In this document: in pieces, positions 1 to 64,000 of the stretch
How positions within the stretch are numbered: the stretch's first letter is position 1
How the letters are laid out: each line of letters opens with the position of its first letter
NCBI RefSeq assembly: GCF_040954645.1
Contig: NC_092808.1
Location: forward strand, 115,980,049-116,044,048
Source of the DNA: Diabrotica undecimpunctata
Lineage: Eukaryota; Arthropoda; Insecta; Coleoptera; Chrysomelidae
Length of the DNA: 64,000 bases
Direction of reading: 5' to 3'
Notes under the pieces: generated by a model
Told to the model about the DNA's origin: nothing
The model's database searches: none
Seen by the model: the letters and a program-made list of their open reading frames with translations, nothing else
Made by a program: the position numbers and the translations under genes

Positions 1-44
1 GCAAACTTTTATATATACATAACTTGTTTGGCTTTATTTTTAGA

Positions 45-1741
45 ATGGACTATGAGAAGGAACAAAGGAGACTTCAAGACCTCATGGAAGAAGAACCGCT
101 TGATATAGAATATGACGACGGCGATGACGAGAATGAAGTAAAAGTAACTTTGGAAAGCGAACAAGAACAGGATTTAGAGGAAATAGGAGAAGTTTTACTG
201 AATAATGTACAAGAAGAAAGTGTTTTTAGGGGAAAAGATGGTGCAGTGTGGAGAAAGCATCAAAAAAAAAACAAAAGGGTACGTATAAGCAAGCCCAATT
301 TAGTAAAACAATCACCTGGGCCTAATAGATTTACGAAAAAGTTGAAAGACATTTATGAAATATGGAGTTATTTCATTGATGAGGACATGATTTACATAAT
401 TGTAGAATCCACTAATAAATACATTGAAAGTATATTTCTCTAGGGAGAGGGATGCAAAGCTTACAAACCCATCTGAAATTCACGCTCTATAGGCCTTTCA
501 TATTTGGCAGGGACATATAAAGCCCATCACCTGAATACAGAAGATATCTGGCAAACTAATGGCGAAGGTATCGAAATATCTAGACTAGTTATGTCCTTAT
601 CCCGATTTTGGTTTCTTCTAAGATGCGTTAGATTTGATGATCGTGTTTCGTGAAGAACGTAGGAGACTGGATAAGATGACCGCCATCCGAGTATTTTTTG
701 ACAAATTCGTAGAAAAGTGTAATTCGGGATATAACTCTTAGCAAAATTTAACATGCGATGAAATGCTTCCTGGATTTTTAGGGAATTGCCCTTGGATACA
801 ATATATTCCAAGCAAACCCTCAAAGTATGGTCTCAAATTTTTTAGTTTATGTGATGCTGAAATGTATTATACCATAAATATGGAGGTTTATGTGGGTCGT
901 CAACCAGATGGCCCATTTAGTGCAGACAATTTCCTGAAATAAGTTGTAAAAAGAATGTGTGCGCAAATAAAGAATTCTGGGCGCAACATTACTCTAGATA
1001 ATTGGTTCATTAGCATTACTCTAATAGACGTTTTTAAAAGAGAATTTGGATTGACTGTTGTGGGGACCATTAGAAAGAACAAAAGGGAACTGCCCCCTGA
1101 ATTACTTCAAGGATCTCATCCTCTAAAATCAAGTATGTTCGCCTTTAGCGATACATGTTCCTTAGTGTCGTATATCCCCAAAAAGAAGAAAGTTGTATTG
1201 CTTGTTTCAAGTCTACATGATGACGAAGCTATAGATAGAGAAACATTTAAACATTATAAACCAGAAATTCTGACGTTTTATAACAATACAAAAGGCGGGG
1301 TTAACGTCGTTGATCAGCTATGTTCCTCTTATGATGTTTCGCGAAAAACAAGACGTTAAGCCCATGGTAATTTTTAACACCATACTAAATATCGCAGGCA
1401 TTAATTCACTAGTGATTCATGCAAGTAACAACCTTGCTGATAATAAAATGCATAGAAGAAATTTTTTGAAGCATTCAGTATTTTCTGTTATGGATGAACA
1501 TCTACGGGTCCGAGCAATAGTAGACAATTTAAATAGAGATCTGAAGTCACGTATTAAGGCCATATGTAATATTTCTAACACTCCAACGAATGAAGGAGTA
1601 CATGGTAGATGCTACTTTTGCGACCGTAAAAAGAACCGGAAAACGGCTGTTTCCTGCTGTAAATGTAATATGTTTTTATGCAGAGAACAAACACGTGCAG
1701 TATGCGAAGAGTATCAAACTGAACTTATTCGGATTAACTAA
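45..1741 (+). pseudogene. piggyBac-like transposase, decayed (copy A)
   Basis: The acidic N-terminus (ATG at 45) leads through 'PGPNRFTKK' and 'IYEIW' to the DDE domain of cut-and-paste piggyBac transposases. A second block (955-1359) carries 'ITLDNWF', 'GLTVVGTIRKNKRELP' and 'TKGGVNVVDQLCSSYDVSRKTRR', the usual run into the last catalytic Asp. After a frameshift near 1355 the chain resumes as 'PMVIFNTILNIAGINS' and ends in a Cys-rich domain (CYFCDRKK..CCKCNMFLC, about 1605-1690), as expected for the DNA-binding C-terminus. Between 444 and 954 the frame shifts several times with stops, so the gene is dead. A splice-acceptor-like 'tttatttttag' just before the ATG suggests an upstream exon beyond the window edge. 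A poly(A) signal AATAAA lies at 1861-1866. Family call firm; left TIR not in view. Confidence 0.88.
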
Positions 1742-3943
1742 AAGTTTCCTTTTTCTTTATCGGAGTAGAAAATAGTTTTTTTAATGTTCCGTCCAGTGTT
1801 TTTAACATTAGTTAACTTTTTATAATATTTTGTAATATGTTACTCTACTTATTAAACCTTAATAAAATCGTGTTTTACTTAAACTGGTTCCAAATCCTTT
1901 TATTAACACACACTAAGAAGTAAAAGACCAAACGGTCGTTTCGACCGCGCGCGACTACTAATTTTTAAAAATACCTAGCGACTACTGAAGTGTTAAAGTG
2001 ATCAAAAAAACCTAAAAAAATGCAGAGCAAAAAAGGAGGTTTGAAATTTGTTTAAAAAAATGTTTAAATAATTTCTGCTCAATAATTTTGCCAGGCACCC
2101 TATAGATTTGGTTAAAAGGGATAGTTTTGAAAAGGAATCCGTAAAGAAACCGCATCAAAAACATTTTTTCTAAGGGAGCTGCCTCACAACCTGGAGTGAT
2201 TGCATGCTAATATCGGTACAATATGAATTTTCAGACCAATTTTTTGTGTTGAAGTTTATTAAATAAATTTAAAACACGCTGTATGTGCAAAAAATAAAAT
2301 AAATAAGCTAGAAACAGGTTTAGAAACTGAGTAAAGCCACACCCATATAACAACAGACCATACCTCCAATAATTTTAATTGGCTGTTGTGTACATATACA
2401 TACAATTTTTCTTATATTGGAATTCGTAGAATGGTATACACATATTTATTTAGCTGATAAGTTTGTAGACGTGGGTGAGAAAATTTCATTAAGGATATAA
2501 AAATGCGCCTTTAGATACTCACGTAGAATAGGTCGTAAAGCAGGAGTTTATTGCTTACCTGAAACAAAAAAGTTAAATTAAACGGAAAGAAGGCAATAAG
2601 ATTTCTTAACAAATTCAACCTTTCAGTCTGATTACTCCAACATAAAACGACTCTTTTATTTTTAAACGACTTTAGCTGTTTTTAGGATTATTCAACTATA
2701 TAAAAGATTAATTTATTTATATATGCTTTATATATAGGGTGTATGGTTCTGTTATAGATGTAAGACCTTTTATGGTCTTAGACGGAACAGAACTTAATGG
2801 AACAGATAATAAAGGAATTTTCCATGGCATTCGTTGTTACAGGTAAAGTAGGATCGTTTTAGCCTGTCGCATAAGTAATAAAAGTGTCTGTTCAGATTTG
2901 CCTCAGGTAGTCAGCGGTTCTCAAATTAAAAATGTAAGGTTTTCTTAATTTGATAATACGACATTAGGGATTTTTTTAATAAAATAACTTTGTATTATGT
3001 TTTATAATAATTGAATATCATAATGTAAATTGATAAACATTGAGTATGAAATATACAGGGTCATTCACGCAACATGTTGGTTAAAAGTTTTCAAAGTTCT
3101 GGTCGTCACTGGTTTCTGCAAACTTGGAATAATCGGTTATGCAAAGCATTCTTTATTTTTTAAATATTTGCATTCTTCTAGCACTTCCGGTTGTACCGGA
3201 AGTCGCCATTCAGTTTCTTATTTTAAATAGAAACCGTGCTTTTTGTTATTTTTTTAGAATCTACGTAAAATTCTGGATCGATTTTTATTGGGATACCATT
3301 CTTGAAAAAATATCCGTTTTTGAGATATTTAAAGTTTTTGAAAAAATGTTTATATTATACATGCAACTACAAAAATTAATATTGTGGTTAATATTTATGC
3401 TGAAAAAACAAAAATTTTTTTTCAGCGTGTACTAAACTCTATTTTTATTTAAGCTTTCCTCCGCCCCTGGTCTTTGGATCCAGGTCACGACTATTTCTAG
3501 GCAATGGGAGATTTTCGTTTATTTACATTTAAATGGTAGGTTAGCCCATTTGGATTTATCACTACCGGTCAAAGCAATTGTTCGGCGATCTAATGATGAT
3601 TGTGTGTGCCGATACTTGCTTTCCCTTTTCTGCACCAAGTGCAGTCGAGAGCGAGCAAGCATCGAATCCTTTCATCCGTCGTCTAATACCCAGTCATTCG
3701 TCCAGTCATGTCCTTAATCTAACTTACTTGCTAATCTATTTTTTTTTGCTTGCATTACTTTGCTTGCTCCTGCATGCGGTTTTTGTTTTTTTTTGGTGGT
3801 TGGTACCCTTTTGTGTTAATTTTTCTATCTACGTCTTAATCTATGGACAGGTATCATTACTATCTGACTCGCTATCCGATTCATCTGAATCTTCATCATT
3901 ACGAATAATTAAAGGTCTTACTTCATCAATAACTTGTTCTATT
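1742..3943. other. Non-coding, AT-rich; two short hairpins
   Basis: No coding signal. It starts with the 3' flank of piggyBac copy A. A perfect 6-bp stem CGGTCG-TTT-CGACCG at 1933-1947 is typical of the subterminal GC-rich palindromes of piggyBac-like 3' ends. A second hairpin at 3183-3203 (ACTTCCGG-ttgta-CCGGAAGT) lies just after an 'acagggtcattca' motif at about 3055, a word common in dispersed insect repeats. The open frames between 3030 and 3955 look like chance. Confidence 0.5.
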
Positions 3944-4680
3944 TCATATGACTAATTTTTTTTTTTCAGTATGCTCAATACATTTCCGCCATTGTTCCTC
4001 ATTGACTTGGTTTAGTGCATCTTGCCAGAGTTGTAAAACGCTGGCTTCGTCGGTGGTCTTACATGCATGTTTATCATAATAGTTTTTAGTGATGCCCCAC
4101 ACCAATTCAATTGGATTGTACTGGCAGTGATATGGTCGTAGTCTTAGGACCTCATGACCATATTTTAGTGCCATTTGGTCAACGATAAATTTTTTCTCAG
4201 TAATGTGTTCTTTGTACGTATTTAATAATTCAGCTTTTAAAACTAGATGTTCGTGTTCTATATTTTTCTCCGACAGCCACTTTCTTAAGTTTTCTTTTTT
4301 CCAGCTGCTTGTGGGAAACTTTTCCTCCTCTCTGGTGTAATACGAAGCATTGTCTAAGACTATTAATGACGGATTTTCCAGATTTTTTAATAACTTTTCC
4401 TTAAACCAATGTTCAAAAATATCGGCGTCCATATTTCCGTGGTAATCATCAGTTTTTTTTTGTCGAAGAAAATATAAGACTAGCATTGGATATAAAACCT
4501 TCTGTATTTCCTGCATGCAATATAATATATCTTTTGCCATTACTCGCACTAGTACTCGAATAGCATTTGGTAGAATCATCTTGCCAGGATGATTTGAAGT
4601 TATTTCCTTTCGCAAAAATCCATGTTTCGTCAAGAAACACAAATTGTCTGGCAAATTCGGATTTCTTGTTTTTTAAATAG
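3944..4680 (-). pseudogene. IS630/Tc1-type transposase fragment (Sailor-like)
   Basis: Read on the minus strand from about 4680, the chain gives 'NLCFLDETWIFAKG' (first catalytic Asp), 'ASNGKRYIILHAGNTEGF', 'YHGNMDADIFEHWFKE', 'SLIVLDNASYYT' (second Asp) and 'YNPIELVWG' (Glu). I count 81 residues between the second Asp and the Glu, against 34-41 in classical Tc1/mariner. That is one short of the 82 in the related copy at 23900. A frameshift near 4450 separates the first Asp from the rest. The N-terminal helix-turn-helix is missing, since upstream sequence (4680-4750) is not coding. It ends 'EKKKLVI' and stop at 3944. No terminal inverted repeats were found. Confidence 0.82.
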
Positions 4681-5930
4681 TTTCTTATAAATTATCTAAC
4701 AACTGTATTTGACGAATTTGGTGATAACAACATGTAATAAAGAAAATATGCAAAAGATTGAACGTCATTTTTTACCAATAAACATTATATAAACAATATA
4801 AGATCGCTATTTGATTTTAAATACTAAAGGTGAAAATCGCTAAATTATATGCCAAAGAAATTCACCAAATTTTACTAAAACAGCATAGAAAATCCTTTAA
4901 AATGAGGGCATGCAAAGCTATTTTTGTTAGTTTTTTGCTTAATTATTGTAGAAATAACTTTGAAGGTTGATATTGCAAAATTGAAATTATTTATTTCAAA
5001 AAGCTCTTATCTACAACGTTAATATGCGTAAACTATTACCTCTACATAAATAATAAAAGCACCAAATTAAATAAAAAGGCTTACTCTACCAAATTAAATC
5101 ATATAATGATTAAAAAGTTTATGCTTAATATTGTAAGATTTTCAAAAGTACTGTGATTTTAACCTTAAGCTGGGCATTCACGTTGTAGCATTTTTAAATT
5201 CTTTGGTATATATTGAAATCCCCTCGTATAGGTATTAAAACACCGAAGAATATTTTCCATGTATTTCTTTTTCCTATCGTGCAAGTTAAAACACCGAAAT
5301 ATTATTTCAATTCTCTTTGCGTCGACGATTTGATATAAACACATTTTACAGTTTTTTTATATATCACAGACGCATATTCTTTGGTATTTTCTTTGATCGT
5401 TTTTCGCTTAATATTGCGTTTCAAATAGACATCCATTTAGATCGCTGAGAAAGTATTGCGGAAAGAGCAACTCACTCTCACTGAGGTCGCTTGGCGGCTT
5501 GGGCGGCTTGGGCGCCGAGGGCGGTTGGCTTCAGTGTTGATCCAAATTGTACGTCAAATTTGATATGTTTTGTTTTTTTTTGTCCTTTTCCATGAAAAAT
5601 ATGTAGCAGTGTTAAGTTAAATGTGTAGTTACAGTTAGAGGTTGAAAAGATTGGTCATTGAGAGCACACGGCTGCGTGTGTAGTTTGAGTGAACCGGCAA
5701 ATTGGTTGAAAAAGTGAATTATACTTAATGTAACGTGTTAATTTTGAACAAGTAATCACTGTTTTTGTTTTATGTCGTCTCTCATCTAAGAGATTTGTAT
5801 CTAAGAGATTTGTGGCGTTTCCAACAAATTTGAAAAATACTCACATGGTTCCAGTTTTTTAAAGAAGCAGATTTTCGAAGTTTGTGTCCGGTGACAAATT
5901 TTAGCCTAAATTTTCTTTGTCCCTGGTCGT
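4681..5930. other. Non-coding; GC-rich island at 5470-5535
   Basis: No open frame of interest. A local GC-rich stretch around 5480-5530 contains near-tandem 'ggcggcttggg' words and stands out against the AT-rich background. It may be a promoter remnant or part of an unrecognised element. Confidence 0.4.
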
Positions 5931-6897
5931 CGTTTCAGACTGTAGATGCAGTTTTTTGCATAACAGTGAATCTCCAGTTCCACCCCCAGAAATTTTAGTA
6001 AGTCCAGTTCCTAACCCCAGAAAATTTAGGGAAATCCAGGTAACTTTTGTGTTTGATTTTTTAAAACATTTTCTAATAATAATTGCTTTCATAACAATGT
6101 AAGAAATTGTAATAATTAAAATTGTAGATATTAGGGTGTGGCCTAGCTGGCTGTCATATTAATTGTTCTCAATTTTAAGATTTAGTATTGACATATGACA
6201 GTTAGCACTACTTTTGATATTTGGTAAATACCTAATCATAAAAGAGATTTTGTTTTTGTTTTTTAAAGAAGGTTAACCTCTATGCATGGTTTCACTTAAA
6301 AAGATATTTCTTTATTTGTAATAATTTATTTCTGCTACAAATTGCCGCCTATTAACAATTGTAAGTTTTGTAGTATCTACAACTTTTGGAGTTTGTAAAC
6401 GGATAGGACATATTAAGTCTGTTTTTGATATTTCGTATTTTATTGTTATTATCTATATTTGTAACTTTTTGTGGTGAGAACAATAAATGTGTAATTTTTT
6501 TCTAAACAATTTTGTTTATTTCTTTTAAAAAAGTTCCTAACCCCTTTTTGTGTTTTTAGGAAGGAAGCCCTTTCTTTCATCCGGCAGAAAGATTTCTCAA
6601 AGCAGCGTCTATTTTAAATAGCTTGAGAACCTTCTTGTATTGTGTTTTGTCCAGAGATTCATGTAAGTACACCTTTTGTTTAATTTTTGTAGTTACCCCA
6701 TTGCAGTCCCCTTGTCATTCACTTATTCAACTTATTCACGACCCAGTTCTCCAAATAAACCCTGAGTGGCCGTTTGCCAAGGTTTCGGTTTATTTTGCTT
6801 GCCCTATCTCCACTCCAGTAGTTTCTGTCCCCAATTTTCAACCCCCTAGTAATTCCCTATGTGGTGGGTCAAATAATTGTTACAACGTTCCGACTTA
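5931..6897 (+). other. Possible exon remnants of unknown gene
   Basis: Two segments look like exons. One runs from an acceptor-like 'tcgtttcag' before 5940 to a donor-like 'atccag|gtaact' near 6042, with Pro-rich coding 'SPVPPPEILVSPVPNP'. A second begins after 'gtgtttttag' at about 6560 in a compatible frame ('EGSPFFHPAERFLKAAS') and stays open to a stop at 6896, with an optional donor 'gattcat|gtaagt' near 6663. I do not recognise the protein. The piece may belong to the Harbinger-like element just downstream, or be chance. Confidence 0.2.
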
Positions 6898-7019
6898 GTA
6901 GAACTACTAGTTGGATATTCGTCTCCACTCACGCTCCGACTTGCTATCCAACTAACGGTCCTACTTCAGTTTTAGTTTGTTTTCACGACGGTGTACATTG
7001 CTTAACCAAAAAATGTAAC

Positions 7020-7467
7020 AAGCAGACACTACGGAAAATATAATTAGGAGGAGGAAAATAGCAGCATTATGCTTATTATTCTTATCATTTGACAAAAATG
7101 AAGAAAAAATGTTAGATGAAGAAATTATCTGTTGATCGTGTGAACTATTGTGACACGAAAATGTTCAATGTCATTAATAAGGATTATTACAAAAACTACC
7201 TCAGAATGGACAACTTCACTATTTCGCTGTTGCTGGAAAAAGTTGGTCTAGTCATTTCATTACAAATGTGTCAGTACTGAACAACGCCTTTCTCTTTCTG
7301 GCCACTGGAAGGTCATTTGAGAATCTGAAGTTAAGCTGTAAAATATCTCCACAACTATTCGGAAAGGTGACACCAGAAACTTGCATTGCTATAATAACTA
7401 GGGATCTTTGCTCAGCTATGTTGGAAAGACAGCACCAATTTAGATTTTGTTCGAAGATGATGTTATA
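7020..7467 (+). pseudogene. PIF/Harbinger (HARBI1-like) transposase, N-terminal fragment
   Basis: Across several frames the strand reads 'RRRKIAALCLLFLSF', 'NKDYYKNYLRMDNFTISLLLEKVG' (in pieces) and 'LNNAFLFLATGRSFENLKLSCKISPQLFGKVTPETC' (in pieces). That is the conserved N-terminal half of HARBI1-type transposases up to the 'FLATGRSF.DL...ISP' block. The catalytic DDE part should follow but is absent: the sequence degenerates after 7467 and a hairpin element begins at 7516. Stops and frameshifts at about 7130, 7150 and 7260 mark it as dead. Confidence 0.75.
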
Positions 7468-7515
7468 ATTAAATTGTATACAGCGAAAAAATATCAGTTA
7501 AAAAGTGATCTTGTA

Positions 7516-7701
7516 GTAAATTTACTATTTTAATTGAAAATAAGCCACAATATGAGTTAGAAATTAAATTTATTATTTGACATTTGGACTTCCACTTCGG
7601 AAATTGTTATCAAAATATTCCGAAGTTGAAGTCGACGCGTCAAATAAATTTAATTTTTAACTAATATTCAGGCTTATTTTCAATTACAATAGTAAATTTG
7701 C
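7516..7701. repeat. Foldback MITE-like hairpin, 186 bp
   Basis: Two arms of about 85 nt are near-perfect reverse complements around a loop of roughly 10 nt near 7606. The left arm begins gtaaatttactatttt and the right arm ends agtaaatttgc. Both carry 'ttgaaaataagcc' and 'acttccacttcgga'-type blocks. The core resembles the partial repeat at 42905-42990, so it is a dispersed family. No coding capacity. Confidence 0.8.
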
Positions 7702-7960
7702 ATAAGAAGCTACAAGAAAATAACTTCAGAACATTATAAAGAAACAGTTACTTTTAATTTCAGTACAAATATGATTTAATTTTCATTGTTTGTTGATAAT
7801 TCTTCTGTAGCCAATCCGAGTGTTGGAAATTGTACCTGTGTGGGAGTGTCGTGAAGAGTGTCAGAAGTTTGTCGTGGAAGGGGAATTTTAAGTTTCACTC
7901 TATCTATCATGCTCAAAAATAAACAAGATTTTTGAAGCAGGTTCGTCTTTTTCCGGTAAA

Positions 7961-9816
7961 TAAAAAAACTACGTGCCGCAACTGATAAAGAATTCGATAC
8001 TGCAATGATCAAATGGTTTACTGTAAACTGGACTGGGAATGTTCCAATAAGTGAACCACTGCTTTAAGAAAAAGCAACACAGTTTTCGCAGGCGCTAGGC
8101 GGTGATGAGAATTTTTAAGCATCTACTGGGTAGATGAGTCGTTTTAGGGCCAGGCACGAAATTACGTGTGGAAAAATTTGCGGGGAAGCGAAGAGTGTTT
8201 CCAAAGAAGTCACCGACAACTGGTTGAAGTCATGGCCTACAATAAGACAAAATTATAGCGAAGATAATGTTTTCCATGCCGACGAGCTGCAACATTTTTT
8301 TAAATTTACTCCAGATAATACCGTCAACTTCAAAAATGAATGTTGTATAGGTGAAAGGTTATCAAAAGAAAGGGTAACTGTAACACTCGCGTGTGCTAAC
8401 ATGTCCGGTTCCGAAAAAAGGAAGTTAGGTCATTGGAAACTCTCGAAAACCACGATGTTTCAGAAGTGTGAATCAGCTTCCTGTCACATATAAATTTAAT
8501 AAAAAATCGTGAATGACAGCAGAGATTTTTAGTGGAAAACTTTTGAAGTGTGACAGAGAGTTGGGCCATCGAAAGATTCTTTAAATTCTTGAAAATTGTA
8601 CTGTATAGCCCATACGAAATTTAACGGTTTATAAAACATTCAAATTCTTTTTTTACCCTCAAATTGCACATCTGTTCTGAAATTGATCAGGGCATCATAA
8701 GGTCCCTTAAAGTTCACTACAGAAAACTTTTAATTAAGCGGATCCTGAATAATGTGGAAAACCGTAGTGAATCCGTAGAGAAGACAATCGCGGTGAATCT
8801 ACGCAAGAAGGTCCTAATAGACAAGATGTGCAAAGTGCTTTAAACGTTGTAAAAAATTTTATCCAAAAACAAAACGCAAATGAAGAAACATACAACTATT
8901 TCACCTCTTTAGAAAATATAATAGATAAAATGATACTGGACAATTTAAAGGTCGTGGGCATATTATTGTGTACGTTGCGTTTCCAGCACATAGCGTTTAG
9001 TTTCCGAAAAATATAATTTAAATGGTTTTAAATATGAACAACCCACACTGTCCGGCACACGTTTCCGTTCAGTATATTTGAAAACAATATTTTACTGATG
9101 CCGACGGCTACGTAACGAGTCGTAACCGGTTGTTAAGGATAATGTGAATTAGATGTCCGTCGTTTTCCCCCCGTTGTTTATTTAGGTATTTGTTTGATTT
9201 TGATACAGAGTATTAAAAAATATAATTTTCGAGGCTATTTTGTCATTTGTGCATGTGTTTTTATTGCTTTGTGACGATTAATCACGGAAGTGATAAACAA
9301 TTAGGACTTTTGTACGAAAGTGATACCTCTTCTTTTTAAAAATACTTTTTGGTTTGATATGTATGGCTTCGTTAAATGTAGTATTTTGTTTTTTAACTGA
9401 AGGTGAAATTAAATTTAAACTGAATGCTATTCATTCTAAAATATCCATAATATTTTTCATCGTCATCAATAATTAATTCTCTGTATAAAGTCCAGTATTC
9501 ACATTCCTTCTTCCTTTCTCTTAGCATTGGATGTACTTTAAACCTTTTTAACACAGTTTTTCATTCTTCATCGTTAAGTAGAAGAGCAATTGCACATAAT
9601 TTTTGTCTAGAAAAGCGAGATCATATCTTCACCGAACCAAACTAAAACGTTCTATGTATGAAAATGTGAACGCGCAGCCCAATTGCTGGAGTGGAAACGC
9701 TACGTGCCGGAAACTATACGTGCACGATAATATGCCGCGACCTTAAAGCAAAAATGATACTGGACAATTTAAAGCAGTTGAAAATGAAAGACTTCTTCCA
9801 ATTGCAGAAGCAATAG
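7961..9816 (+). pseudogene. Tigger/pogo-type transposase, interrupted
   Basis: One frame, with stops, reads 'ATDKEFDTAMIKWFTVNWTGN' (in pieces; CENP-B-like DNA-binding part), then at 8134-8493 'RARHEI', 'VSKEVTDNWLKSWPTIRQNY', 'NVFHADELQHFFKF' and 'RVTVTLACANMSGSEKRKL'. The normal 'NADE' first catalytic motif is HADE here. Later pieces 'SLKVHYRKLLIKRIL' and 'SESVEKTIAVNL' (8710-8800) and 'NVVKNFIQKQNANEET' (8845-8900) are the C-terminal Tigger region. The catalytic 'LDNC' block has lost about 150 bp. The C-terminus is split by an inverted-repeat element at 8950-9742 and resumes as 'MILDNLKQLKMKDFF' to a stop at 9814-9816. The right TIR is at 10135-10160. Confidence 0.85.
8950..9742. mobile_element. 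793-bp non-autonomous TIR element inside Tigger
   Basis: The ends are imperfect inverted repeats over about 50 bp. The left end starts GGTCGTGGGCATATTATTG and the reverse complement of the right end starts GGTCGCGGCATATTATCG, continuing with 'gtttccRgcacRtagcgttt' in both. It is flanked by TTAAA (8945-8949 and 9743-9747), a likely target duplication. There is no coding capacity. It is nested in the Tigger pseudogene and therefore younger. The host site also holds a 26-bp tandem duplication (AAAATGATAC.. at 8927 and 9751), which predates or accompanied the insertion. Superfamily uncertain; TTAA(A) would fit piggyBac- or Kolobok-type mobilisation. Confidence 0.78.
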
Positions 9817-10160
9817 TTTATGTTATCCTTAAAAAAACGCTTTATACATTATGTAGTTGGAAAAAAAGTAAGTACAGATTTATTGTTTTAAGGTATATCA
9901 TTCACAATAAAAGCAAACATCTCTTTTGTTTTAATGTATTTCATTGACAATAAAAGTAAACAAACTTTTTTTCAAGTGTCATTCAAACAATATTAAGCAT
10001 TTTACATTGCTCGGAAGGGCTTTACTATAGGAAGTTAACGTTTTAGAAAACTACATATTCATATGTATACGCAGGATTGTTGTTGTCTGATAGAAGGAGA
10101 TCGGCTTATAACGAGGTAATTAGTCTGCCATTTAGTTCTCGTTATAGAGGGAGTCTACTG
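9817..10160 (+). repeat. Tigger 3' end and right terminal inverted repeat
   Basis: After the Tigger stop there is a direct duplication of about 44 bp (9882 and 9926, 'ttgttttaaKgtat.tcatt'). At 10135-10160 the strand ends ctcgttatagagggagtcta ctg. Its reverse complement CAGTAGACTCCCTCTATAAC is a typical Tigger/pogo TIR, followed by TA (10161-10162) as target duplication. I did not find the matching left TIR. Confidence 0.75.
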
Positions 10161-10263
10161 TATTAGACTTCATAGGCACTGCAAGAAGTTATATTGTGTC
10201 TCAAATTTCATATCGGTTCGAAAGTCAGGATTTTGTTTTGTAAATAATTAAAAATGTTTGATT

Positions 10264-11850
10264 ATGGCTTCTGGCAATAACCCTGGTCTGTCTGGCGTTA
10301 AAAAAAGGAGAACATAATTCGAATTGAAGAAGCCTTCGAATTGTCATCTGATGATGACAGCTTTGATGATTAGGAGTCGAGTGGAAGCGAGTACGCCGAC
10401 GATGAAGATTTAATAGATTTGACGGATTCGGATTGTTAATCACAGCATTCTAACCATGAAGATACTGACATCGCTGATAAGGTACAGGTACCGATATATA
10501 CCAATCAATATAATTATATGTGGGACGATCCACCTCTGATCAAAGAAACATTTTTACGGGAAATTGTAGATTATTAGTTCAACCTTTAGGCAATAATTTG
10601 ATAGATTATTTTAATCTTTTGGCAGATGACACATTTTCTCGTTGAAACAAATAGGTATGCTGAAGAAATTTTCTTAAGTTCTGCTGGAAAAGGGAAATCT
10701 AGACTAACAGAGTGGAAACCAATTACTATAGCGGAATTGCGTATATTTTTTGGTTTGGTTTTACATATGGGAACAAATAAAATTAAACGAATAAATGATT
10801 ACTGAAAGAAACACAAATTATTCAATCTTACTTGCTTCAGTAACTATATGGGAAGAAATCGTTTCCTGTTAATCTTTAGTTGCCTATATTATGTAAAAAA
10901 TCCAGGTGTTGCAGATACATTTCCTTAAGATCGATTATATAAATTAGGACTGATTGTCGATTACTTCAACCAAAAATGTTTCAAATATATTATCCGTCAA
11001 AAAATTTATGCATTGATGAATCAATGGTTTTGTGGAAAGGTCAACTGCAGTTCAGGCAGTATATAAAGAGCAAACGGTATAAGTACGGGGTGAAACTTTA
11101 TGTTCTGGTAAAACCTAACGGACTTACTCTAAAAATAGCTGCGTATACTGGAGCAAAAGTTCAATATAGTGAAAGGAGGCATACCTCAGACGTTGCTTTT
11201 TAACTAATGGAGACACACCTGGATAAAGGACATTCTTTATTCATAGACAATTTCTACTATAGTTACTCATGAAATTCTCATAAAGTTGTAAGTTCTAAAC
11301 TCACGAGAGGTAAAATAATTTTAAAGTGTAATAACAATTATGGTGTTCTTATGGGAAAGTGGCGTGATAAAAGGGATGTTTCATTAATTACTGTAGAGTA
11401 TTCTGGTGATTTCGTGACGGTTTCGAAGAGGTATTGAAAAATATAAGCCTGAGGCCATTGCACAATAAAATAATAATAAAAATATGTCGGGTGTAGATCG
11501 TAAAAATCAAATGTTGGCTTACAACCCATGTGAGCCTTAAAGCGTACATTGGTACAAAAAAATATTTATCCAATTTTTTCAAGTAATGCCCATAAATTCT
11601 CATTTTTTATTTAATGCGTATTCTGGTCAAAGAAAAAATTTATATGATTTTCGTTTGGCCATTATTGAGGAACTTTTGAAGGGAGCTCAAACTAAAAATG
11701 GTCAAAAAAAAACAGAAAAGACTGTAGAGTATGTTAAAATCAAATCAAGAGACAAATGACTCCTTACTTTTGTAATCTATGCGTTGGTCAACCAGGATTA
11801 TGTTTAAACCTTTGTTTTAGAATGTGGCATTTAAAATATTCTTGTATTTT
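10264..11850 (+). pseudogene. piggyBac-like transposase, decayed (copy B)
   Basis: An ATG at 10264 opens a short basic then acidic N-terminus ('SSDDDSFDD', 'SSGSEYADDEDLIDLTDSDC'). There follow 'EWKPITIAELRIFFGLVLHM' (10705-10770), 'YPSKNLCIDESMVLWKGQLQ' with the first catalytic Asp (10989-11050), 'RYKYGVKLYVLVKPNG', 'GHSLFIDNFYYS' (second Asp, about 11230) and a decayed 'MSGVDRKNQMLAYNP' final-Asp block (11480-11530). At least eight stops or frameshifts interrupt it. Compared with copy A this is a different lineage and it keeps no clear C-terminal zinc finger. The GC-rich inverted repeat at 11992-12045 probably marks its 3' subterminal region. Confidence 0.85.
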
Positions 11851-11991
11851 ATATTTTTGATTTTATTTTATGTACAATTTAGTTTTTATGTTCTTTTTTT
11901 TTTGTTTAACTGTTTTATTTTTAATTAAACATTTCTGTCTGACTTGAAATATTCTACCATAAAATACAGCAAAAGTAACTAAAACACCACT

Positions 11992-12045
11992 GTGGCGTAG
12001 TCGGCACCTAACATGCAATTCTTTGTTTGGTGTCGACCACGCCAC
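11992..12045. repeat. Inverted repeat, piggyBac subterminal
   Basis: GTGGCGTAGTCGGCACC (11992-12008) and GGTGTCGACCACGCCAC (12029-12045) are reverse complements with two mismatches. A GC-rich palindrome just downstream of a piggyBac transposase fits the subterminal repeats of that superfamily. Confidence 0.6.
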
Positions 12046-15090
<3,045 letters not shown>

Positions 15091-15640
15091 TCTTTTACTA
15101 GATGGCTAGATAGATAGAATATGTCAAATATCATTAGAAAGCCGAAAATAGACTTTAAATTTTATCTATCACCCACACTTTATTTGATACGAAGAATTGT
15201 GTATTAAAGAGAAATATATAAATTTTAGTATGTCCTTAATGGTTTTGCAGTTGCAAAAAATTTTAAAGAGAATGCTTTTTCCTTAAGACCAATATCTGAA
15301 AGAATGAGCGTAATACGAATGAAAGATGAAAAAAAAATGTAAGTATAAATAACACGCATGCCAAATCGGAAGATCAGGATAATGAAACAAAAGACCCATT
15401 CTACAAACAACTGACGGATCAATATGAGCTACCAAAACATGATATAAAAATAGTATCGGTGATTGCAATACAAAAGTGAAAACAAAAAGCTATGTATAAC
15501 GTAATAACTACTAACGAATACATAGCAAGCATGAAGTGACACATAACAATGGCTAAAGGCTAATCAGTTTTGCGAAAGAAAAAAAAGAAGGTGGCGAGGA
15601 GCACTAAGTTAGAATGAAAAGAGATACATAAGAGAACCTG
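15091..15640. other. Non-coding, possibly decayed LINE
   Basis: AT- and purine-rich sequence. The open frames on either strand are short and unrecognisable. It may be decayed 5' part of the LINE fragment that follows. Confidence 0.35.
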
Positions 15641-16560
15641 GATGTCTCCTGATACAAGAACTGAGAACCAGATTAATAACGTGTTGGTGGAAAGAAACCA
15701 CAAGAAATTTATAAGAATATAAGAAGTATAAGTGGAGCTAAAATGGATTCAGACCATTTTCTGATTAGAGCTATATGTGGAACGGTGCACAAAGATAAAA
15801 AAATGAATAAAACAAATTCAAAGAGAAAAAATCGATATGATATCGAAAAAATAAGCGAGGTGGAAATAAAAAGAAAGTATCTCAATGAAATTAATAAAGA
15901 GCTATTATTACAGAAAGAAGAAGAGAAACTAGTAATAAAGCAAGTGTGTGTGGCAAGCTACAACAGCGGTTAGAACTGTATCAAATAATAAAATTATTTC
16001 ACAATATAGCCAAATGAAAGCAGGGAAGAATTAGCTTGGTGAAAAATTCCTTAAAATTAAAGAAGAAAATAAAAGATTAAAACGATTGGTCTAAACTAGA
16101 GTTACCAAGATCAAAGAAAAATAATGAGACATGTATGTAGACAAAATAAAAGAGAACACAACAAAAAAATTATTTAAGAAATTTCAGAAAAAAGATTTCA
16201 GAAAAAAGAAAAACGGTCGTTTTATCAAGAAGGTAAAAAAACTGAAAGGGGACACCAGAATTACAATTCATACATAAAAAAGAAGATGGTATACTCACAA
16301 GTAAAAAAGAGTAGGTGGTGAGTATATAAGAGAGGCATTTTATTGAACTACTGAATGGGAAAAATACAGACGAGAATGAAAAGTTTTGGATACAGAATGA
16401 TGGCATAATAATAGGACTGCCTAGTCAAGGAGAAAATAAAAATATAATTAATGGGCTCAAAAATAACAAAAGACCAGGAGAAACCAAAGTAGCTGCTGAA
16501 ATGCTAAAGAACAGAGGAAAAGAACTGAAAAAAGGATGTATAGTCTTTTGCGATTTAAAG
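15641..16560 (+). pseudogene. LINE fragment: endonuclease end and RT linker
   Basis: 'WMSPDTRTENQINNVLVERN' followed by 'MDSDHFLIRAICGTVHK' (15743-15795) is the C-terminal end of an APE-type endonuclease, with the SDH catalytic motif intact. The lysine-rich linker that follows (15796-16440) is full of frameshifts. 'GLKNNKRPGETKVAAEMLKN' at 16450-16510 is the N-terminal RT block. The copy then stops; no finger, palm or C-terminal domain follows. It differs in sequence from the neighbouring LINE at 17172, so it is a separate, older copy. Confidence 0.75.
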
Positions 16561-17159
16561 GTTAGTTCCCCAAACACAGAACAAAAACTGTTAACTTAAT
16601 TATCACACTTCCTGGGTAATTGTATCCCATTGTTTACAATCACTCACAGTGTACGTATAACAATAAGCAATACAAATGTAGAACACAGACAGCTTGTTTC
16701 ACGCCACGAAGATGGGCAATGTAGTAACTTCATACGCCGATAAATACCTACCTACTAATGTATTAAGTCGAGTGAACCGTGTATAACTTGCATATAATGG
16801 AAATAGACAAGATTGATTTTGTCCTAACCTGAGATATTTGTCGCTGCGAGGAAAATATAAACAGTGGCGGCACGACCTGATAATGAGTTACATATCTACC
16901 TATTTCCAAGATAGATTACTGGTTACTCAAAATTTTTGGATAATAAACATATTTTTTTTATTTTTTAATTTTTTTTAAGAATGCCAAAATGTATTGGAAA
17001 TACCAAAAACTCTCCTTGCCACATCTTCCTGTCACAAAAGTATGTTGACAAGTGTTTATCCATATGTCTTTATGGATTTAGGTTTACTTCTAAATACTTT
17101 GAACAATCTCTTATATAATATCTCAAAGTATGTCTCGCAATTGATCATTTAAAGGTTTC
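16561..17159. other. Non-coding stretch
   Basis: No coding signal. It is the left flank of the LINE insertion at 17172 and contains the left copy of its target duplication at its right edge. Confidence 0.4.
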
Positions 17160-17171
17160 TACTCGTATGAT

Positions 17172-18947
17172 AAAAATAGAGAAATTAGAAACTTATATCA
17201 AGGGGTGCAAAATGAGAAAAAGGGGTACCAAGGAAAACCTGTACACTACAAAAACAAAAATAGAAGAAATTTAGTAAGTGACGAAGAAATATTGAGCAGA
17301 TGGAAAGAATACTTTGAAGAACTTTTATATGAAATTCCCACAACAGAATATGAAGAGGAAGAAGAAGTGAAGGAAAATGTCGATCAAGAACGAATAGAAG
17401 AAAGACCACCTAACGAAAAAGAAATAAAAGAAATAATAGAGAAACGAAAGAATAATAAGAGCCCAGGAAGAGATGAAGTAACAGCTGAAATGTTTAAATA
17501 TGGACGACCAGTACTAATTAAGCATTTGGAAAAGTTGCTAAAAGACATATGGGAACAAGAAAAATTACCGAAGGAATGGACCGAAGGGACACTGTGCACT
17601 TTTCACAAAAAAGGCGACAAAAGTTTATGCCACAATTACAGGGGAATAGCCCTACTAAATGTTGCATATAAAATACTTGCAGTATATATAAAGGATAAAC
17701 TATCTATAATAGTTGGATATAGATATTGACATAGGGGAATATCAATGTGGATTCAGAAGAGGGCGCAGCACAGTGGATCAAATTTTCCTACTGCGCGAAA
17801 TACAAGCAGAAAGCTACGAATATGGGAAACCTACAATGGCCCTATTCATCGACTTTAAACAAGCGTTCGATAGGATAAAGCGCAAAGAAATATACAAAGC
17901 ACTACGTGAAATGGGAATTAGTGAAAAACTGATAAGAATGGTAAAAGTGACACTCCGAAAAACAGAGAATAGGGTTAAAATAAATGGCGAAGAAACAGAT
18001 AAGTTTAAGGTCAGTGAGGGGGTGCGACAAGGAGATCCACTGTCATCGCTGTTGTTCAGTATCGTCCTCGAAGTTACCATCAGAGAAGCTGGAATCAACA
18101 GGTCAGGACTTATATATCAAAGAAAACACCAATGCTTAGCATTCGCTGACGACATTGTACTGAAAGCCAGAAGTAAGCAAGAATTAAAAGAAATAATAAA
18201 AAGATTAGAAATGAAAGCGAGAAAGAAAGGGATGTACATAAATGAAGAAAAGACCAAATATATGGAATGGACAGAAAGAGATTACCTACAAGAACAATAT
18301 CTGACAGTAATAACAGATGAAAAAACATATAAATTCGAAGAAGTAGAAATATTCCAGTATTTAGGAGCGACATTCACGAGAAGACCAAATATAAAGGAAG
18401 AAATCCAAGCGAGAATTATGGCCGGTAACCGTTGTATTTTTGCACTAAACAATTTATTAAGAAGCAAAAACATATCTAGAAGGGCTAAGATAAGAATATA
18501 TAAGACAGTAATAAGACCTATTATATTATATGGACAATGAACAAATACGAGCAAGTCTTGCTGCAAGTCTGGGAAAGAAAAGTCCTCAGGAAGATATTTG
18601 GAGGTAAATTATGGAATGGTATATGGATAAAAAGACCAAATATGGAATTAGAGGGGATGTATGGAGAGCCGAATATCGTAGGAATCATAAAGTCACAAAG
18701 ACTAAGATGGTTGGGACACATCCAAAGGATGGAAAACACGAGACTGCCAAAAAGAATGCCAATGGGAGGAATAGGAGGGAAAAGGAAGAAAGGCAGACCG
18801 AAAACCAGGTGGAAGAAGGATGTTGAAAAAGACATAGAAAAACTTAAAATACCAAACTGGAAAAATAAAGCAACAAACAGAAAAGAATGGAAAAGAATAG
18901 TAACCCAAGCCATGGGCCTTCTAGGCCTGGAGAGCTAAATTATATAT
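17172..18947 (+). mobile_element. 5'-truncated LINE insertion with target duplication
   Basis: The same 12-bp word TACTCGTATGAT flanks it at 17160-17171 and 18947-18958. The coding frame is open from the left boundary: linker ('SDEEILSRWKEYFEELL'), RT start 'KNNKSPGRDEVTAEMFKYG', 'HNYRGIALLNVAYKILA'. A frameshift near 17715 is followed by 'YQCGFRRGRSTVDQIF', 'ALFIDFKQAFDRI', 'GVRQGDPLSSLLF', the catalytic 'LAFADDIVLKA', and 'FQYLGATFTRR'. A second shift with a small deletion at 18537 removes the 'YG.E.W' motif. The rest ends 'LRWLGHIQRMENTRLPKR', 'GRPKTRWKKDVEKDI' and a stop at 18938. The short TTATATA-like tail fits target-primed insertion of an RTE-like LINE. Two frameshifts make it inactive. 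Confidence 0.9.
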
Positions 18948-19292
18948 ACTCGTATGATCAATTAATTTTTCAAACATACACAAAATAGCTTGGGTCAAGA
19001 AAAGCAAATGGATATAATTAGATTAGATGTTTTCAAGACAGAAAAAGTATGTACTTTGATAGTTTAATCATTAAAGACATTTGATCTAACAAAGACAGTA
19101 ACAGAAATGGTCACCAAATACCAAACGAAGACATTAATCAAGTACTTCAAAAACATAAAGAAAAGTAAAGTATTTAAACCATATGATATCCCTAAAGTGC
19201 TGTGGAAAGCTGTAGAATAGGTAAAATAAAAAGATCTAACAGGTATTTTATATATAATTATGATGACACAAACTACAGGGTCGTTATAACTA

Positions 19293-19390
19293 CTTAGTCA
19301 CAGCATCAAGATACGGGAGAGACGATATATGGATACGTGAAAAAACCGAAATATCTGAAAATCAGTTTGGATTTATGCAAGGTATTTATT
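19293..19390 (+). pseudogene. Short reverse-transcriptase fragment
   Basis: 'IREKTEISENQFGFMQG' (about 19337-19385) matches the RT block ending in QFGFM.GRST of LINEs. The preceding 60 bp are compatible but decayed. It is immediately followed by the tandem duplication at 19388. Confidence 0.5.
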
Positions 19391-19704
19391 TACCTTAAAA
19401 AAGCTTATAATATCCTGGAGAACTACTGTGGAGAGCCAAAAAGGGTATTTAAATAAGCGCTCCCAGATTTAATAAAGTCTATATCTGTCAAAGGAGAAAT
19501 TTTGAATAACTTCATACACAAAAGGTTTTGCATATGACATACACAAAATGAATTTACCTTAAAAAAGATTCTAATATCCTAGAGAAGTACTGTGGAGAGC
19601 CAGAAACGGTATTTAAAGAAGCGTTTTCAGATTCAATACAGTGTATATCTGTCAAAGAAGAAATTTTGAATAACTTAGGTTTTGCATATGACATACACAA
19701 AATG
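19388..19704 (+). repeat. Tandem duplication (~160 bp x 2) with coding-like frame
   Basis: Copies at 19388-19550 and 19552-19704 are about 85 percent alike by eye. In copy 2 one frame is open for about 60 codons ('YLKKDSNILEKYCGEPETVF', then 'EILNNLGFAYDIHK'). Copy 1 has the same frame with a stop. The start 'YLKKAYNIL' in copy 1 resembles RT motif A ('DLKKAYD'), but the rest matches nothing I know. Confidence 0.6.
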
Positions 19705-20850
19705 AGATGGATGTCACGATGGAACCACAACTAAACAAATCGACCATGTGCTGATAAACAAAAGCGCGGCCAGTAGTATCTTAGATGTTAGAACACGACG
19801 AGGAGCATGCTGTGGATCAGACCATCGTTTGCTCCAAACCAAATTTAGATGCAGAGTTAAGAAAGAAAGAAACGAAAGACAAAAAAGAACAAACAAACTG
19901 GACTTGGAAAAACTGAAGACTCAGAAATGTAAAGAGAAGTTCAAAGAAGAAGTCGAAAATGAGTTAAGAACGCTAGAACTGCACTCCATAGAGGGCGAAT
20001 GGAATAATATCAAAACAGCAGTACTGACAGCGGCAGCCCTGGGAAACAAGAAAAGAGCGAAAAGAGGAGCATGATTGGATGACGAGTGCAGACAAGAAAT
20101 AGAGGAAAAAAATGAAGCACACAAAATGTGTATAATAAGAAGAACACGGGAAAGATAAACATCATTTGAAGTGGCAAGACGAGAAGCAGACAAGATATGT
20201 AGAAATAAAAAAGAGCCTATAAAAATGAACAAATAGAAAAATGGAAGAAAATTTTAAAAACAACGAAATAAGAGAGGCTTACGAATACCTAAAAAAGATA
20301 AAAAATGGGTATAAACCTCAAACAAGTCTATGTAAAGATCAAAGAGGGCAAATAATCAGTGACCAACAGAAAGTCACAGAAACCTGGAAGCATCATTTTC
20401 AGACCCTACTTGGTACACAAGTAGACCTAGAAGATGAAGAATGGAATAGAAGCTCCAACCATTAAGGAAGTTTTTGAAGCTTCTAAGGCCCAGAAAAACA
20501 ATAAATCCTCGGGAGTTTACCAAATACCAGCAGAATTGTATAAGGTAGGTGGCGACCACCTAGCAAGTCACATCCACGCGCTCATCAAAGATATAGGGCA
20601 AGAAGAGAAAATACCCGACGACTGAAAGAAAAGTATAGTATGCCCGATCTATAAAAAAGCAGACAAACTTCAGTGCAAAAACTACCGTGAAATTTCTTTA
20701 CTATGTACAGTAGTATATTATAAGTCCACACGTATATTATAAACCAGCGCCAGAGGCTCCAACCACTAGCAAAAAATATTCTTGGAGAGTTTCAAACAGG
20801 CTTTCGACAGGAAAAATCGACACTGGATCAAATATATATAGTCAAACAGT
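19705..20850 (+). pseudogene. LINE fragment: endonuclease end to RT
   Basis: 'TKQIDHVLINKSAASSILDV' and 'GACCGSDHRLLQTKFR' (19735-19850) form the end of an APE-type endonuclease with SDH. The linker includes 'NKKRAKRGA' then a stop, 'DDECRQEIEEKNEAHKM', and 'NEIREAYEYLKKIKNGYKPQ' (20250-20310). The RT start 'KAQKNNKSSGVYQIPAELYK' (20490-20545), 'SIVCPIYKKADKLQCKNYRE' and 'FQTGFRQEKSTLDQIYI' (20790-20840) follow after frameshifts. It ends just inside the RT and abuts an unrelated minus-strand RT piece at about 20855. Confidence 0.8.
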
Positions 20851-20855
20851 TAATC

Positions 20856-21022
20856 TGTTTTTGTTTAGAGTCTAGTTTTATAACTCTTTCTACTATTTTA
20901 CTGCCTGCTGAAAATAAGCTAATTAGCCTGTAATTTTTCCAGGTTTGTAAATCATTATCACACGGCCTTCTTTCCAACGGTTTATAAAAAGCTTGTGGAG
21001 TAATAAAACGATGTTTCAACAA
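20856..21022 (-). pseudogene. Jockey/CR1-type RT fragment
   Basis: On the minus strand the pieces 'WKEGRVIMIYKPGK' and 'LISLFSAGSKIVERVIK' (in adjacent frames) match the early RT block W..a.i..I.KPGK...SYRPISLLs...K..E. The fragment is only about 55 codons, in opposite orientation to the adjoining LINE. Confidence 0.55.
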
Positions 21023-23559
21023 TATACAAATAATATCTAGTTTTTACAAGAACTAAGGGACCAATTGTGGTATCTGTTAGGACAGTTTTATGTAAGTTAA
21101 TAATTTTTTCGAAATGTCAAAAATGTCAAAAATTCCTAAAATGTTTTCGTATTATGTACAAATTACAGTGGGTTATTATTTTGGTCTATAAGACTTATGA
21201 AGATAAAAATCCATTAAAACATCAAAAACAGCAGCAAATATTATTGCTCTAAAACAAAAGATAACGGAAAATCGACAATACAAACTCTATAAAGATAACA
21301 AACAAAGAACTCTTTGACTTTTAAAAAAGCCAAATTGATATCTTGTAGACCTTAGAAAATTCATTATAATTTTGATTAATTTTTTTTAAATAAAATTCCT
21401 CCCGCCATCTATCAGCCAAGTACTTTAATTAACTCAAGGATTCTTCTGTAATTCCAAATATATCCGTTAAATGAGAACATTCATTAAGTTGTCAATGGTC
21501 TCAATTTTTAGCGGAAAGGAGGTACTATCTTTCTTTTATCTCTTAAAACGTCAAACTGTTAAGACGTGATTTTGTTTTGTGGTCTCTTAAAAGAAGTAAG
21601 CCAAAAAAACTCCTTTTCCTTTCTATATTTTCAGATAAATATTTATTTTTAGACCCTTATCGTGAGGCTAGAGATGTTAAATAATATACTTATTTGACTC
21701 GAAGTAACACATTCTAAACTCAGTCCAGTAATACCTAATGGTATAAAAGGATTCCTAATAAAATGGTTTAATTCAATCAATACTTAGAGGGTAAAAAGAG
21801 CCTTTTCTTCCTAACTACCAGCAGTTGGATAAATCAGGTTGTACCAAATTTCATATTTCTATTCTCTATTGAGCAAGCGAGGAATATTTATGAACTTTTA
21901 AAATTAGTGAAGTGTGTTATTTTTATCTAAAATTATAATAGATATTCTTAGTTAATAAGTAACTATATTTCTTTGAATGTGAACGAATTTCGAAATTTGA
22001 GATAATACATAAAATTCATTCTGAGTTTAACATTATGATATTAGAACGTTTGTTTACATACGATTCTAAAATTAGCTTTATATAAACACTTCTCACAATC
22101 AATCAATGTAAACATAAGTTGATATTTTAATGTCTTTCTGGAATGACCTAACTTTTACAGTGTCTTTTAATATTGTTTTTTTGTTCATTACTTGGAAATA
22201 AAAGTGTTTGTTGTAAACTTTCCCTAAATTCTTATTTTTTTCTTCTCGTCCCCCTTCGAGATTAACCAGGGGTGGTGCCCAATAATAAGTTCTAAAATAA
22301 TACAGTTTTTATATATGTTTGAAAGAACCACGCCCATCTCTCTCCGACAAGAGCAACCTGTGGCCTTGGATATAAATTTGTAAGTACTCAATACTACAAT
22401 CTCACCATTAGCATCGTACTAACTCAAGTCCTATTGATATCTTTTCATTTAAAAAATTCACAAATCAATTATGTAATCAACGATTTTCCATATAAGATGC
22501 ACCTGTTGATGGATTTAGAAAAAAAATATTTATATCATCTTGATTCAGAAAATGTTTTGATAATTTCTTTAATGCCAAAATTTTCAAAAGAATATAAATA
22601 TTATTTTTTTAAATTCTAAATATGTTTATTTTCTTTTATTCCAAAATTAGAGTACAAACCTCCATATCAATTAATATAAATAAACTAAAAAATATACAGG
22701 CTAACATTTTTAATTGATACCGTAGACTAGTTGTCAATAGTAGATTAATAAAAATGCCATATTCTATAAAACTTAAAGATCCTCAATTACTACAGGTAAA
22801 GCGCTACTGCGCAAAAGAATTTCCAGGAGCTGTTCCGGTTTCCAAATAAATTTTAGTCAATAAAGTTCATTGGCCATTAGAGAAATCGATGTTATCTCTG
22901 TTTGTGTCAAAAACAAGATATCAACTTTTTTAAATTCCCGCATCTCTAGTTGCCGATCGAATATCTCTCTAAAATACTTGCTGAACTTTTAAGTTTTAAA
23001 CAAACAGGTTCAATTTGTGGCTGGAAGCAATTTATTTTTAAATGCAGCATTACTAAAGCCTCACAAATTATAATTTAGTTCTGTGCATAGATTGTAATTC
23101 GTGTATAAACTAGATTAAATCTGATTTTTTAGTAATGGGTGGAAGTCTTTTATTCTTGTTTTTAAGTAATTCCTTAGTTATATTGTCAATTTGTTACATT
23201 CACTAAGCTTTAAATAATACCAGCATAGGCAAATTTATATATCTAATGACTGTATACTAACCTGATATATTATTATACTGTATTTTTATGTATGAGAGAG
23301 TAATCAAACAATAAATTATGTATGCAAATCCCTAAACTGTTGATACGGGTGACTCAATGAAAAACAGATATTTGTCAACAAGTTTACAGAAGTATATAGG
23401 AAAACAATTTTAAATTGACTATGACCACCAGGTATAAAGGTTGGGGCAAAGTAGAATACAATAGTTGTGAGGATTACTAATCCCTAAATAAGGTTGCCAG
23501 TGTCGGAGTGATGGAGGTTAACAGGTACTAATGAATTTGCAAGAAATGTAAGATGTTTA
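21023..23559. other. Long AT-rich stretch without recognised features
   Basis: About 2.5 kb with frequent stops in all frames and no element similarity that I can see. It ends at the pair of palindromes at 23560-23660. Confidence 0.45.
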
Positions 23560-23660
23560 TTTTATTGGTTATATATAACCAATAAAAGTTTAATAAGTAC
23601 TTACCTATTTGCAAAATAAAGTTTAATTCTTTAGATAAAATAAAACGTTTTATTTTATCT
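23560..23660. repeat. Two perfect 28-bp palindromes
   Basis: 23560-23587 has half-site TTTTATTGGTTATA followed by its exact reverse complement. 23633-23660 has half-site AGATAAAATAAAAC followed by its exact reverse complement. Both are loop-less and separated by 45 bp, about 240 bp upstream of the transposase ATG at 23900. They could be cruciform-forming relics of a foldback element or protein-binding sites of the transposon. Confidence 0.85.
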
Positions 23661-23899
23661 GAAATGAGTGCATTCCACGAAGTAAGGGTTTCAACAATCA
23701 AACATTTAATTCTTTAATTCCAGGAATCTACGACAGTAATTGACTAGATGATTACCTTCTAAACTTATTCCACAGAAAATGTGATAGTGGGTTTTTCCAT
23801 TTTGTAGGAAGGTCCAAGTGGCGTATTCAAAATTCTTAACAGTTCACTAAAAGTAGGTACTTCAGTTGCAAGGTGCAGTTTATTGTGTATACTAGTGTT

Positions 23900-25240
23900 A
23901 TGGAAAATTTGGAAGTGCCGTGTAAACGCCGAAAAATTGGTCCTCTAACAGTTAATGAAAAAACATTAATATTTAATTGTTTTAAATCATTTACAGACAA
24001 ACGTTTATGTGAAAGTGTTGATGAGACCGTTGAGTTAGTTAGCAGTACACTTGGTGTTGGGAAATCTACGATTTACAGAGTTATTAAAGAAGAGAAATGT
24101 GGTAGTTTTCAAATGCCACGTAATGCTCCAGGGAAACCAAAATTTCAAATAGAATATCATTTTAAAGAAGGACTTCGACGGAAAGTGCATGAATTCTTCT
24201 TTAGACAAGAATTTCCAACATTGGATAAAGTTCTTGTCTCAGTTCGAGATGATAAGGATTACCCAGAAATGAGTCGAAGTACGTTATGGAAACTTTTAAA
24301 AGAAATAGGCTTCCGCTGGAAAAAGAATCCCAAAAAGTCTATTTTATTAGAAAGAAGCGATATTGTCATATGGAGAAGACATTTTCTAAGAACCATAAAG
24401 GAAATGAGAAACCAAAAAAGAAAAATATTTTATCTTGATGACACATGGATCAACGAGGGTCATACACCAAATACATTTTGGCAGGATGAAACTGTTACAA
24501 GTCAAAGGCACGCTTTTGTAAATAACTTATCTACTGGTTTAAACCCACCATCAGGAAAGGGACGCAGGCTGATAATAGTACACATTGGCAGTTCAGACGG
24601 TTTTGTTGAAGGTGGTTTATTAACTTTTGAATCAACTCGTACCGGTAACTATCATGAAGACATGAACGCTGATGTCTTTCAAGAATGGTTCAAACAAATG
24701 GTAGATCTTCTTCCTAAGAACTGTGTAATAGTAATGGATAATGCAAGTTATCACTCCAGACTTATAGAAGGACTGCCCACAACCAAGTGGTTAAAAAAAG
24801 ACTTGCAGAATTGGCTGAGTTCAAAAAATATTACGTACCATCCCGGATCTATAAGAAAGTAACTTTATTCGTTGTGTGCCCTTCATAAAGAAAAAATTAA
24901 AAAATACGAAATTGATGAAATTGCCAAAAATCGTGGAATGACAGTACTTAGATCCCCACCATATAATTGTGAATTAAACCCGATTGAACTGGTATGGGCA
25001 CAGATAAAGAGTGAAGTTTCAAGAAAAAATACCACTTTTAAAATTCATGATGTTAAACAGTTGTTTTTGGAGGCCGTAAATAATGTAAAACCTGAAAACT
25101 GGGAAAAGGCAGTAAATCACACTATTAAAGAAGAGGAAAAAATGTGGAAGCTGGACAATATTACTGATAAAATGATCGAGCCAGTTATTATAAATCTTGG
25201 TTCTGAAAGTTCATCTTCTGAATCTGATTTGGATTTGTAA
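23900..25240 (+). pseudogene. DD82E (Sailor-type) transposase, one nonsense codon
   Basis: A single frame runs 447 codons from ATG at 23900 (second in-frame candidate is an upstream GTG) to the stop at 25238, broken only by TAA at 24860-24862. Residues 44-62 (VELVSSTLGVGKSTIYRVI) form a helix-turn-helix. The catalytic residues of the IS630-Tc1-mariner group are Asp180 in 'FYLDDTW' (codon 24437), Asp280 in 'IVMDNASYH' (24737) and Glu363 in 'NPIELVW' (24986). Exactly 82 residues separate the last two. Spacing of 82 is the mark of the Sailor/DD82E group in my memory of the literature, not classical Tc1 or mariner. The C-terminus is acidic and Ser-rich (SESSSSESDLDL). It is related to the fragment at 3944. 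No TIRs were identified. The frame is otherwise free of damage, so decay is recent. Confidence 0.9.
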
Positions 25241-26429
25241 CAAGTAGCTGTAAGTTTTATATTAATATTTTTATTCATCTATTTAACATACCTTAGACGG
25301 TTTTAAAAACTCTTTTTCTCTTTTGTAATTTTTAAAAATTAAAAAAAATGTGAATTTTTTAAAACCCTTTTTAATGTAGGCCAGTCAGTTCTAATATAGT
25401 GTGTGATAAAAGAGGTCACTTTTGTTTACATACACATAACACTTTATAACACTGAAATAATTCATTTATTTTTTACAATTATTCAAAGTAATTTTTCAAT
25501 TAATCTTGAGCACGCCCATGGAGTGGTCGGAGGTACCAGTTAAAATTATGCTAATTACTCTCTCGTTCATAAAAATAAACTATAAACGAGTGTTACTGTT
25601 TACGCCAATATTTTATAGTCTGCGACAATTAAATGATTAAGTTCGAGCTAAAAGGCCAAAAACATTAATATATTTACCGATAGCTAAGCGGTGATAATGG
25701 TGATAAAAACCTACCGGTCTAGATGGCAACTGAGTTTTCATCAAGATCCCTTACAGAGACATCGGCTCAGGGTCGGCAACCTCCAAATTGGGAGTCTTAC
25801 GTTGCCATGCAGGGTATATGTTAAAAACTTTAACATCTCACCAACTTATTATCAAAGATGTAATAAATAACAAAATGCTGTACTATTTTAATGATTTTCA
25901 CCCATATACTTAGTGGTTTGACTCATGTACACCTGCTAAATGCACTGATGATAGACTTTTTAGTCCGAAACATTCTCTGATGTAGACCGAAAGGTTATTT
26001 TTAATTATATACATTTCATAAACGATTTTTAAATAAAATTTTTCGGTTTATGGTATAAAGCCAAGATAGAAATTTTATTTTCCTTGTGAATAATAAACTT
26101 ACTCAAAGTTTTAAAATAGTAGCTGGCTTTAACCCTACATTTATCGCATGATAAATTTGAGATACTCTGGTCGCGTCGATCCCTGGGACTGGTTTTGCTG
26201 GTGAAAAACATTCTGTAATTCCTAACTATAGGTTAACTTTTTTAGATCAAAAATTATACCCCTACATATTTTAAACCAGTTTTTGTTTAAATTAAAAATA
26301 TACCCTTACAAAAAACCAAACATAATGCAAAGAAGAGGCAGCTCTAAAAATGAGTAGTAAAAAAAATTAAAAAACATTGGTGTAGTAAACTACTAAAAAA
26401 CACCGTTCAAAGATAAATTAAATTAATTA
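25241..26429. other. Non-coding, includes a Penelope-like snap-back motif
   Basis: No coding signal. At 25945-25971 'ctgatga..gact-tttt-agtc-cgaaac' forms a short hairpin between two conserved-looking words, as seen in the 3' regions of Penelope-like elements; see findings. The rest is unassigned. Confidence 0.4.
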
Positions 26430-26960
26430 CAGTCCTTACATATGCCAAATAAGTGTACTAAACATTAAAAGACACCACAATTTTCGCATTTTATTTTGTT
26501 TTTTGGTTCTTCTGAGATCCACAAAATTTGCATTTTCCAATTTGATCCCTTTCAACTAGAGCTTAGGTGGTATCTTCGTTTGTTAATTATTTTACACGTA
26601 ACCGCATCAATCTTGGAATATATGGCGAACTGGATCTTTCTAGCATAGGTGAAGTAAAAAGTTTATATGATAGATTATGAATGAAATTTCTTTTCAACAT
26701 TTCAAAATTTGGATATTAGCTGCGTAAATAATTTGGCTGTTTATACCAGCAATATTCATTATCGTATAAACTACTACTACGGGCCACCTTCGGGTATCGC
26801 GAGCACAGTAATAGTTCGATCTTAGCTTGTCTACTATATCAACACCACTTTTTGTGGATGATAAACCATCATTGTGATGCATCGTAAATAAAATTTCACA
26901 TTTTTTTTACTTTAGGCATGTATAATAGAAGTGTATATTCACAGTGAAATCCAAACATGC
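26430..26960 (-). pseudogene. piggyBac-like transposase C-terminus (copy C)
   Basis: On the minus strand 'STKSGVDIVDKLRSNYYCAR' followed by 'DTRRWPVVVVYTIMNIAGIN' (26880-26740) is the block holding the last catalytic Asp and the RRWP motif of piggyBac transposases. Further on, in another frame, 'CKFCGS.KNQKTKCENCGVF.CLVHL...C' (about 26550-26430) is the C-terminal Cys-rich domain. Everything N-terminal to the last Asp is missing. It has several stops. Confidence 0.82.
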
Positions 26961-27081
26961 TAGACTTTGGTGATTTGGTTACAGAAAGAGTAAACTCCAA
27001 AAGCTCTGTCACTTTTGTTTTTGATTAACTTATCCAAATAATGGCACGCTAATGAAACAACTATCCATTGTTATATATCTA

Positions 27082-27812
27082 ATCTCTCTCCTCTTTGTCA
27101 ACCATTTTCCATCCACTCCTGAATGTAGGTCTCTCCCAATTGCTTCCATCTTTCTCTATCTTGCGCCAATCTAATCCACTGTTTGCCTGCCACTGTTCTT
27201 ATGTCATCTACCCATCTTTTTTGAGGTCTTCCCGTGCTTCTTGTTATCGTCCTTGGTCTCCATTCTAGAATTCTCCGTGTCCACCTGTTGTCATTATATC
27301 GGGCTACGTGACCTGCCCAGCGCCATTTCATTTTTGCAATTTCTTCCACAATATCCCTAATCTTCGTTCTACGTCTTATCTCGGTGTTTCTAATCTTGTC
27401 TCGTAGTGATATTCCAAGCATGATTCGTTCCATTGCTCTTTGCGTTGTTTCTAATTTTTTAGCAGATTTTTTGGTAAGGGCTACTGTCTGCAAGCCGTAA
27501 GTACAAACTGGTAGTATGCATGTGTTATACACCTTTTTCTTTAAGTTTACAGGAATGGAGGTATTTTTCAAGATATATGCTAATTTGCCGAAAGCGCCCC
27601 ATGCCAGTTGTGTTCTTCTTTTAATTTCAGCATCTTGATTTGGTTTTCCTAGTTTGGTAACACGACCTAGATATACATAATGTTCAACATTTTCTATGGT
27701 ATGATTTTGTATTGTTATATTTGTCTGGTCTCGGCTCAGTATTTTTGTTTTGCTGTAGTTCATTTTTAAGCCTACCGCTCCTGACACTGCATTTAATTGT
27801 TGGTAATTGGTA
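27082..27812 (-). mobile_element. 5'-truncated LINE, RT C-terminal domain
   Basis: An open minus-strand frame of 229 codons (27787-27098) begins in the RT thumb ('GLKMNYSKTKILSRDQ'), then 'VYLGRVTKLGKPNQDAEIKR', 'CILPVCTYGLQTVALTKKSA', 'MKWRWAGHVARYNDNRWTRR', 'STGRPQKRWVDDI' and ends 'YIQEWMENG'. The W.GHV.R..D.RW C-terminal motif is typical of RTE-like LINEs. The FADD part lies beyond the truncation. ATATATCTA occurs at both edges (27073-27081 and 27813-27821) and is a plausible though low-complexity target duplication. The frame over this length has no stop, so it is a rather young copy. Confidence 0.82.
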
Positions 27813-27899
27813 ATATATCTATTGGTTCCTTAAAATTCCCTAAGTAAGGCTCATCTCAACGTCTTTAGCGCTGTTTAATAGTATACGAGGTTCTTCTAG

Positions 27900-28150
27900 T
27901 TTAAGATCAACTCCTCCTCCCCTATATTTTCTCCTTCGTAAGGATGTCATGGTGTCATGTAATTTGTTTGAATATTTCTGTCCAATTTATCTCCTATGCG
28001 TGTTGTTTTGCTTCGAAGATTGAGTAACCAGTCATGGCCTTTAGTTGGTCCAACCATCGTACTGGAGATCTTCCTCTAGATCTTTTACCCGCTACTTTAC
28101 CTTTAACTATCATTTACCTCATGTCTTCTCTTCTTCTAGTTATATGTCCA
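27900..28150 (-). pseudogene. LINE C-terminal fragment
   Basis: The minus strand reads 'GKRSRGRSPVRWLDQLKAMT', 'GYSIFEAKQHA' stop 'EINWTEIF' and 'HHDILTKEK'. This is the extreme C-terminal domain of a different LINE family (G.RSRGR.P.RW.DQ). It lies next to the 5' edge of the LINE at 27082, which may have inserted into it. Confidence 0.65.
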
Positions 28151-31141
28151 AAATATCTCAGTATATTTTGGTGTATAGTTGTGATGAAGACCTACATACA
28201 CTTCCTAATTACTGGAATAGTACATTTTAGCATCACACATTACTAAAACTTTTATACCTTATTTGTTTGGTTTCGAAGGGATACACTGACAGAAATTACA
28301 TTTCCCATGATTATGAATTATGATATCCTTTACGACATCGTTCTAGAAACAAATCAAAAATATATCGGATTGCAGCAAATTTATCCTGTTTTAATCGATC
28401 CTGACGAGAAACTTTATGATCAGGACATAAAACTCACATCAAAAATTTAAATCTTCTAAGAGACATCACTAAAGAAAAAATTTATATTCTAGATCTGTCA
28501 GCTTTCTATAAATCATCTAAATTGAGACGACCCGCCTTGTACTTTCCAGCTAAATACAGTGAACCCAGAAGTGCATAAATTTTATCTAAATTTGTAAAAT
28601 TTGCATCCCTACCTCTCGAAAAGTTTGCTTGAATATTCTCATTTCGTTAGTATGTAAAGTAATTGTATTTAATTTATAATTTATTCTAAAAAGAAATATT
28701 TCCAAATTTCTATGAGAGTTTTAAAATTTTAGGTGTACATACTTGGTCCTAATAAAACCTTTATGATATTCTCAGATCTTGTCTTAGTATTTTTTGGAGA
28801 TATTATTTTCGTCTTGCTTGCCTACGCTTACTGTATTGATAGCTAATGGTTCAAAATTTGCGATATTAGTTTCTTCGTCTGATTCAGATGCTTCTAGAGG
28901 CTTCTGAATGCAATCTGCTTCATCACAATCCGACAGAAAATCCAAATATTGTAACAATTATTATTTGTTTGTTGGGCAAAAGATGTAAAAAAGATGTCGA
29001 AATGTTCTAAACTACCGAAATTTTCTAAATTTATAATTTATCAAAGGTTAATTTTATTTAAAAGAAAACTAAAATATGACAATTAGCTGATACATAAAAC
29101 TTATGTTTATTTAAACTTTTAAATTGACATGAGAGCAAATCTTTTTCTATTAACGATAAATGTTTATTCAGAAAAATTTAACAACACGATTTGCTTAGCT
29201 GGTTAATTATTTCTTTTTAAATTATTAAAAAAGTTTGTTAACTTTTATTTGACTACAAAAACTCTGTCCCACGCAAACTTTAAATGATCTAGAGCCGTTT
29301 CATGGGACACAAAATGAAAGCTGCATCTTGACAAATCCTAGGAGGAATTAAATACCAAAACTGGATCTCGGATTATCCTTAATAGTACAAGATCAAAAGA
29401 AAAGCCTAGTTAAAAATGAGAGTGAAGTGGTAGCAGACATAAAAAATTGCTGAAAGTCAGACCTTAAATGCAAGTAGCTCAGGATCGCTATATTAGAAGC
29501 AGACATTACAGTGGACAAAAACTCAATTTTGGCTGTACAACATTGGAAGAAGATGAATAAGATGACACCGGTTTAATCTAATGTAAGTACAGGATCATTA
29601 AAAAAGAAAAGCCGCGATTTAAAAAACATTACCCACTTGTTAATTGTCATTTGACAATTCATTATTCATTATTCATTAAAAAATGAACATTTTTAACTTT
29701 TTCTAATTATAAAATAGTTACTCTTAAAAAGAAATTTAATATAACGTAAATATTAAATTTTAGTTTTAATTTAAGTGCAAAGGAGTAAAGTTCTCGACGC
29801 ATACTTTTATTTTAAATTGTTTCTTCCCCCAGTCTAGTAAGTTGTTTCTTTTGTACTTTTCGTCCTCTAAAATAAAATCGTACTCAAAATATTAATTAAT
29901 GAGTATTAATTCAAAATGTAATTAAAACGATTTCAATCAATACGTAGAAATAAAAATAAATCGACAATTTGATAAAAATAACTCATTTATTGACTTATAA
30001 AATCATTTAGCATGGCACAATGGCTACGAAATCAAATAACAAAAAGAAAAACGGGACCATCTGAAATGATTAATTCCAGTCATATTGTCATCACTTTTGG
30101 GACTATAACATTAATATTTTTTACAGTAGTTGATATAATCTCAGATATGCGAAATATCGAGCAAACGAAAAATCCAATGATCCTTAATATTATGCAATCA
30201 AAATAAATGAAATAAGTTGTAACATAGAAATGGTTTATTTATCTAGATTTAATGGTGTTTTGATTTGAAGTTAGAGTAAATATTTATGAAACTATATAAT
30301 ATATCTGCATTATTTGTACTTCAATACGTTATAATTGTCCATATGTTTGGCTAAAAACTGCAAAACAAATCCTTGACCAGCGTATTGTCTCTCCTACGAT
30401 GGCGTAATAACAGACTTTAAATTATTTATTAAGGTCGTTTATCGAAAATTTATCTATAAATAGAGCTTGTATTTCCTCTTTGGCTATTAATTTTTAAGCA
30501 GACACAGTCACGTAGTTTCATTTTACTTCTTCATGTATACGACTGGTACAATAATGAATTAAGTACAATATAAAATCCAATTTTTAAATCTATACAAAAA
30601 GCTAAAAAAAAATGCTACCATTTAGACCAAGGAATTTGAAAATGATATAAATTTGTTATGTACATAGATATTTAAAAATATAGATAAATATGTCCAGGTC
30701 ATATATTCTCTCATTAATATGTTTCCATCTTACAGGTATTTTTTTATCAGACACAGTAAATGGTCACTCCCCTTCGTCCTTTTCACGGAAAATTAAATTA
30801 TAGGCCAAAACTAATAAAATTCTAAGGGTGATTACGTAAAATCGCTCTCAAGTGAACTAGATTAAGAGAAAACCGAGCGTGTATGGGAAATTATGAATAC
30901 TCTAACTACAAACCTAATTTATTACGAAAAGGAACATTTAAGTACACACACTTGACGTACTCGAAGCGATAAAAATTATAATGTGTAGACAGAGTTAACT
31001 TAAAATAAATTCTCGTGAAAAGTTTTCAATTTGAAGAAATTGAAACAGAACAATCAGAAATTTCAATGTTCTATCCTTATCTACATGTAAAAAAATATCA
31101 AATTGGCTTATTTTTCCTTTTTGCTGCATTTGTAATTGTTC

Positions 31142-31143
<2 letters not shown>
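28151..31143. other. Mostly unrecognised; acidic coding-like piece at 28780-28938
   Basis: On the minus strand 28938-28780 is open for about 53 codons: 'DFLSDCDEADCIQKPLEASE' then 'SDEETNIANFEPLA'. It is acidic and resembles the N-terminal leader of piggyBac-type transposases, but is too short to assign. The remainder (28151-28779 and 28939-31143) shows no coding signal or repeat that I recognise. Confidence 0.35.

Positions 31144-31194
<51 letters not shown>
31144..31194. repeat. (TA)n microsatellite
   Basis: About 51 bp of uninterrupted TA, directly followed by TGTTATG, the same word that follows the (TA)n at 47938. Confidence 0.97.
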
Positions 31195-31198
<4 letters not shown>

Positions 31199-33088
31199 AT
31201 GATTTATTTTATCAATCAAAGATAGAATAAAAATTTGATTTTGTTATGGAACGCGGGCACATAAATTTCCAACGCCCTGTACATCGATTTGTAAATATTT
31301 GATATAAGTAGTTTTAAGCAGTGGGTTTATCCTTAATGATATTTACCCTGAAAAACTGAAAAACATTAGTTAATACTTAAAAGTGAATAGACAATTGTTT
31401 CCCGGTATTTGTAGATATAATATGTTAAAAGCCTTTGTTTTTGTTTTGCTGGAAAGGCCAAAAGCCGCCAGGTACCTAGTTATTATATTTAAAAAGTAAG
31501 TTACAAAAAACCGTTATCATTTTCAAAAAAAAATTGTTTACAAGCGATGCTTGGGTTTTTCTGATATCAATTAAGAGGCGGGATATAAAAATTTTCTGAG
31601 TGGTTATCGAGTTTGGAATGAGAAAATAGAGTGAATGTTTTAAAAGTTTGGAGTAAAAAAGATTATTATGTGATGGTCATCGAAGAGAAGCAGTTGAAGT
31701 TTTGTGTAGTCAATTTAGAAGCAAGTGCCAGTAGTATAATAATTAGAAGTGATTGGCTAAAAGGGGAACGTGAGATAGAGACAAGCTGAGAAGTCGAATA
31801 CCTCCTGGATTCCAAAAAGTCTAAATGAAGGATTGGTAATATATAAAAGAGAGGAGAGAATTTTGGAGTTTGTTGAACGAGTACTGGTAAAAGAGGCCTG
31901 CTCGTGTTTTTGAAGAAAGAGTTTGCTAGTATGCTGACAGGTGGACACTTACGACAGAACGTAGAAGGCTTTGATTGGTTGCCTTACATAAACAACAAAG
32001 GGGAGCTGTTCTGGTCGAAAGAAGACATCGTCGTGTGTAAGTTAAAAGGTCAGTCAATAATTTTTATGACATAATTTTTTTTTGTATGTTTCAAATAAAA
32101 GACTCTACACTATCAGAAAAACAAAAATTATCGCTATTTAAGATACTATCAAGTTTATAAAAGTTTTTTTTACTTCAAAGGATAATTATAAATATTGCGT
32201 AATAAATTTAAAAGGTTTCTTTTTATAATATTCAGAATTGTTTGTACAAAAACATATGAACAAAAATTGTAATATTTTAAAATTTTCATATTATTTCTTT
32301 TGATAATAAAAGATAATTGTAGTTGTATATTTATGGTTTTTCTATTTATTTCCTTTCCTTATTTTATCCCGAGAAGGAACAATTAAGAGATACTTGAAGC
32401 CACGAGAAAATATAAGTATAACCTAAGCTGATTTTTTATTTCTATAAAATGGCACCCTGAGATTGTTTTTTTTTATATGATTTGCGACACTTAGATAATT
32501 AATTAAATAATTAATTAAAGTTATTAAATAAATAAATAGTTAAATAAAAAGTAAGAAAAGGCAGATCATAATAATATATATTAAGAAACTTATCCTTCAT
32601 TTTAGATTAATTTTCATATACTTTTATTAAAATACGTACTATATTTTGAAATGACTCGGCTTCCCAAAATAGCCGATTAATTATATCCAAAATTAGAGGT
32701 TTACAAAAGTTTTGTTGGCTGAAAATACGTGTTGCGTGTGTGAAAATGAATTCGCGAGTAATGGACTCGTTTCCGGGAATTAGCCGACATTCTTAAAGGG
32801 ACGGCAAAGGCTACCTTTATCGGTCTAAAGGTCAGTAAGCATGACTTATGAAATTTATTTGAATAATCTCAATTGACTATAATTTTTAAAATTTTTTGCA
32901 ATATCTCTTTATATTTAGAATTTACAAGATAAACTTTGTATCAAATGTACCATCTACTGTAATGAACCTGAGTTTTGAGCTACTGAGACCTGAGAAACCC
33001 TGACCTTACATAATACGGGTTCCTCTCTATTAAAAAAAAAATTGGTGATTAGCTGCATATTATAATCTAAAAGTTTAAAATATTCTCT
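31195..33088 (+). other. Possible LTR-derived or leader-like sequence; rest unassigned
   Basis: It begins TGTTATG directly after (TA)n. About 31590-32040 is purine-rich and much less AT-rich than its surroundings, ending with a donor-like 'gtgtgtaagtt', and recalls the layout of the block at 48370-48850. No LTR end, primer-binding site or gag/pol was seen, so this is tentative. 32050-33088 is AT-rich and unassigned. Confidence 0.25.
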
Positions 33089-35283
33089 TTGTTTTATACT
33101 CCAGGAACTATTAGTCTTATACGTAATCAAAGCGAAACTTACGCTCGAAGGGATCAAAATTTTCATAATTTTACAGTTTCTGATGAAGATATTCGTCAGT
33201 TTATTGACTTGCTCCTGATTAGCGGATATCATAATCTAAACGGCGAAAATGACTACTGGTCTACGGCGGATGACATGCATGCTCCACTCTTTGCGAAAAC
33301 TATGAGCCGTGAAAAATTCAGAACAATAAACTGATATTTTCACGTTTGTGACAACTCTAATTTAGCTAACTCAAAAGTTTTACCTTTCTTTTCTTCTTCA
33401 AGTGCCATCTTCGTTCCGAAGGTTGGCGATCATCAGGGCTATACGTATTTTCGAAACTGCTAACCGAAACAATTCGTTGCTGCTACAGCTATACCATTCC
33501 CGTAGATTCTTTAGCCAGGAGTTTCGTCTTCTTCCTATGGACCTTTTTCCTGCTATTTTCCCTTGCATAATTATTTGAAGCAGTTCATATCTTTGGCCTC
33601 TTGTAATGTGTCCCAAGTATTGCAGTTTTCGTTTTTTGATCGTAAATATGACTTCCTTTGCTTTATTCATGCTTCTCAAGACCTCGACATTTGTGATTCT
33701 CTCAGTCCATGATATTCTCAGGATTCTGCGATACATCCACAGTTCAAATGCCTCTAATTTTTTGGTATCAATCTTTTTCAACGTCCATGACTCCATTCCG
33801 TAGAACAGCACAGAAAGTACGTAACATCTCATCAGGCGAAGTTTCATTTCAAGGCTTAAATCTCTTCCGCAGAACACTCTTCATTTTAGTGAATATGGAT
33901 CTGGCTTTTTCTATTCTTATTTTGATTTCTGCTGAGCTATCGTTGCCTTCATTTATAAAAGTGCCTAAATATTTGTATTTGCTAACTCGATTGATAATTT
34001 CATTGTGTAAATATAAATTTTGGACATTTTGTGTTGATTTCGATATTACCATAAATTTAGTTTTCTTTCTGTTCAAAGATAGTCCATATTCTTCGCTGCA
34101 GTCTGCTATCTTCTTCACCAATGTCTGTAGCTCTTCAAGTGTTTCTGCGATCAGAACGGTGTCGTCGGCAAATCTCAGATTGTTTAATCTAACACCATTT
34201 ATTTTAATACCTACGGATTGCTCAGAGAGTGTTCTATTCATTACGTCTTCGGAATAGAGATTAAACAGGGTAAAAAATAAAAAAGTTTTACCACTTTTCG
34301 AAAAATTAAAAATTAATATTCAGCAGTTTGGATTTTTTCATAAACATGTAAGCATTAATGAATTAATTGTTTCATATCATGGCGATCACTCAGCTAAAAT
34401 TTTTATTAAAAATAAACCAATTAGATTCGGATTCAAACTATGGATGCTCTGTGGAAATGATGGATATCCATATAAGTTTGATATTTACTGCGAAAAATCG
34501 GGAAATGCTTAAACTCCCTTAGGAACTCAAGTTATAAATAATATGTTAAAAGTTCGGCAAAATACAAACAACCATGTTGTATATTTTGATAATTTTTTCA
34601 CCAGCTACTCCCTTTTGAAATCTTTATCAGAAAACGGTATACGGACTTGTGGTACAGTTCAAGAAAATAGGATCAACAAATGTCCTTTAGTTTCATCGTC
34701 AACCATCTAAAAATATTATCGAGCGACTTACAATTTTTTTTTGTAATATAAAGCAGATGGCGATGTTATTTGTGTCAAATGGAATGAAAATGCTTATGTA
34801 ATAGTAAGTAATCATTTTGTATTAACCACTCTTTAAAATACAACCAGAAGAGTGAAGTCTGAACATAAAAAAGATGTAACTTAACCAAATTTGATAAGAG
34901 AATATAACATTGAAATAGGTGGTTTTCACCGTTTAGCTGCTTCTTATCGTCCCCAACATAGATAAAAAAGATGACAGTGGAACTTGTTTGCTCATGCATT
35001 GAATTTGGCGGTTGTGGCAGCTTTTCGCTTTTTTTAACATGTAAATGCAGGAACAAATATAACACACCTTAAGATTCGCAGGGTTAGGTCAAAGAAAAGA
35101 AAAAGCAGTCCGTCTGCCCCTGTTCTAAGCGACATAAAATTTAACGGGATAAATCACATTCCCGAAGGCACTAACCAAGGGCGTTGAGTTGTGTGCTATA
35201 AAAATACTAGACTTTAGTGCAGTAAGTGTGAAAAGCGACTTTATAAAAATGAATGTTTCGACCAATTTCATACACATAATAAA
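33089..35283 (+). pseudogene. piggyBac-like transposase split by a LINE (copy D)
   Basis: 33089-33334 encodes 'QNFHNFTVSDEDIRQFIDLL', 'ISGYHNLNGENDYWSTADDM' and 'FAKTMSREKFRTIN', the N-terminal DDE-domain region. The chain passes a stop and then 'NSKVLP' (33372-33385) just before a minus-strand LINE. It continues after the LINE at 34281 with 'KVLPLFEKLKINIQQFGFFH' and 'NELIVSYHGDHSAKIFIKNK' (first-Asp region, where the expected Asp-Glu appears as NELIV), 'RFGFKLWMLCGNDGYPYKF', 'HVVYFDNFFTSYSLLK' (second Asp) and 'DGDVICVKWNENAYVIVSNH'. A Cys/His C-terminus 'CSKCEKRLYKNECFDQFHTH' closes at 35283. Stops are common in the later part. Confidence 0.88.
33385..34280 (-). mobile_element. 5'-truncated LINE nested in piggyBac
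   Basis: Both edges carry AAAAGTTTTACC (33373-33384 and 34281-34292), a 12-bp target duplication. On the minus strand it starts inside the RT ('FNLYSEDVMNRTLSEQ'), then 'LRFADDTVLIAETLEELQTL' (intact catalytic pair), 'SKYKYLGTFINEGND', a frameshift near 33870, 'YVLSVLFYGMESWTLKKI', 'KLQYLGHITRGQRYELLQII', 'IGRRRNSWLKNLREW' and a purine-rich GAAGAAGAAAAG tail. The C-terminal L.YLGH..RG.RY family is shared with the copy at 56115. The LINE splits one codon series of the piggyBac gene exactly. Confidence 0.93.
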
Positions 35284-35576
35284 TAATTGTTTTATAGTTT
35301 ATCTTATTTTTACTTTACTTTTACTTTTTACTTTAGACACTTGTGCTAATAATAAACCTTTTTTTAAACAGTTAAGTATTTTATTTTTGAAAAATACATA
35401 ATACCTTACATGCCAACGTTCTTAAAATGGGAACAACATGGTGAAGACAAAATACAGCAGCAATATTTTTTTTTACTTCAAAATCTATTAAAATATGTCA
35501 AAATCAAAAGACCTTTTATATTATCTGTTTATTCCAAATATTTCATAAAGCTGTCATTAAAACACACATACATACT

Positions 35577-35580
<4 letters not shown>
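35284..35580. other. Non-coding stretch
   Basis: 3' flank of piggyBac copy D leading into (TA)n. Open frames here are short and low in complexity. Confidence 0.4.

Positions 35581-35645
<65 letters not shown>
35581..35645. repeat. (TA)n microsatellite
   Basis: About 65 bp of TA, adjoining the LINE fragment to its right. Confidence 0.97.
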
Positions 35646-35649
<4 letters not shown>

Positions 35650-36790
35650 GGAATTGGTATCAGGAGTCACATTTTACTACTGAGGCACATCAACGGCCAA
35701 AACAGGTAGAATTGGATTCCTAATCAACAAGAATAGGAAATGAAGAGTATTAGAAATAACTAGTATCTTAGATAGAGTAGCTAGCTAACCTTACAACTAT
35801 CGAAGAGATGCAATACATAAATTATACAAATATACGCCCCAATGATTACTCACACTGACGAAGAAATAAAGGTACTCTACAGTAACATAAATCAAGCATT
35901 AAATAAAAATAAAAGTCACGTATTTCAAGTTAAGTATTTAATTAGTGACTATGTCAAAGTGGAACAGAGAAATAACAAGAAACAAGTCGTGAGAAAGTAT
36001 GGAGTCAGTAAGAGAAATGAAAGAAGAGAAAGACAATTCATTTTGAACACTTCTAAAACATATTAATTGCAAGTACATTCTTTAAGATAAAATCAAAGAG
36101 AACATGGACTTGTGTAGCACTAAATTGAACCACTAAGAATAAAATTGACTGCATTCTAACCAACAAGATTGCAACAATAAAAGATGTCAGTGTAATAAAT
36201 AAATTTCAAACAGGCAGCGACCACAGACTAATCAGATCAAAAATTGTTCCAGATCTGAAACAAAAAAAAAATAAAATTAATCACAGAGCCAACAGTAACC
36301 GGTATAAATATTGACAATTTAAAAGAAAACTCAGATCACTACCAAACGACACTTGATGAAAGATTACATTGACCAAATTGATAGCACTTAAAATTAATGG
36401 AAATTATCCTTCATATTGCTAAAGAAATCGGAGACCCGCAACAACAAAACGAACATAGTAAACTGTTTGATAAAACCAAAAGAATGCAAAAACAAAGAAA
36501 GAAAAAAATAGGATAGGAAAGATAGGAAGATATAAGAAAATACAATGAAAGACTGCTAGAAAATGCGATCGAAAACAGGAAAAACTATGAGAAAACAAGA
36601 AAAGCATTAATGATTGAGAAGAAGCAAATCGTTGCACTATCACACGAAAACACCAGAGTTATAGACAGAAATGAAATAATACAACTCGTGAATAAATTAT
36701 ACAGCGAACTATACAAAGCCCCTAAAATACTTGAAAAAGCAATCAGTAACCAAGAAGATGTACCAGAAGTCCTTGCATTAATTCTTCGGT
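35646..36790 (+). pseudogene. LINE fragment: endonuclease and linker
   Basis: Pieces in several frames: 'HINGQNRIGFLINKN', 'DAIHKLYKYTPQ' next to 'MITHTDEEIKVLYSNINQAL' (endonuclease middle), 'IGDYV'-like 'LISDYVKV' and 'KYGVSKRNERRERQF'. Then about 36120-36240 'NKIDCILTNKIATIKDVSVI' and 'FQTGSDHRLIRSKIV', the end of an APE-type endonuclease with the SDH motif. The Lys-rich linker after it is heavily broken. It ends before any RT motif. Its right edge (36786-36848) runs into a (TA)n array. Confidence 0.7.
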
Positions 36791-36846
36791 TAGTGATAAG
36801 TAGAGTAGTGTCTTGGGGGCTCGGGAGACTGAGACCCCAGAAGCCC

Positions 36847-36952
<106 letters not shown>

Positions 36953-36991
36953 AAAAAAGAAGTACTTGTGACTCGTTTGGAACAAATATAT

Positions 36992-37965
36992 AACTGTTTT
37001 GGATGGGTTGGAGTCAATAATAGGGCTATTGGTTAACTATTTTTTTATTCTCGAGCTTTCAATTGTGTTTATAATAATTATCAAGAGCTAAAAAAGACAA
37101 AATACTTACAAGGTTGAACTAAAAAGAAAAAACAATTTTTGTTAACTTACCAAATAAAAATTAGTTTGGTAAGTAAAAATCACTGCTTACATCTTCAAAA
37201 TATTTAATAAAAAAATGTTTTAAGCTAATAAATGTTTCTCCGAAAATTTTTTTAATTTTGAAAACATTTTTTTAATATAAAGTTCAAATAGCAACCAATT
37301 ACAAATAGCTTCAATGTCATAAATGCCAACATAAAATTTTTATTTTTGACAATTATATTGCCAAAAGTAAAATTTCGTTTAAACATTATTTTTTGTTTAG
37401 TAACAAAAAGAAGAAGATTTATTCACCGTTGACAGATGTCTGAAAGAATGTGACAGATATATGGAGAATTAAATATGACATTTTACAAGTTTTATATATA
37501 AATCATAAAGAAAGAATATAATTATAAATTTTGCTTAAATTTTGAATTTCAGATCTTTTGTTTAAACTATTATCATTTTTGCTAATACAAACCATTTCCA
37601 AAAAAGTCCTTTTAAATTTATTACTTTCACTACATAAAATTTTAATGTTATCAAAATCCATAATATAGTCTTTATCGATTACATGTTCTGCCAAAGCACA
37701 AGATGGTTTTTTAATTCTGCAATCATTTATTAGATTAAAACATTTTTTTATTAAATATTTTGAAGATGTAAGCAGTGATTTTTACTTACCAAACTAATTT
37801 TTATTTGGTAAGTTAACAAAACGTGTTTTTTCTTTTTAGTTCAACCTTGTTAGTATTTTGTCTTTTTTAGCTCTTGATAATAATTATAAACACAATTGAA
37901 AGCTCGAGAATAAAAAAAATAGTTAACCAATAGCCCTATTATTGACTCCAACCCATCCAAAACAG

Positions 37966-37967
<2 letters not shown>
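36992..37967 (-). mobile_element. Penelope-like copy with inverted 244-bp terminal repeats
   Basis: 36992-37234 and 37724-37967 are near-perfect reverse complements (about 244 bp), separated by 489 bp. The spacer encodes, on the minus strand, the C-terminal end of a Penelope-like protein plus its 3' untranslated part. The right arm is thus an inverted copy of the element's own 3' end joined to its truncated 5' edge, at 'gattgcagaattaaaaaacc' (position about 37723). Inverted partial copies at the 5' edge are a known habit of Penelope-like elements. (TA)n arrays bound the unit on both outer sides. Confidence 0.85.
37503..37723 (-). pseudogene. GIY-YIG domain end of Penelope-like protein
   Basis: 'KPSCALAEHVIDKDYIMDFD', 'NIKILCSESNKFKRTFLEMV' and 'NLSKIYNYILSL' form the last 70 residues of the Penelope endonuclease domain, with the H of 'AEH' and the E of 'FLEM' present. 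It is 5'-truncated: the GIY, YIG and RT parts are absent. It matches the plus-strand copy at 39014-39220 closely. Confidence 0.8.

Positions 37968-38048
<81 letters not shown>
37967..38048. repeat. (TA)n microsatellite
   Basis: About 82 bp of TA between two Penelope-like copies in opposite orientation. Confidence 0.97.
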
Positions 38049-38049
<1 letters not shown>

Positions 38050-38086
38050 TGAGTGACTCGTTTGGAAAAAATATATAAATATAGTA

Positions 38087-39240
38087 GTGTTGAAAAACAT
38101 TGAAATGAGATTTGGCAAAATACTAATATTGACATTTCGAAACACTCTAATATTTTTATTTAATGTTATCTTCTATAAACAAATTTTTGGAAGTCCTATG
38201 GGATCTAGTCCTTCACCCATTCTAAGTAGATATGTTATGGATGATGTTATCAGTGATTGTATCAACAATTGCACTTTTTTCATTCCTTTTATTAAAAGAT
38301 ATGTAGATCGTTATTTATTCTTGGCACAAAATTCATGAAACAGTTAACATTTTCAACAATCATAATCAACATATACAGTTTACAGTTGAGGAAGAGGTAG
38401 ATAATTCTCTACCATTCCTTGACATGAGAATGAAAAGAACTACAGATAATGTGTTGACAACCAGATGGTTTAGAAAACCCATGTGTAGCAATAGATTTAT
38501 AAGCTATTATTCACATCATCCAAACAAGATGAAAATGAACCTCATAACAGGATTTAAAGAACGTGTTTTAAGGCTTTTTCATTCAGATTATTCAGAAGAA
38601 GATTTTTAATTGTTAAGAAATATTTAAATTTAGAACTCTTATCCTCTAGATATACTACATAGGATGCTTTTTTCTAATATTGTTAATATAAATAACTTAA
38701 CACCATTTTTTGCTTAATCTCACAACATTGTATCCAACAATCATAACATCTATTATCATTCACTACCTTTTATACCATCATTGACACCTAAATTAATACA
38801 AACACTAAAGGTAAATTGACAATATAAAAATAGCAACAAAGAACATCAAAACTATTTCATCTTTATATTCTAAAACTAAATATCCTATAGACAAATTAGA
38901 TAAAACAAATTTAGTATACAGCATTGGTTGTACTCAGTGTGAAGCTGTGTATGTTGGTGAGACCAAAAGAAATCTGTCAAATCGCATTATTTCCACAAAA
39001 GCGATTGCAGAATTAAAAAACCATCGTGTGCTTTAGCAGAGCATGTAATCGAGAAAGACCATAATAAGGATTCTGATAGCATTAAAATTTTGTGTAATGA
39101 AGGTAATTAATTCAAAAGGACTTTTTCAGAAATGGTTTGTATTAGCAGGAGTGATAATAATTTAAACAAAAGATCAGAAATTCAAAATCTAAGCAAAGTT
39201 TATATATTATTTCTCTATAGTTTATTTATAAAACCAGTAA
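38087..39240 (+). pseudogene. Penelope-like element: RT and GIY-YIG, decayed
   Basis: 'FYKQIFGSPMGSSPSPILSR' (38190) is the Penelope RT block with the GSPMGS motif. 'FIKRYVDRYLFLAQ' (38290) is the catalytic block, in which the second Asp of the usual YVDD reads Arg. Then come 'FTVEEEVDNSLPFLDMRMKR' and 'MVWFRKPMCSNRFISYYSHH'-like pieces (38380-38520), 'PNKMKMNLITGFKERVLRLF', a decayed linker, 'GCTQCEAVYVGETKRNLSNR' (38930-38985; YVGE in place of YIGE) and 'PSCALAEHVIEKDHNKDSDS' to about 39220. Frameshifts at about 38335, 38600 and 39000. Telomere-independent retroelement relic; 5' part missing. Confidence 0.87.
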
Positions 39241-39420
39241 AATATCACATTTTAATTTAATTTTCCATATACTTGTTACATTTTTTCAGGCATCTATTAA
39301 TAATAAATAATTCTTCTTTTTTATTATTAAATAAACAGTTTTTTTGAAATATGTTTAGCATCATAAGTTTATTAACCAAATTAATTTTATGTGGTCAGTT
39401 AATATTTTCTTTGCTAGTTC

Positions 39421-39423
<3 letters not shown>

Positions 39424-39495
<72 letters not shown>
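39424..39495. repeat. (TA)n microsatellite
   Basis: About 72 bp of TA at the 3' end of the preceding Penelope-like copy. Confidence 0.97.
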
Positions 39496-39496
<1 letters not shown>

Positions 39497-40152
39497 TACG
39501 TATTGATAATATTTTTTAATTATTTGTAACTGGCGCTTTCTTACTTATCCACTGTTTTTTTCGAAATATTCAAAATTATTATGTTTATGATAATAGACCT
39601 AATCCCAAAATATTTTTGTTGGCTACATACTTTTACATTTAAAAGTCTCTCCTTATACACACAAATACATTCAACAAGCGCATGAAAAATATGTAGTCGT
39701 AAAAACCCTTTAAATTTTTATTGCCAGCCTCGGCGAAAAACACTCCAAACTTCACGCAGACTTACAAAAACTTCAAAAGTTTTATGGGTATGTGATATTT
39801 TATGAAAATAACACGATTTTGTATGACTTACTGCCCTAAGGGATTATATTTGTCATGTATACATGCTTCTCGGTAAATGCAATTTCATGTGTATTTGTAG
39901 GAGGATGGGTTTAGAGGGAGTAAGGAGCTAGTAAGCAAAAGAAGTAAAATAGAGTTTTCGCCAAAACAACCAACTTTTTGTAACATATAATACAAAGGGA
40001 AATACAGATTCTCTATTCAAAAAATAAGAATACTTTCTCAGTTTATTAATATTTATATTTTTATGTGATTGGTTTTTTTCTATTCTTATATGATGAAAAT
40101 AATTATAAGTATATACCTGCAATTATCCATTAAATATTTGCTGAAATATGTA

Positions 40153-40156
<4 letters not shown>
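39496..40156. other. Non-coding stretch between (TA)n arrays
   Basis: Nothing recognisable; AT-rich, no long frame. Confidence 0.4.

Positions 40157-40241
<85 letters not shown>
40157..40241. repeat. (TA)n microsatellite
   Basis: About 85 bp of TA with one 'tacata' interruption. It abuts the Penelope-like 3' end to its right. Confidence 0.97.
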
Positions 40242-40242
<1 letters not shown>

Positions 40243-40555
40243 TAAATGTTAAATAGTGGGTTTGCAGGAATAAAAAATGAAACGTGTACTCTTTTAAATT
40301 TTTATTCAAAGCTTTCGGACATTTTTTATGTCCTTCATCAGGGAGAAACTTAATGAGGTTGTATTAACGAAGATGTATTATAATGTTGATAAAATTTATC
40401 ATAGTCTCTCATCTTTTTTCAATATATAAAACCTATTTTTATGTTTAAAAATTTTAAAAAATTACTGTACATCCAAAAACACCTAATTATTCTAAATAAA
40501 TACATGACATTATTCTTTATAAATTCTTTTAAAAGAATTTTGTCACGAAATAGAT
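40242..40555 (-). mobile_element. Penelope-like 3' terminal region
   Basis: On the minus strand it reads '..cctgatga aggacat-aaaaa-atgtcc gaaagctttgaat..', a hairpin flanked by CTGATGA and GAAAGC, then the usual AT-rich tail ending in (TA)n at 40241. A similar ccattccgaaagct hairpin occurs near the end of the Penelope-like copy at 59870. No coding sequence. It is joined on the other side to a piggyBac fragment. Confidence 0.5.
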
Positions 40556-41014
40556 ACCACAGATTAGATGGTAACGCAATACTCTGCTCGTAGGATATGC
40601 AACCGATGGCCAATGGCAGTGTTTGGCCAAATATTGGTTATTTCTGGCCTGAACGCTTTCATCTTATGGTGTATCAAGTACCCGGATTCATCTAGAGAAA
40701 AATATGATAGACGTAATTTTTTACTAAATCTAGGAGAAGCTTTAGTAAAAGAAAATATTACCAGGCGATATAATGAGGGAGTATGATTGAGTAAGACGTT
40801 GAAGCAGTACATGCAAGATGTCGTTCCAGAGTTGGCGCTGGTGAAGATGCAAATGGAAGCAGCCTGTGAACGATCTTCAAGTGGACGTTGCTACTTATGT
40901 ACTCGAAATAAAGATCGTAAATCAAGGCAATTTTGTAAGCAGTGTAAAAATTTTGTATGTGCAGAACACCATATCAAGAAAGTAATTTGCATTCGAAGCC
41001 AAGAAACTTCAGAC
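40556..41014 (+). pseudogene. piggyBac-like transposase C-terminus (copy E)
   Basis: 'QYSARRICNRWPMAVFGQIL' (40574-40633; the RRW.P block after the last Asp), then 'DSSREKYDRRNFLLNLGEAL', a TGA stop at 40784-40786, 'LKQYMQDVVPEL' and a complete Cys-rich C-terminus 'CYLCTRNKDRKSRQFCKQCK' plus 'NFVCAEHHIKKVICIR' (40890-40990). All lies in one register apart from the stop. The N-terminal three quarters are replaced by Penelope-derived sequence. Confidence 0.87.
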
Positions 41015-41251
41015 TAGTTTTCGGTCCTAAGATTTATTTTTTATTCTTACAGTTAATTTAATTGAATGATGAAAATTATTTTTTTTGTTCGATATACACT
41101 TTGATGTAATAAAAATGTGTTAATTTAAGATTTTATTTCATTTTCTTATAATAATAATTAAATATACGCATTTTTTTCTCTGGAGTACAAATGGAACCCA
41201 CATGGGACTTCACGTAATTTTACCGACGCGACGTGGGAAGACGAAGGTTAA
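41015..41251 (+). repeat. piggyBac copy E 3' flank and right terminus
   Basis: A poly(A)-like AATAAA near 41108 is followed by 'gacgcgacgtgggaagacg' 'aagg' directly before TTAA (41248-41251). Reverse complemented, the end reads CCTTCGTCTTCCCACGTCG, a typical piggyBac terminal inverted repeat next to its TTAA target. Confidence 0.7.
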
Positions 41252-41274
41252 TATTAAAAAATTTGATATTACAA

Positions 41275-42304
41275 TGGCCTACACATTGTAGGAAATGGCA
41301 GATATGCATTTAACTTTGGGTAAGATGGATCATATTAAATTACGATTTTAATAAACTGTCGGGAATATCGTAGGTGAATGTCAAGGAAATAGCGCAGCCG
41401 CTGCAAGGCGTTATGCAGTAAAATACCCCAATCGAAATACATCCCATTGACGATTATTTCTGACCATTGATCGTCGTTTACGGGAAACGGGTACATTCCA
41501 ACCGCAAGTTGCTGGCAATAGTGGTCGTCCAAAAATGGATGCAACTGATGAAGACATTTTGGAAATCATTGAAGAAGTCTTTGGAACAAAGGTACAAGGA
41601 TAATAGCTGCTCAACTAAATGTTCCTCACGTAAGGGTTTGAAGGCGTTTAAAGGATCAGCTGCTTAAACCCTGATCACTTAACAGCGGTTCAAGAGTTGT
41701 TGGTTGAAGATTATCCTAAAAGGGATGGATTTTGCGATTGGTTGTTAATGGAAATTACTCGAAATGTTAATTTTATTAGAAATATTTTGTTTACCTACGA
41801 GGCTACCTTCAGTAGAAATGGAATAACAAACCATCATAACGAGCACATTTGGGCTGACAAAAATCCTCACGCCAAAAAAACGACTCATTACCAAAGGACT
41901 TTCAATGTTAATGTTTGGCAGGAATTGTGGATAACAATCTAATAGGCCCAGTATTTCTTTCCAACAATTTACATGGTCAGTCCTTGGCAAACGATTTACA
42001 AGAGTATTTGAAAGAAGTGTATATTGCAATAAGGCAAAATATGTGGCTTCTACAAGATGGCGCTCCACCTCATTACAGTAATGAAGTCCGGGAATACCTT
42101 TTTAGGCCGTATCCTAATCCGTGGATTAGAAGGGGTCATGACGGACCTATTATTTGGCCACCCAGAAGTCTAGATCTTAACCCCATGAACTTTTGCTTTT
42201 GGGGGTTTATGAAAGAGAAAGTGTATTCTGTAACAATAGAGGACGAACAACAATTGAGGGTTAGAATAATTGAAGCTGCAAATCAATTTCGTCAAAAAAT
42301 ATGA
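41275..42304 (+). pseudogene. mariner-like transposase, inactive
   Basis: The N-terminal part carries 'GECQGNSAAAARRYAVKYPN' and 'RRLRETGTFQPQVAGNSGRP', the HTH region of a mariner-like family common in insects. After frameshifts near 41600 comes 'LTAVQELLVEDYPKRDGFCD', 'LFTYEATFSRNGITNHHNEH', 'HIWADKNPHAKK', 'WLLQDGAPPHYSNEVREYLF' and 'WPPRSLDLNPMNFCFWGFMK', ending at 42304. The first catalytic Asp should lie in 'FTDE' but here it is Tyr (TAC at 41796-41798). A frameshift at about 41930 joins the last two pieces. Dead element. Short inverted words tgatattacaa (41263) and ttgtaatatca (42386) might be terminal repeats. Confidence 0.85.
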
Positions 42305-42904
42305 TTTTTTAGCGCAGTCGGCTTTCCTTATTAAAATAATACCGAATGTGAATGAAAGAAAATAGGGGTCATTTTGAACATTTATTGTAATATCATATTC
42401 ATAGAGGTTATAGAAATTTTCTGTACTTGTTAATTCATTTAAGCCATTTATTTAGTTGCACATAATTTTTTAAAGGTTAATGAAAAGAGGCGTAACTCAA
42501 TAAAAACTGTTTTTTTAAGCGATGAGAGGCAAAAAAGTTTTAAAAATAATGTGTTAAACTAATGATGCCACAAAATTAATTTCATTGAACGTACTCAAAA
42601 GTTTGGGGGGATTTAGGGATGCACAACCCCCTTAAGATATTTCTGTACACTTAGATTTTGTTGTTTTTTTGTTGATTTTTTTATGAAAAATACTTTCAGA
42701 ACAAGAAAGTAACGTGTCCATTTTTATTACAAAATGTCAAGTAGTTTAGGATATAATGCAAAAACAAACAATTTTTATTTTGTAACTTCAATGAGCTGTA
42801 ACTTTTTTTGTGTACACTTTTGTACTAAGGTAAGTTGGATTCAATCAATTTATTTTTGTCCCCGGAATGCGTGATTTAATTTATGACATATCTTTTTGAG
42901 TAAT
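42305..42904. other. Non-coding stretch
   Basis: 3' flank of the mariner-like copy; no gene or repeat recognised. Confidence 0.4.
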
Positions 42905-43340
42905 TATTATTTAAATGGGAATAAGCCACAATTAAAGGTTAAAGTACGTTTATTGACGTTTCAATTTCCACTTCAGAAATCGTTTTCAAAATACAAGCAT
43001 TAGTAAATTAAACAAATTTTGTTTTTTTGTTATTTAGTGAAAAATTCTTCTAATAATTTAATTTTATCTGACTCATCTATATTGACAATTCAGACATACA
43101 TTATACATTTTAAAGTAGACGACTTTAAAATAATACTTACTTACTTAAGTAAGTAAGTAAGTAACTTTAACTTGAGAATATCCGTCAGAAAAGATCGTAG
43201 CATGTAATTCGTCTTTAAAAAGACGAACACATGCCATGATGATAGTAAAATTCTCCTGTTAGTGATTCCATAGTAAATTATGAGGGAAAAACCAGGAAAA
43301 AAAACCTCATAATACTATCCCGATATGGTAAGTATTTGGT
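42905..43340. repeat. Dispersed repeat with stem-loops
   Basis: Begins 'aataagccacaa..tttattgacgtttcaatttcca' (in pieces) and shares blocks with the hairpin element at 7516. It contains a perfect 24-bp palindrome of ACTTACTTACTT and its complement (43135-43158), preceded by TTTTAAAGT-agacg-ACTTTAAAA (43108-43130). The tail 'acctcataatactatcccga' is a word I associate with leaf-beetle repeats. Non-coding. Confidence 0.6.
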
Positions 43341-43431
43341 CGTGCATTTAATTTACCTTCAATAAACACCAAATTTTGATTTTACATGTTTGTTATTTAA
43401 AAAACATAAATGATGTATCGTCTATATGTTA

Positions 43432-44010
43432 GGCTATGGCTCCACGCGCGACAGATTGTCGCTAGCAGTAGCAGTAAAATTACGGCGGCAGTAAAGCAGT
43501 AAAATCATGGCTCCACGAGCGACAGTTTACAGCGCGCATATCGCAGCGTTTTGGTCTTGTAGTGGCTCCATGAGCGTTAATATGACGCAGCTACAATCAG
43601 TGGTATCTTGTCCGTTTATATAAGTGTTCGTGTATATCGCAGATAAAATAAATAAATAAATAAGTGAAATAAATTCAGATCGATAATACAATAATATAGT
43701 ATGGATAATCTATCATTTCAACAAAAAGTTGATTTAATATTGGCATTGCGCCGTGGACGTAGGGTTAAAAAACAACGGAAATGGTGGATTCACTCTGTTC
43801 TAGTGCCTAGACAGACAGAGGGAAAATTTTTTCTTTTACACAACAAATTAAAAGAATATTCTGACAAGCTTTTTAAATATTACAGAATGTCAGTGTCTTC
43901 TTTTAATTTTTTATTATGTGAAATAGAAGATGTCATACGAAAACAGGATACATCAATGCGTGATAGCCTAAGCCCAGAAGAAAAATTAGAAATTACCTTA
44001 AAGTAAGATT
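43432..44010 (+). mobile_element. PIF/Harbinger element, 5' end
   Basis: It starts after TTA with GGCTATGGCTCCACGCGCG, a TIR-like end. The core TGGCTCCACGMGCGACAG recurs at 43437, 43508 and (shorter, TGGCTCCATGAGCG) 43563, giving three subterminal copies before the first exon. No matching right end was seen, so the element is truncated after its first exon. Confidence 0.7.
43701..44002 (+). CDS. HARBI1-like transposase, first exon
   Basis: ATG at 43701 opens 101 codons: 'MDNLSFQQKVDLILALRRGR', 'WWIHSVLVPRQTEGKFFLLH', 'DKLFKYYRMSVSSFNFLLCE', 'DTSMRDSLSPEEKLEITLK'. This is the N-terminal region of PIF/Harbinger nuclease-type transposases, ahead of the FLATG block. The frame ends at a donor-like TTAAA|GTAAGA (exon end 44002), so the coding chain was meant to splice onward. 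No later exon with the DDE residues is visible downstream before the next element. Undamaged as far as it goes. The upstream region with three GC-rich repeats probably holds the promoter. Confidence 0.75.
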
Positions 44011-44809
44011 TCAAATTACATATTTTATAATTATATACATGTATCTACCTAAAAAATAAAAAAAAATAAAATATTTAACTATTTAACTTTCATTAGAATA
44101 AAAAGGGGCCGCCACCACTTCTTACCTCTGCGTATTTTGTAATTCGCTACTGAATTATCAAGTAGATCGACGGCTCCCATATGTCAATTATATTCATTTA
44201 TTATATTGGGTTGATGTAATGAATCTTCCTTTTCCAATATCCAACTTGCTTTTTTATGTTACAATAATAAAAAAAATTATGATGAGACATAAAATCTGAT
44301 TTGTTGCATTCCTTTATTTATAAATCACGCCAAGCTATCGAAAACGAAACATTAGTACTGAAGGATAATAAAATTTTACTATAAACAATAATTATTAAAA
44401 TTTTATTTATATGATATGATTAGAAAACCACTTATATAGAAATGAATCACCAGTTCGAAAAAGGAAATCCAAAAAATAGATTTTCGGGAAATAAATAAAA
44501 ACTGTTTATTCTCTCTATTCAACTTTTTCTTGTTTAATAATGGTATCTATTATAAAGTACAGTTTGATACGGTTAATTGGGATTGAAAAAAAACCATCCA
44601 TTGATTTTTGTTATCTAGAATACCGATAAAGAAAATATTGGATTTATTTCTTTCTTAGAACTTATAATTTTTTGTTATGATTTGAGACAAAAAATTGTAT
44701 GAAAAAACTTTAAAGTAATTTATAAAAACACAGAAACAACTTAACAAACACAGAGAAATAAAAAAAAACAAGAACAAAAATATCCGATTAAATGGCAATT
44801 ACCGCTACA
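44011..44809. other. Non-coding stretch
   Basis: AT-rich. A GC-richer island at about 44106-44180 ('aaggggccgccaccacttct') may be residual Harbinger sequence. It ends at the TACA target duplication of the next element (44806-44809). Confidence 0.4.
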
Positions 44810-46575
44810 CTGCCGTGTTAACTCAAAAGGGCGTAACTGCAATTTTTATTAAAAACGAGTTTCATATCCCACGAGTTATTTAGTAATCTTTTCTACAAAT
44901 CTACCTGGATTTCATAGCCGTATCTGCAATAAAACCGGATATATACTGCTTAAATTAATAGCCGTAAATGTTAACACAAAAAGCCGTAACTAAAAAGTTT
45001 TCGGCAGATACGGCCTATTCACTTAAGATTTCAAGATATTATTATGTTGGCGCGAAAAGTAGTAAACTGTCAATTTACTTTATTTCTATCTAACCGTACT
45101 TTTTCGTGTTTTCATAGAATGTGTTTAGTTTGTTGTTCATAATAAATATGGATAATAATTTTGCAGAAACAACTAGTAAGTATATTTTCTACTAATTTAT
45201 ATAAAAGGCTAAATAAATACAAATTGTTACCTTGTACCTATGTGCCAAGGTAAATATTTTTGTTTCTGAAGTTATTGTAAATGGCTCTTTTTGTAGGTGA
45301 TTATGCTCCCAAGATGCGATACTTTCAAAGAAATTATATTTACTTCTAGACTGATAGCCTTTAATGAGAGCTTTGTTCCAGTTGGTACTTCTAAAACTTC
45401 TACAGTTGCTGTTCTATGGCATGAAGCTATTTCTGGGCGAAAAAAGGCTAATATTGTTAGCACATTTTATGCATTTTTAAACAAAATTAGGGATTCCGAA
45501 GAAGTTTTTGTTTGGGTGGATAATTGTTTCGGTCAGAACAAAAATTGGTGCTTGTACACATTTTTTGTGTATGCTGTAAACTCGTTAGAATTGAACATTA
45601 TGAAAATAACTCTAAGATATTTTGAGTCAGGCCATACATTTATGGCAGCTGACTCATTTCACCATAGAGTCGAGCAATCACTAAATCCACAAGGTAAAGT
45701 TTATGACTTCGTTGATTTTGTAAATGCGGTTAAAACGTCAACACGTAATGTCGAAGGTATCGACGTGGCTTTTAATGATTTTTACAACTGGAAAGATGAA
45801 TCATCTCAATATAAAATAACAAGGTTGGTCCCTCGTCCGTACCTTCAACAAATGGTGGTTCAACAAAAAAGTTTAGTTCATGAGAGGTTTCCATACATTA
45901 GGTTATAAAACTAGTTTTGAAGGATAAATCATAAGTGCCAATTCTTTAAAGGCTAATATCCGAAAAATTGGCATTGCAAAACCCCTCTCTATCTCTCAAC
46001 CACGAGATATTATCATGGAAAGAACACAGAATATTATCACTGAAATTGGTCAAATAATGCCCCCAAATCGCATTACATTTTGGAAAAATATTTTTGTCAG
46101 CGAAAATGTGGACACAATAATTGATAATTAATATAATAACTAGTTCGGAGCAGAAAATTAAGTATTAATTATTTATATTTGATTGACTGAGTATGATATT
46201 TTAGTTAGTCTGTATTGTTGTTTACTTTTTTAACTTTTCCTAATTATTAAGAATAACTTACGAAATTAATACAACATTAATATTGTAACGTTCATTTGTT
46301 TAATGCAATAAATATTTTTAAAAAATCATGTAGTTACGTTCTTAATTGTATACCTCCTGTTAAGTGAAAAAGGCGTATCTGTCAAAAGTGTTATTTTCCC
46401 AAGTTGATACTCTACAAAAATCTGTTACATGATAGTATAAACCTATTTGTTAACTTCTATATGGTACAAGTCACAACTTTTTAAAAAATCACGATTGCCT
46501 CATCAAAACCACTAAAACTGATTTTTCTCGCAAACTAGTTTAAAGCAGATACGCCCTTTTGAGTTAACACGGCAG
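44810..46575 (+). mobile_element. 1.77-kb TIR transposon carrying a DUF7869-like domain
   Basis: Perfect 26-bp terminal inverted repeats at 44810-44835 and 46550-46575 (beginning CTGCCGTGTTAACTCAAAAG), extended imperfectly for five more bases. They are flanked by TACA on both sides (44806-44809 and 46576-46579). Inside, the word GSCGTAWCTGC or close variants recurs near both ends: 44831, 44917, 44961, 44983, reversed at 45004, then 46372 and reversed at 46545. Such subterminal repeats are usual transposase-binding arrays. The only coding content is the C-terminal half of a DUF7869-like protein (45297-46131) and a possible short first exon (ATG 45148, donor at 45175). Superfamily not recognised. 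Confidence 0.92.
45297..46131 (+). pseudogene. DUF7869-like protein, C-terminal part
   Basis: The exon begins after an acceptor 'ctttttgtag' (45287-45296) with 'VIMLPRCDTFKEIIFTSRLI', then 'AFNESFVPVG', 'VLWHEAISGRKKANIVSTFY', 'EEVFVWVDNCFGQNKNWCLY', 'FESGHTFMAADSFHHRVEQS' and 'DFVDFVNAVKTSTRN'. These blocks belong to a large insect and cnidarian family of unknown function that I recall as DUF7869. The acidic residues in 'WVDN' and 'AADSFH' look like an RNase H-type active site. The block with the preceding Asp should lie in a missing upstream exon. A frameshift near 45900 and a stop separate the last part ('NSLKANIRKIGIAKPLS', 'PPNRITFWKNIF'), which ends at 46129-46131. Family fairly certain, function unknown. 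Confidence 0.75.
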
Positions 46576-46579
46576 TACA

Positions 46580-47894
46580 AGCGACAAATTTTTCTCTTTT
46601 TACCATCCGTTTTGAAACACCCTGTATAATAATAGTTACAAATTCCCAATTAATAAATTAATACATTTTTTGTTTATTAGTTTCAACTTTAAAACTGGAA
46701 ATTATATTCAAAAAAATCCTGACATAAAAAATTTAAATAATCCACCTGTAAATATTGTTGTTTTCCTATAAACTTAAAGATTTTACCAAGAAGCAATAAT
46801 TAAAAAATTTTTAAATGATATTTTTGTTGTAATAAGGTTACATTACATGTATGTATAGTCGATGAATTTATATTTTATTTTAACGTTTATTATTTTACAA
46901 CTGGAAACTTTAAATTAAATATTACTTTTGTTTAAAACATGTGTAATTGTTTTTTGTAAATTTCCATGAAAATAACTTCTAATTCTATTTAACTGTATGA
47001 AATACAATAATATATTTGTTTTTCGTTTACAAGGATGTATGTATGTTTTTTAAATAATGAACAGGTACATTTAACCAACAAATATTTATTTTATAAAGTT
47101 CGTTCGTGCCAATCTCTCAGGCGTATTTCGTTTTTGTATCCGATTTTTGGTTTAAATATTAAATGGCTTTTACAAAACGTTTACCTTGCAAATTGCGGAA
47201 ATGAAATTTCAGTATATTTCAAAGCAAAGGATACATAGCGGAACTCAATATACTTTGTTAATTGTTAGTAAATTGAAACTGCTTTTAAATCTCGTTTGTG
47301 TAAAATGAACCAAATTAAAAACACCAGTATAGTTTTTTAAGTGCATTCATTTTTTTTTTCACCCTTTTTCTGTACCTTGATCATATGACTGAAAGGATAT
47401 TATAAGGATTCTACATTATAAGGATATCGTTATAAGGCTATTCAGTTTAAATAAGAATATATATACAGGGTGGTCCTTAAGTAATTGTACAAACAGAAAC
47501 CGTAGGTTCTGCACTTTAAAATATTATGATTTAAGCCAACTTGCTTTAATAAAATTTTGATATTAAGAAAGATACAGGGTGTTAAAATGGAAATTTAAAA
47601 TTTTTATTTTTTGCTATAACTTTTAAGTTTGTAAATATTTTTGGACAAAAATTTACAGTTGGATACTTTTGAGTAAGATAAATTATAATTATATACATAC
47701 TTTAATGTAACTAATAGAGGGCGCCACATATGCCACATGTGTGGCATAAATTTGCGCTTAATTTTGCTTTTTAAGTTAGCTCTATTTGTGTTAAAAAATA
47801 TTAAAGATACATTATTTTTACAAAAAAAAGGTATACTTGTTACTAACATGAAAATTCAACCGTTTTCGAGATAAATGCATTTTATATATGTATA
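46580..47894. other. Non-coding; contains 'acagggtg' repeat words
   Basis: No gene. 'tacagggtggtcctta' (47465) and 'tacagggtgttaaaatgg' (47575) are about 110 bp apart and recall a class of short dispersed insect repeats, with a GC-richer tail 'gagggcgccacatatgccac' at 47717. Confidence 0.45.
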
Positions 47895-47898
47895 AATA

Positions 47899-47938
<40 letters not shown>
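47895..47938. repeat. (TA)n microsatellite
   Basis: About 44 bp of TA directly before TGTTATG. Confidence 0.95.
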
Positions 47939-49486
<1,548 letters not shown>

Positions 49487-49489
49487 GAC

Positions 49490-52190
49490 CAACACTCCTG
49501 TTATATTTGTAAAAAGATTGACCGTATCGCCCCAAACTGTCCTCAAAATACAATAACTCCAGTTCAATAGTAAATACCACAGGGACTCAGCAGACATTAT
49601 AACCGACGTAACACAAAACTCAGTAGAAATCCATTCAGAACCAAATTATTTGGTACAAGACACTCAATCTAAACAATACAAACATAAAGATGTAGGTGTA
49701 AATAAACCAAGGCGAAAAACCGATAACCCGCTTACAAATAAAGGTATAAACGTTAATGAAATAGGATTAGAAACTAATGAATCATTGATCACTTCATAGA
49801 ACCTACTGACAGAACCTACACTGCAAACACAGAGCAAAAGAGCTTTTTCCGAAACAGTTACACCACCTGAAACCCCTGAATGCTTTATACGGCCTGCTAA
49901 GGATACACGTTCAAAAAAGAAGAGAACTATCCCAACAATAGATTCTATTGATATACAGAAATTGATGCAGCCAACAAAAGTATTTTTTGACGACGACATA
50001 AACGAAAGTGTTTTTAATTACTAAGAAAAGATACACTTTTTTAAAAACGCGTATGGTTCACCCGACCCATTAAGTGTTGCTCAAACGTTTACAAAAGATA
50101 TTGAGGGATTACTAGAATTATTAGACAACATCGACCCAATGTTTAATGAAAACACGTTGTACAAAGATTATGCGCAAAATATCCAAATTGCTGGATACAA
50201 ATTCCTCCTCTATCTTAGACAGTGATCAAGTACAAGAATAAAAATTAACATATAAAACAAAAATGTCAATTCTTCAGTGGAACATATACGGTTATTATAC
50301 ACAACGAGAAATGTTTAAATTATTAATTACTAAACACTCACCTTTAATAATATGTCTCCAAGAAACGAATTTTACTGACCAAAAATTAGCAAAATTAAAG
50401 GCATTTACAGGTTATCATAAAAAAGACGTGATTTAAAAAAAGCCAGTGGAGGGATTTCTATTTATGTTAATAACTTATTGGAATCTAGACAAATAACTTT
50501 AAAGACCAACCTTGAAGCAATAGCAGTTACCATAAAAACTCCAAAAATTATTAACATCTGTAATATTTATTTTCCTCCGAATACTGATATAAGTATAAAA
50601 GAGATAACTCATATTATAGAACAAATTTCATCGCCTAAGATTATAATAGGAGATCTAAATAGATACGATCCACTTTGGGAATCTAATAGATATAACAAAA
50701 TAGGACACATAAGAGAAACAGTCATTAATAACACCAATATTACCCTACTTAACGATGGATCTCCAACAAGATTTAATTCTTTTACTGGAAACACTAGTTG
50801 TATTGATTTATCTCTTGTAGTTATCCCTTCTTTAGTACAAAGCATAACTTGGGAAGCTAGTACACAATTGTATGGAAGCGATCATTTTCCCATAGTGATA
50901 CATTTCGAAAACAAATAAGAAATTCAACCATACACTGGATGGAATACAGAAATAGAGTATTGACCACCGTTTACACAGTTTGTGGAGAATCAATTGAATT
51001 ATTTTTCAGATCTATCCCCGCATGACAATATAAACGACTTAGTAAATAAATTTTCCTCCGTCATACTTTCCGCAACAGATCATATCATTGGAAAAAAGAA
51101 AATAGTAAGAAATCGTATTGGATTACCATGGTGGAACAATCATTGTCAGGATGCTATAAAGAAAACTCACAGAACATTCAATAAATAAAAAAAATACAAA
51201 AAACATAAGAAAATCTTCTTGAATATAAGAAGTTAATTAAGGGCTATTAGTAGAATGGTGGTAAAAGAAGCAAAAAAGGAATCGTGGAAAAAATCAACAA
51301 TAAACAGTTCTACCCCAGCAGCAATAGTGTGGAAACAAATTAACAAAATTTCGGGACGCCACACAAACTCATCAATAAGATTTTTAGAATATAATAATAA
51401 AATTCATACATCTAGATCTGGAATAGCCAATGTATTAGCTTCATCCTACGAGTCATATTCAAGTAACGATAATGTTTCTCAAGAGTTTTTACAATTTAAA
51501 ACCAAAGAAGAATTACAAGAATTTAATTATGATAAAAGCAATAACCTACCAATAAATGCACCAATACTAGAGCAAGAGTTAACTAAATCTATAAATTCTA
51601 ATAAAAATTCTAGTCCCGGTCCAGATGATATTCATATTATTATTTTCCTTAAAAATTTGCCTAAAAATGGATTTGCGTATTTACTAAAGATATATAACAA
51701 AATATGGCTTGAAGGAGTATTTCCACATACTTGGAATAATGTTTACACAATACCTATCCTTAAACCTGTTAAACCACGTTCAGATCCAAACGCCTATCGT
51801 CCAGTATCGTTAGGACATGCAATGAGCAAAATGCTCGAAAACTTAATTTACCAACGTCTCATTTGGATACTCGAGCAAAAATCTGTTTCATCTAAAAAAC
51901 AAAGTGGATTTCGTAGAGATAGATCAACTCTTGACAACTCAGTTGACCTGGAGTCTGAAATACATGAAGCGCTAGCAAATAATCAAAGCTGTATAGCGGT
52001 ATTTTTTGATATAACCAGAGCATTTGATACAGTTCGGCGCCATGGAATAATTATAACTTTACAGAAATCAGGTATACAAGAAAATATGCTAAAATTTTTA
52101 ACTTGTGTTTTGTACAAACCACTCAAACGATTTTTATACAATCAGTGGAAGGTAGTTCTCTTAGTTGTATTTTAGCTTTCTACAACACAC
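49490..52190 (+). pseudogene. Jockey-type LINE, 3'-truncated
   Basis: ORF1 end: a degenerate zinc knuckle '[14 protein letters not shown]' in which Arg sits at the His position (49515-49560), then a gag tail with 'SKKKRTIPTIDSIDIQKLMQ' to about 50225. ORF2: ATG at 50263, 'MSILQWNIYGYYTQREMFKL', 'LIICLQETNFTD', a shift near 50433, 'ICNIYFPPNTDISIKEITHI', 'IIIGDLNRYDPLWES' and 'YGSDHFPIVI' (endonuclease, to 50918). RT: 'NKNSSPGPDDIHIIIFLKNL', 'IPILKPVKPRSDPNAYRPVS', 'KKQSGFRRDRSTLDNSVDLE' and 'IAVFFDITRAFDTVRRHGII' (motif A). It ends at about 52175 before the YADD motif. Loss of the 3' half is unusual for a LINE and implies later deletion. The break lies about 320 bp before the foldback element. 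Confidence 0.88.
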
Positions 52191-52509
52191 TACAAATAAT
52201 ATAATAAACCATTAGCGATCAATAACAGGTCTAAACATTATATAAAGTCCAGGTTATTTGTTAAGCCGATCCTGGCAGCTGTGGGTTACTGTGATAATTC
52301 CACAACAATAGAATATTTACAAGGGTTTGATCTGCAGTACATTTCATGAATTTGTGACTATTTTGGATTAGAAATGAAAGCTTTGATTTAAACGGTCTGC
52401 TGTGCTGAGAAAGTTAATTGCAAATTTTCCCAATATTTAAAGCACTGTCGAAGACAAACAAAAATACGTTTTTTGTATTTTAATGATACGTATATATATT
52501 TTAATGTTA
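52191..52509. other. Unassigned stretch after truncated LINE
   Basis: No further RT motif can be traced. This is the flank between the Jockey break and the foldback element, ending in TA at 52508-52509. Confidence 0.4.
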
Positions 52510-55430
52510 GCTCAGTCTGGTTATACAAAAATCATGGATTTCACGGCAAAATTTCTCGCAGATATCTGAAACTTTTAAGACATAGGTGGGGGTTACAAGA
52601 TGACGAATAGATGAAAAGGTACTCGTATTTTTACCTTGCGTTTTTTTTAAACAATAATTTATGGTCACAATTTGATTTTTTGTCTATCAGTTTTTTTCCT
52701 TATATATATTTTACATAAACAATATTTATATTATTTTTTATATCAAGAATATCTTTATTTTTCCTTTTTTTAAATTAAAATTGATAAATTATTTACGGAG
52801 ATATTTGAAAAAAAGCAGTTTTTTTGCACTAATTTAAAAATTTTATTTATTCTTTTATTAACAAAATAAAATGTTATTAATACATTTGAACATCGAGGAA
52901 TTACCGTCTTTTAAATTTGTGCGAAATTTCCCCCCGATCGGTCAAATAGTTTAAAATTTATTTAATTTATTTATCCTTGAAGCTAAATATTAAAACTATT
53001 CAACTTGCTCTAATAATGATGCTAGACACATTTAGCAAATTTCATAGGATTCTTTAAGACTTAAACTATCTCAGAAGTTAAATGCATATTGCGATTTCTT
53101 CTAAATTATTTACAAAAGAAACGTTTGAAAAAGGGGTATGTTTTTTTACTTATAAACAATTGTAATAACCTCTATATTTTTAGAACTACAGACTTGTACG
53201 TACAACCATTGGATAGCTGGTTAAAGAACTCACATTTGAAAAAACCTATGACCAATATATTTGGAGAATGAAAAAATGGAGGTATAATTTTTAAAAACTC
53301 ATATCTCCATTGCTTATTAACATTAAGAAGTAAAATTTGCACAAATTTTGAATGAAAATCTAACTTTATATTAAAACTTATAGCTATAAAATTCATCCCG
53401 TTTTTCGGAACTTACAGCCCTTCGAAACGAAAGTACTTTCGAAAGATCGACATAGGGAAGTGGAGGGAATAATTGTTTCAGCTCCGTTTTTTTTCGAGAT
53501 CGAAACTTCAAATTGGAACACGTAGGAAAAATTTACCATTATCTCAGCTTCCATTGCAGCTAGAAGACTCTTATTTTTTAATCTAGGGTAGCTCGTCGAA
53601 ATATGAATAACTACATATTTTTCACTGGCCGGGAAATATGGGAATCCTCGGAAAAATTGAGTCCATTTAAAATTCACCGTAAAAACTTACTTTTTTTTTA
53701 AAATTTGGCTGGAATAGTCTGTCGCAGTATTAATAATGATGACATAATTTTCACCTCCCCGGAAATCTCGGAAAATTCCGGAAAATCAACATACGTTTTT
53801 TTCATTTTGTATCAATGATGTAATAATACATTAATAGTAATTATAAATTAAATTTCAGGTAATTTTCAGGTAATTAAATTTCAGGGGATTTTCCAAGATT
53901 TCCGGGAGGGTGAAAATTATGTCATCATTATTAATACTGCGAGAGACTATTCCAGCCAACTTAAAATCAAAAGTAAGTTTATACGGTGAATTTCAAATAG
54001 ATTCAATTTTTCCAAGGTTTCCCATATTTCCCGGCCAGTAAAAACTATGCAGTTATACATATTTCGACGAGCTACCCTAAGTTAAAAAAAAGAGGCTTCT
54101 AGATGCAATGGAAGCCAAGATAATGTAAATTTTTCCTATGTGTTTCAATTTGAAGTTCCGATCTCCAAAAAACACGTAGCTGAAACAGTTATCCTCTCCA
54201 CTTTCCTATGTCGTTCTTTCAAAATTACCTTCGTTTCGAAAGGCTATGTTTCGAAAAATTGGATGAATTTTATAGCTATAAGTTTCAGTATAAAGTTTAG
54301 ATTTTCCTTTAAAAATTGTGAAAATTTTACTTCTTAATATTTATAAATAATAAAGATATAATTTTTTTTTTATTTAAACGCAGGGGGCCTGCGTAGCGCA
54401 AGCGGTAGGATGCTTGCCTCGCAAGCTGGTGGTCCGGAGTTCGAATCCTACCGCCGGCAAGAACATCTAGACATTTTAAAAATGTCTATAGGCCCCAGGT
54501 CGACTCAGCATGAATAAAAATGAGTACCTTGGGTAAAACCAGGGGTAATAATAGACGGTTGAAGCGTAGCACTGGCCATGTTACCTTCCTTGTATACCGT
54601 AGGCCCTAGATACAGCAGACTACCCTGCTATACTCCCAAAGCCGCGACAGCGGTATAAAACGGGAGACTATTATTATTATTTTTTTAAATAGTCCCTAAC
54701 TCCGTTCATATTGGTCATAGAAGGTTTTTTTTTAATGTTAGTTTTTTTACCAGCTAGTCAATGTTTGTACGTACAAATCTGTGGCTTAAAAATATAGAAG
54801 TCATTACAATTGTTTATAAGTAAAAAACATACCCCTTTTTCAAACGTTTATTTTGTAAATAATTTCGATGAAAACGCAATATGCATTTAACTTCTGAGGT
54901 AGTTTAAGTCTTAAAGAATCCTATGAAATTTGCTAAATGTGTCTAACATCACTATTAGAGCAAATTCAATAGTTTAAATATTAAGCCTCAGGGATAAATA
55001 AATTAAATAACTTTTAAATTATTTGACCGATCGGGGGGAAATTTCGCACACATTTAAAAGACGGTAATTTCTCGATGTTCAAATGTATTAATAATATTTT
55101 TATTTTGTTAATAAAAAAATTAATAAAATTTATAAATTAGTGCAAAAAAACTGCTTTTTTGCAAATATCTCCGTAAATTATTTATCAATTTTAATTTAAA
55201 AAACGGGAAAATAAAGATATTCTTGATATAAAAAAATGATATAAATATTGTTTATGTAAAATATAAGGAAAAAAACAAATTGTAATCATAAATTATTGTT
55301 TAAAAAAAAACGCAAGGTAAAAATACGAGTACTTTTTCATCTATTCGTCATCTAGTAAACCCCACCTATCTCTTACACGCTTCAGATATCTTCGAAAAAA
55401 TTTTCGGCCTTTTTTTTAACCAGACTGGGC
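52510..55430. repeat. Giant foldback element, 2.9 kb
   Basis: The left arm 52510 to about 53784 and the right arm about 53885-55430 are reverse complements over more than 1.2 kb (spot checks at outer, middle and inner parts agree with scattered mismatches). A spacer of about 100 bp separates them. Outer ends read GCTCAGTCTGGTT and, reversed, GCCCAGTCTGGTT, each flanked by TA. The right arm is longer because a SINE (54382-54687) sits in it. Mirror-image open frames at 53393 (minus) and 54140 (plus) arise from the repeat and are not genes. It is probably a large non-autonomous TA-target DNA element, or an inverted duplication. Confidence 0.9.
54382..54687 (+). mobile_element. tRNA-derived SINE
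   Basis: The 5' part folds as a tRNA-like head. The A-box region is 'tagcgcaagcggtagg', an anticodon-like stem GCTTG..CAAGC follows, the B box is GAGTTCGAATCC, and the 3' strand is 'taccgccggca'. A body of about 220 bp follows ('ggccccaggtcgactcagca', 'gggtaaaaccaggggtaat') and the end is an (ATT)n tail at 54667-54684. The B-box match is good but the anticodon loop is not canonical (no U33) and the head continues into a SINE body, so it is not a functional tRNA gene. It sits in only one arm of the foldback, so it came later. Confidence 0.85.
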
Positions 55431-56114
55431 TATGTAGTTTACATTCAGTTAAAGAAATATACAAGTATTAGTGCAAAAATAGAAAAACAAATTACAAATT
55501 CTATTGCTACTAAATTATAGTGGTAAGTGTTTACTGATAATATAATAATTCATAATTTATAATAATGTAACTAAAAATTAGATCAATACTCATAGTCACT
55601 GTCGTCGTTATCAGTTAAACGGTACAGGGAAAAAGGAGATATATCAGAAATAACACTTTCTGAAAAAAGGCAATTTTAATACTTAAATGCAAAAAGATAA
55701 TTATAAGGTTAAATACAAGGTTTCAGTTGAATTGCAAAAACATAAATTATTCTACTTTCGTTATTTTGCCAAACATATATAAAATTTTACCCATTCATTC
55801 AAAATATTAAAGTAAAAAAGAAAGGATGTCAAGAAAAGTAGTAAAAACGTTTAACAAAAATGCATTTTATTTTAGAAAACAAACAACGATTATTAAATAA
55901 TGTTTATGTAAAAAAACTTAAAAATATTTTTTTTTTCAACAATTTTATAGCGTCTACACGAGATTTGGGTATAATGGGTCTCTAAATTATTGATGCGAAA
56001 GTTCAGCAAAATAACGTTGGGCATCTGAACCACAAATTTTTTTTAGATGCTGCAGGTCTGCAGCAGAAGGGATAAAAAAATAACAAAAGTAAGCTTTATA
56101 AAACTAATAAATTA
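55431..56114. other. Non-coding stretch
   Basis: Right flank of the foldback up to the next LINE. Nothing recognised. Confidence 0.4.
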
Positions 56115-57205
56115 TTTTCCTAAGAATACTTTACAATAGAATTAGACGCAAATGCGAAGAAGATCTAGAAGATACCCAATTTGGTTTTAGAAGTGCTATG
56201 GGAATCAGCGATGCACTTTTTGCGCTTAACATCCCATTACAAAAATGCCGCGACCAAAGAAAATATGTATTGTAAATATGCATGTTTCGTGGACTTCGAA
56301 AAGGCATTCGATAAAGTACAGCATGTAAAATTAATACAAATGCTAAAGAATATCGAAATAGATGACAAGGATATTCGTGTCATTAAAAATTTGTACTGGA
56401 ATCAAACTGCTATCGTAAAAATTGGAGATAACTACACCGATGAAATCTCCATACAACGAGGAGTCAGACAAGGTTGCATTTTGTCGCCAACATTGTTCAA
56501 TATTCTGCTTAATCGTATTCACGAGGTAGGAGAGAAAATGGGCATAAAAGTAAACTCAAACAAAACCAAATTTTTAGTGTTTAGTCGTGACCCACGTTTC
56601 GATGCAAAGCTTCAATTAAACGGAGTCCAAGTTAAGAAGGTCCACAAAATGACATATTTGAGAACTGTGATAACGGACCAACTAGATCCAGACATAGAAA
56701 TAAAACGTACAATAGCAATGACTAAAACTACTTCTATGAAAATGAAGTCATTGCTTTGCAATAATCATCTCAGTTTAGAACTAAGACAAAGAATGGTTAA
56801 GTGTTATGTTTGGTACATACTTTTGTATATTGCAGAAGTGTGGACGCTAAAAGTATCGATCATGAACAAAATTGAATCATTGGAAATCTGGGTTCATAGA
56901 CGAATGCGGAAGATACCTTGGATAGCAAGGAAAACTAAAGAAGAAGTACTAAGTACTAAGAACTGCTAAAAACCGTTAAACATCGAAAGATGTCTTATCT
57001 GGGACATATAGTAAGAGGAAGTCGATATAAAATATTACAACTGATCCCTAAAGGTAAAATAGAGGGCCGTAGAGGTGTAGGAAGAAAACAAGTTTCATGG
57101 TTAAAAAACATTTGTGAACGGACACAGATAACAAATGCAGGAGAATTATTCCATATTGTAGAAGATCGAGAACCCTTCGCAATGGTGATCGCTAACGTCG
57201 GATAA
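56115..57205 (+). pseudogene. LINE RT fragment lacking YADD
   Basis: 'RRKCEEDLEDTQFGFRSAMG' (56140-56200, broken) leads into an open frame 56250-56969: 'CFVDFEKAFDKVQHVKLIQM' (motif A), 'ISIQRGVRQGCILSPTLFNI' (motif B), then straight to 'LLNRIHEVGEKMGIKVNSNK'. About 50 residues between motif B and this block, including the catalytic (Y/F)ADD, are missing without loss of frame. It continues 'KMTYLRTVITDQLDPDIEIK', 'IESLEIWVHRRMRKIPWIAR', a stop, 'SYLGHIVRGSRYKILQLIPK', 'GRKQVSWLKNICERTQ' and a GAAGAAGAAGAAG tail at 57220-57232. Same LINE family as 33385. Confidence 0.88.
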
Positions 57206-57499
57206 TTCTGATATGGCATGCGAAGAAGAAGAAGTGCAGAACTATTTAGAGCGGCAGTTAATGGGGCCCGCATAACCATTATGATTTTTAACCTTCGATA
57301 GAAGATGGAACTTCTATGGAAGAATATTGGAGAAATAATTTACTTAATAGAGTACCGTTTCGACATAAACATTAAAGTTCAAGGTAAGTTTGACAGCCGA
57401 TGAATCAGCTTCGTAACGTCATCAGTAGAGTATGCGGCACTTTGGCAAGGGAAAATTTTACCGACCATGGTATCCTTTGATGTTTGCACCTGCTCAGGT
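57206..57499. other. LINE tail and flank of tandem repeat
   Basis: Holds the purine tail of the LINE and about 200 bp of lead-in to the tandem repeat. No gene. Confidence 0.4.
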
Positions 57500-58240
57500 G
57501 TCCGAGTGACGTCACGCTCACTGACGTATGAGGTATCGTCGGAAAGGGGAGGGGGTAAAGAATACGTTAACATAAAAAACAAAGATGGCGGCATTGCCAA
57601 CAGGGCACTAAGCTTGTAACGTCTAAACGGCTCAACGTACAACAACATGCAAGGTATCGATGGAAAGGGGAGTGGCCGACGAATACGTAGACATAGAAAA
57701 AACATAGCGCCGTGTAGCCAAAGGGACACTAAACTTGTAACGTCTAAACGTACAACAACGTGCAAGGTATCGATGAAAAGGGGAGGTGGTAACGAGTATG
57801 TTAGGACAAAAAACAAACGCAAAAACAATGCCAAAACGGTACTATATCGTATCTTCGTTGCTGTTGATCCGATTGTACCGTATGAGGCGTCAAACGAAAG
57901 GTGAGAGGATAATGAATACGTCAAGATAAAAACAGACACAAAGACATTGCCGAAACGGCATTACAACATATCTCTGTTTCTATTGGTCAGATTACTACAT
58001 GTAACACGTTAAATGAAAGGAGAGGGGTTTTACGAATATGTTAAGATAAAAACAGCTAAAAAAGATAATGCTTATAGGATATTATATTACATCTTCTGTG
58101 ATAGTTGTTTGATTTTTACGATAAAAGCGTTAAATAAACGAATATGGGGTAATGAATATAAAAAACAGACCTTATCTAAAAAAAGCCTCTCTCTCTATCT
58201 CGAAACAATTCATATGATATGTCCTTGAAATAGATATACC
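57500..58240. repeat. Degenerate ~118-bp tandem repeat, about six units
   Basis: A core of the form 'gYatcRNNgaaaggggagg..gaatacgtta.gataaaaac' starts near 57525, 57646, 57761, 57880, 57998 and 58118, giving spacings of about 121, 115, 119, 118 and 120 bp. Each unit also carries 'acaac.tgcaaggtatcg' or 'ttaca..gtat' links. Divergence increases to the right. The minus strand keeps a 186-codon frame over about four units, with repeated 'LTYSLPPPL..D' words. It has no known homologue and is probably a by-product of the repeat. Confidence 0.8.
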
Positions 58241-58719
58241 GTACAGCAGCGGCTATTGCTGGAAATAAAACGAATAGGAACGTATACCATTATTAAAATA
58301 TTCCAAAACCAACAATCATCCACTACACAATCTTCTCTGACCGATCGTTACAGTATAGGAATCATCATAATTCGACAAGGTTCTGACCTCTACTCACTAA
58401 ACTCCTATGATTGATCATTACTATACGTATTTCCCTTCAATCATACACCTGCTCTTTACAAAGAGGTATGGCAGTATGGCTACATCTTAAAACGTATTTT
58501 ACTTGATATAGATATCATCTGATTGAACACTGCTCAACATGAATCTTATCTGAACGATCACTACTATACATAGGTCTTTAATGAACGGGCATTACTATAC
58601 ACACCTATATGCGTAACATTTTTATGAAAATTACAGAATAGGGATTGTATTGTGAGTTGCTTAATATATTATGTTTATAGATTGTTTTAGTTTTTAGTCT
58701 CAGGTGAAAAACGTTAATA
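58241..58719. other. Non-coding stretch
   Basis: AT-rich with loosely repeated 'gatcattactatac' words (58412, 58555, 58600). It may be a continuation of satellite-like sequence. Confidence 0.4.
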
Positions 58720-58723
58720 TATT

Positions 58724-58766
<43 letters not shown>
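58720..58766. repeat. (ATT)n and (TA)n microsatellite
   Basis: (ATT)n 58720-58740 followed by (TA)n to 58766, immediately before the Penelope-like copy. Confidence 0.95.
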
Positions 58767-58770
<4 letters not shown>

Positions 58771-59966
58771 AGTCAGAGACAAGGGACTAAAAAAGCTGAG
58801 ATCTATATTACAAGAGAACTCCTATCCTATAGGGCTGTTAAATAAACTCATTTTCGGTTCTCCTTTTCCTTCGCATTTTTCTGACAACCAAAATTTTCAT
58901 AACAATGAGGTCCGACAACTGACATTGACACAGAACACATCACTGATACCATCTAAAATAACTTATGGTTGCCTACCCTACATTCCAGTTTTGTCACCGA
59001 AGCTAATGAACATCTTCAAAAATGTTAGTGATTTAAAAATTACAACCAAAAATGGGAAAACGGTATCAAAGTTATACACAAAAATAAAAGATCCTTTCAC
59101 AATACAGGAGTCATCGAATGTTGTTTATTCTATACCGTGTAATAATTGTAACAAAATATATATAGGAGAATCATCTCGTAATTTTCACAGTAGGGTGATC
59201 TCACATCGTAGCGATATAAAAACCAAAAAAATAAATGCATGTGCATTGACAGAACATGCATTAACGTTGAAACATGAATTTAATTTCGAGAATTCCTATA
59301 TTTTGGCAAAAGAAAAGAACCATTCAAAACGTGTTTTCTTGGAAATGTGTTCCATAAAATCTAGTACATCTTGCATCAATAAAAAGTCAGACATAGATAA
59401 ACTGAGCAACATTTATTGTTACTTACTGGAAAAATATCCAAAATAAAATTAATATCTACCTGTACCCACACAAATTACACTTATATGCATAACATGTTGC
59501 ATACCATTAAGACAGGTTTAAAAATTAAAATCACCTAAGATGGGCCTCTAGTATTTCTTAAAAAGAAACATAATATTAAGTACACTTAATTACTTTTTAA
59601 TCATAGGATTTTTTCTTTTTGTTCTCTATGTGTCAGAGTTAAAACACACCAGTAAAAGATGACAAACTAAATTTTTACTATCTGTACCTTAATTTTAAAG
59701 AATTTTAAAATGTATTTTGTCCACTATTTTATATTTTATATGTGTGTTAATAATGTTGAGTGTCTATGCTTTTATAAATAATCTCAACGACTAGTAAGTT
59801 GCACTGAAGATTTGTGATATTTTACAAATATTTACATTTTTTTTTCTTATTACAGTGTCTTGAAAAAGGAATCAAACCATTCCGAAAGCTAGACAAAAAG
59901 TCATAAGACTGTTTCATTAACATCCCGACCAATTTTCTGACTGCAACCCTAATAAACTGTGTTGTT

Positions 59967-59968
<2 letters not shown>
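58767..59968 (+). mobile_element. 5'-truncated Penelope-like element, well preserved
   Basis: The copy begins directly after (TA)n and ends with a 3' region ('ccattccgaaagct' hairpin near 59868) directly before another (TA)n. The reading frame is open over its whole coding length (58774-59446), unlike the decayed Penelope-like copies at 37.5 and 38.1 kb, so it is the youngest of the three. Confidence 0.85.
58774..59446 (+). CDS. Penelope-like protein, linker and GIY-YIG endonuclease
   Basis: About 224 codons stay open from the truncation point; there is no native start codon, so this is the C-terminal part of a longer protein. The linker reads 'LRSILQENSYPIGLLNKLIF' and 'SKITYGCLPYIPVLSPKLMN'. 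The GIY-YIG endonuclease that nicks target DNA follows: 'NVVYSIPCNNCNKIYIGESS' (VVY for GIY, IYIG for YIG, and the CxxC of the Penelope-specific zinc finger), 'RNFHSRVISHRSD' (Arg and His), 'ACALTEHALTLKHEF' (His), 'SKRVFLEMCSIKS' (catalytic Glu). It ends 'NIYCYLLEKYPK'. The RT domain is lost by 5' truncation, so it cannot copy itself. Confidence 0.85.

Positions 59969-60022
<54 letters not shown>
59969..60022. repeat. (TA)n microsatellite
   Basis: About 54 bp of TA at the 3' end of the Penelope-like copy. Confidence 0.97.
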
Positions 60023-60026
<4 letters not shown>

Positions 60027-61246
60027 GTAGCGTTAAATTATAAGAGAAATTACAAATCTCGGATAGCTAAAGCTGTTAAACCTTTGATATCAGAATAACT
60101 ACGCTATATAAAATAACCAAAGATGAAACAGAAGACGGATAATGTTATTTGTTTTGTAGATGTGTCATTAAAATAAGATAGTTAGGAAAATTATAATGCT
60201 CTTAATAATGATCCGTATTTTAGTTTATCATAAGCAATATAACTAGAAAGGAAATGAACTTAGCGGATATTATATGAAGAATATAATATTAATTAGTGTT
60301 ATAATATTAGCAGTAATTAGTATTTTCATATTCAAGAAGATTTATCTAGGTATCCGCCTATGGCTAAAGTATATACATTTTTTATTGGTAAAAATCAATG
60401 GTATTGCGTCAAACCTCCTAACTAATCAATAAGTAAGCACTACTTCATTTATGACATTAAGTGGTGGTATAATTTTCTTTGATTGTTGCATATTTAACAA
60501 TCTTTCGTTTTCAATAATAATATAGCTTTGTTGATTGAAGCAATTTCTTCTGTTTGTTTGAACATGCAATGTTAAAATTATAATAATGCACTTGTGGAGA
60601 TAAAAAATTAAAATTTGTTAACAGACGACCAAAATATTTATTTGCTAAATTGTGGAATTAACGTGAATACTACCATTATTTATCTGTATTTATAATTTCC
60701 AAAACTTTTTTTATATGTATCGATTTCTCATATAGTCCAGGTAGGATCTGTCGAAAAGCAAATCATATTGGACGTTTTTCCATGGGAGTCTATTTTTTAG
60801 CTTGAATCACTTTAGAATTTTGAATCACCTTGTATCAATAATCACGATATGGACCACTTGCAAACTCTGTGCTGAATATCTTATTTAACAAAATCTGCAC
60901 AAAGTCGAAAGGTACTTAAAAGTTTGTGCAAAAAGTTATTGAAAATAAAAAATATATTTACAACCGTAATTTTTTTGCTACAAATAAATTAAGTCAATCC
61001 ATGAAGGCTTCATTAAAAACTGTAGTGTTTGCATGCACTTTCTGGCTGTGGCACGTAAGTCGTAAGATATAAACGTCGCCTTAATTGGAAAATCACGTAC
61101 CTACCTATATCCAATTTTGGACCAAAATTATATTTTTATTTCTATGAATGGAAAACCTCGTCTTTCACCTAGAAGAGCTGTCAGAATAAATCTTTCTGCT
61201 TCGTGCTGCCTTCTATTGAGAAAAAAAGAACCACGTATATCAGTGA
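60023..61246. other. Non-coding stretch
   Basis: No coding signal. Its last bases (61235-61246) are the left copy of the LINE target duplication. Confidence 0.45.
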
Positions 61247-61949
61247 ATTACTACTAGCATTCGCAGATAACATTAACATTGTGGAAAACACATTCACCAA
61301 TGTGAAGGAGACTTTTAATAAATTGTAGATAGAGGCAAAGAAAACTGGTTTAAGGGTAAACGAAGAGAAAACCAAATATCTCGGAGTTTTAAATATCTCG
61401 GAGCAACAATCACTGCATATAACGATATCGCAGAAGAGATTAAAGGAAGAATTCAAGCAGCAAACAAGTGTATGTACAGCTTCCACAATACTATTAAATC
61501 TAAAAGCCTAACACAAATATCAAAGATTAAAATATAAAAAACGGTGATTAGATCGGTGCTCATGTATGGGTGTGAGACGTGGACCATGACCAAAGAAACT
61601 GAAAAAAATCTTAGATGTTTTGAGAGGAAAATCCTCACAAGAATCTTTAGGCCTTATCACGACAATAATAGCAACCAATACCGAATGAGAACAAATGCTG
61701 AGGTCAAGCAGATGTAGAGAGACTCCCTAATAACCGCCTTACCAAGTTAATATGGGAGGAAGCCCACACAGGAAGAAGGCCCTTAGGATGTCCACGAATA
61801 CGATGGAGAGACAATATATGGTCAGATCTAAGAAAAATGCGGCTACCCACTGACTCAACTATTATAGATGACCGTTCAAGATGGAAGCAAGTTTCGCAGT
61901 CAGCCAAAACCCAACCCGGGTTGTAGTGCTACGAGAAGAAAAAGAAGAA
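61247..61949 (+). mobile_element. 5'-truncated LINE with 12-bp target duplication
   Basis: GTATATCAGTGA flanks it at 61235-61246 and 61950-61961. The copy starts just before the RT catalytic block, which reads 'LLLAFADNINIVENTF', with Asn for the second Asp of FADD. Then come 'AKKTGLRVNEEKTKY', a small duplication of 'aatatctcggagt', 'KYLGATITAYNDIAEEIKGR', 'VIRSVLMYGCETWTMTKETE', 'ILTRIFRPYHDNN' and a purine tail (gaagaaaaagaagaag). Several frameshifts. An RTE/Jockey-like LINE of another family than 33385 and 56115. Confidence 0.88.
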
Positions 61950-61961
61950 GTATATCAGTGA

Positions 61962-62740
61962 GCTCTCCATATTAAATAGGAAAACCAGGCATAATACGTT
62001 GTACTTGTAACTCCTTGTTTCAAGCGATTTTGAAGAAAAACAAGAAAAGGCAGGTTAGTTTAATATATTATATACTTTTTAATTATATATATTTATTGAC
62101 AAAACACCTTCGTTTGTAAGTGGTTATGTTTACGAAAACCTCTTAAAAAGGTTATATTTACTATAGTTGTTTAGAAAACCTTGTATATCAGATTTACGAG
62201 GTTTCTGTCTGTACTGTAGCATAGTTAATATATGACATTTTACATTTGGTGTACTATTTTACGAGCTTTTCTTTCTTAATTATTAGACCTACTCTTTTAA
62301 TTTTTTGGATTAAAATAATAAATTCGAACAAAAACTGATAATTTCCTAGATTATAATTTCACATTTTTATTATATTAGGTTATCACATTATGTTAACTGA
62401 GGCCTATTATTTTATACAGACATGAGTTGTCGTAACAAATTCCTTGTGGATTTGGTCCTCAAGAACAAGTAAAAGAGTTTGGAAATTAAAGACTGTCGTC
62501 GACCATCACCTCTTTGAAAATGGTCCCATAGAGTACGCCAGGAGTTCTTTCTCAAAGTGAGTTCATAGTATATTATAACGTAATTATATAAATACTTTCA
62601 TGACTCTAATGTTGGTCAGGATACAACAGTAACAATTTTCCATTGATTCATTTTAAAGATGATGAAGAAAACGGATTCATTTTAAAACCTGTTTCATTCA
62701 AGACCCATTCAATACCTACAAAAGATATTTTCAGTAACAG
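61962..62740. other. Non-coding stretch
   Basis: Nothing recognised; it leads into the DUF7869-like pseudogene. I searched it by eye for the 44810-type terminal repeat and did not see it. Confidence 0.4.
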
Positions 62741-64000
62741 TTCGAACAATCAACAATCCTGGACTTCTTTAATTCATTGCCAGAATTGGATACAATTACA
62801 CCGTACCTAGAAGTAATAGTCGAAGACATACATTTAAATGATCAAGACATTTTACGAGGAGAAACTCTTTTAGGAGAAATAGCTGCCAAAGGAAACTCAA
62901 TTCATGAGACAACTGAAAGTAATAATATGATGTATTATTTTAAAAATTCAGAAACATATAGCCCCAATGAAACTTTAGTTGAAATGGGTGATGATTCTGA
63001 ACAAGGATGTCTACAAGAAATCACAGAAAATTACATGACTGACGCACAGCCTGGGCAGGATCTTGATAAAAATGGATGTGAGATTATAAACAGCAGAGGC
63101 AATTTAGGCAAACGAAAAAGAAATAAAAAGGCCTATAAATCAATGTGAAGGACAGAAAAAGAATGAATGGTGAAGAGTATTATAAAAGGGGGAAAATGAA
63201 GCTGAAAAAATTGTGTATGAAGTCAAAAGGTCTGAAAGAGAAATGAAACCTTGTTGTTTATGTAAACCTAAAAACAAGTCGGTTTTTTAATGCCACAGAG
63301 TTACGATTTTCATAGATTATTGGCTCTTGAATTGGAATGAGTGCCGCATTTTCATTAAGCAATTAGTTGACAACAGCAATGTATTATGTAGAAAAGTAGA
63401 ATCAGAAAATTTACGGCGAAACGGTTCTTCATACTATCATTTAAAAGTTGGTCAGAGTCAAGAAAGAATTCGTGTGTGCAAAAAGATGATACTAATCACC
63501 TTATTTAGGAAGAATGGGCGGTTTAAACTGGGTAACAACTCAATCTGACAGGATGAGAGAAGAACTGCACACAGAGTAAAAGAAAAATGAAGATAATGAA
63601 GAGGATAATCTACATTTACGATCACATGTAAGCAGAGAAAAAAAAAACGCTGATACCTCACGTAAAACTATTCTCAAAGAATAGTTTCGAAACACAATTC
63701 AGATAACTGCCTTAATCTGAACCTTCTATGAATGCAAGGTATAACAGACGCTGATAAAGATGTTAATAGAGACATGGGGAATCTAAAATTTGCATTCCAC
63801 GACATGTCTCCTCAGCTAAGCAGAAATCGTTAGCGAATTGTGTTTCTTGTACTCATACAGAGTAGATCCGAATAAAAATAAAATTAAAGACAGTCAAGAT
63901 TTCCTTTCACGCAAAAATAGTCTATGTATCTGTTGATACGTATTTCGCTTTAATAAAGCTCATCAGAACAGTTATTCATAGGCTTTCTCAACGTGAAAAT
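62741..64000 (+). pseudogene. DUF7869-like protein, N-terminal part (runs off edge)
   Basis: An acidic leader (62741-63100; 'LPELDTITPYLEVIVEDIHL', 'DDSEQGCLQEITENY') ends in a basic patch 'NLGKRKRNKKAYKSM'. After a stop and shifts it continues 'MNGEEYYKRGK'-like, 'KPCCLCKPKNKS', 'ECRIFIKQLVDNSNVLCRKV', 'RRNGSSYYHLKVGQSQERIR' and 'VCKKM', then 'MGNLKFAFHDMSP'. The Cys-rich piece and the 'R..SYYHL....RI.VCK.MF' block are the N-terminal hallmarks, as I remember them, of the family whose C-terminal half is at 45297. Frame damage is heavy from 63150 on. The RNase H-like half would lie beyond 64000. No TIR seen. Confidence 0.6.

What the first reader, a model, noticed from the sequence alone, without database searches (positions are those of the whole stretch)
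44806..46579. A domain-of-unknown-function gene boxed by perfect terminal inverted repeats: a candidate new DNA transposon superfamily
Perfect 26-bp inverted repeats (44810-44835, 46550-46575) with a TACA duplication enclose a 1766-bp unit whose only protein belongs to the 'WVDNC.GQNKNW / GHT.M..DSFH' family (DUF7869 by memory). That family is usually listed as uncharacterised in insects. The acidic motifs and the TIR setting suggest the domain is an RNase H-like transposase. A 4-bp duplication together with ends starting CTGCCGTG does not match piggyBac, Harbinger, hAT, Tc1/mariner or CACTA.
Basis: partly seen in the sequence, partly recalled or inferred. Interest (0 to 1): 0.9.

Follow-up and report, generated by a model that had tools for sequence, protein, structure and literature searches.

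The report
Internally deleted Sola-like DNA transposon
The boxed gene is the broken remnant of a real cut-and-paste jumping gene whose intact, very young copies sit elsewhere in the same genome; it indicates that an 'unknown' protein domain is a DNA-cutting transposase core, most likely of an already described kind (Sola) rather than a brand-new one.

Summary
Perfect 26-bp TIRs with a TACA duplication bound a 1766-bp unit, and its ORF is Pfam DUF7869. The genome holds 74 such ends, forming 30 pairs. Of 21 two-ended copies read, 18 have a perfect 4-bp TSD; three of three searched empty sites were found. The window copy belongs to a shared internal-deletion series. It lost the middle exon with the first catalytic Asp, and its last exon is broken. 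Four full-length copies (3.1-3.3 kb, at least 99.3% identical) keep both large exons open; L026 reads as 707 aa. DUF7869 is predicted to fold like retroviral integrase and Mos1, with a conserved Asp-Asp-Asp triad. Other DUF7869 families here have CTGCC or GAA ends, also with 4-bp TSDs. So DUF7869 is very likely a transposase core. 'New superfamily' is not supported: 4-bp TSD, DDD triad and subgroups with different ends (one targeting AWWT) fit published Sola. Homology to a named Sola protein could not be tested.

The parts
44806..44809 (.). left target-site duplication TACA
   Evidence: empty site with a single TACA
44810..44835 (+). left terminal inverted repeat, 26 bp, CTGCCGTGTTAACTCAAAAGGGCGTA
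44830..45014 (.). left terminal/subterminal cluster of the motif GSCGTAWCT, one mismatch allowed (starts 44830, 44917, 44961, 44983 on +; 45006 on -), candidate transposase-binding sites
   Evidence: 5 sites inside the element away from the TIRs (4 here, 1 at 46372) against a shuffle mean of 0.54, maximum 4 in 300; function inferred
45148..45175 (+). remnant of the short first exon (ATG...ACTA) followed by a GTAAGT donor
   Evidence: by comparison with L026; splicing inferred
45282..45286 (+). junction of the internal deletion: about 1.45 kb of the full-length element, with the whole large middle exon and the first catalytic Asp, is missing here
   Evidence: junction found in 16 of 25 loci read, up to 3 differences allowed
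45297..45908 (+). remnant of the last exon: C-terminal part of the DUF7869 transposase core, 203-aa ORF; frame lost before the normal end of the 274-aa exon
45519..45521 (+). codon of the second catalytic Asp (VDNC.GQNKNW)
   Evidence: 52 of 52 rows Asp
45651..45653 (+). codon of the third catalytic Asp (GHTFMAADSFHH)
   Evidence: (52 of 52 rows Asp)
45928..46131 (+). out-of-frame tail of the last exon (67-aa ORF, similar to the end of the 274-aa exon in L026)
46372..46380 (+). right subterminal copy of the motif
46550..46575 (-). right terminal inverted repeat, 26 bp
46576..46579 (.). right target-site duplication TACA

Best explanation
This is an internally deleted, non-autonomous copy of a recently active cut-and-paste DNA transposon in an insect genome (probably a beetle, inferred from its closest proteins). 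The full-length element is 3.1-3.3 kb, has CTGCC...GGCAG TIRs, and makes 4-bp target duplications. It encodes one protein, in L026 707 aa from three exons: an N-terminal part with conserved Cys/His pairs, followed by an RNase H-like DUF7869 catalytic core with an Asp-Asp-Asp triad. That protein is inferred to bind the TIRs and subterminal repeats, cut the element out, and join it to staggered (4-nt) cuts in AT-rich DNA. The window copy lacks the middle exon and the first catalytic Asp. It is inferred to have moved in trans, using the protein of full-length relatives, as one of a series of copies sharing the same deletion. The element most likely belongs to the known Sola superfamily. Shown: unit ends, TSDs, empty sites, full-length copies with open exons, conserved triad. 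Predicted by model: the fold. Inferred: splicing, catalysis, DNA binding, trans-mobilisation, Sola membership.
Confidence: 0.72

Rival explanations
1. DUF7869 elements are a transposon superfamily separate from Sola and not yet described as such. They work the same way but would be a new entry in the list of DDE/D superfamilies.
For: No paper in the library names DUF7869 or PF25273. Pfam still calls it unknown. Sola identity was not tested by sequence.
Against: The general features given for Sola in the text seen (DDD, 4-bp TSD, TIR 11-1124 bp, 2-9 kb) are met, and the AWWT TSDs given for Sola2 elements are met in a sister clade. That a family this large (8786 first-look candidates in one genome; insects, Hydra, fish, starfish) should have escaped Repbase seems unlikely (judgement).
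Confidence: 0.2
2. The TIRs belong to an unrelated transposon that captured a fragment of a host DUF7869 gene (a Pack-type capture).
For: The window copy alone, with only part of a gene between TIRs, would look like this.
Against: Full-length copies carry both large exons in the same position. DUF7869 families 37-42% identical have the same CTGCC ends. A sister clade has other TIRs around the same kind of gene. The core has a predicted integrase fold.
Confidence: 0.02
3. It belongs to another known superfamily with 4-bp TSDs: Ginger, piggyBac or Kolobok.
For: 4-bp TSD. piggyBac also uses DDD (PMC8151067, passage seen).
Against: TSDs are not TTAA in any of the 18 copies with a perfect TSD. The ends are CTGCC, not RR...YY as for Kolobok (PMC9587614, passage seen). 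Pfam finds only DUF7869 above cut-off in the full L026 protein, no rve or DDE_Tnp_1_7, although it finds DDE_Tnp_1_7 elsewhere in the window.
Confidence: 0.04

Closest known systems
Sola superfamily (Sola1/Sola2/Sola3; Bao et al. 2009, recalled; features seen in passages of PMC10741241 section 20 and PMC3627910 section 11)
   Same: DDD transposase (by conservation), 4-bp TSD, TIR within 11-1124 bp, size 2-9 kb, present in animals; a sister clade here uses AWWT targets like Sola2; that Sola groups differ in their ends is recalled
   Different: Membership by sequence not tested. The window's clade (CTGCC ends) targets AT-rich 4-mers that are mostly not AWWT; which Sola group it would be is not settled.
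Pfam PF25273 DUF7869
   Same: Window ORF, L026 protein and the seven proteins tested score above the gathering cut-off
   Different: Pfam gives no function; the evidence here makes it very likely the catalytic core of a transposase
Mos1 mariner transposase and retroviral integrases (solved structures)
   Same: predicted RNase H-like core; acidic residues in the same order of secondary-structure elements
   Different: No similarity found by sequence. Tc1/mariner elements make TA TSDs (PMC5199201, passage).
hypothetical proteins of Ignelater luminosus (P0001, P0002)
   Same: 71% and 70% identity over 76% of the searched region; nearest protein relatives listed
   Different: P0001 and P0002 also carry PF21787 in the precomputed table (P0001 is named a P-element transposase by a source); no genomic context was seen

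Membership tests
Sola | 4-bp target-site duplication | tested here: met
   18 of 21 two-ended copies; 3 empty sites
Sola | DDD catalytic triad | tested here: met
   by conservation and predicted fold only; no enzyme test
Sola | TIRs (11-1124 bp) and element of about 2-9 kb (PMC10741241) | tested here: met
   26-bp TIR; full-length copies 3121-3256 bp
Sola | AT-rich AWWT targets in the Sola2 group (PMC3627910) | tested here: inconclusive
   sister GAA clade: 5 of 5 loci with both ends read fit AWWT (L042, L044, L045, L046, L047; L043 has one end); the window's own clade 3 of 18
Sola | significant sequence similarity to published Sola transposases | not testable with these tools
piggyBac | TTAA target and DDE_Tnp_1_7 domain | tested here: not met
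Kolobok | TTAA target, RR...YY ends | tested here: not met
   ends CTGCC...GGCAG
Ginger | Gypsy-type integrase (rve) domain | tested here: not met
   only DUF7869 above cut-off in the 707-aa protein
Tc1/mariner, hAT, Harbinger, P | TSD of TA, 8 bp, 3 bp, 7-8 bp | tested here: not met
   4-bp TSDs; TSD lengths of mariner and P from a PMC5199201 passage, of hAT and Harbinger recalled
DUF7869 (PF25273) | score above Pfam gathering cut-off | tested here: met
   32 against 26 bits

The most novel reading that the evidence does not exclude
DUF7869 defines a large transposase superfamily with DDD core and 4-bp TSDs, with at least two branches (CTGCC ends; GAA ends with AWWT targets), that is not what Repbase calls Sola and has been filed under many 'uncharacterised' animal genes.
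Probability: 0.2. Interest if true: 0.7.

Novelty: new member of a known kind. Interest (0 to 1): 0.42.

Why it matters
It gives a likely function to a Pfam domain of unknown function found in hundreds of predicted proteins (445 in one search), where those with names are mostly called hypothetical or uncharacterized, in insects, fish and Hydra. These would be transposase genes, not host genes, so gene annotations, orthology sets and expression studies that count them are affected. Four near-identical full-length copies with open exons mean that the family was active very recently. An active transposon with this type of core would be a test object for a superfamily known mainly from sequence (judgement). 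Within one genome, one domain family shows two types of ends and two target preferences, which makes end recognition and target choice directly comparable.

Tried and rejected
Rejected: gene capture by an unrelated transposon. Rejected: a 27-bp TIR starting with A and a 2-bp TSD; other copies with TSDs TATA, TACT, AATT and so on put the end at C. Considered and dropped: L013 (6.4 kb) as the autonomous copy; it is a deleted copy with a nested insert that reads by eye as a LINE.

Led nowhere: papers naming DUF7869 or PF25273 (none; the GQNKN hits appear to be unrelated data links, seen in the listing only). Papers giving Sola ends or protein letters (none in the listings or in the passages opened). 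tblastn of the window ORF against phages (no match). Relatives in viral contigs (12 pattern matches, none confirmed). Foldseek against the PDB (no E at or under 0.001). Sequence search of solved structures (none). Transposase families absent from the VIA lists are not excluded by that.

Two structure models were made, neither of the window's own protein: P0003 (Photinus, 51% identical over the searched region) and P0151 (unnamed source). The 203-aa window ORF and the spliced L026 protein were not folded. Rows chosen or dropped: A1 holds 52 of the 120 listed homologs, A3 17 and A2 8 chosen sequences; of the 20 loci, L014, L016, L022 and L028 show only one end within the stretch and are not in the TSD count; L009-L028 are 20 of the 40 end matches, the window's own end being another. 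Only L026's short first exon was placed; in L033-L035 only the two large exons were checked.

Full report
WHAT IS THERE. The window holds a 1766-bp unit at 44810-46575 with perfect 26-bp inverted repeats and TACA on both sides. The 26-mer occurs twice in the window and never in 100 shuffles. The largest ORF inside it, 45297-45908, matches Pfam DUF7869 (32 bits, cut-off 26).

THE UNIT IS MOBILE. The window's genome (1.74 Gb, unnamed) was searched with 80 nt of the left end: 40 matches, a lower bound. The 26-mer with up to one mismatch gives 74 places, 38 on one strand and 36 on the other, and none for the reversed control. They form 30 pairs of 1721-6397 bp and 14 single ends. Of 20 loci fetched, 16 have both ends. 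With the window that is 17 copies, of which 15 have a perfect 4-bp duplication; L018 and L027, with changed ends, do not. Four more copies give 3 of 4, the fourth having an unreadable flank. The duplications differ between copies (TACA, TATA, TACT, AATT, ATTT, TATT, TAAT, AGTA, AGCA, CATT, TAGT). So the end is at C, the duplication is 4 bp, and the targets are AT-rich. For three insertions the two flanks were joined with one copy of the 4-mer and searched. L017's join matches all 40 listed places over 1-115 of 116 without the insert. The window's join matches 39 places at 45 of 45 bases across the junction (after base 34); the fortieth row is its own right flank. L024's join spans the junction (after base 60) in 42 of 43 rows. 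These are empty sites in other repeats.

THE GENE AND ITS BREAKAGE. Copies L026 and L033 are 3256 bp, and L034 and L035 are 3121 bp. They carry about 1.45 kb that the window copy lacks. In L026 this holds an open exon ending ...YTADLQK, then a GT-AG intron, then a 274-aa exon starting VIMLLRCDTF that contains the DUF7869 motifs; the two open frames are 466-474 and 274 aa in the four copies. With a short first exon (ATG...ACTA, GTAAGT donor) the L026 copy reads as a 707-aa protein without any change of base. Homologs P0001, P0007 and P0111 run ADLQKVIMLP through this very joint. The window copy has lost the middle exon and breaks frame inside the last one. Its deletion junction was found in 16 of 25 loci read, so it belongs to a deletion series that, by inference, spread after the deletion arose. 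The 13 short copies differ from each other by 1.3-4.5%. The four full-length ones differ by only 0.1-0.7%; L027, also of full length but frame-broken, differs from them by about 4%. This points to very recent movement of full-length copies. Of 21 two-ended copies, 20 keep the DUF7869 exon at least in part; in L036 most of it is deleted.

OTHER FAMILIES IN THE SAME GENOME. DUF7869 itself rings at 150 of 150 scored places over the Pfam cut-off, from 8786 first-look candidates, and in 0 of 14 control genomes. Five loci of families 37-42% identical to the L026 piece were read. L039 has a 26-bp TIR beginning CTGCCGCGC and TSD TACT. L040 and L041, two copies of one insertion, have TIRs beginning CTGCCC and TSD TATA. 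L038, 99% identical to L039, lacks its right end, and L037 shows no clear pair. A more distant clade has different ends, GAA..., but again 4-bp TSDs: L042 AATT, L044 ATAT, L046 ATAT, L047 AATT, L045 ATTT; L043 shows one end only (read by eye). Four of these five are palindromes; that they vary next to one and the same end (L044, L047) marks them as target. Profile comparison joins the two clades (hhalign probability 99.8%, E 2e-29) with the three Asp in register.

HOW IT MOST LIKELY WORKS. Shown: a discrete unit with fixed ends, a 4-bp target duplication, exact empty sites, and an open cognate gene in some copies. Inferred from the DDE/D transposase mechanism (PMC8230255 and PMC8151067, passages seen): the protein pairs the two ends, cuts with two metal ions held by the three Asp, and joins the element to target strands 4 nt apart. 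Extra copies of the motif GSCGTAWCT near both ends (5 away from the TIRs; shuffle mean 0.54, maximum 4 of 300) are candidate binding sites. The window copy cannot make the whole enzyme and, by inference, was moved by others.

KNOWN OR NEW. Of the superfamilies listed for Repbase (PMC9587614, passage), Sola is described as DDD with 4-bp TSDs, TIRs of 11-1124 bp and mostly 2-9 kb (PMC10741241, passage). Sola2 elements have AT-rich TSDs, AWWT in one set of families (PMC3627910, passage). The DUF7869 elements here meet the general features, and the GAA clade meets AWWT in 5 of 5; the window's own clade does so in 3 of 18. The 2009 paper that defined Sola was not opened; that its three groups differ in ends and targets is recalled. 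No Sola protein letters were available, so membership is likely (about 0.7) but not tested by sequence. The library holds no paper naming DUF7869 or PF25273. The value of the finding is therefore the link between an uncharacterised Pfam domain and a transposase core, and a very young complete family, rather than a new superfamily.

Noticed in passing
L013, element 813-4904 (G000:C8, near 89.16 Mb): A copy of the short element carries a nested insert with open ORFs of 266 and 989 aa that read by eye as a LINE (endonuclease-reverse transcriptase; no Pfam run), flanked by a 504-bp, 99.8% identical direct duplication of the host element: far longer than usual LINE target duplications, or a tandem duplication.
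   Followed up: partly
window:943-1359: piggyBac-type transposase fragment (PF13843, 73.5 bits); a neighbouring ORF to 1741 in another frame was not tested.
   Followed up: no
window:3944-4672, 23840-24862, 41912-42304: Three DDE_3-type transposase fragments (only 23840-24862 above the Pfam cut-off).
   Followed up: no
window:17713-18540, 50421-52175, 56169-56969: Three LINE-like endonuclease/reverse transcriptase remnants (PF00078, PF14529); the window is rich in mobile elements.
   Followed up: no
window:58772-59446: Weak GIY-YIG nuclease match (20.8 bits, cut-off 22.6), possibly the end of a Penelope-like element (recalled association).
   Followed up: no
window:43695-44006: 103-aa ORF next to the element that resembles the N-terminal part of PIF/Harbinger-type transposases (impression only; Pfam gives no hit above cut-off).
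   Followed up: no
L046 (619 aa), L047 (578 aa) and places: DUF7869 open frames of identical length (619, 578, 539 aa) recur at several places each: the genome hosts several, apparently young, such families.
   Followed up: partly
G000, empty-site matches: Several empty-site matches come as pairs in opposite orientation about 0.1-3 kb apart, suggesting that these insertions sit in the ends of other elements with long inverted repeats.
   Followed up: no
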